Assembly (NCBI GenBank): GCA_022771695.1
Contig: JALEKJ010000036.1
Coordinates: 26,357-90,356 of the forward strand
DNA: 64,000 bases
Direction of reading: 5' to 3'
DNA from: Roseburia sp.
GTDB taxonomy: Bacteria > Bacillota > Clostridia > Lachnospirales > Lachnospiraceae
Part shown: one piece after another, positions 1-64,000 of the stretch
Numbering within the stretch: position 1 is the stretch's first letter
How the letters are laid out: each line of letters opens with the position of its first letter
Program-made: the position numbers and the translations under genes
Notes under the pieces: model-generated
Database searches by the model: none
Seen by the model: the letters and a program-made list of their open reading frames with translations, nothing else
What the model was told of the DNA's origin: nothing

Positions 1-83
1 CCCGTTTATTCCCGGATGTCATGATACACCTGTCCGAATAGCTTTCTCCGGTTAAAACCTTCAAATGACAGACTCCTACAGCA

Positions 84-488
84 TTATTTCTGCGCCTTCT
101 TTGCAAGATAAAGGAGCAAATCTTTTCTGGTTACAATTCCGATAAACACCTGCTTGTCATCTACAACCGGAACAAAGTTCTGGTTTGTCACCTTATCAAA
201 TAAATCCTCCATACTCGCCTGAATACAAACAGCCTGATTATCTCTGCGCCGTTCGATGAATGTGATTGGCATCTCCTCAAGCAACTTTAAATCCGGGAAA
301 TTGCGGTCCTTTAAAAACCAGAGTAAATCCCCCTCCGTAATCGTTCCGATGTATCTGCCGTTCTTGGCCAAAAGCGGTATCGCAGTGTAACCGTGATGTT
401 CCATCTTTTCTAAGACCTGCCGTAGGGTATCGTCCTCCTCTACATATGCCACGGTCTCTTTCGGCGTCAGGAAAAATAAAATGTTCAT
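84..488 (-). CDS. Tandem CBS-domain protein
   Basis: A 134-residue protein made almost entirely of two CBS motifs (about residues 8-62 and 75-132), the pair that folds into a Bateman module binding adenine nucleotides. There is no attached enzyme, channel or HTH domain, so it is a stand-alone CBS protein, probably a cytosolic energy-state sensor acting on an unknown partner. The start is supported by an AAAGGAAA ribosome site about 7 nt before the ATG. It is divergent from the MATE gene. Function beyond ligand sensing cannot be read from the sequence. Bases 1-83 downstream of its stop hold nothing I recognise. Confidence 0.85.
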   Translation of the reverse strand: MNILFFLTPKETVAYVEEDDTLRQVLEKMEHHGYTAIPLLAKNGRYIGTITEGDLLWFLKDRNFPDLKLLEEMPITFIERRRDNQAVCIQASMEDLFDKVTNQNFVPVVDDKQVFIGIVTRKDLLLYLAKKAQK

Positions 489-634
489 ACTGATTTCCTT
501 TCGATTCTTTTGTGTTTCTTCTCTATTTTATCAAATGTTACTTATTTATTCTACCTTACAGGAAATTTTTTCAAGAAACTGCTTTGTCTAAAACACTCAT
601 GTTAAAATATTACACAGCTTTCTATTTTCATGGC

Positions 635-663
635 TTGTATTAATATCCATTGGGTGTTAGTAT
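635..663 (+). promoter_or_regulatory. Possible promoter of the MATE gene
   Basis: TTGTAT and TAGTAT separated by 17 nt lie about 50 nt before the MATE start codon. The -10 match is moderate, so this is a weak call. Confidence 0.35.
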
Positions 664-709
664 AGGAAAGGTATGCTTATAAAGAATTTTTTGACAAAGG
701 AGGTCTCCT

Positions 710-2059
710 ATGCAGGAAAATAAGATGGGGATTATGCCCATTGATAAATTAATTGTATCCATGTCATTGCCAATCATGGTTTCCATGTTAGTACAGGCAC
801 TCTATAACATTATAGATAGTATTTTTGTCGCAAAGATTAGCGAGAATGCCTTGACCGCCGTGTCAATGGCTTTCCCGATTCAAAATCTGATGATTGCCGT
901 CGGTGTCGGAACCGCAGTCGGTATGAATGCCCTGCTTGCGCGTTCGCTCGGTGAAAAAGATTTTGACAAGGTAAATAAAATTGCGGAAAATGGTATTTTT
1001 CTTGCCATCTTAAGCTATCTGGCTTTTCTTATTCTTGGGCTGTTCTTTGCAGAACCGTTTTTCCGCAGCCAGACGGATATCGAGGAAATCGTGCTATACG
1101 GGAAACAGTATCTGACTGTATGCTGTTGTTTTTCCTTCGGCGTGTTTGTGCAGGTAATGTTCGAGCGTATGCTTCAGGCCACCGGAAAAACAATCTACTC
1201 CATGCTCACCCAGGGGATTGGTGCGATTGTAAATATCATCTTAGACCCGATTCTGATTTTCGGTCTTCTGGGGCTTCCTAAGATGGGTGTTATCGGTGCT
1301 GCCGTTGCCACTGTCATTGGTCAGGTTGTTGCCGCAATCGTAGGTATTATCTTGAATCAGACAAAGAACCACGAAGTTCGCATTCAGTTAAAAGGTTTTC
1401 GTCCAAACGGCACCATCATCCGTCAGATTTACGGTATCGGTGTTCCTTCTATTATTATGCAAGCAATCGGTTCCGTCATGACATATGGCATGAACCGGAT
1501 TCTGATTACATTTTCTTCTACTGCAACCGCCGTATTTGGCGTCTACTTTAAGCTGCAGAGTTTTGTCTTTATGCCGGTATTCGGTTTAAACAGTGGGGTC
1601 ATCCCGATTATGGCTTACAACTACGGTGCACAGAAGCGTGAACGCGTGACAAAAACTTTGAAGCACACCGTTTTGTATGCACTTACCATATTGACGCTTG
1701 GATTTATTTTATTCCAAACAATTCCAGGCCTGCTGCTTCAAATGTTCAATGCCTCCGAGCACATGTTAGCGCTTGGTATCCCGGCACTGCGGGTCATCAG
1801 CATAAGCTTTATTCCCGCAGCCATCGGTATCGCATGCAGCGGCGCATTTCAAGCACTCGGCAAGGCTGTTTACAGCATGATGGTCTCAATCGCGCGACAG
1901 CTCGTGGTACTCCTCCCGGCGGCATTTCTGCTGGCCTTGTCCGGCAATGTCAATTTTGTGTGGTGGGCGTTCCCGATTGCGGAGCTGTTTTCCTTTGTCA
2001 TGACGCTGATTTTCATGCAAAGGCTGTACAAAGATGTCATTAAAAAAATAGGAGCATAA
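710..2059 (+). CDS. MATE family multidrug/Na+ efflux transporter
   Basis: A 449-residue polytopic membrane protein with the two-lobe MATE layout of twelve helices. The N-terminal part contains the typical segment ending in YNIIDSIFVAKI and an ALTAVSMAFPIQ stretch, both seen in Clostridia MATE exporters. It should expel drugs or metabolites using a cation gradient; the substrate cannot be predicted. An AAAGGAGG ribosome site lies 6-7 nt before the ATG. The gene stands alone, converges with pdxT and ends inside its own terminator hairpin. Confidence 0.9.
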   Translation: MQENKMGIMPIDKLIVSMSLPIMVSMLVQALYNIIDSIFVAKISENALTAVSMAFPIQNLMIAVGVGTAVGMNALLARSLGEKDFDKVNKIAENGIFLAILSYLAFLILGLFFAEPFFRSQTDIEEIVLYGKQYLTVCCCFSFGVFVQVMFERMLQATGKTIYSMLTQGIGAIVNIILDPILIFGLLGLPKMGVIGAAVATVIGQVVAAIVGIILNQTKNHEVRIQLKGFRPNGTIIRQIYGIGVPSIIMQAIGSVMTYGMNRILITFSSTATAVFGVYFKLQSFVFMPVFGLNSGVIPIMAYNYGAQKRERVTKTLKHTVLYALTILTLGFILFQTIPGLLLQMFNASEHMLALGIPALRVISISFIPAAIGIACSGAFQALGKAVYSMMVSIARQLVVLLPAAFLLALSGNVNFVWWAFPIAELFSFVMTLIFMQRLYKDVIKKIGA

Positions 2060-2073
2060 TGCTCCTATTTTTT
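2043..2073. terminator. Bidirectional terminator between MATE gene and pdxT
   Basis: A perfect 13-bp stem with loop TAA and A/T tracts on both sides. The loop is the stop codon of the MATE gene, so the hairpin overlaps the end of the coding region. It can terminate both converging transcripts. Confidence 0.85.
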
Positions 2074-2099
2074 ATGTGAAACACATCACATTTCTGCTT

Positions 2100-2669
2100 T
2101 TACCGTTTTTCACACATATGTAAGAAATAAGCATGCACGGAATGATTTTCCGTCACCTCGGGGTGAAAGGATACGCCAAGCTGATTTTGATACCGCACAG
2201 CAACTATATTTCCGTCAACCTTTGCTAGCACCTCGACTCCTTCCTCTGCACTTTCGATATAAGGTGCACGAATAAAGGTCATTGGGATTTTTCCGATGGG
2301 CTTCATTTCTGCTTCTGTCGCAAAGCTTCCCAACTGCCTTCCGTATGCATTTCTTTTTACCGTAACAGGTAACGTGCCAAAATATTTTTTCCCATCATTT
2401 GACAGGTTTTTTGCAAGAAGAATCAATCCCGCACAAGTCCCGAATACAGGAAGTCCCTGTATGATTCGTTCCTTTATATTTTCGAGCATATCCAACTCCA
2501 CCAGAAGCTTTCCCATCACCGTACTTTCACCGCCGGGAAGAACCAATCCATCCATGTGGCGCTCTAAATCTTTTCTTTGACGGATTTCAAAACATTCCGC
2601 TCCCAATGCCCGCAAGACTCTCTCATGTTCAACAAATGCACCTTGAAGTGCTAAAACACCAATGATCAT
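2100..2669 (-). CDS. pdxT: Pyridoxal 5'-phosphate synthase, glutaminase subunit
   Basis: A 189-residue class I glutamine amidotransferase that releases ammonia from glutamine and passes it to PdxS in the DXP-independent vitamin B6 pathway. The GGES oxyanion segment is near residue 46, the nucleophile Cys79 is in GTCAG, and the His169/Glu171 pair is in SFHPEVT, so the triad is complete. It starts one base after the pdxS stop, a coupled two-gene operon. Regulation is probably through the divergent MocR-type regulator. Confidence 0.97.
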   Translation of the reverse strand: MIIGVLALQGAFVEHERVLRALGAECFEIRQRKDLERHMDGLVLPGGESTVMGKLLVELDMLENIKERIIQGLPVFGTCAGLILLAKNLSNDGKKYFGTLPVTVKRNAYGRQLGSFATEAEMKPIGKIPMTFIRAPYIESAEEGVEVLAKVDGNIVAVRYQNQLGVSFHPEVTENHSVHAYFLHMCEKR

Positions 2670-2670
2670 T

Positions 2671-3546
2671 TTACTTTCCCCGTTCCGCCATTAATAATTC
2701 AATTTCCTGCTCATTGATTCCCACCATCGCTTCCCCGAGGTCTTCGGAAAGTGCTGCAAGCATTCCCGCATCCTGATAATTGGTTACAGCCTTCACGATT
2801 GCCGCGGCGCGTTTTTTTGAATCTCCTGATTTAAAAATCCCGGAACCCACAAAAACACCTTCTGCTCCCAGCTGCATCATAAGAGCAGCATCCGCCGGTG
2901 TTGCCACGCCGCCGGCAGCAAAATTAACCACCGGGAGTTTTCCGTTTTCATGCACATATTTTACCAGCTCATAAGATACCTGCAACTCCTTGGCAGTGTT
3001 GAACAGTTCATCTTCTCTCATAGAAGTAATTCTTGCAATTTCCTGATTCATTTTTCTCATATGTCGTACTGCCTGCACCACATCCCCCGTTCCCGGTTCA
3101 CCTTTGGTTCGAATCATAGAAGCTCCTTCTTCGATTCTTCTTAACGCCTCTCCCAAGTCCTTCGCTCCACATACAAACGGTACTTTAAATTTCGTCTTAT
3201 CAATATGATACACATCGTCCGCAGGAGAAAGCACTTCGCTTTCATCGATATAGTCAATCTCAATTGCTTCCAGAATCTGCGCTTCTGCGAAGTGACCGAT
3301 TCTACACTTTGCCATGACCGGAATTGAAACCGCTTCCTGGATTCCCTTAATCATCTTAGGGTCACTCATTCTTGAAACTCCTCCTGCTGCTCTTATATCT
3401 GCAGGAATTCTTTCCAGTGCCATAACTGCACAGGCTCCTGCCTCTTCCGCAATTTTTGCCTGCTCCGGAGTCGTAACATCCATGATTACGCCTCCCTTTA
3501 ACATTTGTGCCAGTTCTTTGTTTAATTCATATCTGCTTGCTGTCAT
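2671..3546 (-). CDS. pdxS: Pyridoxal 5'-phosphate synthase, lyase subunit
   Basis: A 291-residue TIM-barrel enzyme that makes PLP from ribose 5-phosphate, glyceraldehyde 3-phosphate and the ammonia supplied by PdxT, working as a dodecameric core. The signature [19 protein letters not shown], the [10 protein letters not shown] strand and the [16 protein letters not shown] phosphate-binding region are all intact. Length is normal. It is the first gene of the pdxST operon and is transcribed away from the MocR-type regulator across a 148-bp gap that holds the likely control sites. Confidence 0.97.
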
Positions 3547-3608
3547 TTCTTTTACTCCTCATACTTTCTTAGTTTTCCTGCTGTATTTTCAGCATTTACA
3601 ATCAAACT

Positions 3609-3675
3609 TGTATGAAGTATAATAGCAACTGACCTTTTATAAAATACTCATTTTAAATATATTCAGTAAGGTCAG
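3609..3675. promoter_or_regulatory. Divergent pdxS/regulator control region with candidate operator
   Basis: CTGACCTT at 3629-3636 and its reverse complement AAGGTCAG at 3668-3675 flank 31 bases. On the minus strand a TATACT-like -10 (3616-3621) lacks a good -35, as expected for an activator-dependent promoter, and the operator half-site overlaps the spacer. This fits a PdxR-type regulator that activates pdxST when PLP is scarce. The sites were read by eye; binding is inferred. Confidence 0.45.
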
Positions 3676-3694
3676 ATTGGAGTTATTTTTCAAA

Positions 3695-5101
3695 ATGCTA
3701 ACATATTCTTTTACAGATATAGGGTCAGATTGCCTTTACCAGCATCTGTATAAGTGCATCAAAAACGATATTATTCAGCAGATTTTATGCCCCGGTGAAA
3801 AGCTTCCTTCCAAGCGGACTTTTGCAAAAAATCTGGGCATAAGCATCATCACCGTTGAAAATGCCTATGCCCAGCTACTTGCAGAGGGTTATATTTATTC
3901 CATTCCGAAAAAGGGCTTTTTTGTATCAGATATCAAAACCGTAGATTCCAAAAAGAGCTCCATACTGTCTTCGGAAAACGTACAGCTTTCCTCCGGTGTT
4001 TCACATTACCTTGCTGATTTTACCAGCAACCAGACAAACTCCGATAATTTCCCGTTTTCCATCTGGGCGAAGCTCATTCGTAGAATTTTAAATGACTATC
4101 AGCAGGAGTTGGTTACAAATCCGCCTTGCGGTGGAATTCTGGAATTAAGAAAAGCGATTGCAAAACATTTAAGGGAATTTAGAAATATCTATGTAGAACC
4201 GGAACAGATTATTATCGGAGCCGGAACAGAATACCTCTATGGACTTTTAATCCAACTGCTTGGATTTGACAAAAGATATGCGGTTGAGGATCCCGGATAC
4301 AATAAAATTTATCGTATTTATCAGAAACACAACGTAGCCTGCGATTTAATCTCTATGGATTCGTATGGAATAAACGTTGATGAGTTAGAACAGCGAAAGC
4401 CTGATATTATCCATATTTCCCCTTCGCATCATTTTCCGACCGGGATTGTTATGCCCATCAGCCGTAGGTATGAGCTATTAGCATGGGCGTCCAAAGCGGA
4501 TTCCAGATATATTATTGAAGATGATTATGACATTGAATTTCGTATGACAGGCAAGCCCGTTCCGGCTATGCAAAATATCGATGTATTGGAAAAAGTAATC
4601 TATATTAATACGTTTACCAAAACCCTTGCATCCACCGTACGTATCAGCTATATGGTGCTGCCCAAACATCTGGCAAACAAATTTTACAAGGAACTTTCCT
4701 TTTATTCCTGTACCGTTTCCAATTTTGAGCAATACACCCTGGCTAAATTTATTGAGGAAGGATATTTTGAAAAGCACATCAATCGCATGCGAACCTACTA
4801 CCATTCCAAAAGAGATCTTCTTCTTCATGCCTTACGCAACAGCAGGCTTGCCCCTTATGTAAAAATCATGGAGGAAGATGCCGGTCTGCATTTTATTATT
4901 AACCTAAAGACGGATTTAAGCGACCAGGATTTCTGCCTTCTGGCAGAACAGAATGGAATCCGGATTCGTGCACTTTCGAGTTTTTATGCACAGCCACCGG
5001 AAGATGTAGAGCATTTTTTCGTCATAAATTACTCATCTCTTCCGGAGGATTCCATAAAACCTGCAATAGACATTATTTACAACATTATCACGCAGGTTTA
5101 A
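3695..5101 (+). CDS. MocR/PdxR-type GntR regulator with aminotransferase fold
   Basis: An N-terminal GntR winged helix (about residues 5-75, KLPSKRTFAKNLGISIITVE recognition region) is followed by a class I aminotransferase domain. The latter has the PLP-lysine motif in NTFTKTLASTVRISY and a YIIEDDYDIEF aspartate. Such MocR proteins sense PLP and often govern pdxST; its divergence from pdxST supports that role here. A TTG 18 nt upstream could also start it, but ATG at 3695 gives the family-typical MLTYSF beginning with a GGAG sequence upstream. Confidence 0.88.
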   Translation: MLTYSFTDIGSDCLYQHLYKCIKNDIIQQILCPGEKLPSKRTFAKNLGISIITVENAYAQLLAEGYIYSIPKKGFFVSDIKTVDSKKSSILSSENVQLSSGVSHYLADFTSNQTNSDNFPFSIWAKLIRRILNDYQQELVTNPPCGGILELRKAIAKHLREFRNIYVEPEQIIIGAGTEYLYGLLIQLLGFDKRYAVEDPGYNKIYRIYQKHNVACDLISMDSYGINVDELEQRKPDIIHISPSHHFPTGIVMPISRRYELLAWASKADSRYIIEDDYDIEFRMTGKPVPAMQNIDVLEKVIYINTFTKTLASTVRISYMVLPKHLANKFYKELSFYSCTVSNFEQYTLAKFIEEGYFEKHINRMRTYYHSKRDLLLHALRNSRLAPYVKIMEEDAGLHFIINLKTDLSDQDFCLLAEQNGIRIRALSSFYAQPPEDVEHFFVINYSSLPEDSIKPAIDIIYNIITQV

Positions 5102-5116
5102 CTGCGCGCGTATTTT

Positions 5117-5779
5117 TTACCATGAAAAGTTTTCTTTTCCCGCGCCGAGTTCAAAATGGTATTTCACGATACCAAGGTCTAGTTTACTGTAAAATCCGAC
5201 GCCTGCTTTGGCAGACACCCGATTGCCGTCTAAGCTGAGATGGAATTTTTGCTGATTCATCGCTGTCGGTGCAAGCAGCGCTGCCTCGACGCCTTTTTGG
5301 AACCACTCCGGTGCAGTCCCTGTCACAGAGCTGACCGCGGCAGGTTCCTTGGATTTGTGCGCCACTCCATTTGTTTCTCCGTATCCTAGCGCAATGACAA
5401 CCTCCAGCTTCTCACCGGCATCCACGGTATAGGCTGTGGATATTTTTTTGTAGGACATGGCAACCCAACAGGTATTCAGTCCCAACTGCTGTGCGTAGAG
5501 CACAATTTTCTCACCGTAATATCCGCAGAGTTCTTCTAACATCGGTCCTTTTTTCCCTACCATGGCGATATAATTTGTCACACCGGAAAACTTCCCATAA
5601 TGAGCCATCATACTATCGAACGCCTGCGGCTCGTTTGTGACAAGCTGAATATGTAAACCACTTTCCCGGTTGCACTCCTCGATGCATTGCTCTAATTTTT
5701 CCTGTACTTCCAAATCTAACGGCTTGTTCTTATAAGAACGTACCGCATGTCTTTCCCGCATTGCTTCCATAATATCCAT
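5117..5779 (-). CDS. Nitroreductase-family protein
   Basis: A 220-residue FMN-dependent nitroreductase-fold protein beginning MDIMEAMRERHAVRSYKNKPL, the classic start of the family with its arginine-rich FMN phosphate contact. A YAQQLGLNTCWVAM helix and an ALGYGE strand follow. It probably reduces a quinone, nitro compound or flavin with NAD(P)H, but the substrate is unknown. It lies 41 nt downstream of an ArsR-type regulator in the same direction and is probably controlled by it. Confidence 0.85.
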   Translation of the reverse strand: MDIMEAMRERHAVRSYKNKPLDLEVQEKLEQCIEECNRESGLHIQLVTNEPQAFDSMMAHYGKFSGVTNYIAMVGKKGPMLEELCGYYGEKIVLYAQQLGLNTCWVAMSYKKISTAYTVDAGEKLEVVIALGYGETNGVAHKSKEPAAVSSVTGTAPEWFQKGVEAALLAPTAMNQQKFHLSLDGNRVSAKAGVGFYSKLDLGIVKYHFELGAGKENFSW

Positions 5780-5820
5780 GATTCTTTCCTCCTGTCATCT
5801 CACTTGTTTTCTTTTTCTCT

Positions 5821-6186
5821 CTAGCAATCTTCTCCGCTTCTGTCAGGCAGTCGGAGCATGATTTCTTTTGCATGAACCAGCATATGAATCAGTTGATCAA
5901 ACGCTTGCATATCCGCATCAAAGTAATAATAGTTTTTTGTTCCCTCACGCCTCATCTTCACAATTCCCGCATGTTTTAGTATCTGCAGGTGGTGGGAAAC
6001 AGCCGGTCTGGATAGATTTGTCTGTGCCGCAATGTCATTTACACGCATTCCAAAGCATTGCCCAGACTGCATCATCACCAAAATCAGATGCTGTCGCACT
6101 TCATCTCCCAGCGCAGTCAATATGTTCTGCGTATTCTGTACTTCAACGGCAAGTGCCTTGATTTCATTTTCTGTTTCCTTATTCAT
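5821..6186 (-). CDS. ArsR-family transcriptional regulator
   Basis: A winged-helix regulator of about 121 residues with the recognition helix LSRPAVSHHLQILKHAGIV and wing MRREGTKNYYYF. No clear CxC metal site is visible, so it may sense something other than metal. The start was placed at the ATG behind AAAGGA (9 nt) rather than an in-frame ATG 24 nt upstream. It is upstream of and co-directional with the nitroreductase gene, which is probably its target. Confidence 0.85.
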   Translation of the reverse strand: MNKETENEIKALAVEVQNTQNILTALGDEVRQHLILVMMQSGQCFGMRVNDIAAQTNLSRPAVSHHLQILKHAGIVKMRREGTKNYYYFDADMQAFDQLIHMLVHAKEIMLRLPDRSGEDC

Positions 6187-6240
6187 GATATCATTCCTTT
6201 GCTTAAGCATTTAAACCATTATAGCGCAAAACCAGAAAAA

Positions 6241-6277
6241 AAGTTCAATGGTAAAGAAAATAAAGACCATTGAACTT
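6241..6277. terminator. Bidirectional terminator after gdhA
   Basis: A perfect 12-bp inverted repeat (AAGTTCAATGGT with its complement) has T-runs on both strands. It lies between the gdhA stop and the start region of the ArsR gene and can terminate leftward gdhA transcription. Confidence 0.8.
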
Positions 6278-6331
6278 TTTTATTACTATCATAATAAAAT
6301 TTTGTCGTTGCAACCGATTACCGGATGGTTA

Positions 6332-7693
<1,362 letters not shown>

Positions 7694-7761
7694 TTATAAT
7701 AAAAAATATAGTTTCCAGTGCAATGCCAGAATTTTGTTTCCAGCACAACATTAGCAAATTT

Positions 7762-7790
7762 ATTTTATTATAAAATTTTCCAGAGTGCAA
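7762..7790 (-). promoter_or_regulatory. Candidate gdhA promoter
   Basis: On the minus strand TTGCAC and TAAAAT are separated by 17 nt, about 85 nt before the gdhA ATG. A second, poorer promoter-like pair lies closer to the gene. Confidence 0.45.
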
Positions 7791-7819
7791 TCTTTTTTTC
7801 TTTAATCCGTTAAATTGAT

Positions 7820-7846
7820 AAAGCCCGACTGAATATGCCAGGCTTT
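7820..7846 (-). terminator. Probable terminator of the fatty-acid operon
   Basis: An AAAGCC...GGCTTT hairpin lies downstream of the last gene of the leftward operon. The following T-tract is short, so termination strength is uncertain. Confidence 0.4.
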
Positions 7847-7889
7847 TCTGTGAAATACGACGATAATTTTATTATCCTATATGATATTT

Positions 7890-8153
7890 TTAAATCAAGC
7901 GATAGATAATGATAGCTATCAACACTCCAATGATGCTGGCAATCGTAATATTAATTGACAGACCAAATGTAATCACTAAGATACCAAGGTCCAATACGAT
8001 TGGATTTGCAAATCCAAAGCTCTGCCCATAATTCAACCAGCTAAGTCCCGGCACTCCTGCTGTCAGATTCCCAATAAATCCGCCTAAAACAATTCCTGCA
8101 AGCAAAAGCAGGAACAATGCCCAGTTATTTTTTCCAGCGATTCCTCTGCTCAT
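7890..8153 (-). CDS. DUF4321 small membrane protein
   Basis: An 87-residue protein with two hydrophobic helices (about residues 9-30 and 54-85) and the loop GVPGLSWLNYGQSFGF typical of DUF4321. The start was set at the ATG behind AGGAGG rather than an upstream ATG inside the regulator gene. It follows the MarR gene by 10 nt, so it is the last gene of the fatty-acid operon. Function is unknown; its position suggests a membrane-related role. Confidence 0.8.
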   Translation of the reverse strand: MSRGIAGKNNWALFLLLLAGIVLGGFIGNLTAGVPGLSWLNYGQSFGFANPIVLDLGILVITFGLSINITIASIIGVLIAIIIYRLI

Positions 8154-8163
8154 GTGTATCCTC

Positions 8164-8619
8164 CTACTTGTCTTCCTCGATTCCATATTCTTCCTGGAAG
8201 TAATCAATCAGCTTCGCTAGACTGTATATCAGAATCGGCGTCTCCTGCTCCGTAAGCTGCGCTTTGATATTGGCAATCATCTTGCGGTGAAACTCCTCAT
8301 GATGCGCGTATGCCGCCTTCCCTTTCTCCGTCAGGTACACCCAGACGACACGCTTATCCTGCTTACTCCGCTCCCGAATCACATAGCCTTTATCCGTAAG
8401 TCCGTCCATCGCCTTGGTAAGAGTTCCGGTGGTGACATCCATCAACTTGGCTACCGTGGACATGCTCTTTGGTTCCTGTATCCCTATCGCTTCAATCACA
8501 TGGAAATCATTATAGGTAATATCCTTAAACTCACCGCTTACCAGACATCGTCCTTCGATTTCCATGATATCTTTAAATAGTTTTACTAACAATTCATTTA
8601 ATGTTTCATCTGTGGTCAT
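8164..8619 (-). CDS. fabT: MarR-family regulator of fatty-acid synthesis (FabT-like)
   Basis: A 151-residue MarR winged-helix protein with recognition region SMSTVAKLMDVTTGTLTKAM and wing VIRERSKQDKRVVWVYLT. In Firmicutes a MarR protein inside the fab cluster is FabT, which with acyl-ACP represses the operon. The palindrome TTTGATAATCAAA in the promoter of this operon matches the known FabT site type, which supports autoregulation. The start was chosen at the ATG 8 nt after AGGAG. The symbol rests on context plus operator match. Confidence 0.82.
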   Translation of the reverse strand: MTTDETLNELLVKLFKDIMEIEGRCLVSGEFKDITYNDFHVIEAIGIQEPKSMSTVAKLMDVTTGTLTKAMDGLTDKGYVIRERSKQDKRVVWVYLTEKGKAAYAHHEEFHRKMIANIKAQLTEQETPILIYSLAKLIDYFQEEYGIEEDK

Positions 8620-8681
8620 ACATGTACTCCTGTTCATGGCAGTATCCGCGTATTACTGACGGCACAGAAGCTACATCCTTC

Positions 8682-9650
8682 CTACCATTCCAGCACCATT
8701 GCTCCCCATGTGAGACCTGCGCCAAAGCCCGCCAGTACGATTCGACTACCCGTTCTTATCATACCACGATTCTTCACATTATCAAGCAAAATCGGTACAC
8801 TGGCAGCGGAAATATTTCCAAATTCCTGTAGATTTGTGGGGAATTTTTCCATTGGTTGATGCAGACGCTTTGCCACCGATTCGATAATTCGATAATTTGC
8901 CTGATGCAATACAAAAAGGTCGATATCTTCTATGGTAAGACCCGCTTTTTTCACGGCTGCTTCAATAGATTCCGGGACTGTGCGAACTGCAAATTTATAG
9001 ACTGCCTGCCCATCCATAGACACATAAGCTAACGCCGTATCATTTTTTATATACGGATTATTCACCGGGCGATTGTCGCAATTTAACACCATGCCCCGCG
9101 CGCCGTCTGACCCCTGTACCATACTGAGGATTCCACCTTTTTCCTGCTCTGCACTCACAACTGCCGCACCGGCGCCATCCCCAAATAGTACGCACGTACT
9201 CCGGTCATTCCAATCCATAATCTTAGATAACGTCTCCGCACCGATGACAAGCGCATTTTGATAGACGCCGTTTGTGAGATACATCGCCGCCGTGCCAAGC
9301 CCGAATAAAAAGCCCGAACACGCGGCATTGATATCAAAAGCAACGGCATGCTGTGCGCCGATTTCCCGCTGCACCTCGCATGCAAGATTCGGCAGAAAGC
9401 GGTCCGGCGTTACTGTTGCCGCTATGATAAGGTCCAATTCATCAGCAGTAATCCCGGCATCGGCAAGTGCTCGTTTCGCAGCCTCTGTTGCCAGACTTGT
9501 CGTTGTCTCCTCCACTGCCAGATGACGACTTTCAATTCCTGTTCTGCTCCGAATCCACTCATCCGAGGTATCCATCAGCATGCTCAAATCATCATTGGTC
9601 ACGCATTTTTTCGGAACCGCGCTTCCGGTTCCTTTTATCTTTACATTCAT
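8682..9650 (-). CDS. fabH: 3-oxoacyl-ACP synthase III
   Basis: A 322-residue condensing enzyme that starts fatty-acid chains from acyl-CoA and malonyl-ACP. It has the active-site cysteine in FDINAACSGFLFG, the histidine in LHQANYRIIESVAKR and the asparagine in FGNISAASVP. The ATG behind GGAGGAG gives the family-typical start MNVKIKGTGSAVP. It is encoded downstream of accDA here, whereas fabH often opens such operons. Confidence 0.96.
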   Translation of the reverse strand: MNVKIKGTGSAVPKKCVTNDDLSMLMDTSDEWIRSRTGIESRHLAVEETTTSLATEAAKRALADAGITADELDLIIAATVTPDRFLPNLACEVQREIGAQHAVAFDINAACSGFLFGLGTAAMYLTNGVYQNALVIGAETLSKIMDWNDRSTCVLFGDGAGAAVVSAEQEKGGILSMVQGSDGARGMVLNCDNRPVNNPYIKNDTALAYVSMDGQAVYKFAVRTVPESIEAAVKKAGLTIEDIDLFVLHQANYRIIESVAKRLHQPMEKFPTNLQEFGNISAASVPILLDNVKNRGMIRTGSRIVLAGFGAGLTWGAMVLEW

Positions 9651-9666
9651 ATTACTCCTCCATGCC

Positions 9667-11355
9667 TTAGAATGCCCGGAATCTCGCATAACGTTCTGCA
9701 GCAAGCTGCTCCCCAGTCTTGCCGTTCTGCCTCTTTAAAAATTCCTTCATATGTCCCTTCATATAGCGTGAAATGGATTCGCATGCTGCTTTGTCTGCCA
9801 TACCATACTCCGGGATGATTTCTTCTACAATCTGAAGCTCCTTCAAATCCTGTGCCGTAATCTTCATCACGCCACTGGCTTCCTTGGCGCGCTTGCCGTC
9901 TTTCCACAGAATCGATGCAAATCCCTCCGGCGAAAGCACGCAGTATGTCGCATTTTCCATCATCCAGACCTCATTTCCCACTGCAAGTGCAAGCGCTCCA
10001 CCGCTTCCGCCTTCTCCAATCATAATACACAATACCGGCACCTTCAATCCGGACATCTCATAGAGATTACGGGCAATCGCCTCTCCCTGCCCGCGCTCTT
10101 CTGCCTCCATGCCGCAGAATGCTCCCGAAGTATTCACAAACGTAATAATCGGACGTCCAAACTTTTCTGCCTGCTTCATCAGGCGCAGTGCCTTCCGGTA
10201 TCCTTCCGGAGATGGCATGCCATAGTTATGACGCATACAGTCTTTTAAGTCTTTTCCTTTGTGCACACCAATCACGGTAACCGGCTGACCGTCCAGTTCT
10301 GCAATTCCTCCGACGATTGCCGGATCATCACGAAACATGCGGTCTCCGTGCAGTTCGATAAAGTGGTCAAAAATGTGCTCCATGTAATCCACCGATGCAC
10401 AGCGGTCCACTTTTCTGGCTGCCTTTACTTTTTCCCAAGCAGTGAACGGTTTTGACTTCGTCGCGCGCTCCTTCATGAGCTCTGTCGGCTCATAGCAATC
10501 GTCAGCTCTGAGCACATCAAAATTCGCATATCCGCTCTGTGCGCGATGCATATATAAAATACGGTACAGCGTCATCTTTAAATCTTTACGCTCCACAATC
10601 GCATCCACGAAACCATGCTCAAGCTGGAACTCTGCTCTCTGGAATCCCTCCGGAAGCTTCTGCCCGATGGTCTGCTCAATGACACGCGGACCCGCAAAGC
10701 CGATCAGTGCCCCCGGCTCTGCTAAGATAATATCGCCGAGCATCGCAAAGCTTGCCGTCACACCACCGGTTGTCGGATCGGTCAATACCGGCACATACAA
10801 AAGCCCTGCATCTGAATGCTGTTTTAACGCTGCCGAGGTCTTTGCCATCTGCATTAAGGACACAATTCCTTCCTGCATTCTGGCACCGCCGGAACAACAG
10901 AAAAGAACGACCGGAAGACGCAGTTTTGTGGCACGCTCCACCGCAAGGGCAATTTTCTCTCCGACCACATGCCCCATACTGCTCATGAGGAATCTGGCAT
11001 CGCAGACGCCTAAGACGACATCCTCTCCATAAATCTTACACTGACCGACCGTGACCGCCTCGTGAAGTCCGGTCTTTTCCTTTGCCGCCGCTACCTTTTC
11101 CTCATATCCCGGGAAATCAAGCGGGTTTGCCTCTGCAATATCCTCAAACCATGGCACAAAGCTATTCTCATCTGCCACCATTCGGATGCGCCGTTTTGTG
11201 CGCACACGGAAATAGCTGTTGCACTCATAGCAGAAATATTTGTTTTTTTCTGCTTCTTTCTTGTTGATTTCTCTGCCACAAGCAGGGCACACAATCGTCT
11301 CCTGCAACGCAGGCTCTATCTTTTCGCTTTTTTTCTTAAATAATACTGCTGCCAC
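9667..11355 (-). CDS. accDA: Fused acetyl-CoA carboxylase carboxyltransferase (AccD-AccA)
   Basis: One 562-residue chain joins the beta subunit (residues about 1-270, zinc ribbon CPACG...[13 protein letters not shown]) to the alpha subunit (about 300-562, [27 protein letters not shown]). Together they transfer carboxyl from carboxybiotin to acetyl-CoA, giving malonyl-CoA. The two are separate genes in most Firmicutes. The start is taken as GTG 6 nt after GGGAGAG; an ATG 24 nt upstream lacks a ribosome site. The biotin carrier and biotin carboxylase genes usually beside it are missing here. Confidence 0.93.
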
Positions 11356-11412
11356 GTCAAACTCTCCCTTCCATCTCATTCAGATGTCTATGGCATCACA
11401 AATTTTGCTGTT

Positions 11413-11844
11413 TCAACCGCCGATTGCAAACGTCAGCTCCGCCATACATACGATTTTTCCATCCACGCACGCGGTCGCTTTTCCGACACCGATTGGCCCT
11501 TTTTGCTTGATAATTTCTGTCTCAAGTGTAAGCACATCTCCCGGCACTACCTTCTGTTTGAACTTTGCATTGTTAATCCCTGCAAAGTATGCTGTTTTAC
11601 CGCAGTTCTCTTCCATACTAAGTATGGCTACCGCACCGGTCTGTGCCAGTGCCTCTATCACAAGAACCCCCGGCATGACCGGCTCCCCCGGAAAATGTCC
11701 GGCAAAATACGGTTCATTGTAGGTCACACACTTTTTTGCCACCGCACGCACACCCGGTTCTAGTTCTTCTACCGTGTCAATCAGCAAAAACGGCTGACGA
11801 TGCGGTATGATTTTCATGATTTCTCTCGTTGTCAAGACTGACAT
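11413..11844 (-). CDS. fabZ: 3-hydroxyacyl-ACP dehydratase
   Basis: A 143-residue hot-dog-fold enzyme removing water from 3-hydroxyacyl-ACP. IIPHRQPFLLIDTV and the catalytic-histidine motif AGHFPGEPVMPGVLVIEALAQ are present. The ATG behind AAGGAGAGG was chosen over an ATG 24 nt upstream. It sits between fabF and accDA, exactly where accB and accC would flank it in related operons. Confidence 0.95.
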   Translation of the reverse strand: MSVLTTREIMKIIPHRQPFLLIDTVEELEPGVRAVAKKCVTYNEPYFAGHFPGEPVMPGVLVIEALAQTGAVAILSMEENCGKTAYFAGINNAKFKQKVVPGDVLTLETEIIKQKGPIGVGKATACVDGKIVCMAELTFAIGG

Positions 11845-11901
11845 ATGCCTCTCCTTCTTCTCACCCATGCTTTTACCTGCTGTCTCCTAATTCATATATG
11901 G

Positions 11902-13137
11902 CTACGCCTCATATTTCTTTAACAGCAGACTGGCATTATGTCCGCCAAATCCAAGTGAATTGCTGAGGGCATATGGCACCTCCATGCGGACTGCCTCCTT
12001 GCAGTAATCCAGATCAAGTTCTTCATCCGGTGTCTCATAGCCAACCGTCGCATGCACATATCCTTCCTGAATCTCTTTGACACAGGTCACGAATTCCACT
12101 GCTCCCGCTGCACCTAAAAGATGACCCACCATCGATTTTGTGGAGTTGATTTTCAAGTTTTTTGCATGCTCCCCAAATGCGAGTTTGATTGCCCGTGTCT
12201 CAAACAGGTCATTTAAATGTGTTGCCGTACCATGCGCATTGATATAGGTAACTTCCTCCGGTGCCACACCTGCATCACGCAGCGCCTCAGTCATTGCGCG
12301 TGCAGCCCCTGCGCCATCCTCTGCCGGTGAAGTGATATGGTATGCATCCGAGGTACATCCGTATCCGACTACCTCTGCATAGATTTTTGCACCACGCTTC
12401 TTGGCATGCTCTAACTCCTCAAGAATGACAACACCCGCTCCTTCTCCCATGACAAAACCACTGCGGTTCTTGTCAAAAGGAAGCGAACACTTCGTCGGGT
12501 CGCTCTCAGTAGAAAGCGCCGTAAGCGCCGTAAATCCTGCGATACCAATCGGGCACACACTGCCCTCCGTACCACCTGCAACCATCACATCCGCCTCGCC
12601 GTGCTGAATGCTGCGGAACGCTTCGCCGATGGTATTGGTTCCTGTCGCACACGCTGTTACGACGTTGATACTCTTTCCCTTTAACCCAAACTGTATGGAT
12701 ACATTGCCTGCTGCCATATTGGAAATCATCATCGGTACCAGCATCGGATTGACACGCCCCGGTCCCTTTTCCAGTAACTTTGTATGTTCTCTTTCCATCG
12801 CCTGCAGACTTCCGATGCCGCTTCCGATTGCAGTGCCCACACGGTAGGCATCCTCCTGCTCCATATCAAGTCCGGCATCCTCCATCGCCTCTTTTGTCGC
12901 TGCCACTGCATACTGACAGAACAGCTCCATTCTTTTTGCCGTCTTAGCGTCCATATAGTCTTTTCCGTCAAAGTCCTTTACTTCTGCCGCCACATGGCAT
13001 TTATATTCTGACGCATCGAAATGCGTGATTGTTCCAAATCCGATTTTTTCTTCCTGTACCGCTTTCCAGAATTCAGGCACAGAATTCCCGATTGGTGTCA
13101 CTGCCCCCATTCCGGTTACCACTACTCGTCTACTCAT
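11902..13137 (-). CDS. fabF: 3-oxoacyl-ACP synthase II
   Basis: A 411-residue elongating condensing enzyme with the complete Cys-His-His triad: VVTACATGTN, YINAHGTATHLND and KSMVGHLLGAAG. It adds two-carbon units from malonyl-ACP to the growing acyl-ACP. GGAGG lies 5 nt before the ATG chosen, which gives MSRRVVVTGMG; an in-frame ATG 12 nt upstream overlaps that ribosome site. Confidence 0.96.
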   Translation of the reverse strand: MSRRVVVTGMGAVTPIGNSVPEFWKAVQEEKIGFGTITHFDASEYKCHVAAEVKDFDGKDYMDAKTAKRMELFCQYAVAATKEAMEDAGLDMEQEDAYRVGTAIGSGIGSLQAMEREHTKLLEKGPGRVNPMLVPMMISNMAAGNVSIQFGLKGKSINVVTACATGTNTIGEAFRSIQHGEADVMVAGGTEGSVCPIGIAGFTALTALSTESDPTKCSLPFDKNRSGFVMGEGAGVVILEELEHAKKRGAKIYAEVVGYGCTSDAYHITSPAEDGAGAARAMTEALRDAGVAPEEVTYINAHGTATHLNDLFETRAIKLAFGEHAKNLKINSTKSMVGHLLGAAGAVEFVTCVKEIQEGYVHATVGYETPDEELDLDYCKEAVRMEVPYALSNSLGFGGHNASLLLKKYEA

Positions 13138-13161
13138 ACGAACCTCCATTTATGCTATATC

Positions 13162-13950
13162 TTACATGTGCATTCCGCCATCTACCGAAATAACCTGACC
13201 GGTGATGTAAGATGCATGCTCCGATGCCAAAAAGACAACCGTGTGTGCGATGTCCTCCACCGTTCCCACGCGTTGCAGCGGAATCTGCGCCTTTACTGCT
13301 TCTTTTGCCTGCTCTGTCATCGCCTCTGTCATCTCTGTATCAATAAATCCCGGTGCCACAGCATTGCAGGTAATTCCACGGGAAGCAAGTTCTCTTGCCA
13401 CGCTCTTCGTCAATCCGATGACGCCAGCCTTGCTCGCACTGTAGTTTGCCTGCCCGGCATTTCCCATCACGCCGGAAACCGAAGAAATGTTGATAATATG
13501 CCCGCTTCTCTGCTTAAGCAGATAACGGGACGCATGGCGTATGGTATGAAACGTTCCCTTAAGGTTCGTATCAACCACCGCATCAAATTCTTCTTCCGAC
13601 ATTTTCATAATCAGCCCGTCTCTTGTGATTCCTGCGTTGTTGACGAGAATATCAAGCCGTCCATATTCTTTTACAATGTACTCAATCATCGTCCCGCAAG
13701 CAGCGAAATCTGACACATTGCAGCCATACGCTACAGCTCTGCCGCCGCTACCTGATGAAGCAGCATCCGCTCCTGCTGCTTTTGCACAATCCGCGGCTGC
13801 GTTAATTTCCTCCACAACCGCCTCGGCTCGCTCTTTCGAACCGTTATAATTCACGACAACAAATGCGCCTTCTTTTGCCAGTGCCTTGGCAATTTCTTTT
13901 CCTATACCACGGCTGGCGCCTGTGACAAGTGCTACTTTATTTGTCAGCAT
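13162..13950 (-). CDS. fabG: 3-oxoacyl-ACP reductase
   Basis: A 262-residue short-chain dehydrogenase reducing 3-oxoacyl-ACP with [17 protein letters not shown] and the catalytic Ser-Tyr-Lys in [10 protein letters not shown] are intact. Between the second and third strands (about residues 50-70) an alanine/glycine-rich stretch, [19 protein letters not shown], makes the protein about 15 residues longer than the usual ~247. It is probably a loop insertion of no catalytic effect. Confidence 0.95.
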
Positions 13951-13965
13951 TCTCTTCTCCTTTTC

Positions 13966-14892
13966 CTAAGACAATGGATGTTCCGCAACAAATTTCTCAA
14001 AGTCTTCCATCTTGTCAATGTTGCTCACTTTAACATCCCTGTTGATTTTCCGCATAAATCCGCTTAATGTACGTCCCGGTCCGATTTCCACAAACTCGTC
14101 AACACCGTTCGCTATCATGCGTTCCACCGACTGCTGCCACCGCACGGAGGAAGACACCTGAAGGCGCAACAAATCTTTTACCGCCGACGTTTCTCTGACA
14201 TAATCAGCTATCACGTTCGACACATACGGTATTGAAAATTCTTTAATTTCCACACCCTTTAATGCCTCACCGAGCTGCTCTCCCGCCCCGATTAGAAGTT
14301 CCGAATGAAATGGTCCGCTGACATTTAACGGAACGACACGTTTCGCGCCCGCCTCTTTGCATGCCTCACCTGCTACACCTACTGCAGCCTCCTGTCCCGT
14401 GATTACAATCTGTCCCGGACAGTTATAGTTTGCCACAGACACGATACCGTCCGTCTGTCTGCATATCTCTTCAATTTTTTCCGCGTCAAGTCCTAAGACT
14501 GCCGCCATCGCCCCTCCGGTCGGTACTGCTTTCTGCATATACATTCCACGCTTGCGTACCAGCGTAAACGCATCCTTCCATTCCAACACATCAGATGCCA
14601 TGAGCGCACCATATTCGCCAAGACTTAATCCCGCTGTCACATCCGGTCTGTATCCTTTTTCACGAAGCGCAGCTAAAATGGCTGCTTCCGCTGTCAACAT
14701 ACAGATTTGTGTATATTCTGTAATATGAATTTTCTCATTTTCCTCAAAACACAGTGCCGGAATATCAAGCCCTGACGCTTCGGATGCCAATTCAAATACT
14801 CTGCGACTTACCGGAATCTGCTCATAAAATTCCTTTGCCATTCCTACATACTGTGCCCCTTGCCCCGGAAATATAAATGCTGTTTTTCCCAT
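13966..14892 (-). CDS. fabD: Malonyl-CoA:ACP transacylase
   Basis: A 308-residue acyltransferase that loads malonate onto ACP. The start motif KTAFIFPGQGAQYVGM, the nucleophile serine in AGLSLGEYGAL and the histidine in VSGPFHSELL are present. The open frame extends 34 codons upstream with no ribosome site; the ATG after GGAAAGGTG is the natural start. The skipped upstream stretch contains an imperfect copy of the fabK 3' end. Confidence 0.95.
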   Translation of the reverse strand: MGKTAFIFPGQGAQYVGMAKEFYEQIPVSRRVFELASEASGLDIPALCFEENEKIHITEYTQICMLTAEAAILAALREKGYRPDVTAGLSLGEYGALMASDVLEWKDAFTLVRKRGMYMQKAVPTGGAMAAVLGLDAEKIEEICRQTDGIVSVANYNCPGQIVITGQEAAVGVAGEACKEAGAKRVVPLNVSGPFHSELLIGAGEQLGEALKGVEIKEFSIPYVSNVIADYVRETSAVKDLLRLQVSSSVRWQQSVERMIANGVDEFVEIGPGRTLSGFMRKINRDVKVSNIDKMEDFEKFVAEHPLS

Positions 14893-14986
14893 CTTGCTTT
14901 CACCTTTCCTATTGCTGCCTATTTTCATTGCTTCTGCCACTCTTTTTCTGTCTGAATGCTTTTGCCAGCAATTCTGTTGTCTCTTT

Positions 14987-15919
14987 CTACTCAAATGTCT
15001 TTGTCAGCAGTTCTGTTGCTTCCTGCATAAGCTCCGTCAGTATCTCCTCACAGGTCTGCTCCTTTTTTACAAGTCCGGCACTTTGTCCTGCCATTAGACT
15101 TCCGTGCACGACATCCCCGTCCACGACCGCTTTGCGCAGGGAACCAAGGGTCAAATGCTCCAGTTCCTCAAAGGACGCACCTTCTTTTTCCATCTTCAGA
15201 TACTCACGGCTCATCTGATTGCGCAAAACGCGAATCGGATGTCCTGTGCTCATGCCCGTCACTTCGGAATCAATATCACGTGCTTTGATGACGCGTTCCT
15301 TGTAGCCTGGGTGTACGATAGATTCCTTTGCCGTGATAAAGCGAGTTCCCATCTGTACGCCTTCCGCCCCCAGCATTAACGCCGCTGCAACGCCCCTGCC
15401 GTCCGCAATTCCTCCGGCTGCAATCACCGGTATCTGCACGGCATCTGCCACCTGCGGTACCAAAGCCATGGTCGTCTGCGCCCCAATGTGTCCGCCGGAC
15501 TCCATACCTTCCGCGACAACCGCATCCGCACCTGCGCGCTCCATCATTTTCGCCATCGCAACACTCGCCACAACAGGAATGACTGTCACTCCTGCCTGCT
15601 TCCATGCTTCCATAAACTTCGCAGGACTTCCGGCGCCTGTCGTCACGACCGGCACCCCTTCCTCGATAACGATGCGCGCCACGTCTGCGGCATTCGGATT
15701 CAAGAGCATGACGTTGACGCCAAACGGCTTATCTGTCCGTTTTTTTACTTCCCGAATCTGCTCCCGTACCACTTCCGGCGGTGCACTGGCTGCCCCAATC
15801 AGCCCTAGTCCTCCCGCATTTGACACTGCTGCAGCCAAGTGATACTCTGCCACCCATGCCATACCGCCCTGAATTACCGGGTACTTTGTTTTCAGCAGCC
15901 TGCTTACCCTTGTTTCCAT
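14987..15919 (-). CDS. fabK: Enoyl-ACP reductase II (FMN-dependent)
   Basis: A 310-residue nitronate-monooxygenase-like TIM barrel starting with KYPVIQGGMAWVAEYHLAAA and carrying the EGMESGGHIG and AAGGIADGRGVAAALMLGAEG flavin-phosphate motifs. In a fab operon this fold is FabK, the triclosan-insensitive enoyl reductase. No FabI-type reductase lies in this operon. It is the second gene, directly after acpP. Confidence 0.93.
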   Translation of the reverse strand: METRVSRLLKTKYPVIQGGMAWVAEYHLAAAVSNAGGLGLIGAASAPPEVVREQIREVKKRTDKPFGVNVMLLNPNAADVARIVIEEGVPVVTTGAGSPAKFMEAWKQAGVTVIPVVASVAMAKMMERAGADAVVAEGMESGGHIGAQTTMALVPQVADAVQIPVIAAGGIADGRGVAAALMLGAEGVQMGTRFITAKESIVHPGYKERVIKARDIDSEVTGMSTGHPIRVLRNQMSREYLKMEKEGASFEELEHLTLGSLRKAVVDGDVVHGSLMAGQSAGLVKKEQTCEEILTELMQEATELLTKTFE

Positions 15920-15940
15920 CTTCTCTCACTCCTATAGTGC

Positions 15941-16174
15941 TTACGCCTCTACACCCTTTGCTTTTAAGTACTCGATAACATCATTTACGGTAGCGATAGA
16001 CTCTAAATCCTCGGAAGGAATCTCTACACCGAACTCTTCCTCCAGCGCCATCACAAGCTCAAATAAATCCAAAGAATCTGCACCCAAATCCTCTTTAAAG
16101 TTGGAGGTCTCCTTAATGTCTGCCTCATCCACGCTCAACTGCTCTGCAATAATTGGTTTCATTTTTTCAAACAT
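15941..16174 (-). CDS. acpP: Acyl carrier protein
   Basis: A 77-residue acidic four-helix protein with the phosphopantetheine site Ser34 in [19 protein letters not shown]. It carries the growing acyl chain for the enzymes encoded downstream. It is the first gene of the fatty-acid operon, right behind a consensus promoter with FabT-like boxes, so its level should respond most directly to acyl-ACP feedback. Confidence 0.96.
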
Positions 16175-16230
16175 TCCTGTTTTCTCCTTTTACTTTTCTT
16201 TTTTATTCTATATTTTGTTTCTGCCCAATA

Positions 16231-16304
16231 ATTTGCTTTTCAAATACTTTGATAATCAAATTATTTGCTTTTCAAAGTATATGTCTCCTTCCATATTTTG
16301 TCAA
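16231..16304 (-). promoter_or_regulatory. Fatty-acid operon promoter with three FabT-like boxes
   Basis: On the minus strand TTGACA (16299-16304) and TATACT (16276-16281) are spaced 17 nt. From the -10 into the leader lie three ATTTG...CAAAT-type boxes: 16263-16277, the palindrome TTTGATAATCAAA at 16248-16260, and 16231-16245. The two outer boxes share the direct repeat ATTTGCTTTTCAAA, 32 bp apart. The placement over and just after the -10 is typical of repression. Assignment to the MarR protein of the same operon is inferred. Confidence 0.75.
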
Positions 16305-16318
16305 GAAGGTTTTTCCCC

Positions 16319-16347
16319 TTGACATTCTCCATCTGACTTGTTATAGT
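16319..16347 (+). promoter_or_regulatory. thiT promoter
   Basis: TTGACA and TATAGT with a 17-nt spacer lie about 30 nt before the TPP aptamer. It is back to back with the acpP promoter. Confidence 0.75.
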
Positions 16348-16375
16348 TAGCTTCGTTAAAAATAATACAGAATAT

Positions 16376-16462
16376 CACAACGCTAGGGGCGCTTTTGCTG
16401 AGAGATGAATTTCCATCGACCCTTATTACTTGAACCGGATAATACCGGCGTAAGGAAGCTTT
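16376..16462 (+). ncRNA. TPP riboswitch (THI element)
   Basis: The conserved core GCTGAGAGATG, the ACCCTTATTACTTGAACC helix junction and GGATAATACCGGCGTAAGGAAG match the thiamine pyrophosphate aptamer. It precedes the thiamine transporter gene, so thiamine sufficiency should turn the gene off. Confidence 0.95.
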
Positions 16463-16476
16463 TTCTTCTAAAAAGT

Positions 16477-16518
16477 AAATCCCCCTGACGGTGCATATTC
16501 ACCAAGGAGGATTTTTTT
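16477..16518 (+). terminator. Riboswitch expression platform: terminator that also hides the ribosome site
   Basis: AAATCC and CCT on the 5' side pair with AGG and GGATTT on the 3' side, an inner GGTG/CACC helix extends the stem, and seven T's follow directly. The 3' arm contains the AAGGAGG ribosome site of thiT, so the same hairpin can terminate transcription and block initiation. Confidence 0.75.
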
Positions 16519-17202
16519 ATGAATAACTTTTTTGCTACGCCGGAAGGCGCCTGGGGTGATGGCTCCGTTCATTTGACTACTGTCGGTATCGCGATTGTCA
16601 TTGCAGTTATTGCAGTTCTTTTAGTGGTTGCTGCTATCATGCGTCACCGCAATTCTGACAAGAAAAAATCATTGACCACCAGACAGTTGGTTTACTCTGC
16701 CGTTGCAATCGCATTGGCTGTCGTATGCTCTATGATCAAGCTGTTTGAAATGCCGATGGGTGGCTCTGTAACCTTACTCTCCATGCTGTTCGTCGTTCTG
16801 ATTGCTTACTGGTATGGTCCTTATGTCGGCATCATGACTGCTGTGGCTTATGGTCTGGTGCAGTTCGTAACCGAACCGATTTTCTATACGATTCCACAGA
16901 TGCTTCTTGACTATCCGCTGGCTTTCGGCGCGCTTGGTCTTGCAGGCTTCTTCCATAAGAAGAAGTACGGCTTACAGATTGGCTATCTCGTAGGCGTCGT
17001 GGGACGTTTTATCTTCGCTACGATTTCCGGTGTCGTATTCTTTGCAGCCTATGCGCCGGAAGGAATGAACCCACTTGTATACTCTATGGGATATCAGGCT
17101 TCCTACTTGGTTCCTGAGGCAGTGGTGACCTTAATCATCATCTCCATTCCACCGGTTGCCAAAGCACTTGCCCATGTGAAAAAGCAGGCGGTTGAAGAGT
17201 AA
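16519..17202 (+). CDS. thiT: Thiamine ECF transporter S component
   Basis: A 227-residue membrane protein. The last ~175 residues are the six-helix ThiT S component (TRQLVYSAVAIALAVVCSMIKLF, IAYWYGPYVGIMTAVAYGL). A further N-terminal helix (about residues 20-42) followed by a basic RHRNSDKKK loop is an extension beyond the usual ~180 residues. It binds thiamine and docks on a shared energising module (EcfT/A/A') that is not in this window. The TPP riboswitch upstream fixes the substrate. Confidence 0.93.
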   Translation: MNNFFATPEGAWGDGSVHLTTVGIAIVIAVIAVLLVVAAIMRHRNSDKKKSLTTRQLVYSAVAIALAVVCSMIKLFEMPMGGSVTLLSMLFVVLIAYWYGPYVGIMTAVAYGLVQFVTEPIFYTIPQMLLDYPLAFGALGLAGFFHKKKYGLQIGYLVGVVGRFIFATISGVVFFAAYAPEGMNPLVYSMGYQASYLVPEAVVTLIIISIPPVAKALAHVKKQAVEE

Positions 17203-17222
17203 TTGTTAAGTTAATCGTACAT

Positions 17223-17272
17223 AATAAACTGCGCCCCAAGCGACGTTACCGTCGCTTGGGGCGCAGTTTATT
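17223..17272. terminator. Very strong bidirectional terminator
   Basis: A perfect 23-bp stem with core ACTGCGCCCCAAGCGACG and loop TTAC, flanked by A/T tracts on both sides. It separates thiT from the convergent DUF554 gene. Confidence 0.85.
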
Positions 17273-17333
17273 TTTAGAAAAGTTATGTCACAGGCTCCTT
17301 TTCATAAAAGAGTTCCCGACAGACCAAAAAATG

Positions 17334-18059
17334 CTATAAATTTATCGGCAGAAAAGCTGCCAAAACTGCAATCACAATCGCTGGAAGCAGATTGGCAACA
17401 CGTATTTTTTTGCCCCAAACCAAATTCAAGCCCACGCAGAAAATCAAAATCGAACCGATCAGCGAGAGGTAGCTCATCGCCACATCGGTCATAATTGGCT
17501 TCACCAGCGTTGCAAGCAGTGTTATAAGCCCTTCAAATACAAAAACAGGTATCGCAGAAAATACGCAACCTTTTCCAAGCGAGCAGGTCATGACCATTAC
17601 GATAATCAAATCCAAAATTGCTTTGGTTGCCAATATCGTCCAGTCTCCTGTCATGCCATCCTCAATCGCTCCGACGATTGCCATTGCCCCGATGCATACG
17701 GTTAATGACGTCGTCACAAAAGCATTCACAAAGTTCTTGTCCTTCGCATTTCCGGTTTTTATCTTGAGCCATTCACCAAACCGTTCAAACCAATTTTCTA
17801 TATTGATTATTTCTCCGATCAAGCCGCCAAGCGCAAGACAAATGACAACCAGCATGGTCTGACTGCTGCCCAAGGTTCCGTCTTCAATCTTCAGCATACC
17901 TTCCATAGCGCCGGCAATGCCTATAAACAATACGCTGATGCCGCAAGCCATACTTAACGTATCCTGATGGCGTTCTTTCAGAAAGTTTCCGAAAAAATGG
18001 CCTGCCACACCGCCGACCGCAATTCCGACTGTATTGATAATTGTTCCTAATCCTATCAT
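17334..18059 (-). CDS. DUF554 membrane protein
   Basis: A 241-residue protein with about seven hydrophobic helices and the family start MIGLGTIINTVGIAVGGVAG, plus the NIENWFERFGEWLKIK loop. DUF554 proteins are common in Firmicutes and have no proven function; transport is the usual guess. It lies 12 nt after the glucokinase gene in the same direction, so the two may be co-transcribed. Confidence 0.85.
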   Translation of the reverse strand: MIGLGTIINTVGIAVGGVAGHFFGNFLKERHQDTLSMACGISVLFIGIAGAMEGMLKIEDGTLGSSQTMLVVICLALGGLIGEIINIENWFERFGEWLKIKTGNAKDKNFVNAFVTTSLTVCIGAMAIVGAIEDGMTGDWTILATKAILDLIIVMVMTCSLGKGCVFSAIPVFVFEGLITLLATLVKPIMTDVAMSYLSLIGSILIFCVGLNLVWGKKIRVANLLPAIVIAVLAAFLPINL

Positions 18060-18071
18060 TTATTTCCCAAA

Positions 18072-19010
18072 TTAATCTAACAGCATCTGTACACATCCGT
18101 ACATTCCTGCATCGTTTCCGAGTCCTGCAAGCGCAAACTTCGTATCTCTGCAGGATAAGAATGCCGTCTCTATGTAATGCTTCTGGATACTCTCAATCAG
18201 AATATCTCCTGCTTTGGATACACCGCCACCGATAACGATGATTTCCGGGTTTACCACACAGGCAATATTGGAAAGCGTCGCGCCTAAGATTCCACAAACC
18301 TCATCCACTAATCCCAACGCAATCTCGTCTCCTGCCTTTGCCTCATCGAAAACATCCTTTGCCGTCAACGGCTCAAACTTTCTAAGGCTCGTCTCGTCTG
18401 TTGACTTCGCTAATTTCCGCTTTGCCACACGAACAATACCGGTCGCAGATGTATACTGCTCTAAACAGCCATACTGACCACAGTTGCATGCCTCGATTTC
18501 ATCATGGTTGACGGTAATATGTCCGATTTCTCCGCCGGCTCCGTTAAATCCGGCTACCACCTTGCCGTTTACAATGATTCCGCCGCCGACTCCGGTGCCA
18601 AGCGTTACCATAACGACATCCTTGCAGCCTTTGGCACCGCCCTGCCACATCTCGCCGAGCGCTGCAACGTTGGCATCATTACCGGCTCTTACCATAAGGC
18701 TGGTCAAGCTTCCTAATTCAGCCTCCACATCTACGGTTCCCCATCCTAAGTTCACACAGCGCTCTACCACACCTTCGCTGTTTACAGGTCCAGGCACACC
18801 AACACCGATGCCCTGCACTTCATCCTTACTGATGCCCTCCTGCGCCAGCTTGTTATCAACAGCCTTTGCCACATCGGAAAGAATACTCTCTCCATGATTC
18901 TCAGTATTGGTTTTAATCTCCCATTTATCTAACAACTTTCCGCTTGTCTCAAAAAAACCAATCTTACAGGTGGTTCCCCCAATGTCTACTCCAAATGCGT
19001 ACTTCTTCAT
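18072..19010 (-). CDS. glcK: ROK-family glucokinase
   Basis: A 312-residue cytosolic sugar kinase. The ATP-binding GVDIGGTTCKIGFF, the second phosphate loop VTLGTGVGGGII, the sugar-binding IGHITVNHDE and the ROK zinc motif CNCGQYGCLEQ are intact. No HTH domain is present, so it is an enzyme rather than a ROK repressor. Most members phosphorylate glucose to glucose 6-phosphate; specificity is inferred. Confidence 0.92.
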   Translation of the reverse strand: MKKYAFGVDIGGTTCKIGFFETSGKLLDKWEIKTNTENHGESILSDVAKAVDNKLAQEGISKDEVQGIGVGVPGPVNSEGVVERCVNLGWGTVDVEAELGSLTSLMVRAGNDANVAALGEMWQGGAKGCKDVVMVTLGTGVGGGIIVNGKVVAGFNGAGGEIGHITVNHDEIEACNCGQYGCLEQYTSATGIVRVAKRKLAKSTDETSLRKFEPLTAKDVFDEAKAGDEIALGLVDEVCGILGATLSNIACVVNPEIIVIGGGVSKAGDILIESIQKHYIETAFLSCRDTKFALAGLGNDAGMYGCVQMLLD

Positions 19011-19119
19011 TTTCCCTTTCTCCTATCCCTTTTCTATTATCATGCACTTTTTTGCGCAAAAACAACTTTATTCTGTTATTAATATAACAAGCTTATGATA
19101 ACGTTTTCATCCGTTTCTG

Positions 19120-21354
19120 TCAATTGTCTACTTTGTCATCTTGTGGTATTTCTTGCGTTATTTCCGGTGCTGCATCCCCTTCCGGCGCGTTGCCTCCTTC
19201 CTCCGGTCCTATCTCCTCCGGCAGCTTCTCTTCCTCGCCCGGCTCTGCCTCATTCGGCAGATTTCCCGCTTCTCCTGACAGGTTCTCTTCGCTCGGCAAC
19301 TTCTCTTCGCTCAGCAGATTCTCTCCCTCTTCCGTTTCCTGCTCAGGCGCGGTCTGCTCTAAGAACTCCTCGGACATGTGCGCATATGGCAGAAATGCCA
19401 ACGGCTCTTTGTTCTCGTGTGCCGCTTCCATAAATGTCTGCCAGATTTCTCCGGGATAAGTATATCCCATCAAACCCTCCAGCTTTCGCGGCATATCATA
19501 GCCTACCCATACACTGGTCGTGTAATATCTGGTATATCCGACAAACCATCCATCCTTCTGGTCATTCGTTGTTCCGGTCTTACCGGCACAAGGCATGTTG
19601 GAAAGCCCCAGTCCCTTTGCTGTGCCATTCGCAAACACTCCGGTAAGGACATCCGTCATCATGCGGGCTGCATTCTGGCGGTAAATTTGCTTTTCCTGTT
19701 TTGTCGATGCATACACTTCATTTCCCGACGCATCCAGAATCTTCACAATACATGTTGGTGTCCGATAATTGCCGTCATTGGCAATCGCCGCATAACCGGA
19801 AGCCATCTCTAGGGCAGACGTGCCGTTCGTAAATCCTCCGAGCGCAGATGCCAGTCGATAGTCCTGTGCATCCAGCTTTGAGAAATTCATTTCCCGCAGA
19901 TAAGACAAGCCACGCTCCGGCGTCAACTCCTCAAAAAGTCTCCACGCGACCGTGTTAATTGACTTCTCTACTGCAACACGCACAGTCGTCTCTCCGATAT
20001 ACGCCCCGTTCGAATTCGTAGGTCCATTTTCAATCGGCTCGTCCACCACAACACTCTCCGGTGTCAAGTTTTGCTCAAACATTGGCGTGTAGACAACCAG
20101 CGGCTTTATCGCACTCCCCGGTTGGCGAAAGCTCTGGTATGCGCGATTTAATGTGTAACCTGCAAAATTCTGTTTTCTTCCTCCCACGATTGCCTGCACA
20201 TACCCGGTATCGTTGTTAATGCAGACTGCCGAAGCCTGCAATTCATAGACACCTTCCTTGTTGACCTCTTCAAAACCTGCAAGCGTATTGTCCACAGATT
20301 CTTGAAGCTTTTCCTGCAAATTCATATCAAATGATGTATATATTTGATAGCCATTCCTGTAAAGCTTCTGTTGGCAGTCCGCATACAGCTCATCATAACT
20401 CTCATCGTAAGCCTCCTCATCCGACTCCGAAGCGAACTCATAGCGGAACTCAAATCCTTCAAGTTCCATTAATGCTTTTGTCGCACAATAATACGCATAT
20501 GTCTCCACGTAGTCATTCTTCTCAACTGCATTCGGACGCTCTAAAATAATTTCCTCCACAATCGCGTTAGCATAATCAACCTCAGATATCTTACCATCCG
20601 CCTCCATGTTATATAAGATACGGTCCCTGCGCGCTAACGTATTCTTCATGTTCGTAAGCGGATTATAGAGTGTTGGATTATTTGGAATCGCACATAAAAA
20701 AGCAATCTCCGACAGGTCAAGCTCATCAACATCCCGATTAAAATATCCCCTGCTAGCTGACTGAATTCCGTAATAACCGTTTCCAAAATAAATATTATTC
20801 AGATAAAATTCAATAATCTCTTCTTTGGTGTATTTTTCCTCAAGGTTCCATGCAATAAAAATCTCTTCTACTTTTCGCTGCCACGTTTTCTCCTGTGAAA
20901 TAAACACATTGCGCGCCAGTTGCATAGTAATCGTGCTTCCGCCCTGTGTCACCTTGCCGTTTTCGAGCATCGCTTTCACCGCACGAAGCAACGCACGGTA
21001 ATCAACCCCGTCATGGCGGTAGAACTTCTTATCCTCTATGCTGACAATCGCCGCTATCGCATTCGCCGGAATATCTTCCCGCTCTAAATAGTAGGACTCC
21101 TTTATCCCTTTCAGTGTAGAAATCACACTGCCGTCTGCTGCATAGACAATGCTCGTTTGATTTCCCCGAAATGTCTCGACGGTAGACTCTCTTACCAAAT
21201 GATCCGCTTCTGCCTTAAGCGCTCTTACCTCCTGTGCATAGCCTCCAAAAAAGTAGTATGCACCCGCTCCCAGGATAAGCAGTAAAAGCACGAACTGTAC
21301 CTTTACAAACAGCCAGAATTTCCGGTATTTCTTCTTTTTCTTTTTTCCCGACAA
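19120..21354 (-). CDS. Class A penicillin-binding protein (PBP1)
   Basis: About 744 residues: basic cytoplasmic tail, one membrane anchor (about residues 14-38), glycosyltransferase domain with EDKKFYRHDGVD and GGSTITMQLARN, and a transpeptidase domain with the SAIK, SIN and KTGTT motifs. It polymerises and crosslinks peptidoglycan outside the membrane. The last ~70 residues are a glutamate/proline-rich tail of loose repeats such as LPSEENLSGEAGNLPNEAE, probably disordered. TTG at 21,354 is favoured because AAAGGAGG lies 8 nt before it; a GTG 9 nt upstream is too close. Confidence 0.92.
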   Translation of the reverse strand: MSGKKKKKKYRKFWLFVKVQFVLLLLILGAGAYYFFGGYAQEVRALKAEADHLVRESTVETFRGNQTSIVYAADGSVISTLKGIKESYYLEREDIPANAIAAIVSIEDKKFYRHDGVDYRALLRAVKAMLENGKVTQGGSTITMQLARNVFISQEKTWQRKVEEIFIAWNLEEKYTKEEIIEFYLNNIYFGNGYYGIQSASRGYFNRDVDELDLSEIAFLCAIPNNPTLYNPLTNMKNTLARRDRILYNMEADGKISEVDYANAIVEEIILERPNAVEKNDYVETYAYYCATKALMELEGFEFRYEFASESDEEAYDESYDELYADCQQKLYRNGYQIYTSFDMNLQEKLQESVDNTLAGFEEVNKEGVYELQASAVCINNDTGYVQAIVGGRKQNFAGYTLNRAYQSFRQPGSAIKPLVVYTPMFEQNLTPESVVVDEPIENGPTNSNGAYIGETTVRVAVEKSINTVAWRLFEELTPERGLSYLREMNFSKLDAQDYRLASALGGFTNGTSALEMASGYAAIANDGNYRTPTCIVKILDASGNEVYASTKQEKQIYRQNAARMMTDVLTGVFANGTAKGLGLSNMPCAGKTGTTNDQKDGWFVGYTRYYTTSVWVGYDMPRKLEGLMGYTYPGEIWQTFMEAAHENKEPLAFLPYAHMSEEFLEQTAPEQETEEGENLLSEEKLPSEENLSGEAGNLPNEAEPGEEEKLPEEIGPEEGGNAPEGDAAPEITQEIPQDDKVDN

Positions 21355-21431
21355 CGCGCACACCTCCTTTTCTCACAATATGACTTGCTGATGCTACACC
21401 TTTCTATACAATCATCCTGCTACCGATTTAC

Positions 21432-23042
21432 CTACAAATCTATCTTATGATAAGAAATTCCAATCTTAGAAAGCAGCTCTGCCTCCCTGTTTTGACAGGT
21501 AAAAATCAGTATCTGCCTGTCCATCCCGGAAAGTACCTTTAACGTCTGCTCCAAACGCGCATCATCGTACTGCGCGAACGCCTCATCCAGAAATATCGGC
21601 ATTGTTTCCTCCCTGGTCACGGTCTCTCCTACCGCCAGACGCAGCGCAAGGTAAAACTGTTCCAGCGTACCGCGGCTCAACGCCTCCGGCGACACCTCTT
21701 TTCCATTAATTAATACCCACAGTTTTCCATTCTCATCAACACGGACACTATCATATCTGCCGCCGGTAATCGCAGACACATAGCGTGACACTTCACCATT
21801 TAACGCGTCCCCTGCTTCCTCACAGAATTCTTTTGCAAGGCGCTCCAGCTCATCTGCCGCAAGCTGTACCGCATCGATTTCCCGCTGCAATTCCAGCTCA
21901 CAATCCGTCTGTATGCTGAGCTGTTCCAACTGCTCGGCAATGTTGTAAAGGCGTGTCTCCTTCTCATCCAGCGCTTCATGCAATATCGCAAGCATCTGCT
22001 CCGCATGATTCGGCTCCTGCGTCGGCGCCTCCTGCTCCACCGGTAAGGGTATACGCTGCTTCTTTGCATGCCAAACAGCTATCCCACCAAGCAACGCAAA
22101 TCCGAATGCTGCCAAGCCTAATCCACCTGTCATAAACCAAAACGCTTCTGTGCTGTGCAAAGCATCCTTGCCGACAAATAGAATCAGTACCATACCCACG
22201 GCTAAAAACGCCGCCAGCACAAACATCCTACTACCCATGCGCATCCTATTCTTAGCGCGCTGCTCGTTTATCTGGTTGCTTTCCGTCATTTGCGCTACCG
22301 CGCTTTGTGCATGCCTGTCTGTCATTTGCGCTGCTGCACTCTGGCTCTCTGTATGCATGTCCTCCATCCGCAACTTTGCCTCGGCAATATCCTCCCGTAG
22401 TTTCAGGCAATCCCGCTGCAATATCTCCTGCTCAATCCGGAGCGCAGCCTGGCGCTGTTCCTTTTCGCTCTGCACTTTCTTTAACGCTGCGCTAAGCTTT
22501 TTTTTCTTTTCACGCAGCATCTCCACCGCCCGCGTCACCCGAAAGCCGGAATCTCCGCTCTCCGCCGCATCCGACAAATACTCCGCCAGCGAATCCGCCA
22601 GTTCTTTCCCTGTGACTGCTCCTGACTGTGGAATATCATAAGTATTTCCAAATGTTTCCTTGTGTATACCTCCCAAGAGCATCGTAAGATCTCCGTAAGC
22701 AATCGACAACTCTTCTCCGTCTGCCTCATTGCGCAAAAAGTCACGTTTCTCACGATAATAAAAATTACGCTCCAGAAAAAACGGCCGCCCCTCCACCTCA
22801 AAGCGAAGTGCTCCGCTATAATATGCCGGGGAATGCCACGGCTCATACCGCTGATAACTGTCTGTCACAGGTGCTCTGCCTCTCCCCTTATCCATGCCAA
22901 AAAGCATTGCAAGCAAAAAAGCATGCACCGTGGATTTCCCCGCCTCATTCGCGCCGTATATCACATTAATTCCCGGCTCAAACTGTATCTTCTTCTCTTT
23001 TAATTTTCCAAAGCTAAAAATCTCTGCTTCCCGAATCTGCAT
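21432..23042 (-). CDS. SMC-like ATPase (SbcC/YhaN type)
   Basis: A 536-residue P-loop protein with Walker A GANEAGKST near residue 29, a coiled coil (about 165-230), two hydrophobic helices near residues 265-320, a second coil, then a LSRGTLEQFYLALRLA signature and Walker B MPIFLDEAF. This is the YhaN-like branch of Rad50/SbcC, whose central helices suggest membrane attachment. It follows an SbcD-like nuclease gene by 68 nt, so the two probably form a DNA-end processing complex. The ATG after GGGAGAA was chosen. Confidence 0.85.
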   Translation of the reverse strand: MQIREAEIFSFGKLKEKKIQFEPGINVIYGANEAGKSTVHAFLLAMLFGMDKGRGRAPVTDSYQRYEPWHSPAYYSGALRFEVEGRPFFLERNFYYREKRDFLRNEADGEELSIAYGDLTMLLGGIHKETFGNTYDIPQSGAVTGKELADSLAEYLSDAAESGDSGFRVTRAVEMLREKKKKLSAALKKVQSEKEQRQAALRIEQEILQRDCLKLREDIAEAKLRMEDMHTESQSAAAQMTDRHAQSAVAQMTESNQINEQRAKNRMRMGSRMFVLAAFLAVGMVLILFVGKDALHSTEAFWFMTGGLGLAAFGFALLGGIAVWHAKKQRIPLPVEQEAPTQEPNHAEQMLAILHEALDEKETRLYNIAEQLEQLSIQTDCELELQREIDAVQLAADELERLAKEFCEEAGDALNGEVSRYVSAITGGRYDSVRVDENGKLWVLINGKEVSPEALSRGTLEQFYLALRLAVGETVTREETMPIFLDEAFAQYDDARLEQTLKVLSGMDRQILIFTCQNREAELLSKIGISYHKIDL

Positions 23043-23110
23043 TCTTTCTCCCTGTCTCCGTAATTCCAAAATCTCCTGTCCGACTTGCTATCTTTTCATA
23101 AAGGGATCAT

Positions 23111-24163
23111 CTATATATCATTCCCCAGCAATGCGTTCACACCGTACTCCAACGCCTTTTTCGTCACAATATCTGTTCCGTCACGACTCATCCTGCGAAT
23201 GTATGCACCAAGAATCGAATCCGGATGGTCTGCCAAAAGTCTCTCGTAATCGTAATCGGGCGTCAATTCCTCACGGACATCTACAATCCGTTCCATCTGC
23301 GCCAACGCCTGCAGGTCAAAAGATATCTCCGGATCTCTTCGTCCGGAAAGCGTCAACCGGAAATACTGATATGTCGGGCGCTCCGCCAAAAGCTTTTTTG
23401 CCCATGTGACAATTTCCCGCTCTGTCGTCGCCGTGCTTACCGCATACTCCTCATGGCAGTACTCACACTTTTTGATTGGGAAAAAGTGAACATCCACCTC
23501 CGACTTTGTAAGGTTGCCCATCCAGTACCCATGCGGTCCGATGTCATTACAATCAGTCGGTTCTAAGCTGCCTGCCATCACAGCACGATTCTCTGCCAGC
23601 CATCCGCTGCGATGAATGTGCCCTGCCGCCACATAATCAAATCCGTTCTGCAATATCTGCGTCACTGAGAACGGAATATGCCGCTCATCCCCTCCATGCG
23701 CCAGCAGAATGTTTAACCATTCCCGCTTCTTCGGGCGAAGTGTATCATATTTACGTTCCCTGATTTCCCGATGCCAGTAACTCAACCCGTATACTGCCAT
23801 ATTTAGCTCCGGAAATTCAAAGCAGTCTGCATCTTCTCGCCGGAACAGGTATACATTTTCCGCCCACGGATATGTTAAATAGTATGATTTCTGTCTCAGA
23901 TAATCATGGTTTCCCACGATAAGCATCACGCGTGTCTGCAAAATCCGGCGAAACAGTGCATCTACTTCTTTTAAGTCTTTTTTCAACGGCTGTCCATGAA
24001 AAAGGTCTCCTGTAATAAACAAAAAATCCGGCTTCTCACGCTCTGCCACGGCAATTACCTGTGCAAAGGAGTCCCAGATATCCTGCTTTCTCTTTTCACT
24101 CCATGCCTTTCCCACATCCGGTTCTACCCCAAGATGGACATCCGAAATATGTATAAATCTCAC
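23111..24163 (-). CDS. SbcD/YhaO-like DNA exonuclease subunit
   Basis: A 350-residue calcineurin-type phosphoesterase. The metal motifs DVHLG, GDLFHG, GNHDY and AAGHIHR are present in order and fit a two-metal nuclease of the Mre11/SbcD group. A C-terminal segment of about 110 residues is family-typical for YhaO. A GTG start 10 nt after GGAG gives MRFIHISDVHLG; the ATG 24 nt upstream lacks a ribosome site. It is upstream of its ATPase partner. Confidence 0.88.
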   Translation of the reverse strand: MRFIHISDVHLGVEPDVGKAWSEKRKQDIWDSFAQVIAVAEREKPDFLFITGDLFHGQPLKKDLKEVDALFRRILQTRVMLIVGNHDYLRQKSYYLTYPWAENVYLFRREDADCFEFPELNMAVYGLSYWHREIRERKYDTLRPKKREWLNILLAHGGDERHIPFSVTQILQNGFDYVAAGHIHRSGWLAENRAVMAGSLEPTDCNDIGPHGYWMGNLTKSEVDVHFFPIKKCEYCHEEYAVSTATTEREIVTWAKKLLAERPTYQYFRLTLSGRRDPEISFDLQALAQMERIVDVREELTPDYDYERLLADHPDSILGAYIRRMSRDGTDIVTKKALEYGVNALLGNDI

Positions 24164-24276
24164 GTGCTCTCTTCTCCATTCATCCAAACATACTTTCTAT
24201 TATTTTACACGTTCTCGCATGATTGTACAAGGATTCTGCCGGATGCTTTTATACAGCAGAACATGGTTTACTATTG

Positions 24277-24316
24277 AAAAAAAGGGGGCGACAAAACTTT
24301 TCGTCGCCCCCTTTTT
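24277..24316. terminator. Terminator downstream of spoVT
   Basis: A stem GGGGGCGAC/GTCGCCCCC is flanked by A-run and T-run on both sides, giving a bidirectional rho-independent terminator. Confidence 0.85.
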
Positions 24317-24317
24317 C

Positions 24318-24866
24318 CTACTGTTCCATCTGTCTGCCGAGAAATCCGGCAGCAGCAGCCACCAGCTTGCTCTCGGTTTCTGTCATCTTTTCTTTTTCCT
24401 CTTTCGAGCAGAGAATCACTGCTCCGATGGCATCCCCTTCACAGATAATCGTGCTGACTGCCTGCTGGTGATACTCTCCCGCATCATCAAGCGTCAACTG
24501 TATAAAAGCAGAATCCTCCTTTGATGCCAGAAAATTTTTGCGCTCCCCGATTGTCTCCTCGAGCTGTGCGCTAATCGCTTTTCCCTCGAACTCCTTTTTC
24601 CCGCCTCCCGACGCAGCCACTACATGATCACAGTCCGTGATAAGCACCAAATGCCCTGTGGTCTGTGCCAGGCTCTCTGCATACTCTCCCGCAAATTGAC
24701 TGAGTTCTCCGATTGGTGAATATTTTTTTAAGATAACTTCTCCTTCACGATCGGTAAATATTTCAAGCGGGTCGCCTTCGCGAATCCGCAGTGTGCGCCG
24801 AATCTCTTTCGGTATTACGATACGTCCAAGGTCATCTATTCTTCTAACGATTCCTGTAGCTTTCAC
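24318..24866 (-). CDS. spoVT: Stage V sporulation transcriptional regulator T
   Basis: A 182-residue protein: N-terminal AbrB-type swapped-hairpin DNA-binding domain (KATGIVRRIDDLGRIVIPKE, RTLRIREGDPLEIF) and a C-terminal GAF-like domain (about 55-180). It tunes forespore genes in spore formers. GTG at 24,866 lies 8 nt after GGAGG and gives the same start as known SpoVT proteins; two ATGs upstream overlap the ribosome site. Its presence suggests descent from, or membership in, a sporulating lineage. Confidence 0.93.
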   Translation of the reverse strand: MKATGIVRRIDDLGRIVIPKEIRRTLRIREGDPLEIFTDREGEVILKKYSPIGELSQFAGEYAESLAQTTGHLVLITDCDHVVAASGGGKKEFEGKAISAQLEETIGERKNFLASKEDSAFIQLTLDDAGEYHQQAVSTIICEGDAIGAVILCSKEEKEKMTETESKLVAAAAGFLGRQMEQ

Positions 24867-24968
24867 AATATTTTCCTCCATCATCAATTATTTCCAATAT
24901 AGTTTCCTGCTATATTTTTGTTATGGAGTTATTATGTGAAAAAATGGGAAATAATATTCCCACATAAT

Positions 24969-25430
24969 TTACACATGCTCAATCGGAAGTGCAACCAAAT
25001 TTTCTCTTAAATATGTTTTCTTATCTATCAGGCAAAGTATAACACCCATTCCTCTTGATTTTTCCTTTACCTTATCCAAAACGGGATTCGTTGCACCCAT
25101 ATTTGCTTTTGGATTTCCGGACATTTTAATTTCAATCGGATACAGAACTCCATCCTCATCAATGATAAGGTCTATCTCATTCTCACCGGAAGCACATTTA
25201 TCTTTTCCTCTATAATAGAAAATGTTGAATCTGTAGTCCTTTCCCTCGTTGATATAGGACTTTAGTATCTCCGATACCATAAATGTTTCAAACATGTTTC
25301 CTGCCACGGCCGAACACTTCAGGGTGTCCGCTGTTAACCAGCGAGTAAGATAGCAAGCCAACCCAGTGTCTCTAAAATAGATTTTTGGAGTTTTGATTGC
25401 CCTGCTAAGTACACTTGCGCTATATGGTTG
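24969..25430 (-). pseudogene. Truncated DUF4143 ATPase remnant
   Basis: The sequence from about 25,430 down encodes only the C-terminal half of an AAA-plus-DUF4143 protein: LSRAIKTPKIYFRDTGLACY, then the PD-(D/E)xK-like GENEIDLIIDEDGVLYPIEIK. The whole ATPase half is missing. A longer open frame beginning at 25,496 includes about 22 residues read out of a transcription terminator, so that start is chimeric. The remnant appears fused behind the FMN riboswitch and probably replaced its original target gene. Confidence 0.75.
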
Positions 25431-25439
25431 TAGCAAGAA

Positions 25440-25482
25440 CAATAAAAAATGCTCTGAAATGGTACACCATCTCAGAGCATCA
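25440..25482 (-). terminator. Terminator of the FMN riboswitch
   Basis: On the minus strand ATGCTCTGA pairs with TCAGAGCAT around a GATGGTGTACCATT inner helix and loop, followed by TTTTTTATT. It lies 30-70 nt after the aptamer, the usual place for its expression platform. Confidence 0.8.
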
Positions 25483-25511
25483 TATACTGTGCGCAAAATA
25501 TTTCATCCTTG

Positions 25512-25626
25512 CGTTATCTTCTTTCATCCAGACTTTACTGTCGGCTTCGGAGTTACACCGAATCATGCCTTGCGGCTCGTGGGCTTTACCACCGGTAGGG
25601 AATTGCACCCTGCCCTGAAGACATTA
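25512..25626 (-). ncRNA. FMN riboswitch (RFN element)
   Basis: The minus strand shows TCTTCAGGGCAGGGTG, AATTCCCTACCGGTGGTA, AAGCCCACGAGCC, GATTCGGTGTAACTCCGA, AGCCGACAGT and AAGTCTGGATGAAAGAAGA in the order of the six-stem FMN aptamer. All conserved core segments are present. No riboflavin gene follows it; see the findings. Confidence 0.95.
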
Positions 25627-25639
25627 TTCAATTATTTGA

Positions 25640-25668
25640 AGTATACTCCATATGGGATACATTGCCAA
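25640..25668 (-). promoter_or_regulatory. Promoter of the FMN riboswitch transcript
   Basis: TTGGCA and TATACT separated by exactly 17 nt on the minus strand lie just upstream of the aptamer. Confidence 0.7.
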
Positions 25669-25744
25669 GAAGCCACATCATCTGACCAACCCCATGGTAA
25701 CAGCTCAGCCCACACCATTAAGCTGTCCCTTCGATGCTTTCTCG

Positions 25745-28396
25745 CTATTTCACTCTTATTTTCTGTCCCTCATAAATATACCTCTGGCTCATAATCTCAG
25801 GATTTAATTCTGCCAACTGAGCCAATGACAATTTATTCTTTCTTGCGATTTTATAGAGATAATCGCCCCTTTGAACAACGTAATATTCCGCATTGGGATT
25901 TGCTGCGGGAGTCTGAGAATCCACAATTTTACCTGTGAAGCCCACAACAATCTTCTGTCCCGGACGAATCAGATTAGGATTCTTAATCTGAGGATTCAGA
26001 GCCAATAATGCCGATAAGCTCATATGATTCCTACGGGCAATTTTTCCCAAGGTATCTCCCTTAACAACAATATATTCAATCGGTACACTGACCGTCTCCT
26101 CCTTAACTGCGGTGGAGGAAGTGCTGCCCTGGCTGTCCCAAGAAGCATCAGAGTCATCACTGCTTGCTCTCTCTGCAAAAGCAAAGTTAGAGGAATGGGT
26201 CACGGTAAAGGTTACTTTACCTGCTGCGAGGGAATAGGGTACTGTCTCATCACTGGTTCCGTCACCATTCTTGTCATGGAGAATCACCAGCTTGGAAGAG
26301 TCAATTCCGTTGGGCACAGGCATCGTGATTGTCACCGGCATACGAAGATTACCCTCTATTGCCGTGGCAGAACCTGCTGAACTTGTCTGCATAAGCTTCA
26401 AGTCTAACTGAACCGCTTTGCTGTAAGAACTGCTGCTGATAGCAATTCCTGAACCTGCCTTGTCACCAATCACAAGCTGCACACTACTGCTGTCAGCTGC
26501 ATTAAAGGCTGCTCCCGTCACAGACACTTTTCCATTTATGCTGCCTGACACTGCTGAATCAATAGCAGGTTCTTTGTTTTCAATACTCTTGTCTTTTGCA
26601 TAGTCATTTTCCAGACTCTTAAGCTTGGTAAGAAGTGCTGTATTCACAGTACCATCTGCTGCCTGAACTTCAGATGCAATCTTTGCCACAGTAAATCTGC
26701 TGAGCAAATCAGACACCACATCTGCTGCAGCTCCCGGAGCGTTACTCCAGCCTCTGTCTAACACATCCTGTACACTCTGCTTAGGATCAACTGTACCAAC
26801 CGCATAATTGGAAAACTTATCAGATTCAAAGGTTAGGGTTCCTGCTGCTGCATCATAGATTGCCGGAATCTTCTCATATACACCCTGGTGCTCACGCACT
26901 ACTACATACTGCTTTGAAGCATCAAGGTCTGTACCAACCTGTAGTGTTACAGTGATTTTATCAGTTAATTCCTCCAAATCCTTTCTCCACACCTCGGTAC
27001 TGCTTCCCTTATTGACAATCTGAGCCAAATCAACCTCCAGCCAGCTCTTAACCTCAACACCCGAAGCTGCATCACTGGACTGTAATTTGTTTTTATCAGC
27101 ATCACTAATAGCAGAATCCGTTACCGTAAGCTCCAGATTACCCGAATCGATAACCTTCTCCCCGCCAACAATCTGAGCACCTGTCACATCCTTAGCCTCA
27201 GCTATCACCTTATCTTCACTTTTTGTAAACAGTGCGCTCAAATGAAGATTCGTCTTAGGCATGGTAAATGTAAAGATACTTACCTCACTGCCTGCCGTAA
27301 CCACATTTCCGTTCAATGAACCGGAAATAAACTGATAACCATAGTTCGGCTTAATCTGAACGGTTACTGTTGCTCCTGCCTTGATTGAAATATATCCTTC
27401 ATGCTCATTCTGCATAAATGGCTCGCTGTCATTTAATACATTATTTTCTTCTGAATCCACAGCAGAAATAATTTTTACCGTTCCATTCTGCACTACACCA
27501 TCTACACCATACTTATCGGAATCGTCCGACCATGTTATGGTTTTGTTTCCATCATCATATTTTAAATCATATGCTTTCTGCTCATTCAAGGTATATACCT
27601 TCCCATTTTCTATGGGACCTTCCCATACCTTATAACCATCATTTATTCCCTCTAATGCGGCAGAAGCCAAGAAGCCGCCCTCAACACTTATAACCTTTAA
27701 ATAGACAGTCGCTACAGAAGCATTAAAAACATATCTGGAACCATCATAAACCAAATTTGTTGTATCACTGGGATTAGCCAACTCATTCCATACATTTCCA
27801 TCATAGGAATATTGAATCTTAGCCCCTATAACCGGCATACCTTCGGGAACCTCCGTACTGCTATATTGCCCGTAATCTAACAGATTACCGAAATTATCCC
27901 ACAGTTCAACAGAGATTGCGTCAGTCGGCGCCTCTGTGTTGCCTCCACCGGGATTATTATCCTCAAAAGCTACATTTAAAGCTACAAATGTAGCCAAATC
28001 CGCCACGCCAAGACTTCTAAGCGTAAAAGTATAGGTTGTCACCTTTCCTACTGTCACCGCTGCATCATCAGGGAAAGAAAGACCGCTTTCTCCACCTGTT
28101 CTAAGCACACCCTTTTTGCCTTCTTCATTTGCTGTAAGCTCCACCACAATCTCAGTATCCAAAGAGTCAATTACCACTCTTGATGAATTACCGCTGTACT
28201 GTGTACCGCCAATGGTCAATGTCGCGGTACCATTGGCTCCCGTAAAGTCTCCACTTGAAACCGTTGCTCCTGGCCATCCCAGTTCCAAATTTTCATTTTC
28301 TGCTCTTACCTGCACTGGTATATACGCCATTGACATAACCATGCATAAGGTAAGAATTCTTGTTAAAAATCTTTGCAGTTTTTTCTTAATGTTCAT
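25745..28396 (-). CDS. Large secreted protein with two C-terminal LysM domains
   Basis: An 883-residue exported protein. A basic N-terminus and hydrophobic core (about residues 8-31, ending PVQVRA) form a signal peptide. The middle has Ig-like and beta-rich repeats and an NLHLSALFTKSEDK segment recalling Clostridia surface adhesins. Two LysM modules close it (EYIVVKGDTLGKIARRNHMS and EYYVVQRGDYLYKIARKNK), which should hold it on peptidoglycan. There is no catalytic motif. GGGAGG precedes the ATG. It lies in a decaying neighbourhood but is itself intact. Confidence 0.8.
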   Translation of the reverse strand: MNIKKKLQRFLTRILTLCMVMSMAYIPVQVRAENENLELGWPGATVSSGDFTGANGTATLTIGGTQYSGNSSRVVIDSLDTEIVVELTANEEGKKGVLRTGGESGLSFPDDAAVTVGKVTTYTFTLRSLGVADLATFVALNVAFEDNNPGGGNTEAPTDAISVELWDNFGNLLDYGQYSSTEVPEGMPVIGAKIQYSYDGNVWNELANPSDTTNLVYDGSRYVFNASVATVYLKVISVEGGFLASAALEGINDGYKVWEGPIENGKVYTLNEQKAYDLKYDDGNKTITWSDDSDKYGVDGVVQNGTVKIISAVDSEENNVLNDSEPFMQNEHEGYISIKAGATVTVQIKPNYGYQFISGSLNGNVVTAGSEVSIFTFTMPKTNLHLSALFTKSEDKVIAEAKDVTGAQIVGGEKVIDSGNLELTVTDSAISDADKNKLQSSDAASGVEVKSWLEVDLAQIVNKGSSTEVWRKDLEELTDKITVTLQVGTDLDASKQYVVVREHQGVYEKIPAIYDAAAGTLTFESDKFSNYAVGTVDPKQSVQDVLDRGWSNAPGAAADVVSDLLSRFTVAKIASEVQAADGTVNTALLTKLKSLENDYAKDKSIENKEPAIDSAVSGSINGKVSVTGAAFNAADSSSVQLVIGDKAGSGIAISSSSYSKAVQLDLKLMQTSSAGSATAIEGNLRMPVTITMPVPNGIDSSKLVILHDKNGDGTSDETVPYSLAAGKVTFTVTHSSNFAFAERASSDDSDASWDSQGSTSSTAVKEETVSVPIEYIVVKGDTLGKIARRNHMSLSALLALNPQIKNPNLIRPGQKIVVGFTGKIVDSQTPAANPNAEYYVVQRGDYLYKIARKNKLSLAQLAELNPEIMSQRYIYEGQKIRVK

Positions 28397-28448
28397 GTTG
28401 TTCCCTCCCCGTAATATTTTGATTCTATATTTTATTGGTTCAGGCTAA

Positions 28449-28662
28449 TTCCTTGCCCAGCCTGCACAAAGCGTGATTGGCTTTGTCGTACTCCAGTCAA
28501 AGTCATCCCCTTTCTTTTCATAGAAATCTATCCCCATCAGCATCTTCACTTGCTTGCCGTTGCAATCAGGCTCAGCATACTAGCCGGTAAATATATAGCC
28601 TTCTACCGGCTCATATTCCTGACCTATATTGTATTCCATATCATTTTTCATAGGCATCAGCC
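28449..28662 (-). pseudogene. Unrecognised coding remnant
   Basis: The minus strand reads MKNDMEYNIGQEYEPVEG followed by YIFTG and an in-frame stop, then continues as YAEPDCNGKQVKMLMGID and ends KPITLCAGWARN. This looks like an interrupted short gene or the tail of a lost one. I do not recognise the family. Confidence 0.4.
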
Positions 28663-29477
28663 CTACCTGTTATGTACATCGAGCTGCGGAAAAGGACATT
28701 CCACGCCAAGCTTTTTAAATCCAAGCAGCAAATCCCGGTTAAGGATTCTCGTAGCTGAGAAAATATTTTTTTCCGAAACCTCCACCACAAAACGGAGCAG
28801 GATTCCCGAAGCCTCAAGTGCCTATACCCCCAAATATTGCGGTGTCTTCTGCATAATATCCGTATGTGCTTTATAGATTTCCTCTAAGAGCTTGGGAAGC
28901 TCACTTTCTAGCTTCTCAACGTCCGTCTCATAGGGAATACTGATATCACTTACCGCTCTGGATAAATTATCAGAGCGGTTCAGAATGTTTTTCATTTCCG
29001 AATTGTTGATAATCTTCACATTATCACCTGTATCCGTGATACAGGTCGTCCTGATACCGATAGCGGTAACGATTCCCCTGAATCCGTTCACTTCTACAAT
29101 ATCTCCCACATTGTACTGATTTTCAAGAAGCATAAAGGTACCTGTCACCAAATCCGCAATGAGACCTTCGGCACTGAAGCCTACAATCAATGCTAAAATT
29201 CCAACGCTGGCAACGATTGTGGTAATATTTACACCAAGAATGGTAAGCCCCCAGCATAGTATAACAATAAATGCCACATAATCCTACTACCTGATAGTTG
29301 TGATAACAACCCTTCTGACTCTGTCAGAAGGCTAGACATTCGTTCCTCGAATTCCTCTTTTATTATGACTCCGATTTCCTTCTTTGTAAAGTCCTTCATT
29401 ACTGAAAACAGTGTCTCTCTGTCCGTAGCCGCTGTGGGCTCGACCAGTTTCTGTGAAGCAAGATAATCCACGCCCAT
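28663..29477 (-). pseudogene. Broken MscS-family mechanosensitive channel gene
   Basis: Residues matching the MscS pore helix and beta domain (ASVGILALIVGFSAEGLIADLVTG, NQYNVGDIVEVNGFRG) are readable from about 29,277. Just upstream are two TAG codons, so the first membrane helices are lost. After TPQYLGV (28,822) another in-frame TAG interrupts it, although the same frame continues recognisably as ASGILLRFVVEVSEK to DVHNR. The 29,285-29,477 stretch encodes an unrelated or unrecognised N-terminal piece. The gene is very unlikely to make a channel. Confidence 0.8.
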
Positions 29478-29492
29478 ATCTCTTCCTTAATC

Positions 29493-29589
29493 TAAGTTAG
29501 TTTTTCATGGCAAATCAATCAGTAAAAAAGGTAGGACTTCGATTAGCCTGACTCGCACTTCGAGTCTGAAAAACTAACTTAGTCCTACC
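29493..29589. repeat. Overlapping inverted repeats, possible mobile-element remnant
   Basis: TAAGTTAGTTTTTCA (29,493-29,507) is perfectly repeated inverted at 29,567-29,581. GGTAGGACT (29,530-29,538) is inverted at 29,581-29,589. A GACTCG/CGAGTC hairpin lies inside. The arms cannot all pair at once. It could be a MITE-like relic or an RNA structure; no gene lies within. Confidence 0.5.
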
Positions 29590-29736
29590 ATAATAATGGT
29601 TATTCAGTTATTTGTACTTCACAATACCGTGTAAGGGATAATGTGATTTCCATTACACGAACAAGATAGCTCGTGTGATAATGTCATTAAAACCGTTTCT
29701 GGAAATAGCAACTGTAAATGGAGAGATTTTTATACC

Positions 29737-32643
29737 CTAACATTTTTTTGCAAACTGTTTATCCAACTTTTTCTCAAACTCAGCCTCCGGCACAGGTTTT
29801 GAATAAAAATATCCCTGTGCTACATAAGCTTCAATCTCATTCATGAGCTCGACATCCTTCTCCGTCTCAACCCCCTCACACACCAGTTGCGCACCAAGCT
29901 CATCTGTAAGTTTAACAATTCCACGCATGATTTTTACCTGGCGCTCATGATTCTCCTGATGTAACATAAAAGCACGATCCAGTTTAACAACAGATGCCGG
30001 AATTTGCTCAAATACGCCAAGTGATGAATAGCCTGCACCGAAGTCGTCAATGGATAATCGAATTCCTTTTTCTCTCAACACATCCAGTGTCTCTTTTACT
30101 GTCTGCTGCTGTAGCTCTTCCACCACCAGAGTTTCTGTAATCTCCACTTCAATCAAATCCTTTGAAATCTGATACCTCTCAAGAATAGATTCAAAACGTT
30201 CCGGGAAACCCGGTCTCGCAAAATGCATTCTGGAAAAATTACAGGAAATCGGAACAATCTCTTTTCCCGCATCCATACGTCTGCGCAGCATTTTGCAAAC
30301 CGTCTCCATAACATAAAAATCAATCTCTATGATTCTCCCTGTCTGCTCATAATATGGAACAAAATAAAACGGTGACTTAACAGCTCCGTCAGCAGTCGGA
30401 TCCAAAAATCTGACCAAAGCTTCCGCTCCGATGATTTTATTTGTTCTAATATCTACTTTATTCTGATAATATGCAACAAAATTCCCCTCAAGTTCTACCG
30501 ATTCTAACAGCTTTTCTCTCTCGTGACGCTCTTTTAGCATAGCCTCAAATGACTCGTCATATACTTTAATCTCGTTGGCATTATCATCTGAAATCATCTC
30601 AAGCGCCTGATTTGCACAATCCACTGCATCATGCAAATCGCTGTCATTCATCGGAATCGGATATACACCTAATTGCAAGGACATATGATTTTCTGTTCTG
30701 TCAAAAATGGCATCCCGCACCACACACTGAATGCCCTGCAGTCTCTTCAAAAATGTATCCCAATTATCCCACGTCAGCAACAATACAAAGCGGTCACCAT
30801 AACTTCGCGCACAGATTTCCATTTTTTCATCCACGCAATTCTGTAGCGTGTTTCTTGCTATTTCCAATAGCTCTTCGCCCGCATCCCAGCCATATATGAC
30901 ATTGTAGCGCCGCAATTTCACGATATTCACGCATACCACTGCATACTGCGCCTTTCGCTCCGGCAAAAGTCTGTGTTCTCCCCTTACAATCAGATAATTC
31001 AGGTTCCAGATGTCCATCACAGTATCCTTATACAGCAGTTGCTGTATTTTATAGTTATTGCGGATAATATGAGTTGCCACCACAACAATCGCAATAATAA
31101 CTACCACAAGAATCAGTACAATCGCAATACTATGGTCCTCCACAAAGGCTTTTACGCCCATCATGGGATATACCGTTTCTTTTAGCGTATATTCGTTAAT
31201 CGATTTTACATCTATGTTACTGATACTCTTTTTCAAGATACCTTCTAACGCAGAAGTGCTATCCTTGCGAATTACCATGTGTACCGAATGTTCACTGTTT
31301 AACACATTCGTAATTTTCAGATTACTGTATTTCATCTCCGAGCCAATCAAATATTCCGCCAGATAACCATCACACAATACCGCATCCGCGTCTCCGGAAT
31401 TTATCAAAGTCAGACATTCTTCCACTGTATCCTGCACAACAAATGAAACATTTTCATTATCGAGTTGCTTGGCTATCTCACTCTCCAACTCAGCAACCGT
31501 TGCTGCCGTTTTGATATCCTCAAAATTTTTGTCTTTTCTCATGACCAGAACCAGCGGAATCTGCGCATATTCATCCAGTACAACCAGGTCCTGTGACTCA
31601 GTTGCCTCTCTCTCATCCACACAATAGGAAAGAATATCTATCTCTCCACTCCGCAGTTTCTCTTCTGCCTCCTGCTGGCTGTCTACCCTTTGATAAACCA
31701 GCTCTATCCCGGTAACCTGAAATCCGCTTTCTATGACCTCTCTGGAAAGCCCTTTAAACTCACCACCCTCTTCATAGGAAAACGGATAATATCCGTCAAA
31801 ATATCCTACCACAAGCTGTTCGGTCTGTTCGACATACGCTTTCTCCTCGGTCGTGAGTAAGACCGCCCTGTCGAAACGGCTCTCATAAAACTTATTCATC
31901 AAATCTGTCTCAAGCTCCGGCCGACTCATCTTCAGGTCGACAATTGCATTGTTCAGCTCCCGCAGTATATCGTTGTTACCCTTGTATGTAATATAATAAG
32001 TTGGGCGCGGCGCAAAACGTCCAATCAGGCGCTGTCCCTCTTCCACTTCCATAAAAGTATGCACCAACGCATCCACCTCACCTGCATCCAACGCATCCTG
32101 CAGCATCTGTGTCGTATCGTACTCTATCATCTTCGGCTCTGTAACATGATTGTCTGCCAGATATTGCAAAAACTCTTCTTTTCGCACATAGTTCTTCACC
32201 ATTCCAAACGTAATATCCTGCATCGCCGAAAAATCTTCATATGCTATATTGCCGCTTGCATTGGTTGCAATCACACCAAATGTATACCCGCTCGCCAAAT
32301 CCGCATAGTCATAAATCTCTGCACGCTCCTTGGAATACTGTGCGGACCCAACCAAATCCACGTTATGCTGATCTAATAATTGCAGTGCCTCCCCCCAGCT
32401 TTCGCACTCCACATACTCAATCTGCCAGTCCGTGTATTCACAAAGAGCTTTTAAGTACTCGACATCCATTCCTCCATAGCTTCCATCCGCTTCCACGATA
32501 TGATAGCCATCCATTGGAAAAAAAGCCACCTTTACCGTTCGCGGTTCTTTGGCCCAAATTGTCTGCACAGAAAAAATTCCCAATGCGCATCCCAGCAGTA
32601 TAAAACAAAATATCCTTTTAAATAAAATGCATTTTTCTCCCAT
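29737..32643 (-). CDS. Membrane sensor with two solute-binding domains, degenerate GGDEF and EAL
   Basis: A 968-residue protein: signal anchor (about 8-30), two tandem SBP_bac_3-type periplasmic-binding domains (about 35-265 and 275-500), a membrane helix near 510-535, a GGDEF domain whose active motif reads SYGDRF and so is probably inactive, and an EAL domain with EALVRF and DDFGAGYSS. It should bind an external amino acid or similar ligand and hydrolyse cyclic di-GMP inside. The ATG after AAAGGGAG was used. It begins 10 nt after the GH3 stop, suggesting co-transcription. Confidence 0.88.
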   Translation of the reverse strand: MGEKCILFKRIFCFILLGCALGIFSVQTIWAKEPRTVKVAFFPMDGYHIVEADGSYGGMDVEYLKALCEYTDWQIEYVECESWGEALQLLDQHNVDLVGSAQYSKERAEIYDYADLASGYTFGVIATNASGNIAYEDFSAMQDITFGMVKNYVRKEEFLQYLADNHVTEPKMIEYDTTQMLQDALDAGEVDALVHTFMEVEEGQRLIGRFAPRPTYYITYKGNNDILRELNNAIVDLKMSRPELETDLMNKFYESRFDRAVLLTTEEKAYVEQTEQLVVGYFDGYYPFSYEEGGEFKGLSREVIESGFQVTGIELVYQRVDSQQEAEEKLRSGEIDILSYCVDEREATESQDLVVLDEYAQIPLVLVMRKDKNFEDIKTAATVAELESEIAKQLDNENVSFVVQDTVEECLTLINSGDADAVLCDGYLAEYLIGSEMKYSNLKITNVLNSEHSVHMVIRKDSTSALEGILKKSISNIDVKSINEYTLKETVYPMMGVKAFVEDHSIAIVLILVVVIIAIVVVATHIIRNNYKIQQLLYKDTVMDIWNLNYLIVRGEHRLLPERKAQYAVVCVNIVKLRRYNVIYGWDAGEELLEIARNTLQNCVDEKMEICARSYGDRFVLLLTWDNWDTFLKRLQGIQCVVRDAIFDRTENHMSLQLGVYPIPMNDSDLHDAVDCANQALEMISDDNANEIKVYDESFEAMLKERHEREKLLESVELEGNFVAYYQNKVDIRTNKIIGAEALVRFLDPTADGAVKSPFYFVPYYEQTGRIIEIDFYVMETVCKMLRRRMDAGKEIVPISCNFSRMHFARPGFPERFESILERYQISKDLIEVEITETLVVEELQQQTVKETLDVLREKGIRLSIDDFGAGYSSLGVFEQIPASVVKLDRAFMLHQENHERQVKIMRGIVKLTDELGAQLVCEGVETEKDVELMNEIEAYVAQGYFYSKPVPEAEFEKKLDKQFAKKC

Positions 32644-32653
32644 AAAGCTCCCT

Positions 32654-35158
32654 TTATCGCCCTTTGGTGTTATTATTTTCTTCTGCATATATCCGGTAAA
32701 TATCCGTAGACACGATTCCCTTCAAAACATTCGCTGCGCAGCGGCGTATATCTTCTTCCGAAACGGTACCATCCTTTACACCCGCAAGGATTCGTTTCTT
32801 CGCAGCCTTGGAGCCAGGCATGATAAGATCATTTCCTGCTGCAATCGCCTTCGCGTCATCCCCAAGTTCCTTTCCTGTTGCATACCAGTCTGTCATGACA
32901 AGTCCGTCAAAGCCCCACTCATTACGCAGTACCTTCGTCAACAGCTCGTAACTGTTATTGACATAGGTACCGTTTACCTTATTATAGCTCGACATCACAG
33001 CGCCCGGATGCGCTTCCTCCACAACAATTTCAAAGCCGCGCAGATAAATCTCACGCAGTGCACGCTCGCTGACGTTTGCATTGGTCTTATTTCGGTTATC
33101 CTCCTGATTGTTACAGCAAAAATGTTTTATCGTGACATAGTTGCCCGGGATTCGCTGAACCCCCTTGGTAATAGCCGCCGCCATTTTTCCGGAAACAAGC
33201 GGATCCTCGGAATAGTATTCGAAGTTACGTCCGCAAAGTGGGTTGCGATGAATGTTGAGTGCCGGGGCAAGCCAGTAGCTCACACCATATGCTTTCATTT
33301 CCTCACTCACAGCATAGCCGACTTCTTCCACCAAATCGGTATTCCACGTCTGTGCCAGCGCCAACCCTACCGGAAAAGCAGTTGCAAACTGGTAAATCAA
33401 CGTATCCTTCTCTATGTCTCCGAACATAAACTTCTTAATCCAGCCCGGAAGATAATTCATCAGGGAAATCCACGCATCCACCATCTTTACCTTTCCTTTT
33501 TTGGTAACCGCGGATGTACGTTGCAGACGCAGACCTGCAGGTCCGTCTGCCACACAAATATTCGGAATATTTTTAGCAAGCAGTTTTCCTGTCGTACTGC
33601 CTGCTGCACCCGGCGCTTCAAAGTAGCATGTCCCGCCTGACAACATTCCGGAGCCGACCGTAAGCTCTGCCTCTTCCTCCAAGGTCAGTGCTCCTAGCAG
33701 CCTGTCTGTCTCTTCCGAAACATAGACTGCCGGATTCTCATAGACACATGTTCTGGTCACAAATACCGCCGCTTCCATCGATACATGCGGCACATTCTCC
33801 CGTATCACTTCCTCTGCACGGACTGCCGGTTCTATCTCTTCAAAAGGAATCCGCTGCTGGCAGATATAATGTGTTCTTACAAGAATCACGTCCCGCTCTA
33901 AATCTACCACACCGCAGACGTGAGTCTGATTGCTTGCATTGCCCACTCGTAATATGTAAGCGCCACCTTCCAAAATCTTTGCCGCTTCACTTTCATCGTA
34001 GCTCGCAGCACCTGCCATATCAAACTCCAGCGTAATTGTCTCGGACTCTCCCGGCAACAGAACCCGGGTTTTTTCAAAAGCTACCAGCCGTTGATATTCT
34101 TTCGCCAGCTTCTTCTGCGGGCAACTGACATACAACTGAACCACTTCTTTTCCGGCATAAGTATCCCCGGTATTGATCACTTCTACACAGACTTTCACCT
34201 TTGTCTGCTCCGTGGTAACCGATTTCGGCGTTATCGCAAAATTGGTGTAGGATAAACCATATCCAAAATGATACTTAGGCTCAACCTGAAAGCTGTCAAA
34301 GTAACGATAGCCAACATAGATACCCTCTTTATAATATTCCTCCTCCAAATTTCCGTTGAGATAGCTGTATTCATTGGCAAACGGAATATCCTCATAGCGT
34401 TTTGCCCATGTATCTGCAAGCTTACCCGACGGACTTACCTTGCCGCTTATTAAATCCGCAAACGCCTGTCCGCCTCTTCCTCCTTGCTGACACAAAAAAA
34501 TCACAGCATTAATTCCTTCAATCTCATCCACAAAATTCATATCAAAAGAAGAACCAACGTTGATAACCACAATCATCTTCGCATAGACACGTGCACAAAT
34601 CGCAATGTTCTGCACCTCTGTCTCCGATAACTTGTTATCCCCATTGTACAGCTTTCTGTCCGCCCCCTCACCTGCCTGTCTGGACACGACATAAATGCAA
34701 GTATCTGTATCCGACTGTGCGATATCCTGCTCCGTGACCGGGCCGCCAACCGGATATTGATACGGATTGCTCATCAAGTTAAACAATTCCCCCAGATGAA
34801 ACGGACTCAGTTTCTTTTTAAATTCTCTGCCATACGCCTCTTCCCCCTCTTTATAAAGGCGCGCATACTCGTCAATCCACCGCTGCGTCGTCACCGTAAA
34901 TCCTGCGTTTTCCAATCCTTCCATCACGCTTACCGCATGGCGCTCGTTTACCTCACCCGAGCCTGTTCCGCCCTTGATTGTCATCGCTGCTCCTGCTCCA
35001 TAAAGTGCAATCTTTCCCGGTTTTATCGGCAGACATCCATCGTTTTCTAGCAATACGATGCCCTCTAAAGCCGCCCGATACGCAATTTCATTATGTGCTG
35101 CCTCAAGCGGTGTCTCCGCATCTGTAAACGCTGCAAAATTCTTGACTTTCGCCTCCAT
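32654..35158 (-). CDS. GH3 beta-glycosidase with inverted domain order
   Basis: An 834-residue protein without a signal peptide. The domain normally at the C-terminus comes first (ALEGIVLLENDGCLPI, residues about 20-230), then a fibronectin-like module (about 260-370), and the catalytic TIM barrel comes last (about 480-830) with KHFCCNNQEDNRN and the nucleophile aspartate in GLVMTDWY. Reversed GH3 enzymes are known from rumen and gut Clostridia, for example Ruminococcus albus beta-glucosidase. It probably cleaves imported beta-glucosides. The start is the ATG after GGAGGG; a longer frame upstream lacks a ribosome site. Confidence 0.9.
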   Translation of the reverse strand: MEAKVKNFAAFTDAETPLEAAHNEIAYRAALEGIVLLENDGCLPIKPGKIALYGAGAAMTIKGGTGSGEVNERHAVSVMEGLENAGFTVTTQRWIDEYARLYKEGEEAYGREFKKKLSPFHLGELFNLMSNPYQYPVGGPVTEQDIAQSDTDTCIYVVSRQAGEGADRKLYNGDNKLSETEVQNIAICARVYAKMIVVINVGSSFDMNFVDEIEGINAVIFLCQQGGRGGQAFADLISGKVSPSGKLADTWAKRYEDIPFANEYSYLNGNLEEEYYKEGIYVGYRYFDSFQVEPKYHFGYGLSYTNFAITPKSVTTEQTKVKVCVEVINTGDTYAGKEVVQLYVSCPQKKLAKEYQRLVAFEKTRVLLPGESETITLEFDMAGAASYDESEAAKILEGGAYILRVGNASNQTHVCGVVDLERDVILVRTHYICQQRIPFEEIEPAVRAEEVIRENVPHVSMEAAVFVTRTCVYENPAVYVSEETDRLLGALTLEEEAELTVGSGMLSGGTCYFEAPGAAGSTTGKLLAKNIPNICVADGPAGLRLQRTSAVTKKGKVKMVDAWISLMNYLPGWIKKFMFGDIEKDTLIYQFATAFPVGLALAQTWNTDLVEEVGYAVSEEMKAYGVSYWLAPALNIHRNPLCGRNFEYYSEDPLVSGKMAAAITKGVQRIPGNYVTIKHFCCNNQEDNRNKTNANVSERALREIYLRGFEIVVEEAHPGAVMSSYNKVNGTYVNNSYELLTKVLRNEWGFDGLVMTDWYATGKELGDDAKAIAAGNDLIMPGSKAAKKRILAGVKDGTVSEEDIRRCAANVLKGIVSTDIYRIYAEENNNTKGR

Positions 35159-35522
35159 AGCATTTCCCTCCAAATGTACCTTCTCTGAACTAAAAATCTT
35201 TCTTAAATTATATAACTTCTTCTCATTTTTGTACATGCACACATGTGAGAAAAGTACTACCCTATGATATGATTTTTTAGAATTTGTTTGTAAGAAAGGG
35301 GAGTTATACAAATGTGCTTTGGTGGGTTACCGCTATCATACTAAGAACGCGTATTTTCGACGCTTTCAATGCCCCATCATGGAGTCATCATAGACAATTT
35401 GCATACACACCGGGAAAATTCAAGCCTTGGATTGCGCCGGGGATTCTGTTATCCGGTCTGCGTTTTCCAGCGATGCAAACTATCCGCTTGTATTCCCATC
35501 AGACCTTTTTGCTGACAAAAAA
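35159..35522. other. 364-bp intergenic stretch upstream of the GH3 gene
   Basis: It holds the GH3 leader on the minus strand. On the plus strand a good ribosome site (AAAGGGGAG) lies before an ATG at 35,312 that opens only a ten-codon frame, MCFGGLPLSY. On the minus strand a broken frame reads RIVCIAGKRRPDNRIPGAIQ then stops, which may be a relic of a repeated element. I recognise no complete gene. Confidence 0.4.
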
Positions 35523-35548
35523 ATTCTGGCTCCTTATAAAGCCAGAAT
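35515..35548 (-). terminator. Terminator of the MFS-GH2 operon
   Basis: ATTCTGGCT/AGCCAGAAT, a 9-bp stem followed by TTTTTTTG on the minus strand. Confidence 0.85.
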
Positions 35549-35581
35549 CTGGTTACGTGCTGATGCCTCGTCGGATTGTAG

Positions 35582-38500
35582 CTAACGCTCACCAACTTCT
35601 TTCATCTGCGCATTTATCTTATTTGCAATGCCCCGCATACGCGCAACATCTACCTTGCATACCTTTCTGTCATAGGTATAGAATCCGTTTATCTCGTCCT
35701 CGACATCCGAGACCTGCGTGTATACACAACCGCAGGCACCGGATGCGATAATAGGGTAAATCAGCTCCTCATAGCGCACCTCGATACAGTCCGTCAATTC
35801 TTTACTGTCCTTGCAGACACCATAGCCATAACTGTTGTATTTCCCGTAGATATGCCCCGGAACCATATAGGAATATCCGCCAAACTCCGATAAAAGCATC
35901 GGGCGCTCATCCGGTATCGGCTTGTTGTCTCCGAAATATACATGATAGCTGTCAAAGTCGCTCTTTGTCTGTGCAAACCAGCCTGAGGTCGCATCATAAA
36001 GCCTGGTCGCATCTGTCTGCTTTGCCCACTCGTACATGCGATCACTCTCAAACTGTCCCCAGCCCTCATTAAAAATGGTATAGGCTATAATACACGGATG
36101 ATTGTACAGGTGTTTTTGCGTCTCTACCATGTGCTTCTCAAATATCTCTTTCACTTCTCCCCGCACATAATGCTTGGTATCATCACGCTTCTGCATACCG
36201 ATGGTCGGCAATGCAGTGTCACGGATAAATGAATAACTTCCGTTATTTACCATATCCTGCATCACAAGCATCCCGTGCAAATCACAGTAGTAATAAAAAC
36301 ATTCCGGCTCTATCTTGATATGCTTTCGCAGCATATTGATGCCGAGCTCTTTCATTCTTAAAATATCGCGCTCGTATTCCTTTTCCTTCGCCGGCAAATA
36401 GATACCGTCACAAAAATATCCTTGATCGAGCACACCGTTTAGAAAAATCGGCTCCCCATTTAAGCATACACGATTCACCTCGTTTATCTTATGAACCGCA
36501 ATCTCACGCAACGCAAAATAGGTCTCTACGAAATCCTCTCCCACCGTAATCGTCGCGCGATACAGGTAAGGGTCCTCCGGAGACCATTTTCTTAGAACAT
36601 ATGCTTCGCCTTCTGCCGTTCTTATCTGTTTAAAATCGATAACTGTCTTCCCGTTGTCAAATGTCTGTTCATAGACTGTTCCATCATGCAGCCGAACCGA
36701 CACCTTTCCTGCCACAGATTTATCGTTCTCTGTACACGTACTGCTCTCCCTGCGTACTCCGCTCTCTGTATTTTCTCCGAGCTCTCTATCCTCCGCACCG
36801 CACATCTCAATCTCGATACGCACTCGTGTCTCATCCGGCGTAATGCGCAGATTGTTTATGTAAGTCTCCGGCACTTCCTCGTACCACACCGTCTGCCAGA
36901 TACCGCTTACCGGCGTATACCACATGCCCCCGCGATTTCTGCGCTGTTTCCCGTAAGGATAACGATGTGACAATTTATCCGTTACTTTCACCACCAGATG
37001 ATTTTCCCGTTGCACCAACGGTGTAATATCAAACGAAAACGGCAGATAGCCTCCCTCGTGTTTTCCAAGACATGTACCGTTCAAAAAAATCTCTGCGACC
37101 TGGTCCACCGCACCAAAATGCAGAATTGTGCGCTTATTCTCCTGCGGTTTTGATTTGAACTCACAGGTGTATTCCAGATACTTTCCTACCCGCTTTCCAT
37201 AACCGGACAATAGAGACTGTGGCGGGAACGGCATCCGAATGTCATTGCCGTTTAGCTTCCACCCATCATTCAGATTCACCCAGTTCTGACGCTTTAGCTG
37301 TGGTCTCGGGTAATCCTTCCAGCACTCTTCTCCCGCCAGCACACGCTCCCCGGCCTCACTGATTAAACGGTAATGCCCATGACGCATCATATGAAAAATT
37401 GCTGCCAAAATAAAAAGCAGGCACAGCGCCGCCAAAAATGCAGCTAAGAAGATACACTCGTCCGGCAAGAAGGACGTCGTGCCGTCATTATTCAAAACAA
37501 CTTCTGCATCGGAAAGAACCGCAGCACCGATGGCAGGCCCGATGATTCCCGGTATCAGCACCTGACCAATCATACGGATTCCCTGAAACTGTCCCGCCTT
37601 TTGTTCCGGAATATGGTTACGAATCATCGCACCAAAAACCGCCATACCAGTCAGATAGCCTGCCATCATAAGAAGCGAGCCAATAAACACGACACCCGTT
37701 TTTCTCCCAAAATACAAAAGAACATATCCCGCCATCAATATAAGAACCGTCGGCATCACAGAACTTTTAAAACCCAGCATATCAAACAGCCTGCCATAAA
37801 ACGCCGTGATAACCGTTGCAATCACAATCGCAGGTGCCAGAATAAGCACATAGTTTGTCATGCCAATCCCTTTCTCATAATAGAGAATCAGATATGGCAT
37901 ATAAATCTGAATGGAAATATTAAATACAGCGAATGCTCCGATGACCGCATATAACAGCTTATTCTCTGCAAGCGCACGCGGGCGGAAACTATAACATACC
38001 ATCTCAAGGTAATGATACTCGCCATATGTATGTGCAATCTCCGGCTTATCCACAATCAAAAACAGCCCTAATATACCGATTGCAAGCACTGCTCCTCCGA
38101 TAATAAGGAAAATCGCCGTCCAACTGCTGCTCTGTTCCAGGTCAAACGAAAGAAAGACTCCGAACACAACCAATATTGCCACCAGCGGCATCATTACATG
38201 GATTCCCTCGATACGTCCGCGTGTGTTTTCATCGCCCCAGTCTGTCATCCATGCATGAAACGCCGCATCGTTCGCCGCAGAGCCAAAAAAAGTCATCACA
38301 CAGTCCAGAATAATAACGCAGGAAACACCAAGCGTCGCCGCCGCAACGGTGTTTCCTGCAATCATCGTTAAGACATCTACCCGAATCAACGCAAACGCCA
38401 GTATCGAGATGCCCCAAAGAATATAGCCACCGCAGATAAAAAGCTTGCGCTTGCCCACATAATCTGACAGCGCCCCCATCAGAACTGTCGTAAGCGTCGC

Positions 38501-38668
38501 CGTGGCCGCACTCGCCCCCACCATAAGCGAGATTTCTCCCGCCGAAGCGTGAAACATCTTATAAATGAATACGTTCAGATACATGTTCTCAACAGCCCAT
38601 GCAATCTGTCCCGTCAAGCCAAAAATGATAAGTGCCACCCAGAACTGCTTCTTTTTTGTTTTTTCCAT
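35582..38668 (-). CDS. Natural fusion of an MFS sugar transporter and a GH2 glycosidase
   Basis: One uninterrupted 1,028-residue frame. Residues about 1-445 form a twelve-helix sugar-cation-symporter-like carrier (FGLTGQIAWAVENMYLNVFI, GALSDYVGKRKLF). Residues about 455-1028 form a GH2 enzyme: sugar-binding domain (YTCEFKSKP...), Ig-like domain and TIM barrel with acid/base Glu in IFNEGWGQ and nucleophile Glu in LLSEFGGYSY. The hydrolase should face the cytosol, so a glycoside could be imported and cut by the same polypeptide. It is the last gene of a leftward operon. Exact sugar unknown. Confidence 0.88.
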   Translation of the reverse strand: MEKTKKKQFWVALIIFGLTGQIAWAVENMYLNVFIYKMFHASAGEISLMVGASAATATLTTVLMGALSDYVGKRKLFICGGYILWGISILAFALIRVDVLTMIAGNTVAAATLGVSCVIILDCVMTFFGSAANDAAFHAWMTDWGDENTRGRIEGIHVMMPLVAILVVFGVFLSFDLEQSSSWTAIFLIIGGAVLAIGILGLFLIVDKPEIAHTYGEYHYLEMVCYSFRPRALAENKLLYAVIGAFAVFNISIQIYMPYLILYYEKGIGMTNYVLILAPAIVIATVITAFYGRLFDMLGFKSSVMPTVLILMAGYVLLYFGRKTGVVFIGSLLMMAGYLTGMAVFGAMIRNHIPEQKAGQFQGIRMIGQVLIPGIIGPAIGAAVLSDAEVVLNNDGTTSFLPDECIFLAAFLAALCLLFILAAIFHMMRHGHYRLISEAGERVLAGEECWKDYPRPQLKRQNWVNLNDGWKLNGNDIRMPFPPQSLLSGYGKRVGKYLEYTCEFKSKPQENKRTILHFGAVDQVAEIFLNGTCLGKHEGGYLPFSFDITPLVQRENHLVVKVTDKLSHRYPYGKQRRNRGGMWYTPVSGIWQTVWYEEVPETYINNLRITPDETRVRIEIEMCGAEDRELGENTESGVRRESSTCTENDKSVAGKVSVRLHDGTVYEQTFDNGKTVIDFKQIRTAEGEAYVLRKWSPEDPYLYRATITVGEDFVETYFALREIAVHKINEVNRVCLNGEPIFLNGVLDQGYFCDGIYLPAKEKEYERDILRMKELGINMLRKHIKIEPECFYYYCDLHGMLVMQDMVNNGSYSFIRDTALPTIGMQKRDDTKHYVRGEVKEIFEKHMVETQKHLYNHPCIIAYTIFNEGWGQFESDRMYEWAKQTDATRLYDATSGWFAQTKSDFDSYHVYFGDNKPIPDERPMLLSEFGGYSYMVPGHIYGKYNSYGYGVCKDSKELTDCIEVRYEELIYPIIASGACGCVYTQVSDVEDEINGFYTYDRKVCKVDVARMRGIANKINAQMKEVGER

Positions 38669-38683
38669 TCCCCTTATATACTC

Positions 38684-39334
38684 CTATAAAAACCTTTTTA
38701 CCTCCTGCGGTACCCCTGCAAACTGCGTCGCTCCATGCGCGCGCAAAAACGCCTCATCACGGAATCCCCAAAGTACGGAAATGCACGGCAATCCTGCATT
38801 TTTTGCAGTCATGACATCCACCTCGGAATCTCCGACATAAACCGCTGTCTCTGCAGGCATATGAAGTTCCTCCAATGCTTTATATACCGTATCCGGCGCC
38901 GGCTTCTTTAAAACCCCTTCTTTTTCACCGATTGCTACCGGCACAATCCCCTCAAAATAAATCTCTGACAGCTCTTTTACCGCACTATCTAACTTATTGG
39001 AAACGATTGCAAGTGCATAACCTTCATCTTTCAATTCCCGCAGCAACTGCAGCACACCGTCATATGGCTTGGTCTTATCATTGCAATGTACACCATAATA
39101 CTCCTTGAACTTTGTAAAAGTCTCTTCAAACCACGGATTCGCAAATCCCTCCGGAACCGACAGTTCCATCAGCCGCCGCACGCCGTTTCCGACAAATCTG
39201 CACACCTCGTCAATCGTGCGCTCGGGCATCCCCATCTCGCGCAATGCATAGTTTACTGCGTCTGCAAGATCTTCTAATGTATTTAACAAGGTTCCGTCCA
39301 AATCAAAAATAACGGTTTCATATTTTCTCATCAT
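38684..39334 (-). CDS. HAD-superfamily phosphatase (Gph-like)
   Basis: A 216-residue haloacid dehalogenase-fold hydrolase with motif I FDLDGTLLNT, motif II IVSNK, and motif III VGDSEVDVMTAKNAG. A helical cap spans about residues 18-80. It resembles phosphoglycolate phosphatase but may act on other sugar phosphates. It lies 15 nt before the MFS-GH2 gene, in one operon. Confidence 0.87.
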   Translation of the reverse strand: MMRKYETVIFDLDGTLLNTLEDLADAVNYALREMGMPERTIDEVCRFVGNGVRRLMELSVPEGFANPWFEETFTKFKEYYGVHCNDKTKPYDGVLQLLRELKDEGYALAIVSNKLDSAVKELSEIYFEGIVPVAIGEKEGVLKKPAPDTVYKALEELHMPAETAVYVGDSEVDVMTAKNAGLPCISVLWGFRDEAFLRAHGATQFAGVPQEVKRFL

Positions 39335-39373
39335 CTCTGCCTCATTCTCTTTGTCTCTTTCCCGTCCGTTTCT

Positions 39374-40402
39374 CTACTTCACGCTGACTTCCCCTGCCAG
39401 CACGCGCTTATAGTCCTCATAGTTCTTCGCAAGTAACGTCGGTGTGTCCAGCCCATACGGACATTTGCTCTTACATTTTCCACAATGCAGGCAGTCTTCA
39501 ATCTTCTTCATCTTCTCCTGCATTTCCAGTGTGAGCTGTGCATCGGACGGTGCACGGCGCAGCATCAGCGACATTCTCGCGCAGTTGTTAATCTCAATGC
39601 CGACCGGGCATGGCATACAGTAGCCACAACCTCTGCAGAACTCTCCGGCAAGTTCCTTTCTGTCGTGCTCAATAATCGCCCTTATCTCCTCTGTCATTAC
39701 AGGCGGATGAGCGATATAAGAAATAAACTCCTCCAACTCGTGTGCACGCTGCACGCCCCAAATTGGAAGCACATTCTCATACTGTGCCTCAAATGCATAT
39801 GCGGCAGCGGAATTTGTGATGAGTCCTCCGGAAAGTGCTTTCATCGCGATAAAGCCCATGCCCGCTTCTCTGCATTTCTCCACCAAAGCAATGTCACGCT
39901 CACTTGCAAGATAACAGAACGGGAACTGCAACGTCTCATATAAGCCGGATTCGATGGCTTCTTCTGCTACCGCAAGCCTGTGATTGGTGATGCCGATATG
40001 CCGAATTTTTCCTTGCGCCTTCGCCTCAATCATCGCCTCGTAAAGCCCTGTTCCGTCTCCCGGCTTCGGACAGAACGATGGATTATGGAACTGGTAAATA
40101 TCAATGTAATCGGTTCTCAAATTGCCGAGAGAGATCTCCAAATCTCTCCAGAACTCCTCTGCATTTGACGCGGCTGTCTTTGTTGCAATATAGACTTTTT
40201 CACGCATTCCGTCAAACGCTTCTCCCAACTTTTCCTCACTGTCTGTGTAAAATCTTGCCGTATCAAAAAAAGTAATTCCTGCCTCATAAGCGCGTCTTGC
40301 AAGTTTCACCGCATCCTCCGTGCTGATTCTCTGAATCGGAAGTGCGCCAAATCCGTTCTTGTTGACTGTGATTCCTGTTTTTCCAAGTGTTATTATTTCC
40401 AT
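39374..40402 (-). CDS. Aldo/keto reductase with C-terminal ferredoxin clusters
   Basis: A 342-residue fusion: an AKR TIM barrel (FFDTARFYTDSEEKLGEA, IATKT, HIGITNH) to about residue 255, then a ferredoxin-like tail with CRGCGYCMPCPVGIEINNC and CLHCGKCKSKCPYG that should hold two iron-sulfur clusters. Such proteins are frequent in anaerobic Clostridia. It probably reduces a carbonyl compound and may trade electrons with ferredoxin. It lies 18 nt after the LTA-synthase-like gene. Confidence 0.88.
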   Translation of the reverse strand: MEIITLGKTGITVNKNGFGALPIQRISTEDAVKLARRAYEAGITFFDTARFYTDSEEKLGEAFDGMREKVYIATKTAASNAEEFWRDLEISLGNLRTDYIDIYQFHNPSFCPKPGDGTGLYEAMIEAKAQGKIRHIGITNHRLAVAEEAIESGLYETLQFPFCYLASERDIALVEKCREAGMGFIAMKALSGGLITNSAAAYAFEAQYENVLPIWGVQRAHELEEFISYIAHPPVMTEEIRAIIEHDRKELAGEFCRGCGYCMPCPVGIEINNCARMSLMLRRAPSDAQLTLEMQEKMKKIEDCLHCGKCKSKCPYGLDTPTLLAKNYEDYKRVLAGEVSVK

Positions 40403-40420
40403 GCTCGTTTCCTCCTTTGT

Positions 40421-42379
40421 TTATGGTTCATTCAAATACGGGAAAAACACCTCGCTCTTTCCCTTTTCATCAAACATATTATTATATTGCAGAATCTCAT
40501 AATCATGAATCCACTCTGCTTCTTCCTCCGTCGCTTCCTCAAGATGCAGAAATCTGCCCTCGGATTTCGAATAATAGCCGCGTGAATTGATTGCCGGTAC
40601 GACCTCCATCATGTCGAGAAGGAACCGATTGTATGCCGGAAGCGTCAGACCCGCTCGCTCAAGCGCCATAGAGGAAAGGAAGTTAAGGCTTGTAATCTCC
40701 ACCGTCTCCTCCTCGCTCTCATAATTTGTCCAGATAAAAAACGGCACCGTATAGAGCGCCTGCAGCTCATCGGTCGTAAGTCCGGATAATCCCTTTCCGT
40801 TTAAGTACGGATAAAAGCTGGCAGAAAGGCTCGGTTGATGATCTCCAAAAAAAACGATTTCCACCGGTTCATCCACATTTTGAAAATAAGAAATCAAATA
40901 CTCTAATGCCGCGTCACTCTCGTGTACCAAGGACAGATACTGGTTGACATCCGAATAGTTTGTTCCGAGCATGCGCACCTGTTCGTTGAAGTTATCGTAC
41001 TTCTCCGTATAGCCGCCATGGTTCTGCATCGAAATGCTCATGATGAATAAATCCTCATTCGCCGCGCGGCTCTCATAACGTTCAATGATGCTCTCATAGA
41101 GTTCCTGATCGGTAATATATTTCCGCAGCATCTGCGTCTGGTCAAAATCATCAATAAAATACATCTCATCAAATCCCAGATTCGGATAGACCGTGTTGCG
41201 GCTCCAGCCGGTCTCATAATAAGGATGCATTGCCACACAGGTATAGCCCTCATTTTTCATATTTGAAACAATCGATGTCGGTGTATCCGTGATGTACTGC
41301 TGGTAGACGACCGAACCGCCCGGCAAAAATGCCATCGAATTGCCTGTCATAAACTCCCATTCGGAATTCGGCGTTTTCGCACCAAATACGGAGGAGAGTG
41401 CATGACCTTTTATTGTATTCTCCGTCAAGGAATCGTAAAACGGTGTCAGTTCAATATTCGTGGTAAACTCACCCACAACGCTAAGGTCCGCATAAGACTC
41501 ACTCATTACTACGATAATCGTCGGCTTCTCACCGGAAAAATCTGTGCCATTTTCCGTCCCTTCCAAATCCACGTTTTCGGTATATCGCGCCTCAAAAGCC
41601 TCTACCACATCCTCAGAATACCCCTCCGGTTCACCTATGAAACAATCACGCACACTGAGAACAAAGTTTAAGATATATCCGTTCCGATAGCTCCCTTTCT
41701 GCTCCCACGTCTCTGTTGTAATGCTCTGGCTTTTTTGCCCGATATATACCGCGCCAAGCACTGCAAGCGAAACGCATACCAGCGTCATCCACATCCGCTT
41801 CTTAAATGTCACATGCAGCCTGCGCAAAAGTGCGACGTAAAGTGTAGAAAGCAGTATCACATATCCGGCTCTGTCATCCAGGACAAACTCATAGTTTCCT
41901 GCAACGGACAAACCCGTCTGAATGGATTTCAAGTCACTGAAAATAAATTCATTTCCGCGAAACAGATAAACGAAATAGTTGATGCCTGCCACGCTCATCA
42001 GGAATATGTGCGATATCATACAGCCCAGTCCTGTATTATTGGTAGCCGCCTGCATGACCAGAAATACCACCAGACAGCAAACAATGTTCAAAAACATCTT
42101 TTCCTGTGATATTTTAGCGCGAAGCTCCGCATCCAAGAGAAGATACTGCACATGGTATGCCGTAAAAAGGCTGCTGCCGCCAATCATAAGCGCAGCCCAA
42201 AGCCAAGACAGCCTCTCGTTAAGTTCAATCTCCAAACTCTTGATACAAAAATAGATTACTCCAAACCCAAGTAGGGCGTATACTGAGAACCTGATATTCA
42301 TAAACAGTGCCGTTGCCAGTATCATCGCAACCGCCGTTTTTCCAATATTTTCCCTTTTAAAATAAAATTTTATCTTCAT
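40421..42379 (-). CDS. LTA-synthase-like membrane sulfatase-fold protein
   Basis: About 652 residues: five N-terminal membrane helices (to about residue 190) and an extracellular alkaline-phosphatase-fold domain with IVVMSESYADLS, SSVFGAKTPNSEWEFMTG and EIVFFGDHQPSL. The conserved threonine nucleophile position falls in AKTPNSE. It belongs to the LtaS family that adds glycerol-phosphate or phosphoethanolamine groups to surface polymers. The start is unclear: the ATG at 42,379 lacks a ribosome site, and an in-frame ATT 14 codons upstream follows GGAGGAAAA. Confidence 0.85.
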   Translation of the reverse strand: MKIKFYFKRENIGKTAVAMILATALFMNIRFSVYALLGFGVIYFCIKSLEIELNERLSWLWAALMIGGSSLFTAYHVQYLLLDAELRAKISQEKMFLNIVCCLVVFLVMQAATNNTGLGCMISHIFLMSVAGINYFVYLFRGNEFIFSDLKSIQTGLSVAGNYEFVLDDRAGYVILLSTLYVALLRRLHVTFKKRMWMTLVCVSLAVLGAVYIGQKSQSITTETWEQKGSYRNGYILNFVLSVRDCFIGEPEGYSEDVVEAFEARYTENVDLEGTENGTDFSGEKPTIIVVMSESYADLSVVGEFTTNIELTPFYDSLTENTIKGHALSSVFGAKTPNSEWEFMTGNSMAFLPGGSVVYQQYITDTPTSIVSNMKNEGYTCVAMHPYYETGWSRNTVYPNLGFDEMYFIDDFDQTQMLRKYITDQELYESIIERYESRAANEDLFIMSISMQNHGGYTEKYDNFNEQVRMLGTNYSDVNQYLSLVHESDAALEYLISYFQNVDEPVEIVFFGDHQPSLSASFYPYLNGKGLSGLTTDELQALYTVPFFIWTNYESEEETVEITSLNFLSSMALERAGLTLPAYNRFLLDMMEVVPAINSRGYYSKSEGRFLHLEEATEEEAEWIHDYEILQYNNMFDEKGKSEVFFPYLNEP

Positions 42380-42389
42380 AATAAACTTT

Positions 42390-42417
42390 ATTTTATCATT
42401 ACCAATGGGTTTGTCAA
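42390..42417 (-). promoter_or_regulatory. Candidate promoter of the LTA-synthase-like operon
   Basis: TTGACA and TAAAAT spaced 16 nt on the minus strand, only 10 nt before the ATG. If used, the mRNA would have almost no leader. Confidence 0.4.
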
Positions 42418-42449
42418 TTTTTCCTCCAAAAGTTCGCCAAAAAATCACA

Positions 42450-42522
42450 AAAAGAATCCATAAAGTGGTGCATTATATATTCCGCTAAAGGAAATTATGC
42501 ACTGCTTTATGGATTCTTTTTG
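42450..42522. terminator. Long bidirectional terminator hairpin
   Basis: ACAAAAAGAATCCATAAAG is repeated inverted at the other end, with an inner GTGCAT/ATGCAC pair and A/T tracts on both flanks. It ends the leftward radical SAM-flippase unit. Confidence 0.8.
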
Positions 42523-42528
42523 TAATTT

Positions 42529-43539
42529 TTAGTCATATGTATCCTTACGTCCCTGGATTCTTCGAGCTATCACAATAAACAGCCCTAATATAAACGGGAA
42601 AATAAAGGTGGCAAACCGATACAAAAGTGCGGCAGAACCGGCAAGTCCGGTTCCTACAATCCCCGCAAACAAGGAGGTAAATACAAGTTCCGTCGAGCCA
42701 ATACCTCCCGGTGCAGGAATCACCGCTGCAAGCATGATAGAAAGTGATGTCACTGCCATCGTCTGCACCAGCGTTACCTCCGTATGCCCTGCAAATATCA
42801 AATACGGAATTCCATACCAGAATGCATTTCGCACCGTGCTGAGAAGTATAACTTCTACTACCAGCCTCTTTTTCTTGATAATGTGCTTTGAAGCACGCTC
42901 AAGCATCTGACATTCTCCTCGCAGCGAAGCAATCTGCACATCAAATCTTCGGTTCAGCTTACGGTCCAACCAATCCAGAAACTGAAACAGTACTTTATGA
43001 AAAGCAGTAGAGCAACACAATAAAATCAAAATCAAGGTAATTATAATTGTCACTGCATAACCTGCCATCAGAAGCCACATATAGCTACTGAAGTGCGCGT
43101 ACATATAATTCCAGCTAACACAAAAAAATATTACTGAGAATAGCGCAATGCTGATTTTATGAAACGCGTATTGGAGCATATATAGTCCAAATCCGATCGA
43201 ATGCTCCACCCCGTTCTCGCCCAGATAAATCACTGCCGCAACGCCCGCACCACTGCCGAGGGTTGCCACACGGTAAAAGGAACAGAAAAATGCATTTCCC
43301 ACTCCCTTTCCGTAGGAGAAATCAGGATTATATTCACGAGCCAAAAGCATCGTAATCAATCCCTCCATCAGGTGATATCCCACTGTCATCGCACAAATCC
43401 CGATAATCACGGACGGCATTGTCTTTGCAAGCTGCTCCATAATCGGTCCTGCCGTATCGCGGAATGTATAAATAATCGCGCCTACAAACAGCAGCACGAC
43501 TCCCCATTTTAATATTTGTTTTTGTGTCTTACTGATAAT
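42529..43539 (-). CDS. Flippase-like membrane protein (LPG synthase N-domain family)
   Basis: A protein of about 330 residues with eight hydrophobic helices of the YbhN/MprF flippase type (VGYHLMEGLITMLLA, VIPAPGGIGSTELVF). It lacks the MprF lysyltransferase domain, so it probably moves a lipid across the membrane. The first canonical start is GTG at 43,497 with poor spacing. AAGGGG lies just before in-frame ATT ATT ATC codons at 43,534-43,542, so an ATT start is plausible. It is 6-9 nt from the radical SAM stop, strongly suggesting coupled translation. Confidence 0.8.
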   Translation of the reverse strand: MISKTQKQILKWGVVLLFVGAIIYTFRDTAGPIMEQLAKTMPSVIIGICAMTVGYHLMEGLITMLLAREYNPDFSYGKGVGNAFFCSFYRVATLGSGAGVAAVIYLGENGVEHSIGFGLYMLQYAFHKISIALFSVIFFCVSWNYMYAHFSSYMWLLMAGYAVTIIITLILILLCCSTAFHKVLFQFLDWLDRKLNRRFDVQIASLRGECQMLERASKHIIKKKRLVVEVILLSTVRNAFWYGIPYLIFAGHTEVTLVQTMAVTSLSIMLAAVIPAPGGIGSTELVFTSLFAGIVGTGLAGSAALLYRFATFIFPFILGLFIVIARRIQGRKDTYD

Positions 43540-43548
43540 AATCGCCCC

Positions 43549-44946
43549 TTATCTTTTCTTAAAGTTCGTATATCCCTTTTGTTGATATGGATGCTCTTTC
43601 CAAAGCTTATCAGCAGTCTCTTTCCACTCGCAGGCATACTCCATACATTTGCCGCAAAGGTGTTCAACCGGCTCTGCCTCCTCCACATCGGTGGAATGTG
43701 CATTCGTCTCTTTTACCATGCGCTGCAGAATCTCCGGATTCTCAAGCATCGGGCATGGCCGTAGCATATTATCATTAAATGGCTGGTTATCCCGATATGC
43801 CATAAACAACGGCTGTTTTAAGCATTCCAGCAGAGATTTTTCCCTGATGTTCGCACCGGAATAGTGGATAAATACACACGGCTCCACGTCCCCCTTGGGG
43901 TTGATGTGACAATAGTTTCTGCCACCTGCAATACAGCCTCCGACGAACTCTCCGTCGTTTTGGAAATCCATAACAAAAATTTCCTTGCCGCCCTCCATCG
44001 CACGAACTTCACGGATTCTATGATAAATATACTCCCTCTGCTCACTTGTCGGCATCAGTTCCGGTGCCGCCTTCATACCTACCGGCATCAAATGGAAATA
44101 CCATGCAAACCGGCTTCCATGCTCAATCAGCAAATCGAAGAACTCGTCGGAAGTGACCGCATCCATGTTTTTACGAGTATAGCATACGCTATTGCCAAAA
44201 ATCAATCCATTTTCATGCAGCAGGTCCATGGCATGGATAACCTTCTGGTAAACGCCATCTCCGCGGCGGAAATCATTGGCATCCTCAAAGCCTTCCAGAC
44301 TAATGGATAAGGACAGATTGCCCACACGCTTCATCTCATCACAGAATGCCTGATCTACTAAGGTTCCGTTTGTGTAACAGTGGAATGCACATTCATTATG
44401 CTTCTCACACAGTTTGATAATATCGGCTTTACGCACCAGAGGCTCCCCACCGGTCATCATATAAAAATAGATTCCGAGCTCTTTTCCCTGTGTTACGATA
44501 CTGTCTAACTCATCGTATGTAAGGTTTAGTTTGTTTCCGTACTCGGCTGCCCAGCATCCGGTACAATGCAGATTGCAGGCACTTGTTGGATCCATAAGAA
44601 TCAGCCACGGGATATTGCAGTCATGTATCTCTCTCATCTTACGGATTGTCTTTGTTCCCTGAAATGCTGCCTGAAATCCTAAATTCAGTGCCGTCATCTT
44701 TGCAACATGCGGGTCTGTTTCATCTAAAAGTCTGTTGACATACCGCATCCATTTATGATCCGGGTTCTGAATCATTGCTCTTGCACCTTCATAAGATTCC
44801 TTGGTAAACTGGTCACCCATAAATTTTTCTGCAAGGTCTACAATATGAAGCAGTCCTTTTTCCCGATCCTTATTCAGACTTTTGAGTGTCATATCGATTG
44901 CTGCGCCAAATGCTTTTCTCTCTACTGTTTGTGTAAAATTTGCCAT
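43549..44946 (-). CDS. Radical SAM/SPASM protein
   Basis: A 465-residue protein: helical N-terminal region of about 115 residues, radical SAM core with cluster motif CNLHCTGC and TGGEPL, then a cysteine-rich SPASM-like tail (CIAGGRNYCHINPKGDVEPC, CPMLEN, HLCGKCMEYACEW). It should use S-adenosylmethionine and iron-sulfur clusters for radical chemistry on an unknown substrate. The directly linked flippase hints at a lipid or membrane substrate. I cannot name the reaction from the sequence. Confidence 0.88.
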   Translation of the reverse strand: MANFTQTVERKAFGAAIDMTLKSLNKDREKGLLHIVDLAEKFMGDQFTKESYEGARAMIQNPDHKWMRYVNRLLDETDPHVAKMTALNLGFQAAFQGTKTIRKMREIHDCNIPWLILMDPTSACNLHCTGCWAAEYGNKLNLTYDELDSIVTQGKELGIYFYMMTGGEPLVRKADIIKLCEKHNECAFHCYTNGTLVDQAFCDEMKRVGNLSLSISLEGFEDANDFRRGDGVYQKVIHAMDLLHENGLIFGNSVCYTRKNMDAVTSDEFFDLLIEHGSRFAWYFHLMPVGMKAAPELMPTSEQREYIYHRIREVRAMEGGKEIFVMDFQNDGEFVGGCIAGGRNYCHINPKGDVEPCVFIHYSGANIREKSLLECLKQPLFMAYRDNQPFNDNMLRPCPMLENPEILQRMVKETNAHSTDVEEAEPVEHLCGKCMEYACEWKETADKLWKEHPYQQKGYTNFKKR

Positions 44947-45114
44947 AATTACCCTCCCTTTCTTAGTTTGAAGTATACAAAGCTTTCCTCATTTTTTACA
45001 TATGCAATAAAGTTTAAATGTCGCTAACTGATATACATTTTTGTTTATTTGTCTATCAAAAGCCGACATTTTCAGACATAATTCATCAAGAAACGCTCTC
45101 TTCTAACAAAAAAA

Positions 45115-45160
45115 GGAGACCGGAATGGTCACTATCTCATAATAGTGACCAACCCGGTCC
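45115..45160 (-). terminator. Terminator after the hydroxyacid dehydrogenase gene
   Basis: Nested inverted repeats (GACCGG/CCGGTC outside, GGTCACTAT/ATAGTGACC inside) are followed on the minus strand by TTTTTTTG. Confidence 0.85.
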
Positions 45161-45164
45161 GGCA

Positions 45165-46091
45165 TTAAAACTCTCTGATATTTTCCTCCACAAGCTTCAT
45201 CAGACGCGTCCGTGCTTCTACGCTCGCCCACGCAATATGCGGTGTGATGATAAGCTTCTCACTATCCTTTATCTCCCTGAGCGGATTATCGGCAGTCATC
45301 GGCTCTACCGAAAGCACATCCAACCCTGCTGCCGCAATCTCTCCCGCCTGCAATGCATCCGCCAAATCCTGCTCCACCACAATCGGCCCACGACCAAGAT
45401 TGAGAAAGACTGCCGTGTTTTTCATCTTATGGAATGCCTCTGCATCCATCAAACCTTCCGTATTTCCATCCAGCGGTGCATGCACAGATACAATATCTGC
45501 TTCCGTCAAAAGTGTCTCAAAGTCCACACGTTCATACCCCGGCTGATCATTCTTCCCTGAGGTTGAATAATAGATAACGCGACATCCGAACATTTTGGCA
45601 ATATCTGCCACCCTGCGGCCAATCGCTCCTAATCCGACTATTCCCCAGGTCATCCCGCTTAATTCATGGAATGCACGGGCAAAATGTGTAAATGTCGTAT
45701 CGTTTACATACTTTTCTGATTTCACATAAGAATCATAATAAGGCAGCTTTTCAAGCAGATAGAATAACAGTGCAAATGTGTGCTGTGCCACCGTCTCCGT
45801 GGAGTATCCTCCAACATTACGCCATGCAATTCCTCTTTTTGCGAGGTATTCCTTATCCAGGTTGTTCGTACCGGTCGCCGTCACGCACACCAGTTTTAGA
45901 TGCTCTGCTTCTCCGATGGACTGCTCGTTGATTACTACTTTATTCAATACGATAACATCCGCATCTTTTGTTCGCTCTCTCGCCTCCTCCGGCGTGGAGA
46001 ATCCATACTTTACGACTTCCCCCAGTTCATCAAAACCGGACAAATCGATGTCATCGCCAATCGTCTTGGCATCCAAAAATACAATCTTCAT
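45165..46091 (-). CDS. D-isomer-specific 2-hydroxyacid dehydrogenase
   Basis: A 308-residue NAD-dependent oxidoreductase with Rossmann motif WGIVGLGAIGRRVADIAKMFG, the arginine-containing LNLGRGPIVVEQDLADAL and the catalytic histidine in ITPHIAW. It interconverts a 2-keto and a D-2-hydroxy acid; glycerate and lactate are possible substrates. It is the last gene of the NfeD-patatin-dehydrogenase string. Confidence 0.9.
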   Translation of the reverse strand: MKIVFLDAKTIGDDIDLSGFDELGEVVKYGFSTPEEARERTKDADVIVLNKVVINEQSIGEAEHLKLVCVTATGTNNLDKEYLAKRGIAWRNVGGYSTETVAQHTFALLFYLLEKLPYYDSYVKSEKYVNDTTFTHFARAFHELSGMTWGIVGLGAIGRRVADIAKMFGCRVIYYSTSGKNDQPGYERVDFETLLTEADIVSVHAPLDGNTEGLMDAEAFHKMKNTAVFLNLGRGPIVVEQDLADALQAGEIAAAGLDVLSVEPMTADNPLREIKDSEKLIITPHIAWASVEARTRLMKLVEENIREF

Positions 46092-46106
46092 CTATGTAAC
46101 CTTTCT

Positions 46107-46958
46107 CTATGTCTGCAGATACTGCTTTAATGCTTCCATCTGTGCTTTTGCAACCTCGTATCCTTCCTCATACAGACGGCGCAGTTTTACCGTATTCGTC
46201 TCTGTTCTTCCCACGCCGTAAGTGTCCTCCGGTGCAATGACAAACACCTTACCCTTCTGCTCCAAATCAGCAAGCTGCTTCATACATTCATTGTAGCGCT
46301 CCGCGCGCAGGTTCAGTGCCTCAACCACCTTGGGATACTTTTTATAGAGATGATTCGTCAGTTTGATTGCCTTCTCTTCTTTTTTTACATAATCACGCGC
46401 TCTCGTCAACACGACAACCAGCTTGTCACAGCCTTCTTCAAAAGCGTGTTCATACGGAACGGAATCTGCGATACCACCATCCAGATAATAGCGTTTTCCG
46501 ATTTTTACCGGCGGGAACAGAATCGGCAAAGAACAACTTGCCACCAGCGTATCCTTCATATCCCTGTCCCTTGGCACTTCCAGATATTCCGCCCTTCCGG
46601 TGTGCAAATTGGTCACTGCTGCCTCTACCTTTCCCTCATAGCGCGCAAACGCATCATAGTCAAACGGCAGCAATTCATTCGGCACCTGATCAAACACAAA
46701 CTTCGTATTGTAATATGCTTTCTCACTGCGGTTAAAAAGATGTCGCATACCCATATAGCGCTTGTCCGCCATATACTTTTCCATCACCTCTAAGTTTCTG
46801 CCTTTCTGCCCGGAAAGATAGGAAACGCCAAAAGCGATTCCGGCCGATACCCCAATAAAGTAATCCGGCATCAATCCTTCTTCCAGAAAAACATCCATTA
46901 CCCCGCAGGAGAAAATTGTCCGATTTGCTCCGCCTTCAAAGACCATTCCTAACTTCAT
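46107..46958 (-). CDS. Patatin-like phospholipase
   Basis: A 283-residue lipid acyl hydrolase fold with oxyanion loop EGGANR, nucleophile serine in FIGVSAGIAFG and the catalytic aspartate in LDGGIADSVP, so the Ser-Asp dyad is intact. It resembles the YjjU/RssA group of bacterial patatins. No signal peptide is present. It lies 15 nt upstream of the dehydrogenase gene and 21 nt after NfeD in one operon. Confidence 0.9.
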   Translation of the reverse strand: MKLGMVFEGGANRTIFSCGVMDVFLEEGLMPDYFIGVSAGIAFGVSYLSGQKGRNLEVMEKYMADKRYMGMRHLFNRSEKAYYNTKFVFDQVPNELLPFDYDAFARYEGKVEAAVTNLHTGRAEYLEVPRDRDMKDTLVASCSLPILFPPVKIGKRYYLDGGIADSVPYEHAFEEGCDKLVVVLTRARDYVKKEEKAIKLTNHLYKKYPKVVEALNLRAERYNECMKQLADLEQKGKVFVIAPEDTYGVGRTETNTVKLRRLYEEGYEVAKAQMEALKQYLQT

Positions 46959-46979
46959 ATTTCTGCCTCACTTAACTGT

Positions 46980-47435
46980 CTATTCCACTTCTTTGCTTGG
47001 CATAATGTCACTTTTTACAACGTACATTGTAACTCCACGGATTTCTTTTACTTTTACAATCGTGCCTGCTTCAAATGTCTCGTTTTCGTGATAGGCTCTT
47101 GCAGTCCATTCCTGACCTTTGTATACTGCTGTTCCTGTTCCGCGCAAATTATCTACCGCCTCCGTCAAGCAGACATTCTCATCCAGAGCCTGCTCATAAT
47201 TCGTCTTTACCAAGTAAGGCTTAAAATACTTTAATGCCCATGGTCTCGTAAAAATCAGCAGCACCAGTGACACAATCACAAAAATTGCAAACTGCCATAT
47301 TTCACTAAGACCCAGTGCATAGCAAAGCAGCGCAGCCAATGCACCTCCCGCAAACCAGATAGAAGTCAATCCTACGGTTGCTATCTCAACCGCTGCAAAA
47401 AGAATAATCAACCCAATCCAAACAATCGCCATCAT
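46980..47435 (-). CDS. NfeD-like membrane protein
   Basis: A 151-residue protein: three hydrophobic helices (about residues 2-70) then a C-terminal OB-fold (GTGTAVYKGQEWTARAYHENETFEAG). It is the short NfeD form. Its usual partner, an SPFH/flotillin protein, is not encoded next to it here. It heads the operon with the patatin gene, which may point to membrane-lipid homeostasis. Confidence 0.85.
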   Translation of the reverse strand: MMAIVWIGLIILFAAVEIATVGLTSIWFAGGALAALLCYALGLSEIWQFAIFVIVSLVLLIFTRPWALKYFKPYLVKTNYEQALDENVCLTEAVDNLRGTGTAVYKGQEWTARAYHENETFEAGTIVKVKEIRGVTMYVVKSDIMPSKEVE

Positions 47436-47581
47436 AATTATCCCCAGTCCTTTCTTTTGCTATGTATGCTACTATCTTAAATTAATACCTACTATAGCAT
47501 ATTCCAAATTTCATTTCCATGGTTAATTATATGCATTTTTCTGCCGAAACATATAGTAGAATTCTATGGGGAGGAATCATC

Positions 47582-48253
47582 ATGGCCAAAAATACTTATA
47601 TCGGAGCCGGCACCACCTTAAGCTCCAATTATTATATGCGTAATTTCTATGTATCGAATAGAAACGCGCGTACTCCTTCAAAACGCAAAGACATAGATAA
47701 TTCAGAACTGGCTTTAGCGGATGGAATGGCGCTTCGTCGCGCCATCAAGCAATTAGTTTCCTTGAAATTTGATGATGAGAAAGACTCTGATATCCGCAAC
47801 AGTGTTAAGGCTTTTATAGACACTTTCAATAACACGCTAGACTCCACTTCGGATTCTACAGACCACGCCTTGAACCGAAGCATGAAGCAGTTAAAGTCTA
47901 TCGCACAGGAATATGCATCTGACCTGGATAAAATTGGTATCACTGTGAATAGTGACGGTACACTTACCCGCCGCGATACACTTTTTACGACTGCCAGCCT
48001 TTCAAAGTTTGAAAAGCTGTTTTCATCCGGCTCTGATTTCATCCAGCGCACATCCGCTTGCGCAAAGCGGATTGAGCGCCGCAGCGATGCGTTGTCTGTC
48101 ACCGAGAAGCATCAGAAACTACTAGAAAATACCTCAAACCAGACGGGCAGCACAGTTGATACGACCGCTGTTGCACAGTTGATTTCCGATAGTACGGATT
48201 TGGATACGCTTTTAAATACCGGTATCGGGCAGAATGTGAATGTAGTATTATAA
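47582..48253 (+). CDS. Hypothetical protein, weak FliD/flagellar-cap resemblance
   Basis: A 223-residue soluble, helical protein rich in serine, aspartate and lysine. The central part, ASDLDKIGITVNSDGTLTRR followed by DTLFTTASLSKFEKLFSS, recalls the C-terminal region of flagellar hook-associated protein 2, but the rest does not match. The start is the ATG 6 nt after GGGAGGA; an upstream ATG would add 21 residues without a ribosome site. No flagellar genes are nearby. Function unknown. Confidence 0.65.
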   Translation: MAKNTYIGAGTTLSSNYYMRNFYVSNRNARTPSKRKDIDNSELALADGMALRRAIKQLVSLKFDDEKDSDIRNSVKAFIDTFNNTLDSTSDSTDHALNRSMKQLKSIAQEYASDLDKIGITVNSDGTLTRRDTLFTTASLSKFEKLFSSGSDFIQRTSACAKRIERRSDALSVTEKHQKLLENTSNQTGSTVDTTAVAQLISDSTDLDTLLNTGIGQNVNVVL

Positions 48254-48262
48254 AACATAAAC

Positions 48263-48298
48263 GGGGAATGTATATTCATGTGATATACATTCCCCGTT
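48263..48298. terminator. Hairpin between convergent genes
   Basis: A perfect 15-bp stem ACGGGGAATGTATAT with a 7-nt loop. The T-tracts are weak, but the location between two converging stops suggests shared termination. Confidence 0.6.
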
Positions 48299-48303
48299 AC
48301 TCG

Positions 48304-49143
48304 TTATGCCTTCTCTACCGGCACCCAGATTTCACTGTAGTTCTCCTCCGGATTTTCACATGGCGGTGTATACATCTCAATATTGTAGTTACCGGCAAGC
48401 TTGTATGCTTTGCAAGATGGCAGCCATTCACTCCAGATTTTTGTGTTTACATCCTGTAATGCTTTTGGCAATGCCCCACGACAAGGGAATACCGCCCATG
48501 TGCCTGCCGGGATTACTCGCGTCTCATATCCCTCCGGAATTTCATTCCATGGGATATAATTATCTGCAATGAGGTAATCAAAATTTTTCCCGTCACTGTC
48601 TATGCAAATTCCATACATACCGCATACGATTTCGCTTTCGTCGCTTCTCATATGCTCCTGCCAAAATTTCGGAATCTCTTCATAGGAAGTCTCCGTATTG
48701 AATTTACGTGACTTTCCCATAACCGTAAACTGTGCCTTTTCAACAATCTTGTACTCTAACATCGTACCACCCTCCAGTGTAAGTTTTATTTTCAGCGGTG
48801 CAAAAGATTTCAGTTTGCTCCCTTTTTCTTTTGCCACAGAAGGATTTACCCCATGAAATCTCGTGAAGGCTCTTGCAAAACTATCCGGCGAATCATAGCC
48901 GTATTTCAATGCAACATCAATCACTTTGCAATCGGTAGAACAAAGCTCCTGTGCCGCAAGTGTCAGACGGCGGTTTCTTATATACTCACTAACCGTAAAT
49001 CTGCATAATACATTAAATATTTTTTGGAAATAAAAACTCGACACATACGCTTTCTCAGCCACTTCATTGATATCGATATCTTCCGTTAAATTTTCTTCGA
49101 TGTATGCAATCGCATCCGCAAGTCCTTCGTTCCATCCCTTCAT
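48304..49143 (-). CDS. AraC-family regulator with GyrI-like effector domain
   Basis: About 279 residues: two AraC helix-turn-helix motifs at the N-terminus (about 1-105, DINEVAEKAYVSSFYFQKIF and VIDVALKYGYDSPDSFARAF) and a C-terminal GyrI/Rob-like small-molecule domain (about 120-279). Such proteins respond to drugs or metabolites. The ATG 7 nt behind AAGGAG was chosen; a longer frame upstream has no ribosome site. No obvious target gene adjoins it. Confidence 0.9.
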   Translation of the reverse strand: MKGWNEGLADAIAYIEENLTEDIDINEVAEKAYVSSFYFQKIFNVLCRFTVSEYIRNRRLTLAAQELCSTDCKVIDVALKYGYDSPDSFARAFTRFHGVNPSVAKEKGSKLKSFAPLKIKLTLEGGTMLEYKIVEKAQFTVMGKSRKFNTETSYEEIPKFWQEHMRSDESEIVCGMYGICIDSDGKNFDYLIADNYIPWNEIPEGYETRVIPAGTWAVFPCRGALPKALQDVNTKIWSEWLPSCKAYKLAGNYNIEMYTPPCENPEENYSEIWVPVEKA

Positions 49144-49265
49144 GGGTTCTCTCCTTCTCTTTGCTGTAATTGCATGATACCGGAACACATAGATTGTTTC
49201 CCGACTCTTTGTGCTCTTTTGTGTCGGATTCGGCAATTCGTTCCCTTACATCTATATAAACCTGC

Positions 49266-50318
49266 TTATCTGCACTCCATTTTGATGCCAATATCATTTC
49301 CGCTGACTTCCACTCTCGCATAGCTTCCACATACGACCGGCATCATCGGCGGCAAATGTCCCAAATCCACATCCATAATAACCGGAACCCCCAGTTCCTC
49401 TATGAGGTCACACACCGCATGATACTGGTCTAATCCCATCAAATCCTGTCCGAACTGCAACGGTCTTCCAATCAGGAACCCTTTTACATGGGAAAACCAG
49501 CCGGCATTCTTCATCTGCCAGATGGCGCGTCGGATTGCCATCACATTCAAATCACAGGCTTCTAAAAACCAAATGATTCCGTCTTCCTTATAACGCTCCG
49601 CAAACTCCGTTGTCTTATCATATTTTGTTCCAAGGAGATTCACCAGACAATCCATGCAACCACCAAGCAGACGGCCTTCCATTGTGACCGCTGTACCTTC
49701 TGTTTCTTTCAACCGATGCGCCTCCGGCAAAAATACATGTAACTTGCGTGGCTCGGTCACATTGTATGGTTCTAACGGATGCTCTTCGTCCTTCTTGCCT
49801 TCCTTTTCCCAGCAATCGTAGCCATATACGGTATCTTTCTGTCCGCGAAGCAGCGCATATGCATCATGAAGACTCTCGTGCCACGGTTCCATTCCAAATG
49901 CTGCCGCGCATGGTCCGTAGATGGATGCCGTATCACAGAGCGTTGCCAGCAGATAGGTCATATTCGTATTGTCCGAAAATCCCATATACCACTTCGGCTC
50001 TGCCTTACGTATCTGTGCAAAATCCACGTACTCCAATATCTCACACATTAACTCGCCGCCACCGCAGGAAATCAGTACATCATTTTTTTCACTGCAATAG
50101 TACTCCGTCAATTCCCTTCCACACGCCTGCGGCGTATTGCTGATTCCGATTCCGCTGCCTTCATAGCAGTTCGGTCCCAAGTCCAGCTTATGCCCTAATG
50201 CTTCAAATTTTTTCTGTGCGTTCATAAATCCTGACCGATATGGCTCAATATTACAACCAAATGATGGTGCCACAAATCCAATGGTGCCGCTTTCCGGCAA
50301 ATATTTCGGATATCTCAT
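49266..50318 (-). CDS. S66-family LD-carboxypeptidase/MccF-like peptidase
   Basis: A 350-residue serine peptidase with the S66 start GTIGFVAPSFG, the nucleophile region WYMGFSDNTNMTYLL and the C-terminal Glu/His region (GRLLGGCMDCL, VDLGHLPPMMPVVCG). Members recycle murein tetrapeptides or cleave microcin C-like toxins; which applies here cannot be decided. It ends the host block before the tRNA-Gly gene. Confidence 0.85.
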   Translation of the reverse strand: MRYPKYLPESGTIGFVAPSFGCNIEPYRSGFMNAQKKFEALGHKLDLGPNCYEGSGIGISNTPQACGRELTEYYCSEKNDVLISCGGGELMCEILEYVDFAQIRKAEPKWYMGFSDNTNMTYLLATLCDTASIYGPCAAAFGMEPWHESLHDAYALLRGQKDTVYGYDCWEKEGKKDEEHPLEPYNVTEPRKLHVFLPEAHRLKETEGTAVTMEGRLLGGCMDCLVNLLGTKYDKTTEFAERYKEDGIIWFLEACDLNVMAIRRAIWQMKNAGWFSHVKGFLIGRPLQFGQDLMGLDQYHAVCDLIEELGVPVIMDVDLGHLPPMMPVVCGSYARVEVSGNDIGIKMECR

Positions 50319-50389
50319 AAAAAACCTCCGTCTGCTTTTTCTCTGTTTTGCATATAATATAGAACCATCTTAAGTCACATCAAAAATTC

Positions 50390-50417
50390 TTGCAATCTTT
50401 TTCTAATGCGTTATAAT
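50390..50417 (+). promoter_or_regulatory. Promoter of tRNA-Gly
   Basis: TTGCAA and a perfect TATAAT with a 16-nt spacer, 9 nt before the tRNA 5' end. Confidence 0.8.
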
Positions 50418-50426
50418 AGTATACAT

Positions 50427-50497
50427 GCAGACATAGTACATCGGTAGTATATCAGCTTCCCAAGCTGAGGAGGCGGGTTCGATTCCCGTTGTCTGCT
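50427..50497 (+). tRNA. tRNA-Gly (anticodon CCC)
   Basis: The cloverleaf has acceptor GCAGACA/TGTCTGC, anticodon stem TCAGC/GCTGA with loop TTCCCAA (anticodon CCC) and T arm CGGGTTCGATTCCCG. The CCA end is not encoded. It sits at the junction with the prophage and is the probable attachment gene. Confidence 0.93.
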
Positions 50498-50505
50498 TCA
50501 TTAAG

Positions 50506-50550
50506 AAACCCCGGTATTTTCAAGAAAGCCTTGATTTTACCGGGGTTTTA
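50506..50550 (+). terminator. Terminator after tRNA-Gly, at the probable phage junction
   Basis: AAACCCCGGTA pairs with TACCGGGGTTT around an inner TCAAG/CTTGA stem, followed by TTTTA. It may be brought in by the phage next to the attachment site. Confidence 0.65.
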
Positions 50551-50594
50551 CGTTTTCTGTTCTTGCGTCAAATGTATTGGTTTTGCGCAAAAAG

Positions 50595-50637
50595 TGCAAC
50601 ACGAAATGCAATATGCAACACGAAATGCAACACGGAA
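50595..50637. repeat. 12-bp direct repeats, probable integrase arm sites
   Basis: TGCAACACGAAA occurs at 50,595 and 50,614, TGCAACACGGAA at 50,626, and a shortened copy TGCAATA at 50,607. Such tandem repeats beside an attachment site are typical of arm-type sites for a tyrosine integrase. The integrase gene is not in the window. Confidence 0.6.
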
Positions 50638-50682
50638 TTTTATTAAAGTACAACATCATAGTTATGCACAAATGGACTCATG

Positions 50683-51453
50683 TTAAACACATTTATACGC
50701 AACAATAGTTACTTTCCCCTTTCCAGGATATCTCTTAATTTCGTACTTTTCTGGAAAAGCCTCTATCAATTGAGGCAACTTCACAAATCCATATGTTCTT
50801 GAGTCAAAATCTGGCTTCGCTCTTTTTATATAAGTTCCAGCCGCACTCACATTTACATATCCATCTTCATCTTGATACTTATCTGATGCAATTTTCAATA
50901 AAGCATGGATTTCTTCTAAATTATTGGTTGGATCTCCACTCATATTTTTGTTTTCTTGCTCATCTGTCTCTGCATCAGAAAGATTATCAGACTGCACCAA
51001 TTCTTCCTTATCCTTATCTTTATCTATGTTTTCTAAAAAAACAAATTCATCACATGCATTCCTAAACGCCTCTGGTGTTTTCATTTCACCAACACCAATA
51101 ACATATACACCAGATTCATGTAACTTAATCGCTAATGGTGTATAATCACTATCACTAGCCACTATTACAAATGCATCATACATCCCTTTATACAACAAAT
51201 CAAGTGTATCAATAACCAATGCCATGTCTGTCGCGTTTTTTCCAGAAACATAATCAAATTGTTGCTGTGCTTTTATCGCCAATCGCTTCAATTGTTCTTC
51301 CCAATTTTTCAAAGTATCCTTTTTCCAATTCCCATAAGCACGTTTTACAACAATACGACCATGTGTAGATATTTCTCTAATCACACCTTCAATTTTGGCC
51401 AATTGAGTATTATCAGCATCAATTAACAATGCTATATTTTGTAAATTTCCCAT
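50683..51453 (-). CDS. NYN-domain nuclease with C-terminal LOTUS domain
   Basis: A 256-residue protein. Residues about 1-135 form a NYN/PIN-like nuclease with the acidic residues ALLIDADNTQ, NATDMALVIDTLDLLY and ASDSDYTPLA. An acidic linker follows, then an OST-HTH/LOTUS domain (about 175-256) that binds RNA in other proteins. GGAGG precedes the ATG. The gene is AT-rich and lies between the attachment site and the lysis genes, the usual place for phage cargo. RNA cleavage or defence is inferred, not shown. Confidence 0.85.
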   Translation of the reverse strand: MGNLQNIALLIDADNTQLAKIEGVIREISTHGRIVVKRAYGNWKKDTLKNWEEQLKRLAIKAQQQFDYVSGKNATDMALVIDTLDLLYKGMYDAFVIVASDSDYTPLAIKLHESGVYVIGVGEMKTPEAFRNACDEFVFLENIDKDKDKEELVQSDNLSDAETDEQENKNMSGDPTNNLEEIHALLKIASDKYQDEDGYVNVSAAGTYIKRAKPDFDSRTYGFVKLPQLIEAFPEKYEIKRYPGKGKVTIVAYKCV

Positions 51454-51578
51454 CTTTAATATCCTCCACATGAAATATTTTCACTAACCATACTATAATT
51501 GTCTATATCTTACATAGCAAAGTCAATGCGTTTTATAAAATTTTTATTATTTTCTTTATAATGCTAATTTTCAGATTA

Positions 51579-51611
51579 TAAAAGCCAGCGAGATTTCTCC
51601 CGCCGGCTTCT
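51579..51611 (-). terminator. Terminator after the phage amidase gene
   Basis: An imperfect GC-rich hairpin, AAGCCGGCGGGAG paired with CTCGCTGGCTT, followed by TTATAAT on the minus strand. Confidence 0.6.
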
Positions 51612-51630
51612 CAATCACTTCCTTATTACA

Positions 51631-52380
51631 TTACGCTTTTACTACTGCCGCATCAAATCCTGCCGCTTTCAACTTCTCTGCAAGCTCCTTTGCGCTGTTG
51701 ATGTTTCTGTATGCACCTGCCTGCACACGGTAAAGAGCGTTCTGGTCGCCTGCGGCCGTTCCTGCTCCCGGAAGAGAAGCTTCATCGTCTCTCTCATCAT
51801 TGGTTGGCTCTTCATATCTCTGACCGGTAATGCCATATACAATGGCTTCTGCCACGCTCTTGTAATCATACAGCGCCACATCGTCCTTGTCGTCTACAAA
51901 GCAGCACTCAATCAGCATAGCTGGTGCGCTGGTCTTTCTAAGCACATAGAGACTAGAATTGATTTTCACACCGTCAGCAGGGCTTGTACCATCTTTTCTC
52001 AAACGGAATCCTGCAGACTTAAGTGCGTTTGCTACATTCTTTGCTGCAGAAAGAGCCTTGGAATCCTTGCTGTAAACGAATACTTCTGTTCCGCCAATGG
52101 AACCGTCACCACTGTAATCGTTCCGCCCGCTGTTGAAGTGAATAGATACGTCCAAATCCACCTCATGAGCATTGCACTTCTTCACGATGTTGGTCAGCAC
52201 ATTATTTGCGCTGGTACCGTTGTCTACAGTGCAATCATAGACCTCATGTCCGAGTGCCGACAGCAAGCGAATAACCTCATTTTTAACATTTCTGTTCTCA
52301 GTGGATTCGCGGATAATACCGATTGCTCCACAAGCTACTTTGCCGTCCGGGTTATGCCCGGCATGTACATTGATTCTCAT
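51631..52380 (-). CDS. Phage N-acetylmuramoyl-L-alanine amidase with SPOR-like tail
   Basis: A 249-residue endolysin. The Amidase_3 domain (residues about 1-178) has the zinc ligands in VHAGHNPDG, the conserved SIHFNSG and the acidic residue in MLIECCFVDD. A SPOR-type repeat (about 208-249, LYRVQAGAYRNINSAKELAEKL) should bind peptidoglycan. It cuts the cell wall for phage release. It is two bases after the holin stop, forming a lysis cassette. Confidence 0.92.
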   Translation of the reverse strand: MRINVHAGHNPDGKVACGAIGIIRESTENRNVKNEVIRLLSALGHEVYDCTVDNGTSANNVLTNIVKKCNAHEVDLDVSIHFNSGRNDYSGDGSIGGTEVFVYSKDSKALSAAKNVANALKSAGFRLRKDGTSPADGVKINSSLYVLRKTSAPAMLIECCFVDDKDDVALYDYKSVAEAIVYGITGQRYEEPTNDERDDEASLPGAGTAAGDQNALYRVQAGAYRNINSAKELAEKLKAAGFDAAVVKA

Positions 52381-52382
52381 AA

Positions 52383-52862
52383 TTATTTTTCCTCCTTCTC
52401 TTCGTATCCTGTTAAATTCTCTGTCTGGCCCTTAATGTTCTTCACCAGCGGCAATAAGAACGCCGGAAGTTCAACGCCGATATCCTTCATGTTCTCAAGA
52501 ATGCTGATAATTTCGTTACATACAATCCAGAGCGCAACGATACACGCCACTAAGAACGTGAACGGATAATTAAAACCTAACGTCGCAACGGTATACTGTA
52601 TTAGTTGGTCGACAATCGCCCCGACTACTACGAGCAGCCACATCATGACCTTTTTGGTAATTCCCTTCATGCTCTTATACGAGCTGATTCCACCGTCCGC
52701 TCGGTACTTCGCCGCCAGCAATCCGGTAATATAATCAATGATATTGCAAGCCACCATGAGCAATGTAGGAATATACAGTACTCCAAGCAAAGATGACAGC
52801 AGACTTCCTACCGCCGTGAAGAATGCTTTGATTGTGTTTGTGTTTGTTTTCATCTTCTTCAT
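52383..52862 (-). CDS. Phage holin
   Basis: A protein of about 159 residues with three hydrophobic segments (TAVGSLLSSLLGVLYIPTLL, MMWLLVVVGAIVDQLI, FTFLVACIVALWIVC) and a charged tail, as in the phage_holin_4/TcdE-like family with its YITGLLAAKY motif. It should form membrane lesions that let the amidase reach the wall. GAGAGGAC precedes the ATG chosen. Confidence 0.88.
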   Translation of the reverse strand: MKKMKTNTNTIKAFFTAVGSLLSSLLGVLYIPTLLMVACNIIDYITGLLAAKYRADGGISSYKSMKGITKKVMMWLLVVVGAIVDQLIQYTVATLGFNYPFTFLVACIVALWIVCNEIISILENMKDIGVELPAFLLPLVKNIKGQTENLTGYEEKEEK

Positions 52863-52887
52863 ATGTCCTCTCTTTCTTAAAATATAA

Positions 52888-52932
52888 AAAGAGCCGCACA
52901 ACCAACCTAAAAGGTCAATTATACGGCTCTAA
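52888..52932 (-). terminator. Terminator between acetyltransferase and holin genes
   Basis: AGAGCCG/CGGCTCT outer stem with an inner GACCT/AGGT helix, followed by TTTTTAT on the minus strand. It can limit read-through from late structural genes into lysis genes. Confidence 0.75.
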
Positions 52933-52991
52933 CGGCGCTATTTTTGTTACTGATATTATAACACATACATTATGCTATGTGAAGATGCATA

Positions 52992-53609
52992 TCACAAAGG
53001 AATGTCAACTCTTACACCATTCTGTCTCACTATCCTTGCAGGATTGCCAACAACCACGCAGTTATCAGGTACGTCCTTGTTTACGACAGCTCCTGCACCA
53101 ATGGTTACGTTATCTCCGATGTGGATGCCACCGAAGATGGAAGCATTGGCATGAACACATACATTGTTTCCAAGTACCGGAAGTACTTCGCCATCGGCAT
53201 TCGGTTGCCCTCCCCCTATGACGCTGTATGCGCCTATCGTGCAGTGGTCTCCTATTTTTCTTGCAAGCACAACACATCCCTTATGTCCCACAAATAATCC
53301 ACCACCGATAATACCGGGTTCAGAAACAAGTTCCACGGCTTCTACTGTATTGAATATTTTTCTCAACATAGAAAACGGAATTTTACAACTTTCGCGAATT
53401 CTATAGACAAATATCGTTCTGAAAACAGAATCTTCATAGAGCAGAATTCTTATATTCTTTGATGAATACTCCCTGCCAGTGTAATTCAACTCTAAATATC
53501 GGTTATAGTCGTCCTTTATTTTTTGTTGAATTTCTCCATCCGCCTTGTTCAATATTATATTTCCAATCAGATATTTCATAGATAATATTCTTTTTAAGTG
53601 TTCTTTCAT
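52992..53609 (-). CDS. Phage-borne hexapeptide acetyltransferase (CysE-like)
   Basis: A 205-residue protein whose second half is a left-handed beta-helix of hexapeptide repeats (GGGLFVGHKGCVVLARKIGD, GIHIGDNVTIGAGAVVNKDV) with the closing VVGNPARIVRQ. The N-terminal ~100 residues are helical. It resembles serine O-acetyltransferases and surface-sugar acetyltransferases. As a cargo gene between tail fibre and lysis genes it may alter a cell-surface receptor; that is inference. Confidence 0.82.
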   Translation of the reverse strand: MKEHLKRILSMKYLIGNIILNKADGEIQQKIKDDYNRYLELNYTGREYSSKNIRILLYEDSVFRTIFVYRIRESCKIPFSMLRKIFNTVEAVELVSEPGIIGGGLFVGHKGCVVLARKIGDHCTIGAYSVIGGGQPNADGEVLPVLGNNVCVHANASIFGGIHIGDNVTIGAGAVVNKDVPDNCVVVGNPARIVRQNGVRVDIPL

Positions 53610-53683
53610 GACAAATTCTCCACATTTTTCTTCATTATATATTAAATCAGAAATAATGTAAAATGGTTATCTAACACACCTGA

Positions 53684-54973
53684 TTAAGACATAAATACTG
53701 CATCCAAAACAATTTTATCGTAATTGCCGCTTCCACCAATATACACATTTATTACTCCATTCGTATCAATAGTAAAATGCCCCGCTGCACTAACACTATC
53801 ATCCCGATATGCACTGCATATACCATATTTAGTGAAAATTGGTGCAACTGCTAATTTCCCCAAAGTGATTACGGTAAGCGCCGGAAACGTTCCAAGTATC
53901 GCTCCATTAAACATTGCAATACGTCCACACCCAACAAAACTAACCGCTTCCGTAGACGTTACATTTGTTGTCCAAGTCTCTATCCCATATGCATTAACTG
54001 TTTTCACATCGTTTATCTGGCTTTGCAAGCTTGCATCCACTTTCTCTCTGGTTGCTTTCTCTGCATTCAAATCGGCTGTAGATGCTTTTGTGGCTAAATC
54101 AGCAGCATTGGCTTTGGAACTTAAATCCGTGTTTATCTTCGCTAAAGTTTCGTTTTGCGAAGCGATTGCGCCGGTCACCGTTCCGTCTCCGATTTTCGAA
54201 ATGTCAGATGTTCCAATCTTAGACGCAAGTGTTGACAGCTTTTCTGCCACCCAATTAATTGCAGCAACAATGCTTGTCTTTACCTCTGTGACAAGACTTG
54301 GTAGAGTTCCTATCTGATTCTGCAGATTACCAGCTGCATCCTCTGATAACTGCCCCTTAATTTCTTCAAACCATGCGATAAAATCAGCCTGCTCCTCTGA
54401 TTTAAATCCTGCAAGGTCAGCTTGTACCTGATGATATATGAAATCTGTATCAAACTTACTCACAGAGGATATAACACCACATCTTTCCGTTTCATATCTG
54501 GTGTCTGTGATTCTCTGATTTGAGATTACGGTTGAATTTTTTGCAATGAACAAATCCGCCAAACCAATCTCCCATATAGATTCAGTTCTTGTCAATGTAG
54601 GTCTCACAGGGCTTGTTGCCGGCGTTCCCTCAAGAATATAGAAATCGCAAATTCTCTCACTGTCATTATCATTCAATCGCAATACAACCGTATCAATTCT
54701 GTCATATGTCGCGCTAGAAGCCTGCACAGCAAGCGTTCTCTGCGCTTCCTCAAGCTTCAAGCAGCCGTTGCACATTGCAAACCCAGGGGAAACAATTACA
54801 TTCATACCATCTCCCGCACTCACCTGCATGTTTGTGGACGGGTTCGGCATTACTCCATCAGAAAAAAGCTGTTTGTAAAGCTTTCTTAATGGAGCCGATG
54901 TGATTGCCCTGTCATAAATCGGTGTTCCGTCTGTATCATATTCCACATGCGAATCTAAAGGATATCCTATCAT
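53684..54973 (-). CDS. Phage tail fibre/receptor-binding protein
   Basis: A 429-residue protein. The first ~150 residues resemble the structural base of Gram-positive phage baseplate proteins (SAGDGMNVIVSPGFAMCNG, AVQASSATYDRIDTVVLRL). A coiled-coil rod follows (about 270-330, ADLATKASTADLNAEKATRE), then a small beta-rich tip (about 340-429) that would touch the host. AGGAGG lies 8 nt before the ATG. Confidence 0.82.
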   Translation of the reverse strand: MIGYPLDSHVEYDTDGTPIYDRAITSAPLRKLYKQLFSDGVMPNPSTNMQVSAGDGMNVIVSPGFAMCNGCLKLEEAQRTLAVQASSATYDRIDTVVLRLNDNDSERICDFYILEGTPATSPVRPTLTRTESIWEIGLADLFIAKNSTVISNQRITDTRYETERCGVISSVSKFDTDFIYHQVQADLAGFKSEEQADFIAWFEEIKGQLSEDAAGNLQNQIGTLPSLVTEVKTSIVAAINWVAEKLSTLASKIGTSDISKIGDGTVTGAIASQNETLAKINTDLSSKANAADLATKASTADLNAEKATREKVDASLQSQINDVKTVNAYGIETWTTNVTSTEAVSFVGCGRIAMFNGAILGTFPALTVITLGKLAVAPIFTKYGICSAYRDDSVSAAGHFTIDTNGVINVYIGGSGNYDKIVLDAVFMS

Positions 54974-54985
54974 ATCATTTTCCTC

Positions 54986-56077
54986 CTATTTTTTAATAAT
55001 AACCGGCGTTCCGAATTCCATTGTCATGGTCCATTGACCGGATTTCATAACTTCATAACAGCCTATAAGCCTTGCCTGTGCCGACAATCCTATCTCTGGT
55101 ATCTCTATATTGCACAAATCCCCAATGTCGAAATCTTCCATGTACTCATAACTGCCCTCCATTGCATCGAATTCGACATTGATGATTTTTACTGCATTTC
55201 CTAATGCATTAATCCCCTCGTTGTCTAAAGCAGATTCAAGTTCTGATTCTGTGTAATCATTTCTATTCAGCGTCGATGATTCTCTTAAAAATTGATACAA
55301 ATCTTCGCCTTCTTCCGTCAAAAACACTGCTCTTGATATATAAGAACTTACCTCATTTACAGACTGCTCATTTATCACAATACATGCATTTTTGTATTCC
55401 GTTTCATCTATCAGCACATTCGGATTCTTGATATTTCCATACTTGGTAGAAAATATAATGGGGTTGTTTCCATCTGCATTCTCTTCTGTCCTGTCAAGAC
55501 CGATCCACACCTCAAATTTCCTCGCGCTGTTTACAAAATCATAAAGCACTCTGTACGACATGCCAGATGGTTTTAAGATGTCATATATCTTATAGCCAAG
55601 ATATTCTCCATTCCTGTAATGAACAGAATACTTTCCACGACCTTTAGATGTTCCTGCTGTAATTCCAAGGTCAGAGCTCGCGGATTCCGTTGTTATTGTC
55701 TTAAATCCGTTAAAATACGCATATGCCACAGTCTCTGCTTTTCCGCTCTGGTAAACCCATGATGGAGCATTCGTGACATTTGATGTTCCATAAGGAAAAA
55801 CAACGTGTCTATCAAGCTCTTTTTCAAGGAAATACCCGCTCAATTGCATGTAGCTGTATCCGTTCTGATTAACGAAATTCCGCTGTGTGACTTTCCCCAT
55901 CTCTGGTCTGTCTTTTGTGTATATGTAACGGATATCCGGTGAATACTGTTTAAGTGGAATCTGTATGGAGAAATTACCGGATTCGTGATACTTCCTGTTC
56001 CATTGCAAATTCGTGAAGCGGAGCAAGGACACAATCTCATAATTTTTATTAAGTGCTATCGCATTAAAACTTTTCAT
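54986..56077 (-). CDS. Siphovirus Gp37-like tail protein
   Basis: A 363-residue protein starting KSFNAIALNKNYEIVSLLRFTNLQWNR, the pattern of the ReqiPepy6 Gp37-like family found after Dit in Gram-positive siphophages. It probably occupies the Tal position at the tail tip; no hydrolase motif is visible. It lies 12 nt after the Dit gene. Confidence 0.82.
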   Translation of the reverse strand: MKSFNAIALNKNYEIVSLLRFTNLQWNRKYHESGNFSIQIPLKQYSPDIRYIYTKDRPEMGKVTQRNFVNQNGYSYMQLSGYFLEKELDRHVVFPYGTSNVTNAPSWVYQSGKAETVAYAYFNGFKTITTESASSDLGITAGTSKGRGKYSVHYRNGEYLGYKIYDILKPSGMSYRVLYDFVNSARKFEVWIGLDRTEENADGNNPIIFSTKYGNIKNPNVLIDETEYKNACIVINEQSVNEVSSYISRAVFLTEEGEDLYQFLRESSTLNRNDYTESELESALDNEGINALGNAVKIINVEFDAMEGSYEYMEDFDIGDLCNIEIPEIGLSAQARLIGCYEVMKSGQWTMTMEFGTPVIIKK

Positions 56078-56089
56078 TATGTATGCCCC

Positions 56090-56974
56090 CTATATAGCCC
56101 CGTAAAGCTTATTGTAATAAATTGACACATCTAACAAGTTGCTCCCTGTATCTGCATCAAAAGAAATCTCAGAATCTCCAACAACAAGTGCCATATCATC
56201 AAACGCTGATGTACGGTCACAGTGCCCGATATAATTCTCTCCATTTTTCTGCACGGTCGGCGGATTTTTCGTGAAGTCAATGGTAATAACATCTCCTAAC
56301 TGCATCGTGTCAATCAAGCGGACATAATTACCATTAACTGTAAGCTTCGGGTTCACAACCTCTCCGCTCGCCTTAAAAACAGCTTTACAGAATGTCTCAA
56401 CATCTCCATCATTTTCTAATACAATTAACTGGGCGAAGTTAAATCTACCGCCGGTGATGCCTTTAGGTGTTCCATCTGTGATGCTACACAAATATGGAAA
56501 GCCACACATCCCTTCAACTGATGCGATATTCTTGCCAAAATTGTCATAGCTTTTTAGGAACGGAGTAGGACATAGAAACGTGATTGTCATCGTCATTGTC
56601 CGATTTACATTACCACTCGGAAGGTCGAATTTATAAATCTTACCTTCGCACCAGCGCGTCACTCCCATATATGTGGAATATATCTTATACTCAAATTTGG
56701 GATTGAAGAAAGATAGTGCAGCCCTGCGTAACACATCATTCAGTACCGGATTTCTGGATTTTGCCACAATGGTTCTATCCTTTGGCGCGATTCTGTCGGA
56801 TACGACGATGCCGCCGTCTCCAACGGCATTATCTACCGTGGTAATGTCGTTCTCGTAACTCCCGAAACCGTCCAATCCATCAGACGGTATGCGCCAATCA
56901 GTACCGTCAATATTAAATTCCCTAGAATCACTCCGCACAATGCGGATTTTTACTGTCTTATCCAAATGCAACAC
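56090..56974 (-). CDS. Distal tail protein (Dit)
   Basis: A 294-residue protein of the phage_tail/Dit family: N-terminal ring-forming half (REFNIDGTDWRIPSDGLDGFGSYE, DRTIVAKSRNPVLNDVLRRA) and a C-terminal galectin-like half (VNPKLTVNGNYVRL, IDFTKNPPTVQKNG). It connects tail tube and tip. It starts with GTG or a nearby TTG and overlaps the end of the tape measure gene by 17 nt. Confidence 0.82.
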   Translation of the reverse strand: MLHLDKTVKIRIVRSDSREFNIDGTDWRIPSDGLDGFGSYENDITTVDNAVGDGGIVVSDRIAPKDRTIVAKSRNPVLNDVLRRAALSFFNPKFEYKIYSTYMGVTRWCEGKIYKFDLPSGNVNRTMTMTITFLCPTPFLKSYDNFGKNIASVEGMCGFPYLCSITDGTPKGITGGRFNFAQLIVLENDGDVETFCKAVFKASGEVVNPKLTVNGNYVRLIDTMQLGDVITIDFTKNPPTVQKNGENYIGHCDRTSAFDDMALVVGDSEISFDADTGSNLLDVSIYYNKLYGAI

Positions 56975-58967
56975 CTCTCATTAAGCCATATCTGCTTTCT
57001 ACTCTAACTGCTCTTGCAAGCTCGTCCGGTGTGGAAATCTGCTGGTTAACATTGATTGTCTGATTGAAATTTCCAAATCCGCCAATGCCACCGGTTGCTC
57101 TCGCGCCAGACATATTTGCCTTCATTGTAGACATGCTAGCATTGATATTTCGCGTCATAGCATCCGGATTCATTAAATCATCCATTCCATCATCAAATCC
57201 TGCAACACACATCTTGCCTAGATATTCAAACTTTCTGGATGGTGAGTGTATATCAAGAGCTTCTTTTGCAGCATTAAATAAATTGCTCGCAAGATTCTTA
57301 ACCTGATCTACCAGCCAATTCCATCCGCTACTTATTCCGTTCCAAATACCGTCAACGATATTCTTTCCAATACTTCCCCAGTCCATAGACTTAAATGAGT
57401 TTACAAGACTTAAGAATAATTGCGGAACTGCGGCTAATAAATGAGTCACGCTAACGACCATATACTGTGCTAATTTTGTTAGAATAGTAACTGCAGCGGA
57501 TAACAGCTTTGGTATGTTTTCAATGATGGCAGAAACAAGCCTTGCCATTAATATTGGTGCAGCTTCTAAAAGCTTTGGTATGGCATTCATCAATCCTTCT
57601 AGCAGTCCAAGTATCAACTCAATTCCGGCTGATATGATATTGCCCAATGTGTCCGGATCTGTCAGTGCCATTGCTAAAGAAATAACTGCCTCTACACCAG
57701 CAACGAGCAAATCAGGTATTTTCTGTGCGATTCCTGTTATGAACTCTAAAAGCAACTCGCTTCCACCATTAAGCATTGAATCTGCGTTGTTTGTTATACC
57801 AGATAGAAGATTCATTACGATGTCATACGCAGTAGAAGCAAGAGTTGGAATAACCTCTACTATTCCGTTTGCGAGCGTTGATAATATTTCTCCTCCAGCA
57901 CTCATTATTTGTGGCAAGTTCTGCTGCAATCCTGTCGCTAAGGATGAAATCATGTTAATGCCAGATTCCACCAAGTCCGGCAAGATTTCATTAATAATAT
58001 CCGGAATTCTTTGAGCTATAATCGGAAGCAATTCTTCGATTAAATCTGCGATTGCATAAAGTGCTATTTCAACATGCGGTAGAACATTTTCTGCAACAAT
58101 TTCTACTGATTCAACGAAATTATTAATTAGCGTTTCAGGATCCGCATCTTCATTAGCCAATCCAGCCACAAGATTGGCCCAAGATGCTTTCATTGAAGAA
58201 ATGGAACCAGAGATTGTTGTAGCAGCTTCTTTTGCAGTAGTTCCAGTAATTCCCATTTCATCTTGAATTACATGAATCGCATCTACTACATCCGCATAGC
58301 TTGAAATATCATACTTTATTCCGGAAATAGCTTGTGCATCTGCAAGCAATCGTTGCATCTCTTCCTTTGTTCCGCCATATCCCAGCTTCAAGTTATCAAG
58401 CATTGTATAATTTTGTTTTGCGAAACCTTGATATGCATTCTGAATGGATTCCATGCTAGAGCCCATTTTATTTGCGTTATCTGACATATCAATGATTGCT
58501 TGGTCAGCCTTTTCAGCTGCTTTTACTGTGTCTCCATTCAAGCTTTGAATTAATGATGCAGAAAAGCTTGTTACAGTTTCTAGATACTCATTTGTAGACA
58601 ACCCGGCTGTCTTGAATGCTTTCTCTGCATTTTCTACAACATTCCATGTATTATTAGTTAAGCCTACATACTCATCCTTAACTTCTTCTACTGTTTTCCC
58701 AACAGAATCAGCATACTCCTGTAATGTTTTTCCACCATTTCCAAACAGAGTCTCTATTCCGCCAAAAAGCTGTTCATAATCTGCATAGCTCTTTACAGCA
58801 GCTGTTCCGAGTGCAGTAACACCAGCCGCAGCCGCACCTACTCCGGCTGTAAAAATCTTAAGCCCGCCAGACGCTACACTCCCCAACGTGCTTCCGAGTG
58901 CCTTTACTCCACTTACTACACCTTTGCTGTCTAATTTTGTATCAAAAATCAGACTTCCGTCTGCCCT
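56958..58967 (-). CDS. Tape measure protein, apparent AGG start
   Basis: About 669 residues: hydrophobic helix near the N-terminus, a TP901-type core (SYADYEQLFGGIETLFG...), long amphipathic helical repeats and an HSPSRKFEYLGKMCVAGFDDGMDD tail. It sets tail length. The frame extends 27 codons upstream of the first usable start (a TTG without a ribosome site) and encodes ADGSLIFDTKLDSKGV, normally preceded by Met. At that Met position the codon is AGG (58,965-58,967), right after AAGGCGGTGA. I take AGG as the start. Confidence 0.8.
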   Translation of the reverse strand, partial: RADGSLIFDTKLDSKGVVSGVKALGSTLGSVASGGLKIFTAGVGAAAAGVTALGTAAVKSYADYEQLFGGIETLFGNGGKTLQEYADSVGKTVEEVKDEYVGLTNNTWNVVENAEKAFKTAGLSTNEYLETVTSFSASLIQSLNGDTVKAAEKADQAIIDMSDNANKMGSSMESIQNAYQGFAKQNYTMLDNLKLGYGGTKEEMQRLLADAQAISGIKYDISSYADVVDAIHVIQDEMGITGTTAKEAATTISGSISSMKASWANLVAGLANEDADPETLINNFVESVEIVAENVLPHVEIALYAIADLIEELLPIIAQRIPDIINEILPDLVESGINMISSLATGLQQNLPQIMSAGGEILSTLANGIVEVIPTLASTAYDIVMNLLSGITNNADSMLNGGSELLLEFITGIAQKIPDLLVAGVEAVISLAMALTDPDTLGNIISAGIELILGLLEGLMNAIPKLLEAAPILMARLVSAIIENIPKLLSAAVTILTKLAQYMVVSVTHLLAAVPQLFLSLVNSFKSMDWGSIGKNIVDGIWNGISSGWNWLVDQVKNLASNLFNAAKEALDIHSPSRKFEYLGKMCVAGFDDGMDDLMNPDAMTRNINASMSTMKANMSGARATGGIGGFGNFNQTINVNQQISTPDELARAVRVESRYGLMRGVAFG

Positions 58968-58994
58968 TGCATCACCGCCTTTTCTTAATCATGA

Positions 58995-59537
58995 CTATTT
59001 AAACACATTGCTAAACTCTTCTAACTCTGCCCGCTCTTCATCGCTCATTGGCGGTTCAATCTCCCATGCACGTCTAAGCTCCTCGTAAATGTCTTTATCC
59101 CCATCAGCAGACTTCTCGTAGCATCGATATCCAATAACCTCACGTAGTTTTGTACTCTCATTCAATCCTCCAAGAAGAGCCAAAAACTTATGCCAGTGCA
59201 ATTGTTCAACTTCCATCAAATCAATGCCGTATTGTCCTAAAAAAGCCGCATAAATAAGGTCTGCATCAATTTCGTAGTCAAGAGCAATCACATTGCTGTG
59301 AGAAATCGGACGAGGTAGCGGAGATTCCGGACGACTGAATGCAAACAACTCTGTCAAGTCGCAATATGATGGCATATCGTTCTTAAAGAGATACGATATA
59401 TCAATGGTATCTCCTCGTTTCAACTTTCTAACTGCAATCTCAAATCTCATCCATAAGCGGAAATCTGTATAAATAGAATAGGCTCTACCGCCTACCATAA
59501 CGGTATTAGGTAAAGCCTTTTTTGTTAAATCCATCAT
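58995..59537 (-). CDS. Gp15-family tail assembly protein
   Basis: A 180-residue protein of the Listeria-phage-A118 Gp15 family (YSIYTDFRLWMRFEIAV, LIYAAFLGQYGIDLMEVEQLHWHKF). It lies between the upstream chaperone-like gene and the tape measure, the usual place for the second tail-assembly chaperone. It overlaps the previous gene by four bases (ATGA-type junction). It uses ATG. Confidence 0.82.
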   Translation of the reverse strand: MMDLTKKALPNTVMVGGRAYSIYTDFRLWMRFEIAVRKLKRGDTIDISYLFKNDMPSYCDLTELFAFSRPESPLPRPISHSNVIALDYEIDADLIYAAFLGQYGIDLMEVEQLHWHKFLALLGGLNESTKLREVIGYRCYEKSADGDKDIYEELRRAWEIEPPMSDEERAELEEFSNVFK

Positions 59538-59917
59538 CGCTTCTGCGGCACCGTTGCCATCTTCTCTGCCGCCTTTGTCATGGAAATGATCTTGTCGATT
59601 GGAATTCTGTCAAATGACCGCGCCGCCTTTTCTGCGTCATAATCAGTAATCGGCTTGCCATAAGCATCAATCACCTTTTTAACGGCAATCGTAACCTCTG
59701 ATAAGTCAATCTCTGAAATGTCGTCAGAACCGAACATCTCCTTTGCAGCTTCACTTCCTACAAGTTCCTTGATAAACCCGTGCAGTTTTTCAAATTTCTG
59801 ACGAACACTAAGTTTTGATGCGTCCACCTTAAGCACATCATCGATTTTCTCTACAACTGAAAGTGTTTTTGGCGGAAGGTCATAGCTTCTGCCATCAACG
59901 ATAATCGTATATTCCAT
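59534..59917 (-). CDS. Tail assembly chaperone-like protein
   Basis: A 127-residue acidic, mostly helical protein (EYTIIVDGRSYDLPPKTLSV, EKLHGFIKELVGSEAAKEMF). Its size and place after the major tail protein and before Gp15 match the first tail chaperone of A118-like phages. It has an ATG start behind AGGAGG. No slippery frameshift site joining it to the next gene was evident. Confidence 0.7.
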   Translation of the reverse strand: MEYTIIVDGRSYDLPPKTLSVVEKIDDVLKVDASKLSVRQKFEKLHGFIKELVGSEAAKEMFGSDDISEIDLSEVTIAVKKVIDAYGKPITDYDAEKAARSFDRIPIDKIISMTKAAEKMATVPQKR

Positions 59918-59931
59918 TCCTTATTTTCCTC

Positions 59932-60426
59932 CTATTCTGATGCACCGTTCAAAGTAAATGTCGGAACACCATCCGAAACAGTGCAAGTTCCTCTCTGAAT
60001 CTTTGTGATACTGAATTTGAAATAAATCTTCTCAGCAACTGAATCAAAGTGGTCAAGAATCAACGTAGAAGTGGTGTTCCATGCATTAAACTTCGGTGCA
60101 TCTTCTGTTCCGACATTGCCAGCAAAAACAATAAGCAAATTCTTCTTAACATCCTCGCCGGTTGGCAGATTGTAAAACATATCGTACAGATAATCAAATG
60201 CAGGGTCGCCTTTGTTCGCCTGTAACTCCTGCGACAACTCCGGTTTGTACGAAGTGATGTCTGTTGTTATCATTTCGTTCTCGATAAAGTCGTTATCTTC
60301 CGTCTGCGCATTAAGCACAAGGTCGAAGATAGTTGACTTCCCGATTCTTGCCCAACTCTCTGTACCGTTTGCTGAAATGTTTAAAAACGGGATTGTCTTA
60401 AACTTCTTTAATCTCTCTAATGCCCT
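59932..60426 (-). CDS. Major tail tube protein, AGG start
   Basis: The frame is open from a TAA at 60,427-60,429 to the stop, giving 164 residues beginning (R/M)ALERLKKFKTIPFLNIS. The first ATG, GTG or TTG is a GTG 36 codons in, without a ribosome site, and starting there would lose a tube strand. GGGAGG lies 8 nt before AGG-GCA at 60,421-60,426. The rest (WARIGKSTIFDLVLNAQTED, KIYFKFSITKIQRGTC) fits the major tail protein of this phage type. AGG replaces ATG as start. Confidence 0.82.
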   Translation of the reverse strand, partial: RALERLKKFKTIPFLNISANGTESWARIGKSTIFDLVLNAQTEDNDFIENEMITTDITSYKPELSQELQANKGDPAFDYLYDMFYNLPTGEDVKKNLLIVFAGNVGTEDAPKFNAWNTTSTLILDHFDSVAEKIYFKFSITKIQRGTCTVSDGVPTFTLNGASE

Positions 60427-60840
60427 TTATAATTCCTCCCTTTCTCTGGTATATGTTATTGATAAAAGTATCTGATACATTGTGTCCTTATCTCCGGCTT
60501 CCATAGGATACGGAGAACCGGTAATTGATAACCCTGTGACCTCGCGATTCTTATCAAGCGGCGGAAAACTGTAATTGTACGGGAAATCATCAACCCAATA
60601 TGTCAAATCTTCTAACCACTCGTCTGCCTCTTTACGCTCTGACTTTGACACGCCAGACTGCCTTGCCAAGAACTGATAATATTCGGTAATCTCATAACTG
60701 CTGTCTGTAAAATTCTTAATGTCACGGCTCGGAGATTTGAATAATCCATATTTGTCAGAACCCTCCGGAACATGATTTGTATCAATCACTATGCATTCAT
60801 AGTTTTTCAATAACTTGACGATGTACTCTGATATTGTCAT
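60427..60840 (-). CDS. Minor capsid/tail terminator-type protein
   Basis: A 137-residue protein (TISEYIVKLLKNYECIVID...) in the third slot of the A118-like minor-capsid gene trio, probably the tail terminator. It starts with ATG behind GGAGG, overlaps the preceding gene by four bases, and its TAA stop directly abuts the AGG of the major tail gene. Confidence 0.72.
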   Translation of the reverse strand: MTISEYIVKLLKNYECIVIDTNHVPEGSDKYGLFKSPSRDIKNFTDSSYEITEYYQFLARQSGVSKSERKEADEWLEDLTYWVDDFPYNYSFPPLDKNREVTGLSITGSPYPMEAGDKDTMYQILLSITYTREREEL

Positions 60841-61190
60841 TGAATTCCTCCTGCTACTTTCTTTGCACCTGCAAGAATTTGCGCCTTGTATTGCTGCTTC
60901 ATTCGTTCAAACCAATAATTACCTCGCTCCGGCGCTTCGCTGAAACTCGCCGGCATATAATACCAGCGTCTTGCATATGGTGTGTGATATTCCAATTGCC
61001 CGCTGCCAATTTTGCTATTATCTCCAGACAATATCAATGCTCCTGTATCTTTCGGAACTTTCGGAGCACATAGTTTTAAACACTCACTATCAATGAATTG
61101 TTGAACATTTCCTTTCTCCTCAAGTCCACGTGATTTAAGAACCTCGTTTGCATCGCATTTTACGGATGCAAGTCTGAAAAAATCTGCCAT
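60837..61190 (-). CDS. Minor capsid protein 2-type
   Basis: A 117-residue protein with VPKDTGALILSGDNSKIGSG and YHTPYARRWYYMPASF, typical of Minor_capsid_2/neck HK97 gp10-like proteins of Gram-positive siphophages. The start is a normal ATG-GCA-GAT, useful as a control for the AGG-GCA starts nearby. It overlaps its neighbours by 1-4 bases. Confidence 0.78.
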   Translation of the reverse strand: MADFFRLASVKCDANEVLKSRGLEEKGNVQQFIDSECLKLCAPKVPKDTGALILSGDNSKIGSGQLEYHTPYARRWYYMPASFSEAPERGNYWFERMKQQYKAQILAGAKKVAGGIQ

Positions 61191-61555
61191 TAAGCAACCA
61201 CCACCTTAATATTCTTGCAAAAATCACGGTTGGAATTGTCATTTACAGACTGGATAATGCCTGACTTCGGATATTTTCCCATCAAATCTGAGATGCGCTT
61301 GCCCTTAACATCCTCGACAACATCATCAACTGCACCATATACGATGCAATCCTCTTCGTTTGAAGAACTAAGCACCAATCCATCATAAGTGCCCTCTGGG
61401 AACGTTATGGACGCATACCGGGCAATGCTGATTTTGCCGTTATTGTTCTGCTTTTCGGTCTTATCAGTCCACTGAACACCTTCAACAACAGTACGTTTCC
61501 ACTCGGAATCAGATATTTTGTTGTAGATTGTGACTGTATCAGTAAATAATGCCAT
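61190..61555 (-). CDS. Minor capsid protein 1-type
   Basis: A 121-residue protein (ALFTDTVTIYNKISDSEWKR, SKSG-like YPKSGIIQSVNDNSNRDF) of the Minor_capsid_1 slot, probably a head-tail joining protein. The start ATG-GCA follows AAAGGCGG; a longer open frame upstream is the small gene on another frame. It keeps ATG although its second codon and context resemble the AGG-started genes. Confidence 0.75.
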   Translation of the reverse strand: MALFTDTVTIYNKISDSEWKRTVVEGVQWTDKTEKQNNNGKISIARYASITFPEGTYDGLVLSSSNEEDCIVYGAVDDVVEDVKGKRISDLMGKYPKSGIIQSVNDNSNRDFCKNIKVVVA

Positions 61556-61556
61556 A

Positions 61557-61667
61557 CTACCGCCTTTCATAATTTGTAAATACGTCTGAAAAGCGAACGA
61601 CTCTGCCAAGTGATGGACTATGAACACCGAATAATGCACGAATAAATATTCTAAATACCCTCTTCAT
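61557..61667 (-). CDS. 36-residue phage micro-gene
   Basis: A short frame, MKRVFRIFIRALFGVHSPSL then GRVVRFSDVFTNYERR, fills the gap between two head genes. Its ATG overlaps the preceding stop (TGATG) and its TAG lies one base before the next ATG, so it is embedded in the translational chain. It is very basic. Function is unknown; a small connector or decoration protein is possible. Confidence 0.6.
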   Translation of the reverse strand: MKRVFRIFIRALFGVHSPSLGRVVRFSDVFTNYERR

Positions 61668-62023
61668 CAATACGCACCTACCAATCCCGTACCGCTCAAC
61701 CATGCTCGGATTGAACTCTGTAACTCGCTCCTAAGCTGTTCCTCGGTCTGCACCACATAACTCTCGGAATATCCGTCGTTGCTGGCGGAAGAAATGCCTT
61801 TGCCCTTGCCGGACTTTGCATCTACAGCCATCTTATCAATGACATTACATATACAGTCTTTCAACTGCTCATGTCCGAATGTTTCCTCTGTAATGTTAGC
61901 CCAACGAATCCAGCCAATAACGCGTTGAACTTCTTTTTCTGCAAGAGATTCCGCACGGTCGAAGTCCTCTTGCTTCACGGTATCATGAAGGGAGCTGTAA
62001 TACTCCCAAGTTACATGTGACAT
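61667..62023 (-). CDS. Head-tail connector protein
   Basis: A 118-residue protein (WEYYSSLHDTVKQEDFDRAESLAEKEVQRVIGW) with the helical start of the phage Gp6-like head-tail connector family. It directly follows the major capsid gene in reading order. It starts with ATG behind GGAGGGAG. Confidence 0.75.
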   Translation of the reverse strand: MSHVTWEYYSSLHDTVKQEDFDRAESLAEKEVQRVIGWIRWANITEETFGHEQLKDCICNVIDKMAVDAKSGKGKGISSASNDGYSESYVVQTEEQLRSELQSSIRAWLSGTGLVGAY

Positions 62024-62047
62024 TTACGGCTCCCTCCTTTTCATTCA

Positions 62048-63046
62048 CTATGATGTTGCCTTTGGCAAAATCTTAATTCCCTTAAGAACACCAGCCATCT
62101 TGCTGTTTTTCAGTACTGCACCTGCTAAGAGCTCAACCTCGCCCTTCTTAACTGCTCCAGGAGCGTTAAGGTCTGGGAGATATGTCTTAAGCATCTTCTG
62201 ACCATTTACAGAGATTCCGTGGAATGCATTTAAGCCGAACTTCACTGCGTAAATCGCTGTCTCTCCGTATGCAGAAGTAGACGGTTCGGAAGTCTCAATG
62301 ACATCCACTGTCTTGGTTCCGTTGTAGTACTCGCCGCAATCCATCATCGGAATGCCGTTGTACTTCTCAACAGTTCTGCCAAATCCATCGGTGCTTCTCT
62401 CGTAGAATCCTGCTCTACGTGCTGCAGCTCTAACCTTGGTAAGCATCTTGTTGTTCATAAGCAAGATGTCCGGCTTTTCTGCCAAGATGGAAATAAATGC
62501 ATCCAGCTCATCTAAGAATGCATTGTAGTTATCATCTAACAATGCGCTTGTAGAGATATCAGACTCAGAAGTAATCTCCGTATCAGAACCGGAAAGAATC
62601 TTCTTCAATCCATCAAATGTGTTTACCACATATCCCGTACCGGAAGCCGCGGAAGTTCCGTTGATAACAAGGTTGTGGAAGTAGTTTGAACCTGCCTTGG
62701 TTTTTTCCTTAATCTGGAAGTCCATTTCATCTACTGCACCGGAAGTCTCTGCGATAACTCGGTCGATTTCAAAAGAACCTCCAAGAATAACAAGGTCTGC
62801 CGTTGCCTTTTCTCTCTTTGCTTCTCCAGGTGTATATTCCGTGTTAAGCTTTCTCACTGCTACAGTTGATGGAGACTTTAATCTCGTGTATCCATATGTC
62901 AGTGTGCTTCCACCTGTTCCAGGGGAAACGGTATCATCAAATGTCAACATATCCAGCAAGAGTGAATCTCTTCTGAACTCATCAATGACCTGCTGGTCTA
63001 CTTTGTCGGCCATACCGACTTTTGCTTCTGCTAATGTAATTGCCCT
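62048..63046 (-). CDS. Major capsid protein, AGG start
   Basis: A 332-residue HK97-type coat protein. The readable frame begins (R/M)AITLAEAKVGMADKVDQQ, and the N-terminal AITLAEAKVGMADKVDQ stretch is typical of Clostridia phage coat proteins. The next start, an ATG 11 codons in, lacks a ribosome site. AGGAGG lies 8 nt before AGG-GCA (63,041-63,046), so ribosomes should start at AGG. The core (FDDTVSPGTGGSTLTYGYTR, ILLMNNKMLTKVRAAARRAG) is intact. It lies 14 nt after the scaffold gene. Confidence 0.85.
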   Translation of the reverse strand, partial: RAITLAEAKVGMADKVDQQVIDEFRRDSLLLDMLTFDDTVSPGTGGSTLTYGYTRLKSPSTVAVRKLNTEYTPGEAKREKATADLVILGGSFEIDRVIAETSGAVDEMDFQIKEKTKAGSNYFHNLVINGTSAASGTGYVVNTFDGLKKILSGSDTEITSESDISTSALLDDNYNAFLDELDAFISILAEKPDILLMNNKMLTKVRAAARRAGFYERSTDGFGRTVEKYNGIPMMDCGEYYNGTKTVDVIETSEPSTSAYGETAIYAVKFGLNAFHGISVNGQKMLKTYLPDLNAPGAVKKGEVELLAGAVLKNSKMAGVLKGIKILPKATS

Positions 63047-63060
63047 TACTTATTCCTCCT

Positions 63061-63642
63061 TTATTTTCCATACTTTGCTGATAATGCGTCTCTAAGACTT
63101 CCGGTTTCTGACGGATTTTTCTTATCAACAGTTCCAATCGGATTTCCGGTTCCTACAACATTAGGCTCCGGTTCTCCAAATAACATCTTGCTGTCCTCTG
63201 CTTCTGTTAAGGCTTTCAGTGCTGCAGCAACATCCTCTTTTTGATTCTTGGATGCTTTTAATGTATCTACATCCAATAAAGCGGTGATTGCCTTGACATT
63301 TTTACCTTTTACAGTTGCAATACTATCTTTCAGAATGTCATTGAAGTCTCTGTCAGCGATTTCTTTCTGGTGAGTTTCATCCTTTGTCTGGATGTCCTTT
63401 TCCAAATCAGCAATCTTCTGCTTCATTCCGCTGACATCAGCATCCTTGAACTCTTCAAGGTCCTTTTTCAAATCTTTGATAGTAGTTGCCTGTGTGGAAG
63501 CCTTTTCCTTCTCGCTCTCTAAATCCTTTTGAGCCGTCTCCAAGTCTTTCTTAACAGGGTCGTACTCCTTATGGTGCATATCAAGCACACTGTCAATTTG
63601 TTCCTTGGATAATCCAAGTGCTTCTAAGTCTTCTCTTTTCAT
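63061..63642 (-). CDS. Phage scaffold protein (GP20-type)
   Basis: A 193-residue highly charged protein, largely coiled coil (about residues 25-95), of the phage minor structural GP20/scaffold family (REDLEALGLSKEQIDSVLD start). It guides capsid assembly and is then removed. It uses a normal ATG behind AAAGGAG. It lies between the phage tRNA and the capsid gene. Confidence 0.85.
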   Translation of the reverse strand: MKREDLEALGLSKEQIDSVLDMHHKEYDPVKKDLETAQKDLESEKEKASTQATTIKDLKKDLEEFKDADVSGMKQKIADLEKDIQTKDETHQKEIADRDFNDILKDSIATVKGKNVKAITALLDVDTLKASKNQKEDVAAALKALTEAEDSKMLFGEPEPNVVGTGNPIGTVDKKNPSETGSLRDALSAKYGK

Positions 63643-63677
63643 TCTTCTCTATCTCCTTTAACGATGTTTTATTTAAC

Positions 63678-63694
63678 GTGGGAGAATCACCCAC
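63678..63694 (-). other. Small hairpin between phage tRNA and scaffold gene
   Basis: GTGGG and CCCAC close a 7-nt loop just after the tRNA 3' end on the minus strand. There is no T-run, so it looks more like a processing or stabilising structure than a terminator. Confidence 0.4.
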
Positions 63695-63700
63695 AGATAA

Positions 63701-63771
63701 TTGCGGACCGGGGAATCGAGCCCCGCATTCTGGCTAAGGAGACCAGCGTGATACCTCTTCACTAATCCGCC
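63701..63771 (-). tRNA. Phage tRNA with anticodon CCU and initiator-like features
   Basis: A 71-nt cloverleaf: acceptor GGCGGAT/GTCCGCA, D arm GTGA-AGAGGTA-TCAC, anticodon stem CTGGT/GCCAG with loop CTCCTTA, variable AATG, T arm CGGGG-CTCGATT-CCCCG, discriminator A, no encoded CCA. The anticodon CCU pairs with AGG. The first pair is G1-A72, a mismatch; lack of a 1:72 pair is the hallmark of bacterial initiator tRNA. G29-C41 and G30-C40 match two of the three initiator G-C pairs. Pyrimidine 37 is unusual, and the 11:24 pair is elongator-like. A plain tRNA-Arg(CCU) remains the alternative. Confidence 0.85.
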
Positions 63772-63776
63772 ATGTC

Positions 63777-63798
63777 GCCCGGCTATTGCGAACCGAGC
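63777..63798 (-). other. Hairpin just upstream of the phage tRNA
   Basis: GCTCGG and CCGGGC (one G-T pair) enclose a 10-nt loop ending 5 nt before the tRNA 5' end. It could aid processing of the tRNA out of the late transcript. No gene is recognised between 63,772 and 64,000. Confidence 0.35.
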
Positions 63799-63856
63799 TT
63801 TTGAAAGGATGGGAACATGAACCAAAAAATAGAAAACGCCGAGGAATGAAAACAAT

Positions 63857-63963
63857 TTAAGGGTAATCAAAGTTTTTGAGGGGCTACCTTTTTGAGGGTA
63901 CAGTTTGAGGGTTTTGTTTGAGGGGCTTTCTTGAGGGGCTGGTTTGAGGGTTCTTCTTGAGGG
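63857..63963. repeat. 13-bp-periodic TTGAGGG tandem repeat array
   Basis: TTGAGGG occurs at 63,876, 63,892, 63,905, 63,918, 63,931, 63,944 and 63,957, with a TTAAGGG at 63,857. The last six starts are spaced exactly 13 bp. The heptamer is invariant while the six spacer bases vary. Since 13 is not a multiple of three it is not a simple protein repeat. It looks like a protein-binding array or a packaging or control site upstream of the phage tRNA. Confidence 0.8.
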
Positions 63964-64000
63964 GCTATGCTTCACAGCAACAAAAAACAGGATTAATCAG

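Follow-up and report, generated by a model that had tools for sequence, protein, structure and literature searches.

Five genes of a prophage, encoding the major capsid, major tail, tape measure, portal and minor head proteins, carry AGG where ATG is expected, and are very probably initiated at this codon by a phage-encoded initiator tRNA of altered anticodon (CCU), which would be charged and formylated and is predicted to enter the ribosomal P site. This reading is drawn from sequence: a ribosome site ahead of each AGG and no other start upstream of it, a CCU anticodon, an unpaired 1:72 position, a tRNA scaffold dominated by CAU, and co-variation among orthologues. Related phages change start codon and tRNA in concert, so the virus likely starts its virion proteins via a start signal of its own. 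The window analysed here is a stretch of 64,000 nucleotides, in which all features considered (the tRNA and the virion genes) lie on the minus strand; it holds the major capsid, major tail and tape measure genes, while the portal and minor head genes are found on contig C7 of the same genome, which continues the prophage (Table 1).

Table 1 Features of the prophage virion operon in the window
Feature	Position	Strand	Basis or match
G+C-rich hairpin directly before the tRNA	63777..63798	-	
Initiator-type phage tRNA, anticodon CCU, no encoded CCA	63701..63771	-	ARAGORN; covariance model R1
G at tRNA position 1, not paired with A72 (63702)	63771..63771	-	Alignment A5, pair count
Anticodon CCU	63737..63739	-	
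Scaffold gene with ordinary ATG start; first protein-coding gene downstream of the tRNA	63061..63642	-	PHROG head scaffolding protein
GGAGG ribosome site of capsid gene, 8 nt upstream of AGG	63055..63059	-	
Major capsid gene, AGG start	62048..63046	-	PHROG major head protein
Operon gene retaining ATG-GCA, in-phage contrast	61190..61555	-	
Minor head gene retaining ATG-GCA, in-phage contrast	60837..61190	-	
GGAGG ribosome site of major tail gene, 8 nt upstream of AGG	60435..60439	-	
Major tail gene, AGG start	59932..60426	-	PHROG phrog_3099 (unknown function); weakly phrog_820 major tail protein
AAGGCGGTGA ribosome site of tape measure gene	58972..58981	-	
Tape measure gene, AGG start	56958..58967	-	PHROG tape measure; orthologue table

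The initial annotation had proposed three AGG-start genes in the window; all three are confirmed, and the portal (AGG at C7:3183) and minor head (AGG at C7:4600) genes bring the total to five. No ATG, GTG or TTG lies between the upstream stop codon and the AGG in any of the five. AGG-GCA stands at 63044-63046 in the major capsid gene, where the first standard start is an in-frame ATG 11 codons downstream, and at 60424-60426 in the major tail gene, where it lies 36 codons downstream; in the tape measure gene AAGGCGGTGA is followed by TGCA and then by AGG-GCA at 58965-58967, the first standard start being a TTG 27 codons further on. The 8-nt spacing from GGAGG originally given for the capsid and tail genes holds, whereas the tape measure AGG, described as following its ribosome site directly, is separated from it by four bases. 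A scan of the window and contig C7 found no ribosome-site match at the next standard start of any of the five genes, which agrees with the earlier statement that the three window genes have no ATG, GTG or TTG behind a ribosome site.

ARAGORN calls the tRNA as tRNA(CCT) at 63702-63770 (63701-63771 with both unpaired ends), and covariance model R1, of which the window sequence was itself a part, scores it at 90.5 bits. It had been described as a CCU tRNA with an unpaired 1:72 position, upstream on the same strand, and this description stands: G1 and A72 form no Watson-Crick pair, a mark of initiators. Position 1:72 is unpaired in all nine members of the tRNA family, through four different base combinations, while the remaining 20 pairs are kept in 177 of 180 cells; among the 30 host tRNAs read (the top 30 of 37 matches), the host initiator alone is unpaired there. 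Moreover, when viral contigs were searched with the tRNA scaffold irrespective of anticodon, 72 tRNAs (25 distinct) were recovered, 65 with CAU and 7 with CCU, and 1:72 is unpaired in 69 of them.

The unpaired 1:72 end and the scaffold relatives with CAU link the window tRNA to bacterial initiator tRNA (tRNAfMet), from which it differs in being phage-encoded within a virion operon, in bearing CCU instead of CAU, and in two further initiator marks. The anticodon-stem G-C pairs reported previously are present at 29-41 and 30-40, but 31-39 is U.G, where initiators have three G-C pairs at 29-31:39-41, as does the CAU relative L287. Similarly, the purine 11-pyrimidine 24 combination of initiators is replaced by an elongator-like U11-A24 in all nine family members; by eye, GAGCAG-type relatives (e.g. 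L006, L245) have A11-U24. Pairwise scores against the 30 host tRNAs give the window tRNA no single nearest host tRNA. Descent of the scaffold from a host tRNA-Gln was considered, since two of the matches that the family model gave in other genomes at around its 63.7-bit plateau are tRNA-Gln(CTG), and was dropped, as the pairwise scores place L287 nearest the host initiator.

ARAGORN labels the molecule tRNA-Arg, as would be expected of an ordinary elongator supplying arginine at AGG, in which case the AGG starts would be errors or decay. Phage tRNA genes for codon supply are elongators, often arranged in arrays; the present tRNA is likewise phage-encoded, yet is a single initiator-type tRNA in a virion operon. 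The elongator reading is further opposed by the unpaired 1:72 in nine of nine family members, by the CAU-dominated scaffold (65/72), and by the recurrence of the pattern in independent contigs and genomes. In addition, A20 of the host tRNA-Arg(CCU) is replaced by U in the window tRNA, with A at this place in one of nine family members (by eye), and of the 3663 codons in the window genes that were read just 12 are internal AGG, so there is little AGG for an elongator to supply. We consequently hold this reading to be extremely improbable. Base-calling error or prophage decay as a source of the AGG starts was rejected on similar grounds, because two further viral contigs (L304, L305) carry a near-identical CCU tRNA with an AGG-start portal gene and because tape measure starts match the tRNA, independent genomes and contigs being in agreement.

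That AGG occupies the position expected of the start methionine could also reflect a phage-wide reassignment of AGG to methionine, as reported for uncultivated UBA7642 Bacilli with a CCU tRNA (PMC8629427). Prophage and Bacilli share AGG and a CCU tRNA; however, as passages of that paper describe, AGG is read as methionine inside genes of the Bacilli, whereas the consensus at 84 internal AGG codons, each covered by 4 or more homologues, is Arg at 50, Lys at 15, Met at 1 and other residues at 18, and the host possesses its own tRNA-Arg(CCU). Reassignment can be practically dismissed: judged by these alignments, internal AGG remains arginine and starts alone are affected.

The suggestion that start codon and anticodon changed jointly is borne out both by orthologues and from the tRNA side. 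Tape measure orthologues, tabulated only where a ribosome-site match and new sequence context were present, have the cognate start in 12 of 12 cases with a non-CAU operon tRNA (10 CCU-AGG, one GCU-AGC and one UAU-ATA) and a non-standard start in 0 of 13 others, L054 apart, in which AAA stands at the expected place with GTG two codons before (Fisher p 1.9e-7, shared ancestry uncorrected). Agreement spans four codons, CAU-ATG among them. Homologues with AGG starts that never accompany such a tRNA, named beforehand as contrary evidence, were absent from the loci examined; AGG-start orthologues seen without the tRNA (portal L302, L303 and L323; tail genes L283 and L286) come from stretches too short to reach the tRNA position.

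These comparisons bear on the possibility that AGG is a weak start for the host initiator tRNA, or that translation begins at a downstream ATG, GTG or TTG, the CCU tRNA being unrelated. The ATG 11 codons into the capsid gene is compatible with this, yet the prophage's five next standard starts lack ribosome sites, none of the 13 tape measure orthologues without a non-CAU tRNA, on stretches reaching the tRNA place, shows AGG, and agreement between start and anticodon for four different codons would be hard to reconcile with an unrelated tRNA. Moreover, the next standard start is 187 codons away in the AGG-start capsid gene of L233 (where the PHROG match sets in at the second residue following AGG), 126 in the AAG-start capsid gene of L247 (anticodon CUU) and 53 in the AGC-start tape measure gene of L324. 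Weak or downstream initiation is therefore very unlikely.

Phages found by the tRNA alone have AGG starts in five of five cases (genomes G301, G136 and G143; contigs L456 and L411). All but G143 have ORFs that match PHROG virion or packaging families; in G143 the portal gene has GTG three codons before AGG. The three genomes come from the family-model search, in which anticodons were read for eight loci among the matches listed. Initiator-type phage tRNAs with various other non-CAU anticodons also exist. From 145 stretches, 89 ARAGORN-confirmed tRNAs were used, of which 11 were dropped for a paired 1:72; merging tRNAs identical over their first 70 bases and excluding loci shorter than 3 kb left 47 loci. 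In these loci, 28 ORFs have a ribosome site ahead of the cognate codon and are free of standard starts within 10 codons; shuffling predicts 7.6, and the highest of 10,000 shuffles reached 21. The set was de-duplicated by tRNA sequence only, such that related loci remain in the count. Start codon and initiator anticodon hence match in this count as in the tape measure orthologues. The count is zero for anticodons GAC, GAT, GCA, GGT and CCC in the 47-locus set, and a GTC start candidate occurs in L208/L213 only. Anticodon loops of 8 nt occur in L300/L301 and L324; quadruplet start codons were considered and rejected, as L324 fits a triplet AGC start and no matching start was seen for the initiator-like tRNA of L300.

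Use of AGG varies between genes and loci. L083, whose major capsid protein is 95% identical, has ATG in the major capsid and major tail genes and AGG in the portal, minor head and tape measure genes, so recoding is particular to individual genes. Among the genes read in L284, AGG starts the tape measure only; major tail orthologues start with AGG, GTG or ATG, in a comparison whose capsid and portal rows cover loci with a tRNA or a non-standard start; and eight loci have an ATG portal start despite a CCU tRNA (L248, L299, L311, L314-L317, L336). The scanned stretches of three CCU loci (L234, L237, L256) show no AGG start, and in L235, L240, L259 and L271 each AGG candidate is either weak or close to a standard start. 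A portal protein search returned 60 records, all below 60% identity and the best one unannotated, and a distant DNA search of named phage records returned one, at 65% over 20% of the query.

Mechanistically, the CCU tRNA would be charged and then formylated, and would enter the P site to initiate the virion proteins of the five genes at AGG. An ancestral phage CAU initiator tRNA probably came first, its anticodon and the start codons of its clients then changing together. The initial annotation further conjectured that virion proteins would be produced only upon expression of the tRNA, which might act as a late switch or lock. As to purpose, a private initiation channel is tentatively preferred, through which the making of virion proteins would depend on the late tRNA of the phage itself. 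A possible, if somewhat doubtful, alternative is that the pairing is functional but purposeless, a spare CAU initiator tRNA having drifted to CCU and its clients having followed in a neutral ratchet; patchy use between close relatives (L083, L284), the retention of CAU in 65 of 72 scaffold finds and the many anticodons reached are consistent with such drift. It is, however, at odds with L294, where the 13 ORFs ahead of the terminase carry no flagged AGG start and all flagged ones fall in the packaging and virion module, a point weakened by the GTT-start gene of L156, which is ParB or methyltransferase-like, so that restriction to virion genes may not be general. Less likely still, the pairing may have evolved to sustain virion synthesis when a defence system or toxin cuts or depletes host initiator tRNA; toxins that cut initiator tRNA, of the VapC type, are known, and such an escape would also explain phage CAU initiator tRNAs.

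Engineered initiator tRNAs offer the closest parallel, with start codon and anticodon altered together: passages of two papers report initiation from AAG/CUU and GUA/UAC pairs (PMC13232202, PMC8576571), the former also found in L247. Those are laboratory constructs, whereas the phage case is natural and involves several codons. None of the matches listed in the open-licence PMC literature describes a natural initiator tRNA whose anticodon differs from CAU.

According to the prevailing view, a single initiator tRNA, with anticodon CAU, reads start codons; an earlier paper is said to have dealt with initiation from all 64 codons. On balance, we lean towards the view that phages run natural private initiation channels, in which initiator tRNAs with altered anticodons (CCU, UAU, CUU, CGU, GCU; likely AAC, GAC, GUU and more) are matched to non-standard starts of virion genes, and capsid, portal and tail proteins would begin with a formylated non-methionine residue and be unmakeable without the phage tRNA. 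If true, this would constitute a natural second initiation channel using several codons, in which the start signal can be recoded while the internal genetic code is untouched. It would also explain why phage annotation truncates or misses virion genes, supply ready-made orthogonal initiator tRNAs for synthetic biology, and make it possible to test what constrains the identity of start codon and first amino acid in living cells.

Three minus-strand genes of the window, those of the major capsid protein (MCP), the major tail protein (MTP) and the tape measure protein (TMP), have AGG-GCA in place of the expected ATG-GCA. GGAGG, 8 nt and then AGG make up the leaders of MCP and MTP, that of TMP being AAGGCGGTGA, four bases and then AGG, and in all three genes the standard starts (ATG, GTG and TTG) are absent from the interval between the upstream in-frame stop and the AGG. 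The next standard start lies 11 (MCP), 36 (MTP) or 27 (TMP) codons inside the gene, and a scan found no ribosome-site match at these codons. ATG is retained by other genes in this operon, in two cases as ATG-GCA. The window terminates at a contig end, and searching this genome with relatives of the portal recovered the missing part of the prophage as contig C7, where the portal and a minor head gene bring the prophage genes with AGG in the start position to five. Arrays of GAGGGT/CCCTCA short repeats occur at both contig ends, in opposite orientation and in the region that separates the minor head gene from the tRNA, and are the likely cause of the assembly break. A tRNA-Gly(CCC) next to where the prophage gene block ends is a possible attachment site.

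Positions of the features discussed (window coordinates, unless a contig or compared viral locus is named)
Feature	Position	Details
Phage tRNA	63701-63771	anticodon CCU, G.A at 1:72
GAGGGT/CCCTCA array, window	63836-63960	
GAGGGT/CCCTCA array, C7	end of C7 (L340)	
tRNA-Gly(CCC)	50427-50497	
Portal, AGG in start position	C7:3183	PHROG name; next standard start 25 codons on
Minor head gene, AGG in start position	C7:4600	PHROG name; next standard start 16 codons on
Terminator-like hairpin with T run	L280:4513-4559	directly upstream of phage tRNA
Initiator-like phage tRNAs	L300:13668, L301:13668, L324:12607	8-nt anticodon loops (CGCU, GCUU)

TMP orthologues were tabulated for the loci first collected, 12 with a non-CAU tRNA and 13 others. 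TMP starts with AGG in 10/10 loci that carry a CCU tRNA 4.5-5.1 kb upstream (the window, L083, L245, L276, L280, L281, L282, L284, L315 and L316, the tRNAs of L245 and L276 being identical), with AGC in L324, where the anticodon GCU sits in an 8-nt loop, and with ATA in L006, which has a UAU tRNA 9.8 kb upstream. L288 combines an ATG start with a CAU tRNA, and eleven orthologues without such a tRNA start with ATG, GTG or TTG; the TMP of L054 has AAA at the expected place and GTG two codons earlier. A cognate non-standard start is present in 12/12 loci with a non-CAU tRNA versus 0/13 others (p = 1.9e-7, a value whose true weight is lowered by shared ancestry). L283 and L286 also have AGG, and were left out of the count because their contigs end before reaching the tRNA. 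No matching start was found in L300, despite its initiator-like tRNA with an 8-nt anticodon loop.

Portal orthologues show the same relationship between start and anticodon. AGG portals occur in L083, L280/L294, L282/L295, L302, L303, L304/L305, L323 and our own prophage (the stretches of L302, L303 and L323 are too short to reach the tRNA position), ATA portals in L334, L335, L337 and L218, all four with the same UAU tRNA, and ATG portals with a CAU tRNA in L296, L306, L310 and L333. However, counter to this simple picture, eight loci have an ATG portal despite a CCU tRNA (L248, L299, L311, L314-L317 and L336; by eye these represent four distinct start contexts), and the MCP of L083 is 95% identical, yet both its MCP and its MTP start with ATG. 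Recoding therefore varies from gene to gene. In L285, MTP starts with ATG and a later virion-module ORF with AGG (next standard start 56 codons on); none of the 13 ORFs upstream of the terminase is flagged for AGG in L294, and the first ORF flagged in L295 is the terminase small subunit, in which AGG is followed by a standard start only 70 codons later. Two of the three flags in L302 are doubtful calls in other ORFs.

Searches that started from the tRNA also led to AGG starts. A covariance model built from nine related phage tRNAs matched every one of 397 genomes of the host family, via ordinary tRNAs. Anticodons were read in eight of the fetched matches (G232, at 65.1 bits, falls outside these): CCU in our own genome, G301, G136 and G143, CAU in G356 and G186, the latter within a host tRNA array, and tRNA-Gln in two. 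In G301 such starts are found in four genes (portal, minor head, MCP and TMP), the major head PHROG match beginning at the second residue after AGG; in G143 they occur in minor head and portal, and a GTG precedes the portal AGG by three codons. G136 holds a different phage with five AGG-start ORFs, matched by PHROGs to portal, head maturation protease, major head, tail protein and tape measure, whose next standard starts follow 29, 46, 21, 9 and 35 codons later, respectively. An anticodon-blind scaffold pattern retrieved 72 viral tRNAs (25 distinct; 65 CAU, 7 CCU). Of the seven CCU contigs, five are among the loci compared above; the two additional ones each contain an AGG start, in the tape measure gene of L456 and the terminase small subunit gene of L411.

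Scans of viral contigs for an initiator-type D arm with a non-CAU anticodon gave 145 stretches, 89 with a tRNA recognised by ARAGORN, and 1:72 is unpaired in 78 of these. The 47 loci tested carry CCU, GAC, AAC, UAU, UAC, GUU, GAU, CUU, CGU, GCA, CCC, ACU or GGU, and 12 of these 13 anticodons match codons starting with A or G, like AUG and GUG. In these 47 loci, 28 ORFs place the cognate codon after a ribosome site and lack a standard start within ten codons, versus a mean of 7.6 (maximum 21) in 10,000 shuffles of anticodons among loci.

ORFs counted for each codon, in loci with the cognate anticodon and in other loci
Codon	Cognate loci	Other loci
ATA	8/40	1/472
AGG	8/104	2/408
AAC	3/30	9/482
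GTT	3/75	7/437
ACG	2/15	5/497
AAG	2/20	5/492
AGT	1/29	6/483
GTA	1/56	0/456
GTC	0/95	
ATC	0/19	
TGC	0/12	
ACC	0/5	
GGG	0/12	

The case for cognate starts is strong for ATA and AGG, fair, through single genes, for AAG, ACG and AGC, and weak for the remaining codons. Among striking single genes, by PHROG name, portal and major head start with AGG in L233 (81 and 187 codons ahead of the next standard start) and with AAG in L247 (anticodon CUU), and portal and minor head with ACG in L260 (anticodon CGU). The valine anticodons GAC and AAC are frequent among initiator-type phage tRNAs of the viral contigs scanned; among these contigs candidate matching starts are conspicuous only in L208/L213 (GTC) and L156 (GTT), the L156 gene being ParB or methyltransferase-like rather than structural. 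Initiator-type phage tRNAs with CAC (matching GTG) or CAG (matching CTG) were also seen (L481, L482, L485, L486, L493, L488, L489).

Position 1:72 is never paired in the nine family tRNAs (G.A, C.A, U.C or A.A), the other 20 pairs being intact in 177/180 cells, with many double changes; among 30 host tRNAs read (the best 30 of 37 matches), 1:72 is unpaired in the host initiator alone. A73, G2-C71 and C3-G70 are retained; the phage tRNA of the window is without two initiator marks, the third anticodon-stem G-C pair and purine 11. The host encodes its own tRNA-Arg(CCU), whose A20 is present in one of the nine family tRNAs (by eye), and a normal initiator. Internal AGG codons align with Arg at 50 of 84 positions, Lys at 15 and Met at one, so the meaning of AGG is unchanged inside genes.

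Engineered initiator tRNAs with altered anticodons have been described, among them CUA for amber starts and the AAG/CUU pair (PMC13232202, PMC8576571), as has genome-wide reading of AGG as Met in some Bacilli, with two phages there described as being without a CCU tRNA (PMC8629427). Among the matches listed from the open-licence PMC literature, none describes a natural initiator tRNA whose anticodon has changed.

The phage tRNA is probably made from the beginning of a virion transcript, given the 58 bases between its end and the scaffold gene and the terminator-like hairpin just before it in relatives (10/11 loci by eye: L281, L282, L083, L284, L287, L304, L373, L375 and L006, besides L280; one checked by scan). 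No such hairpin was seen by eye in the window stretch. After the terminator-like hairpin there is often another, G+C hairpin, which directly adjoins the tRNA. Once transcribed, the tRNA would be charged and, because 1:72 is open, is predicted to be formylated; IF2 would then bind it, followed by its match to AGG. In vitro measurements on 328 codon-anticodon combinations describe IF3 as tolerating nothing but Watson-Crick pairing at codon positions 1 and 2 (PMC10158994), a requirement that AGG with CCU meets.
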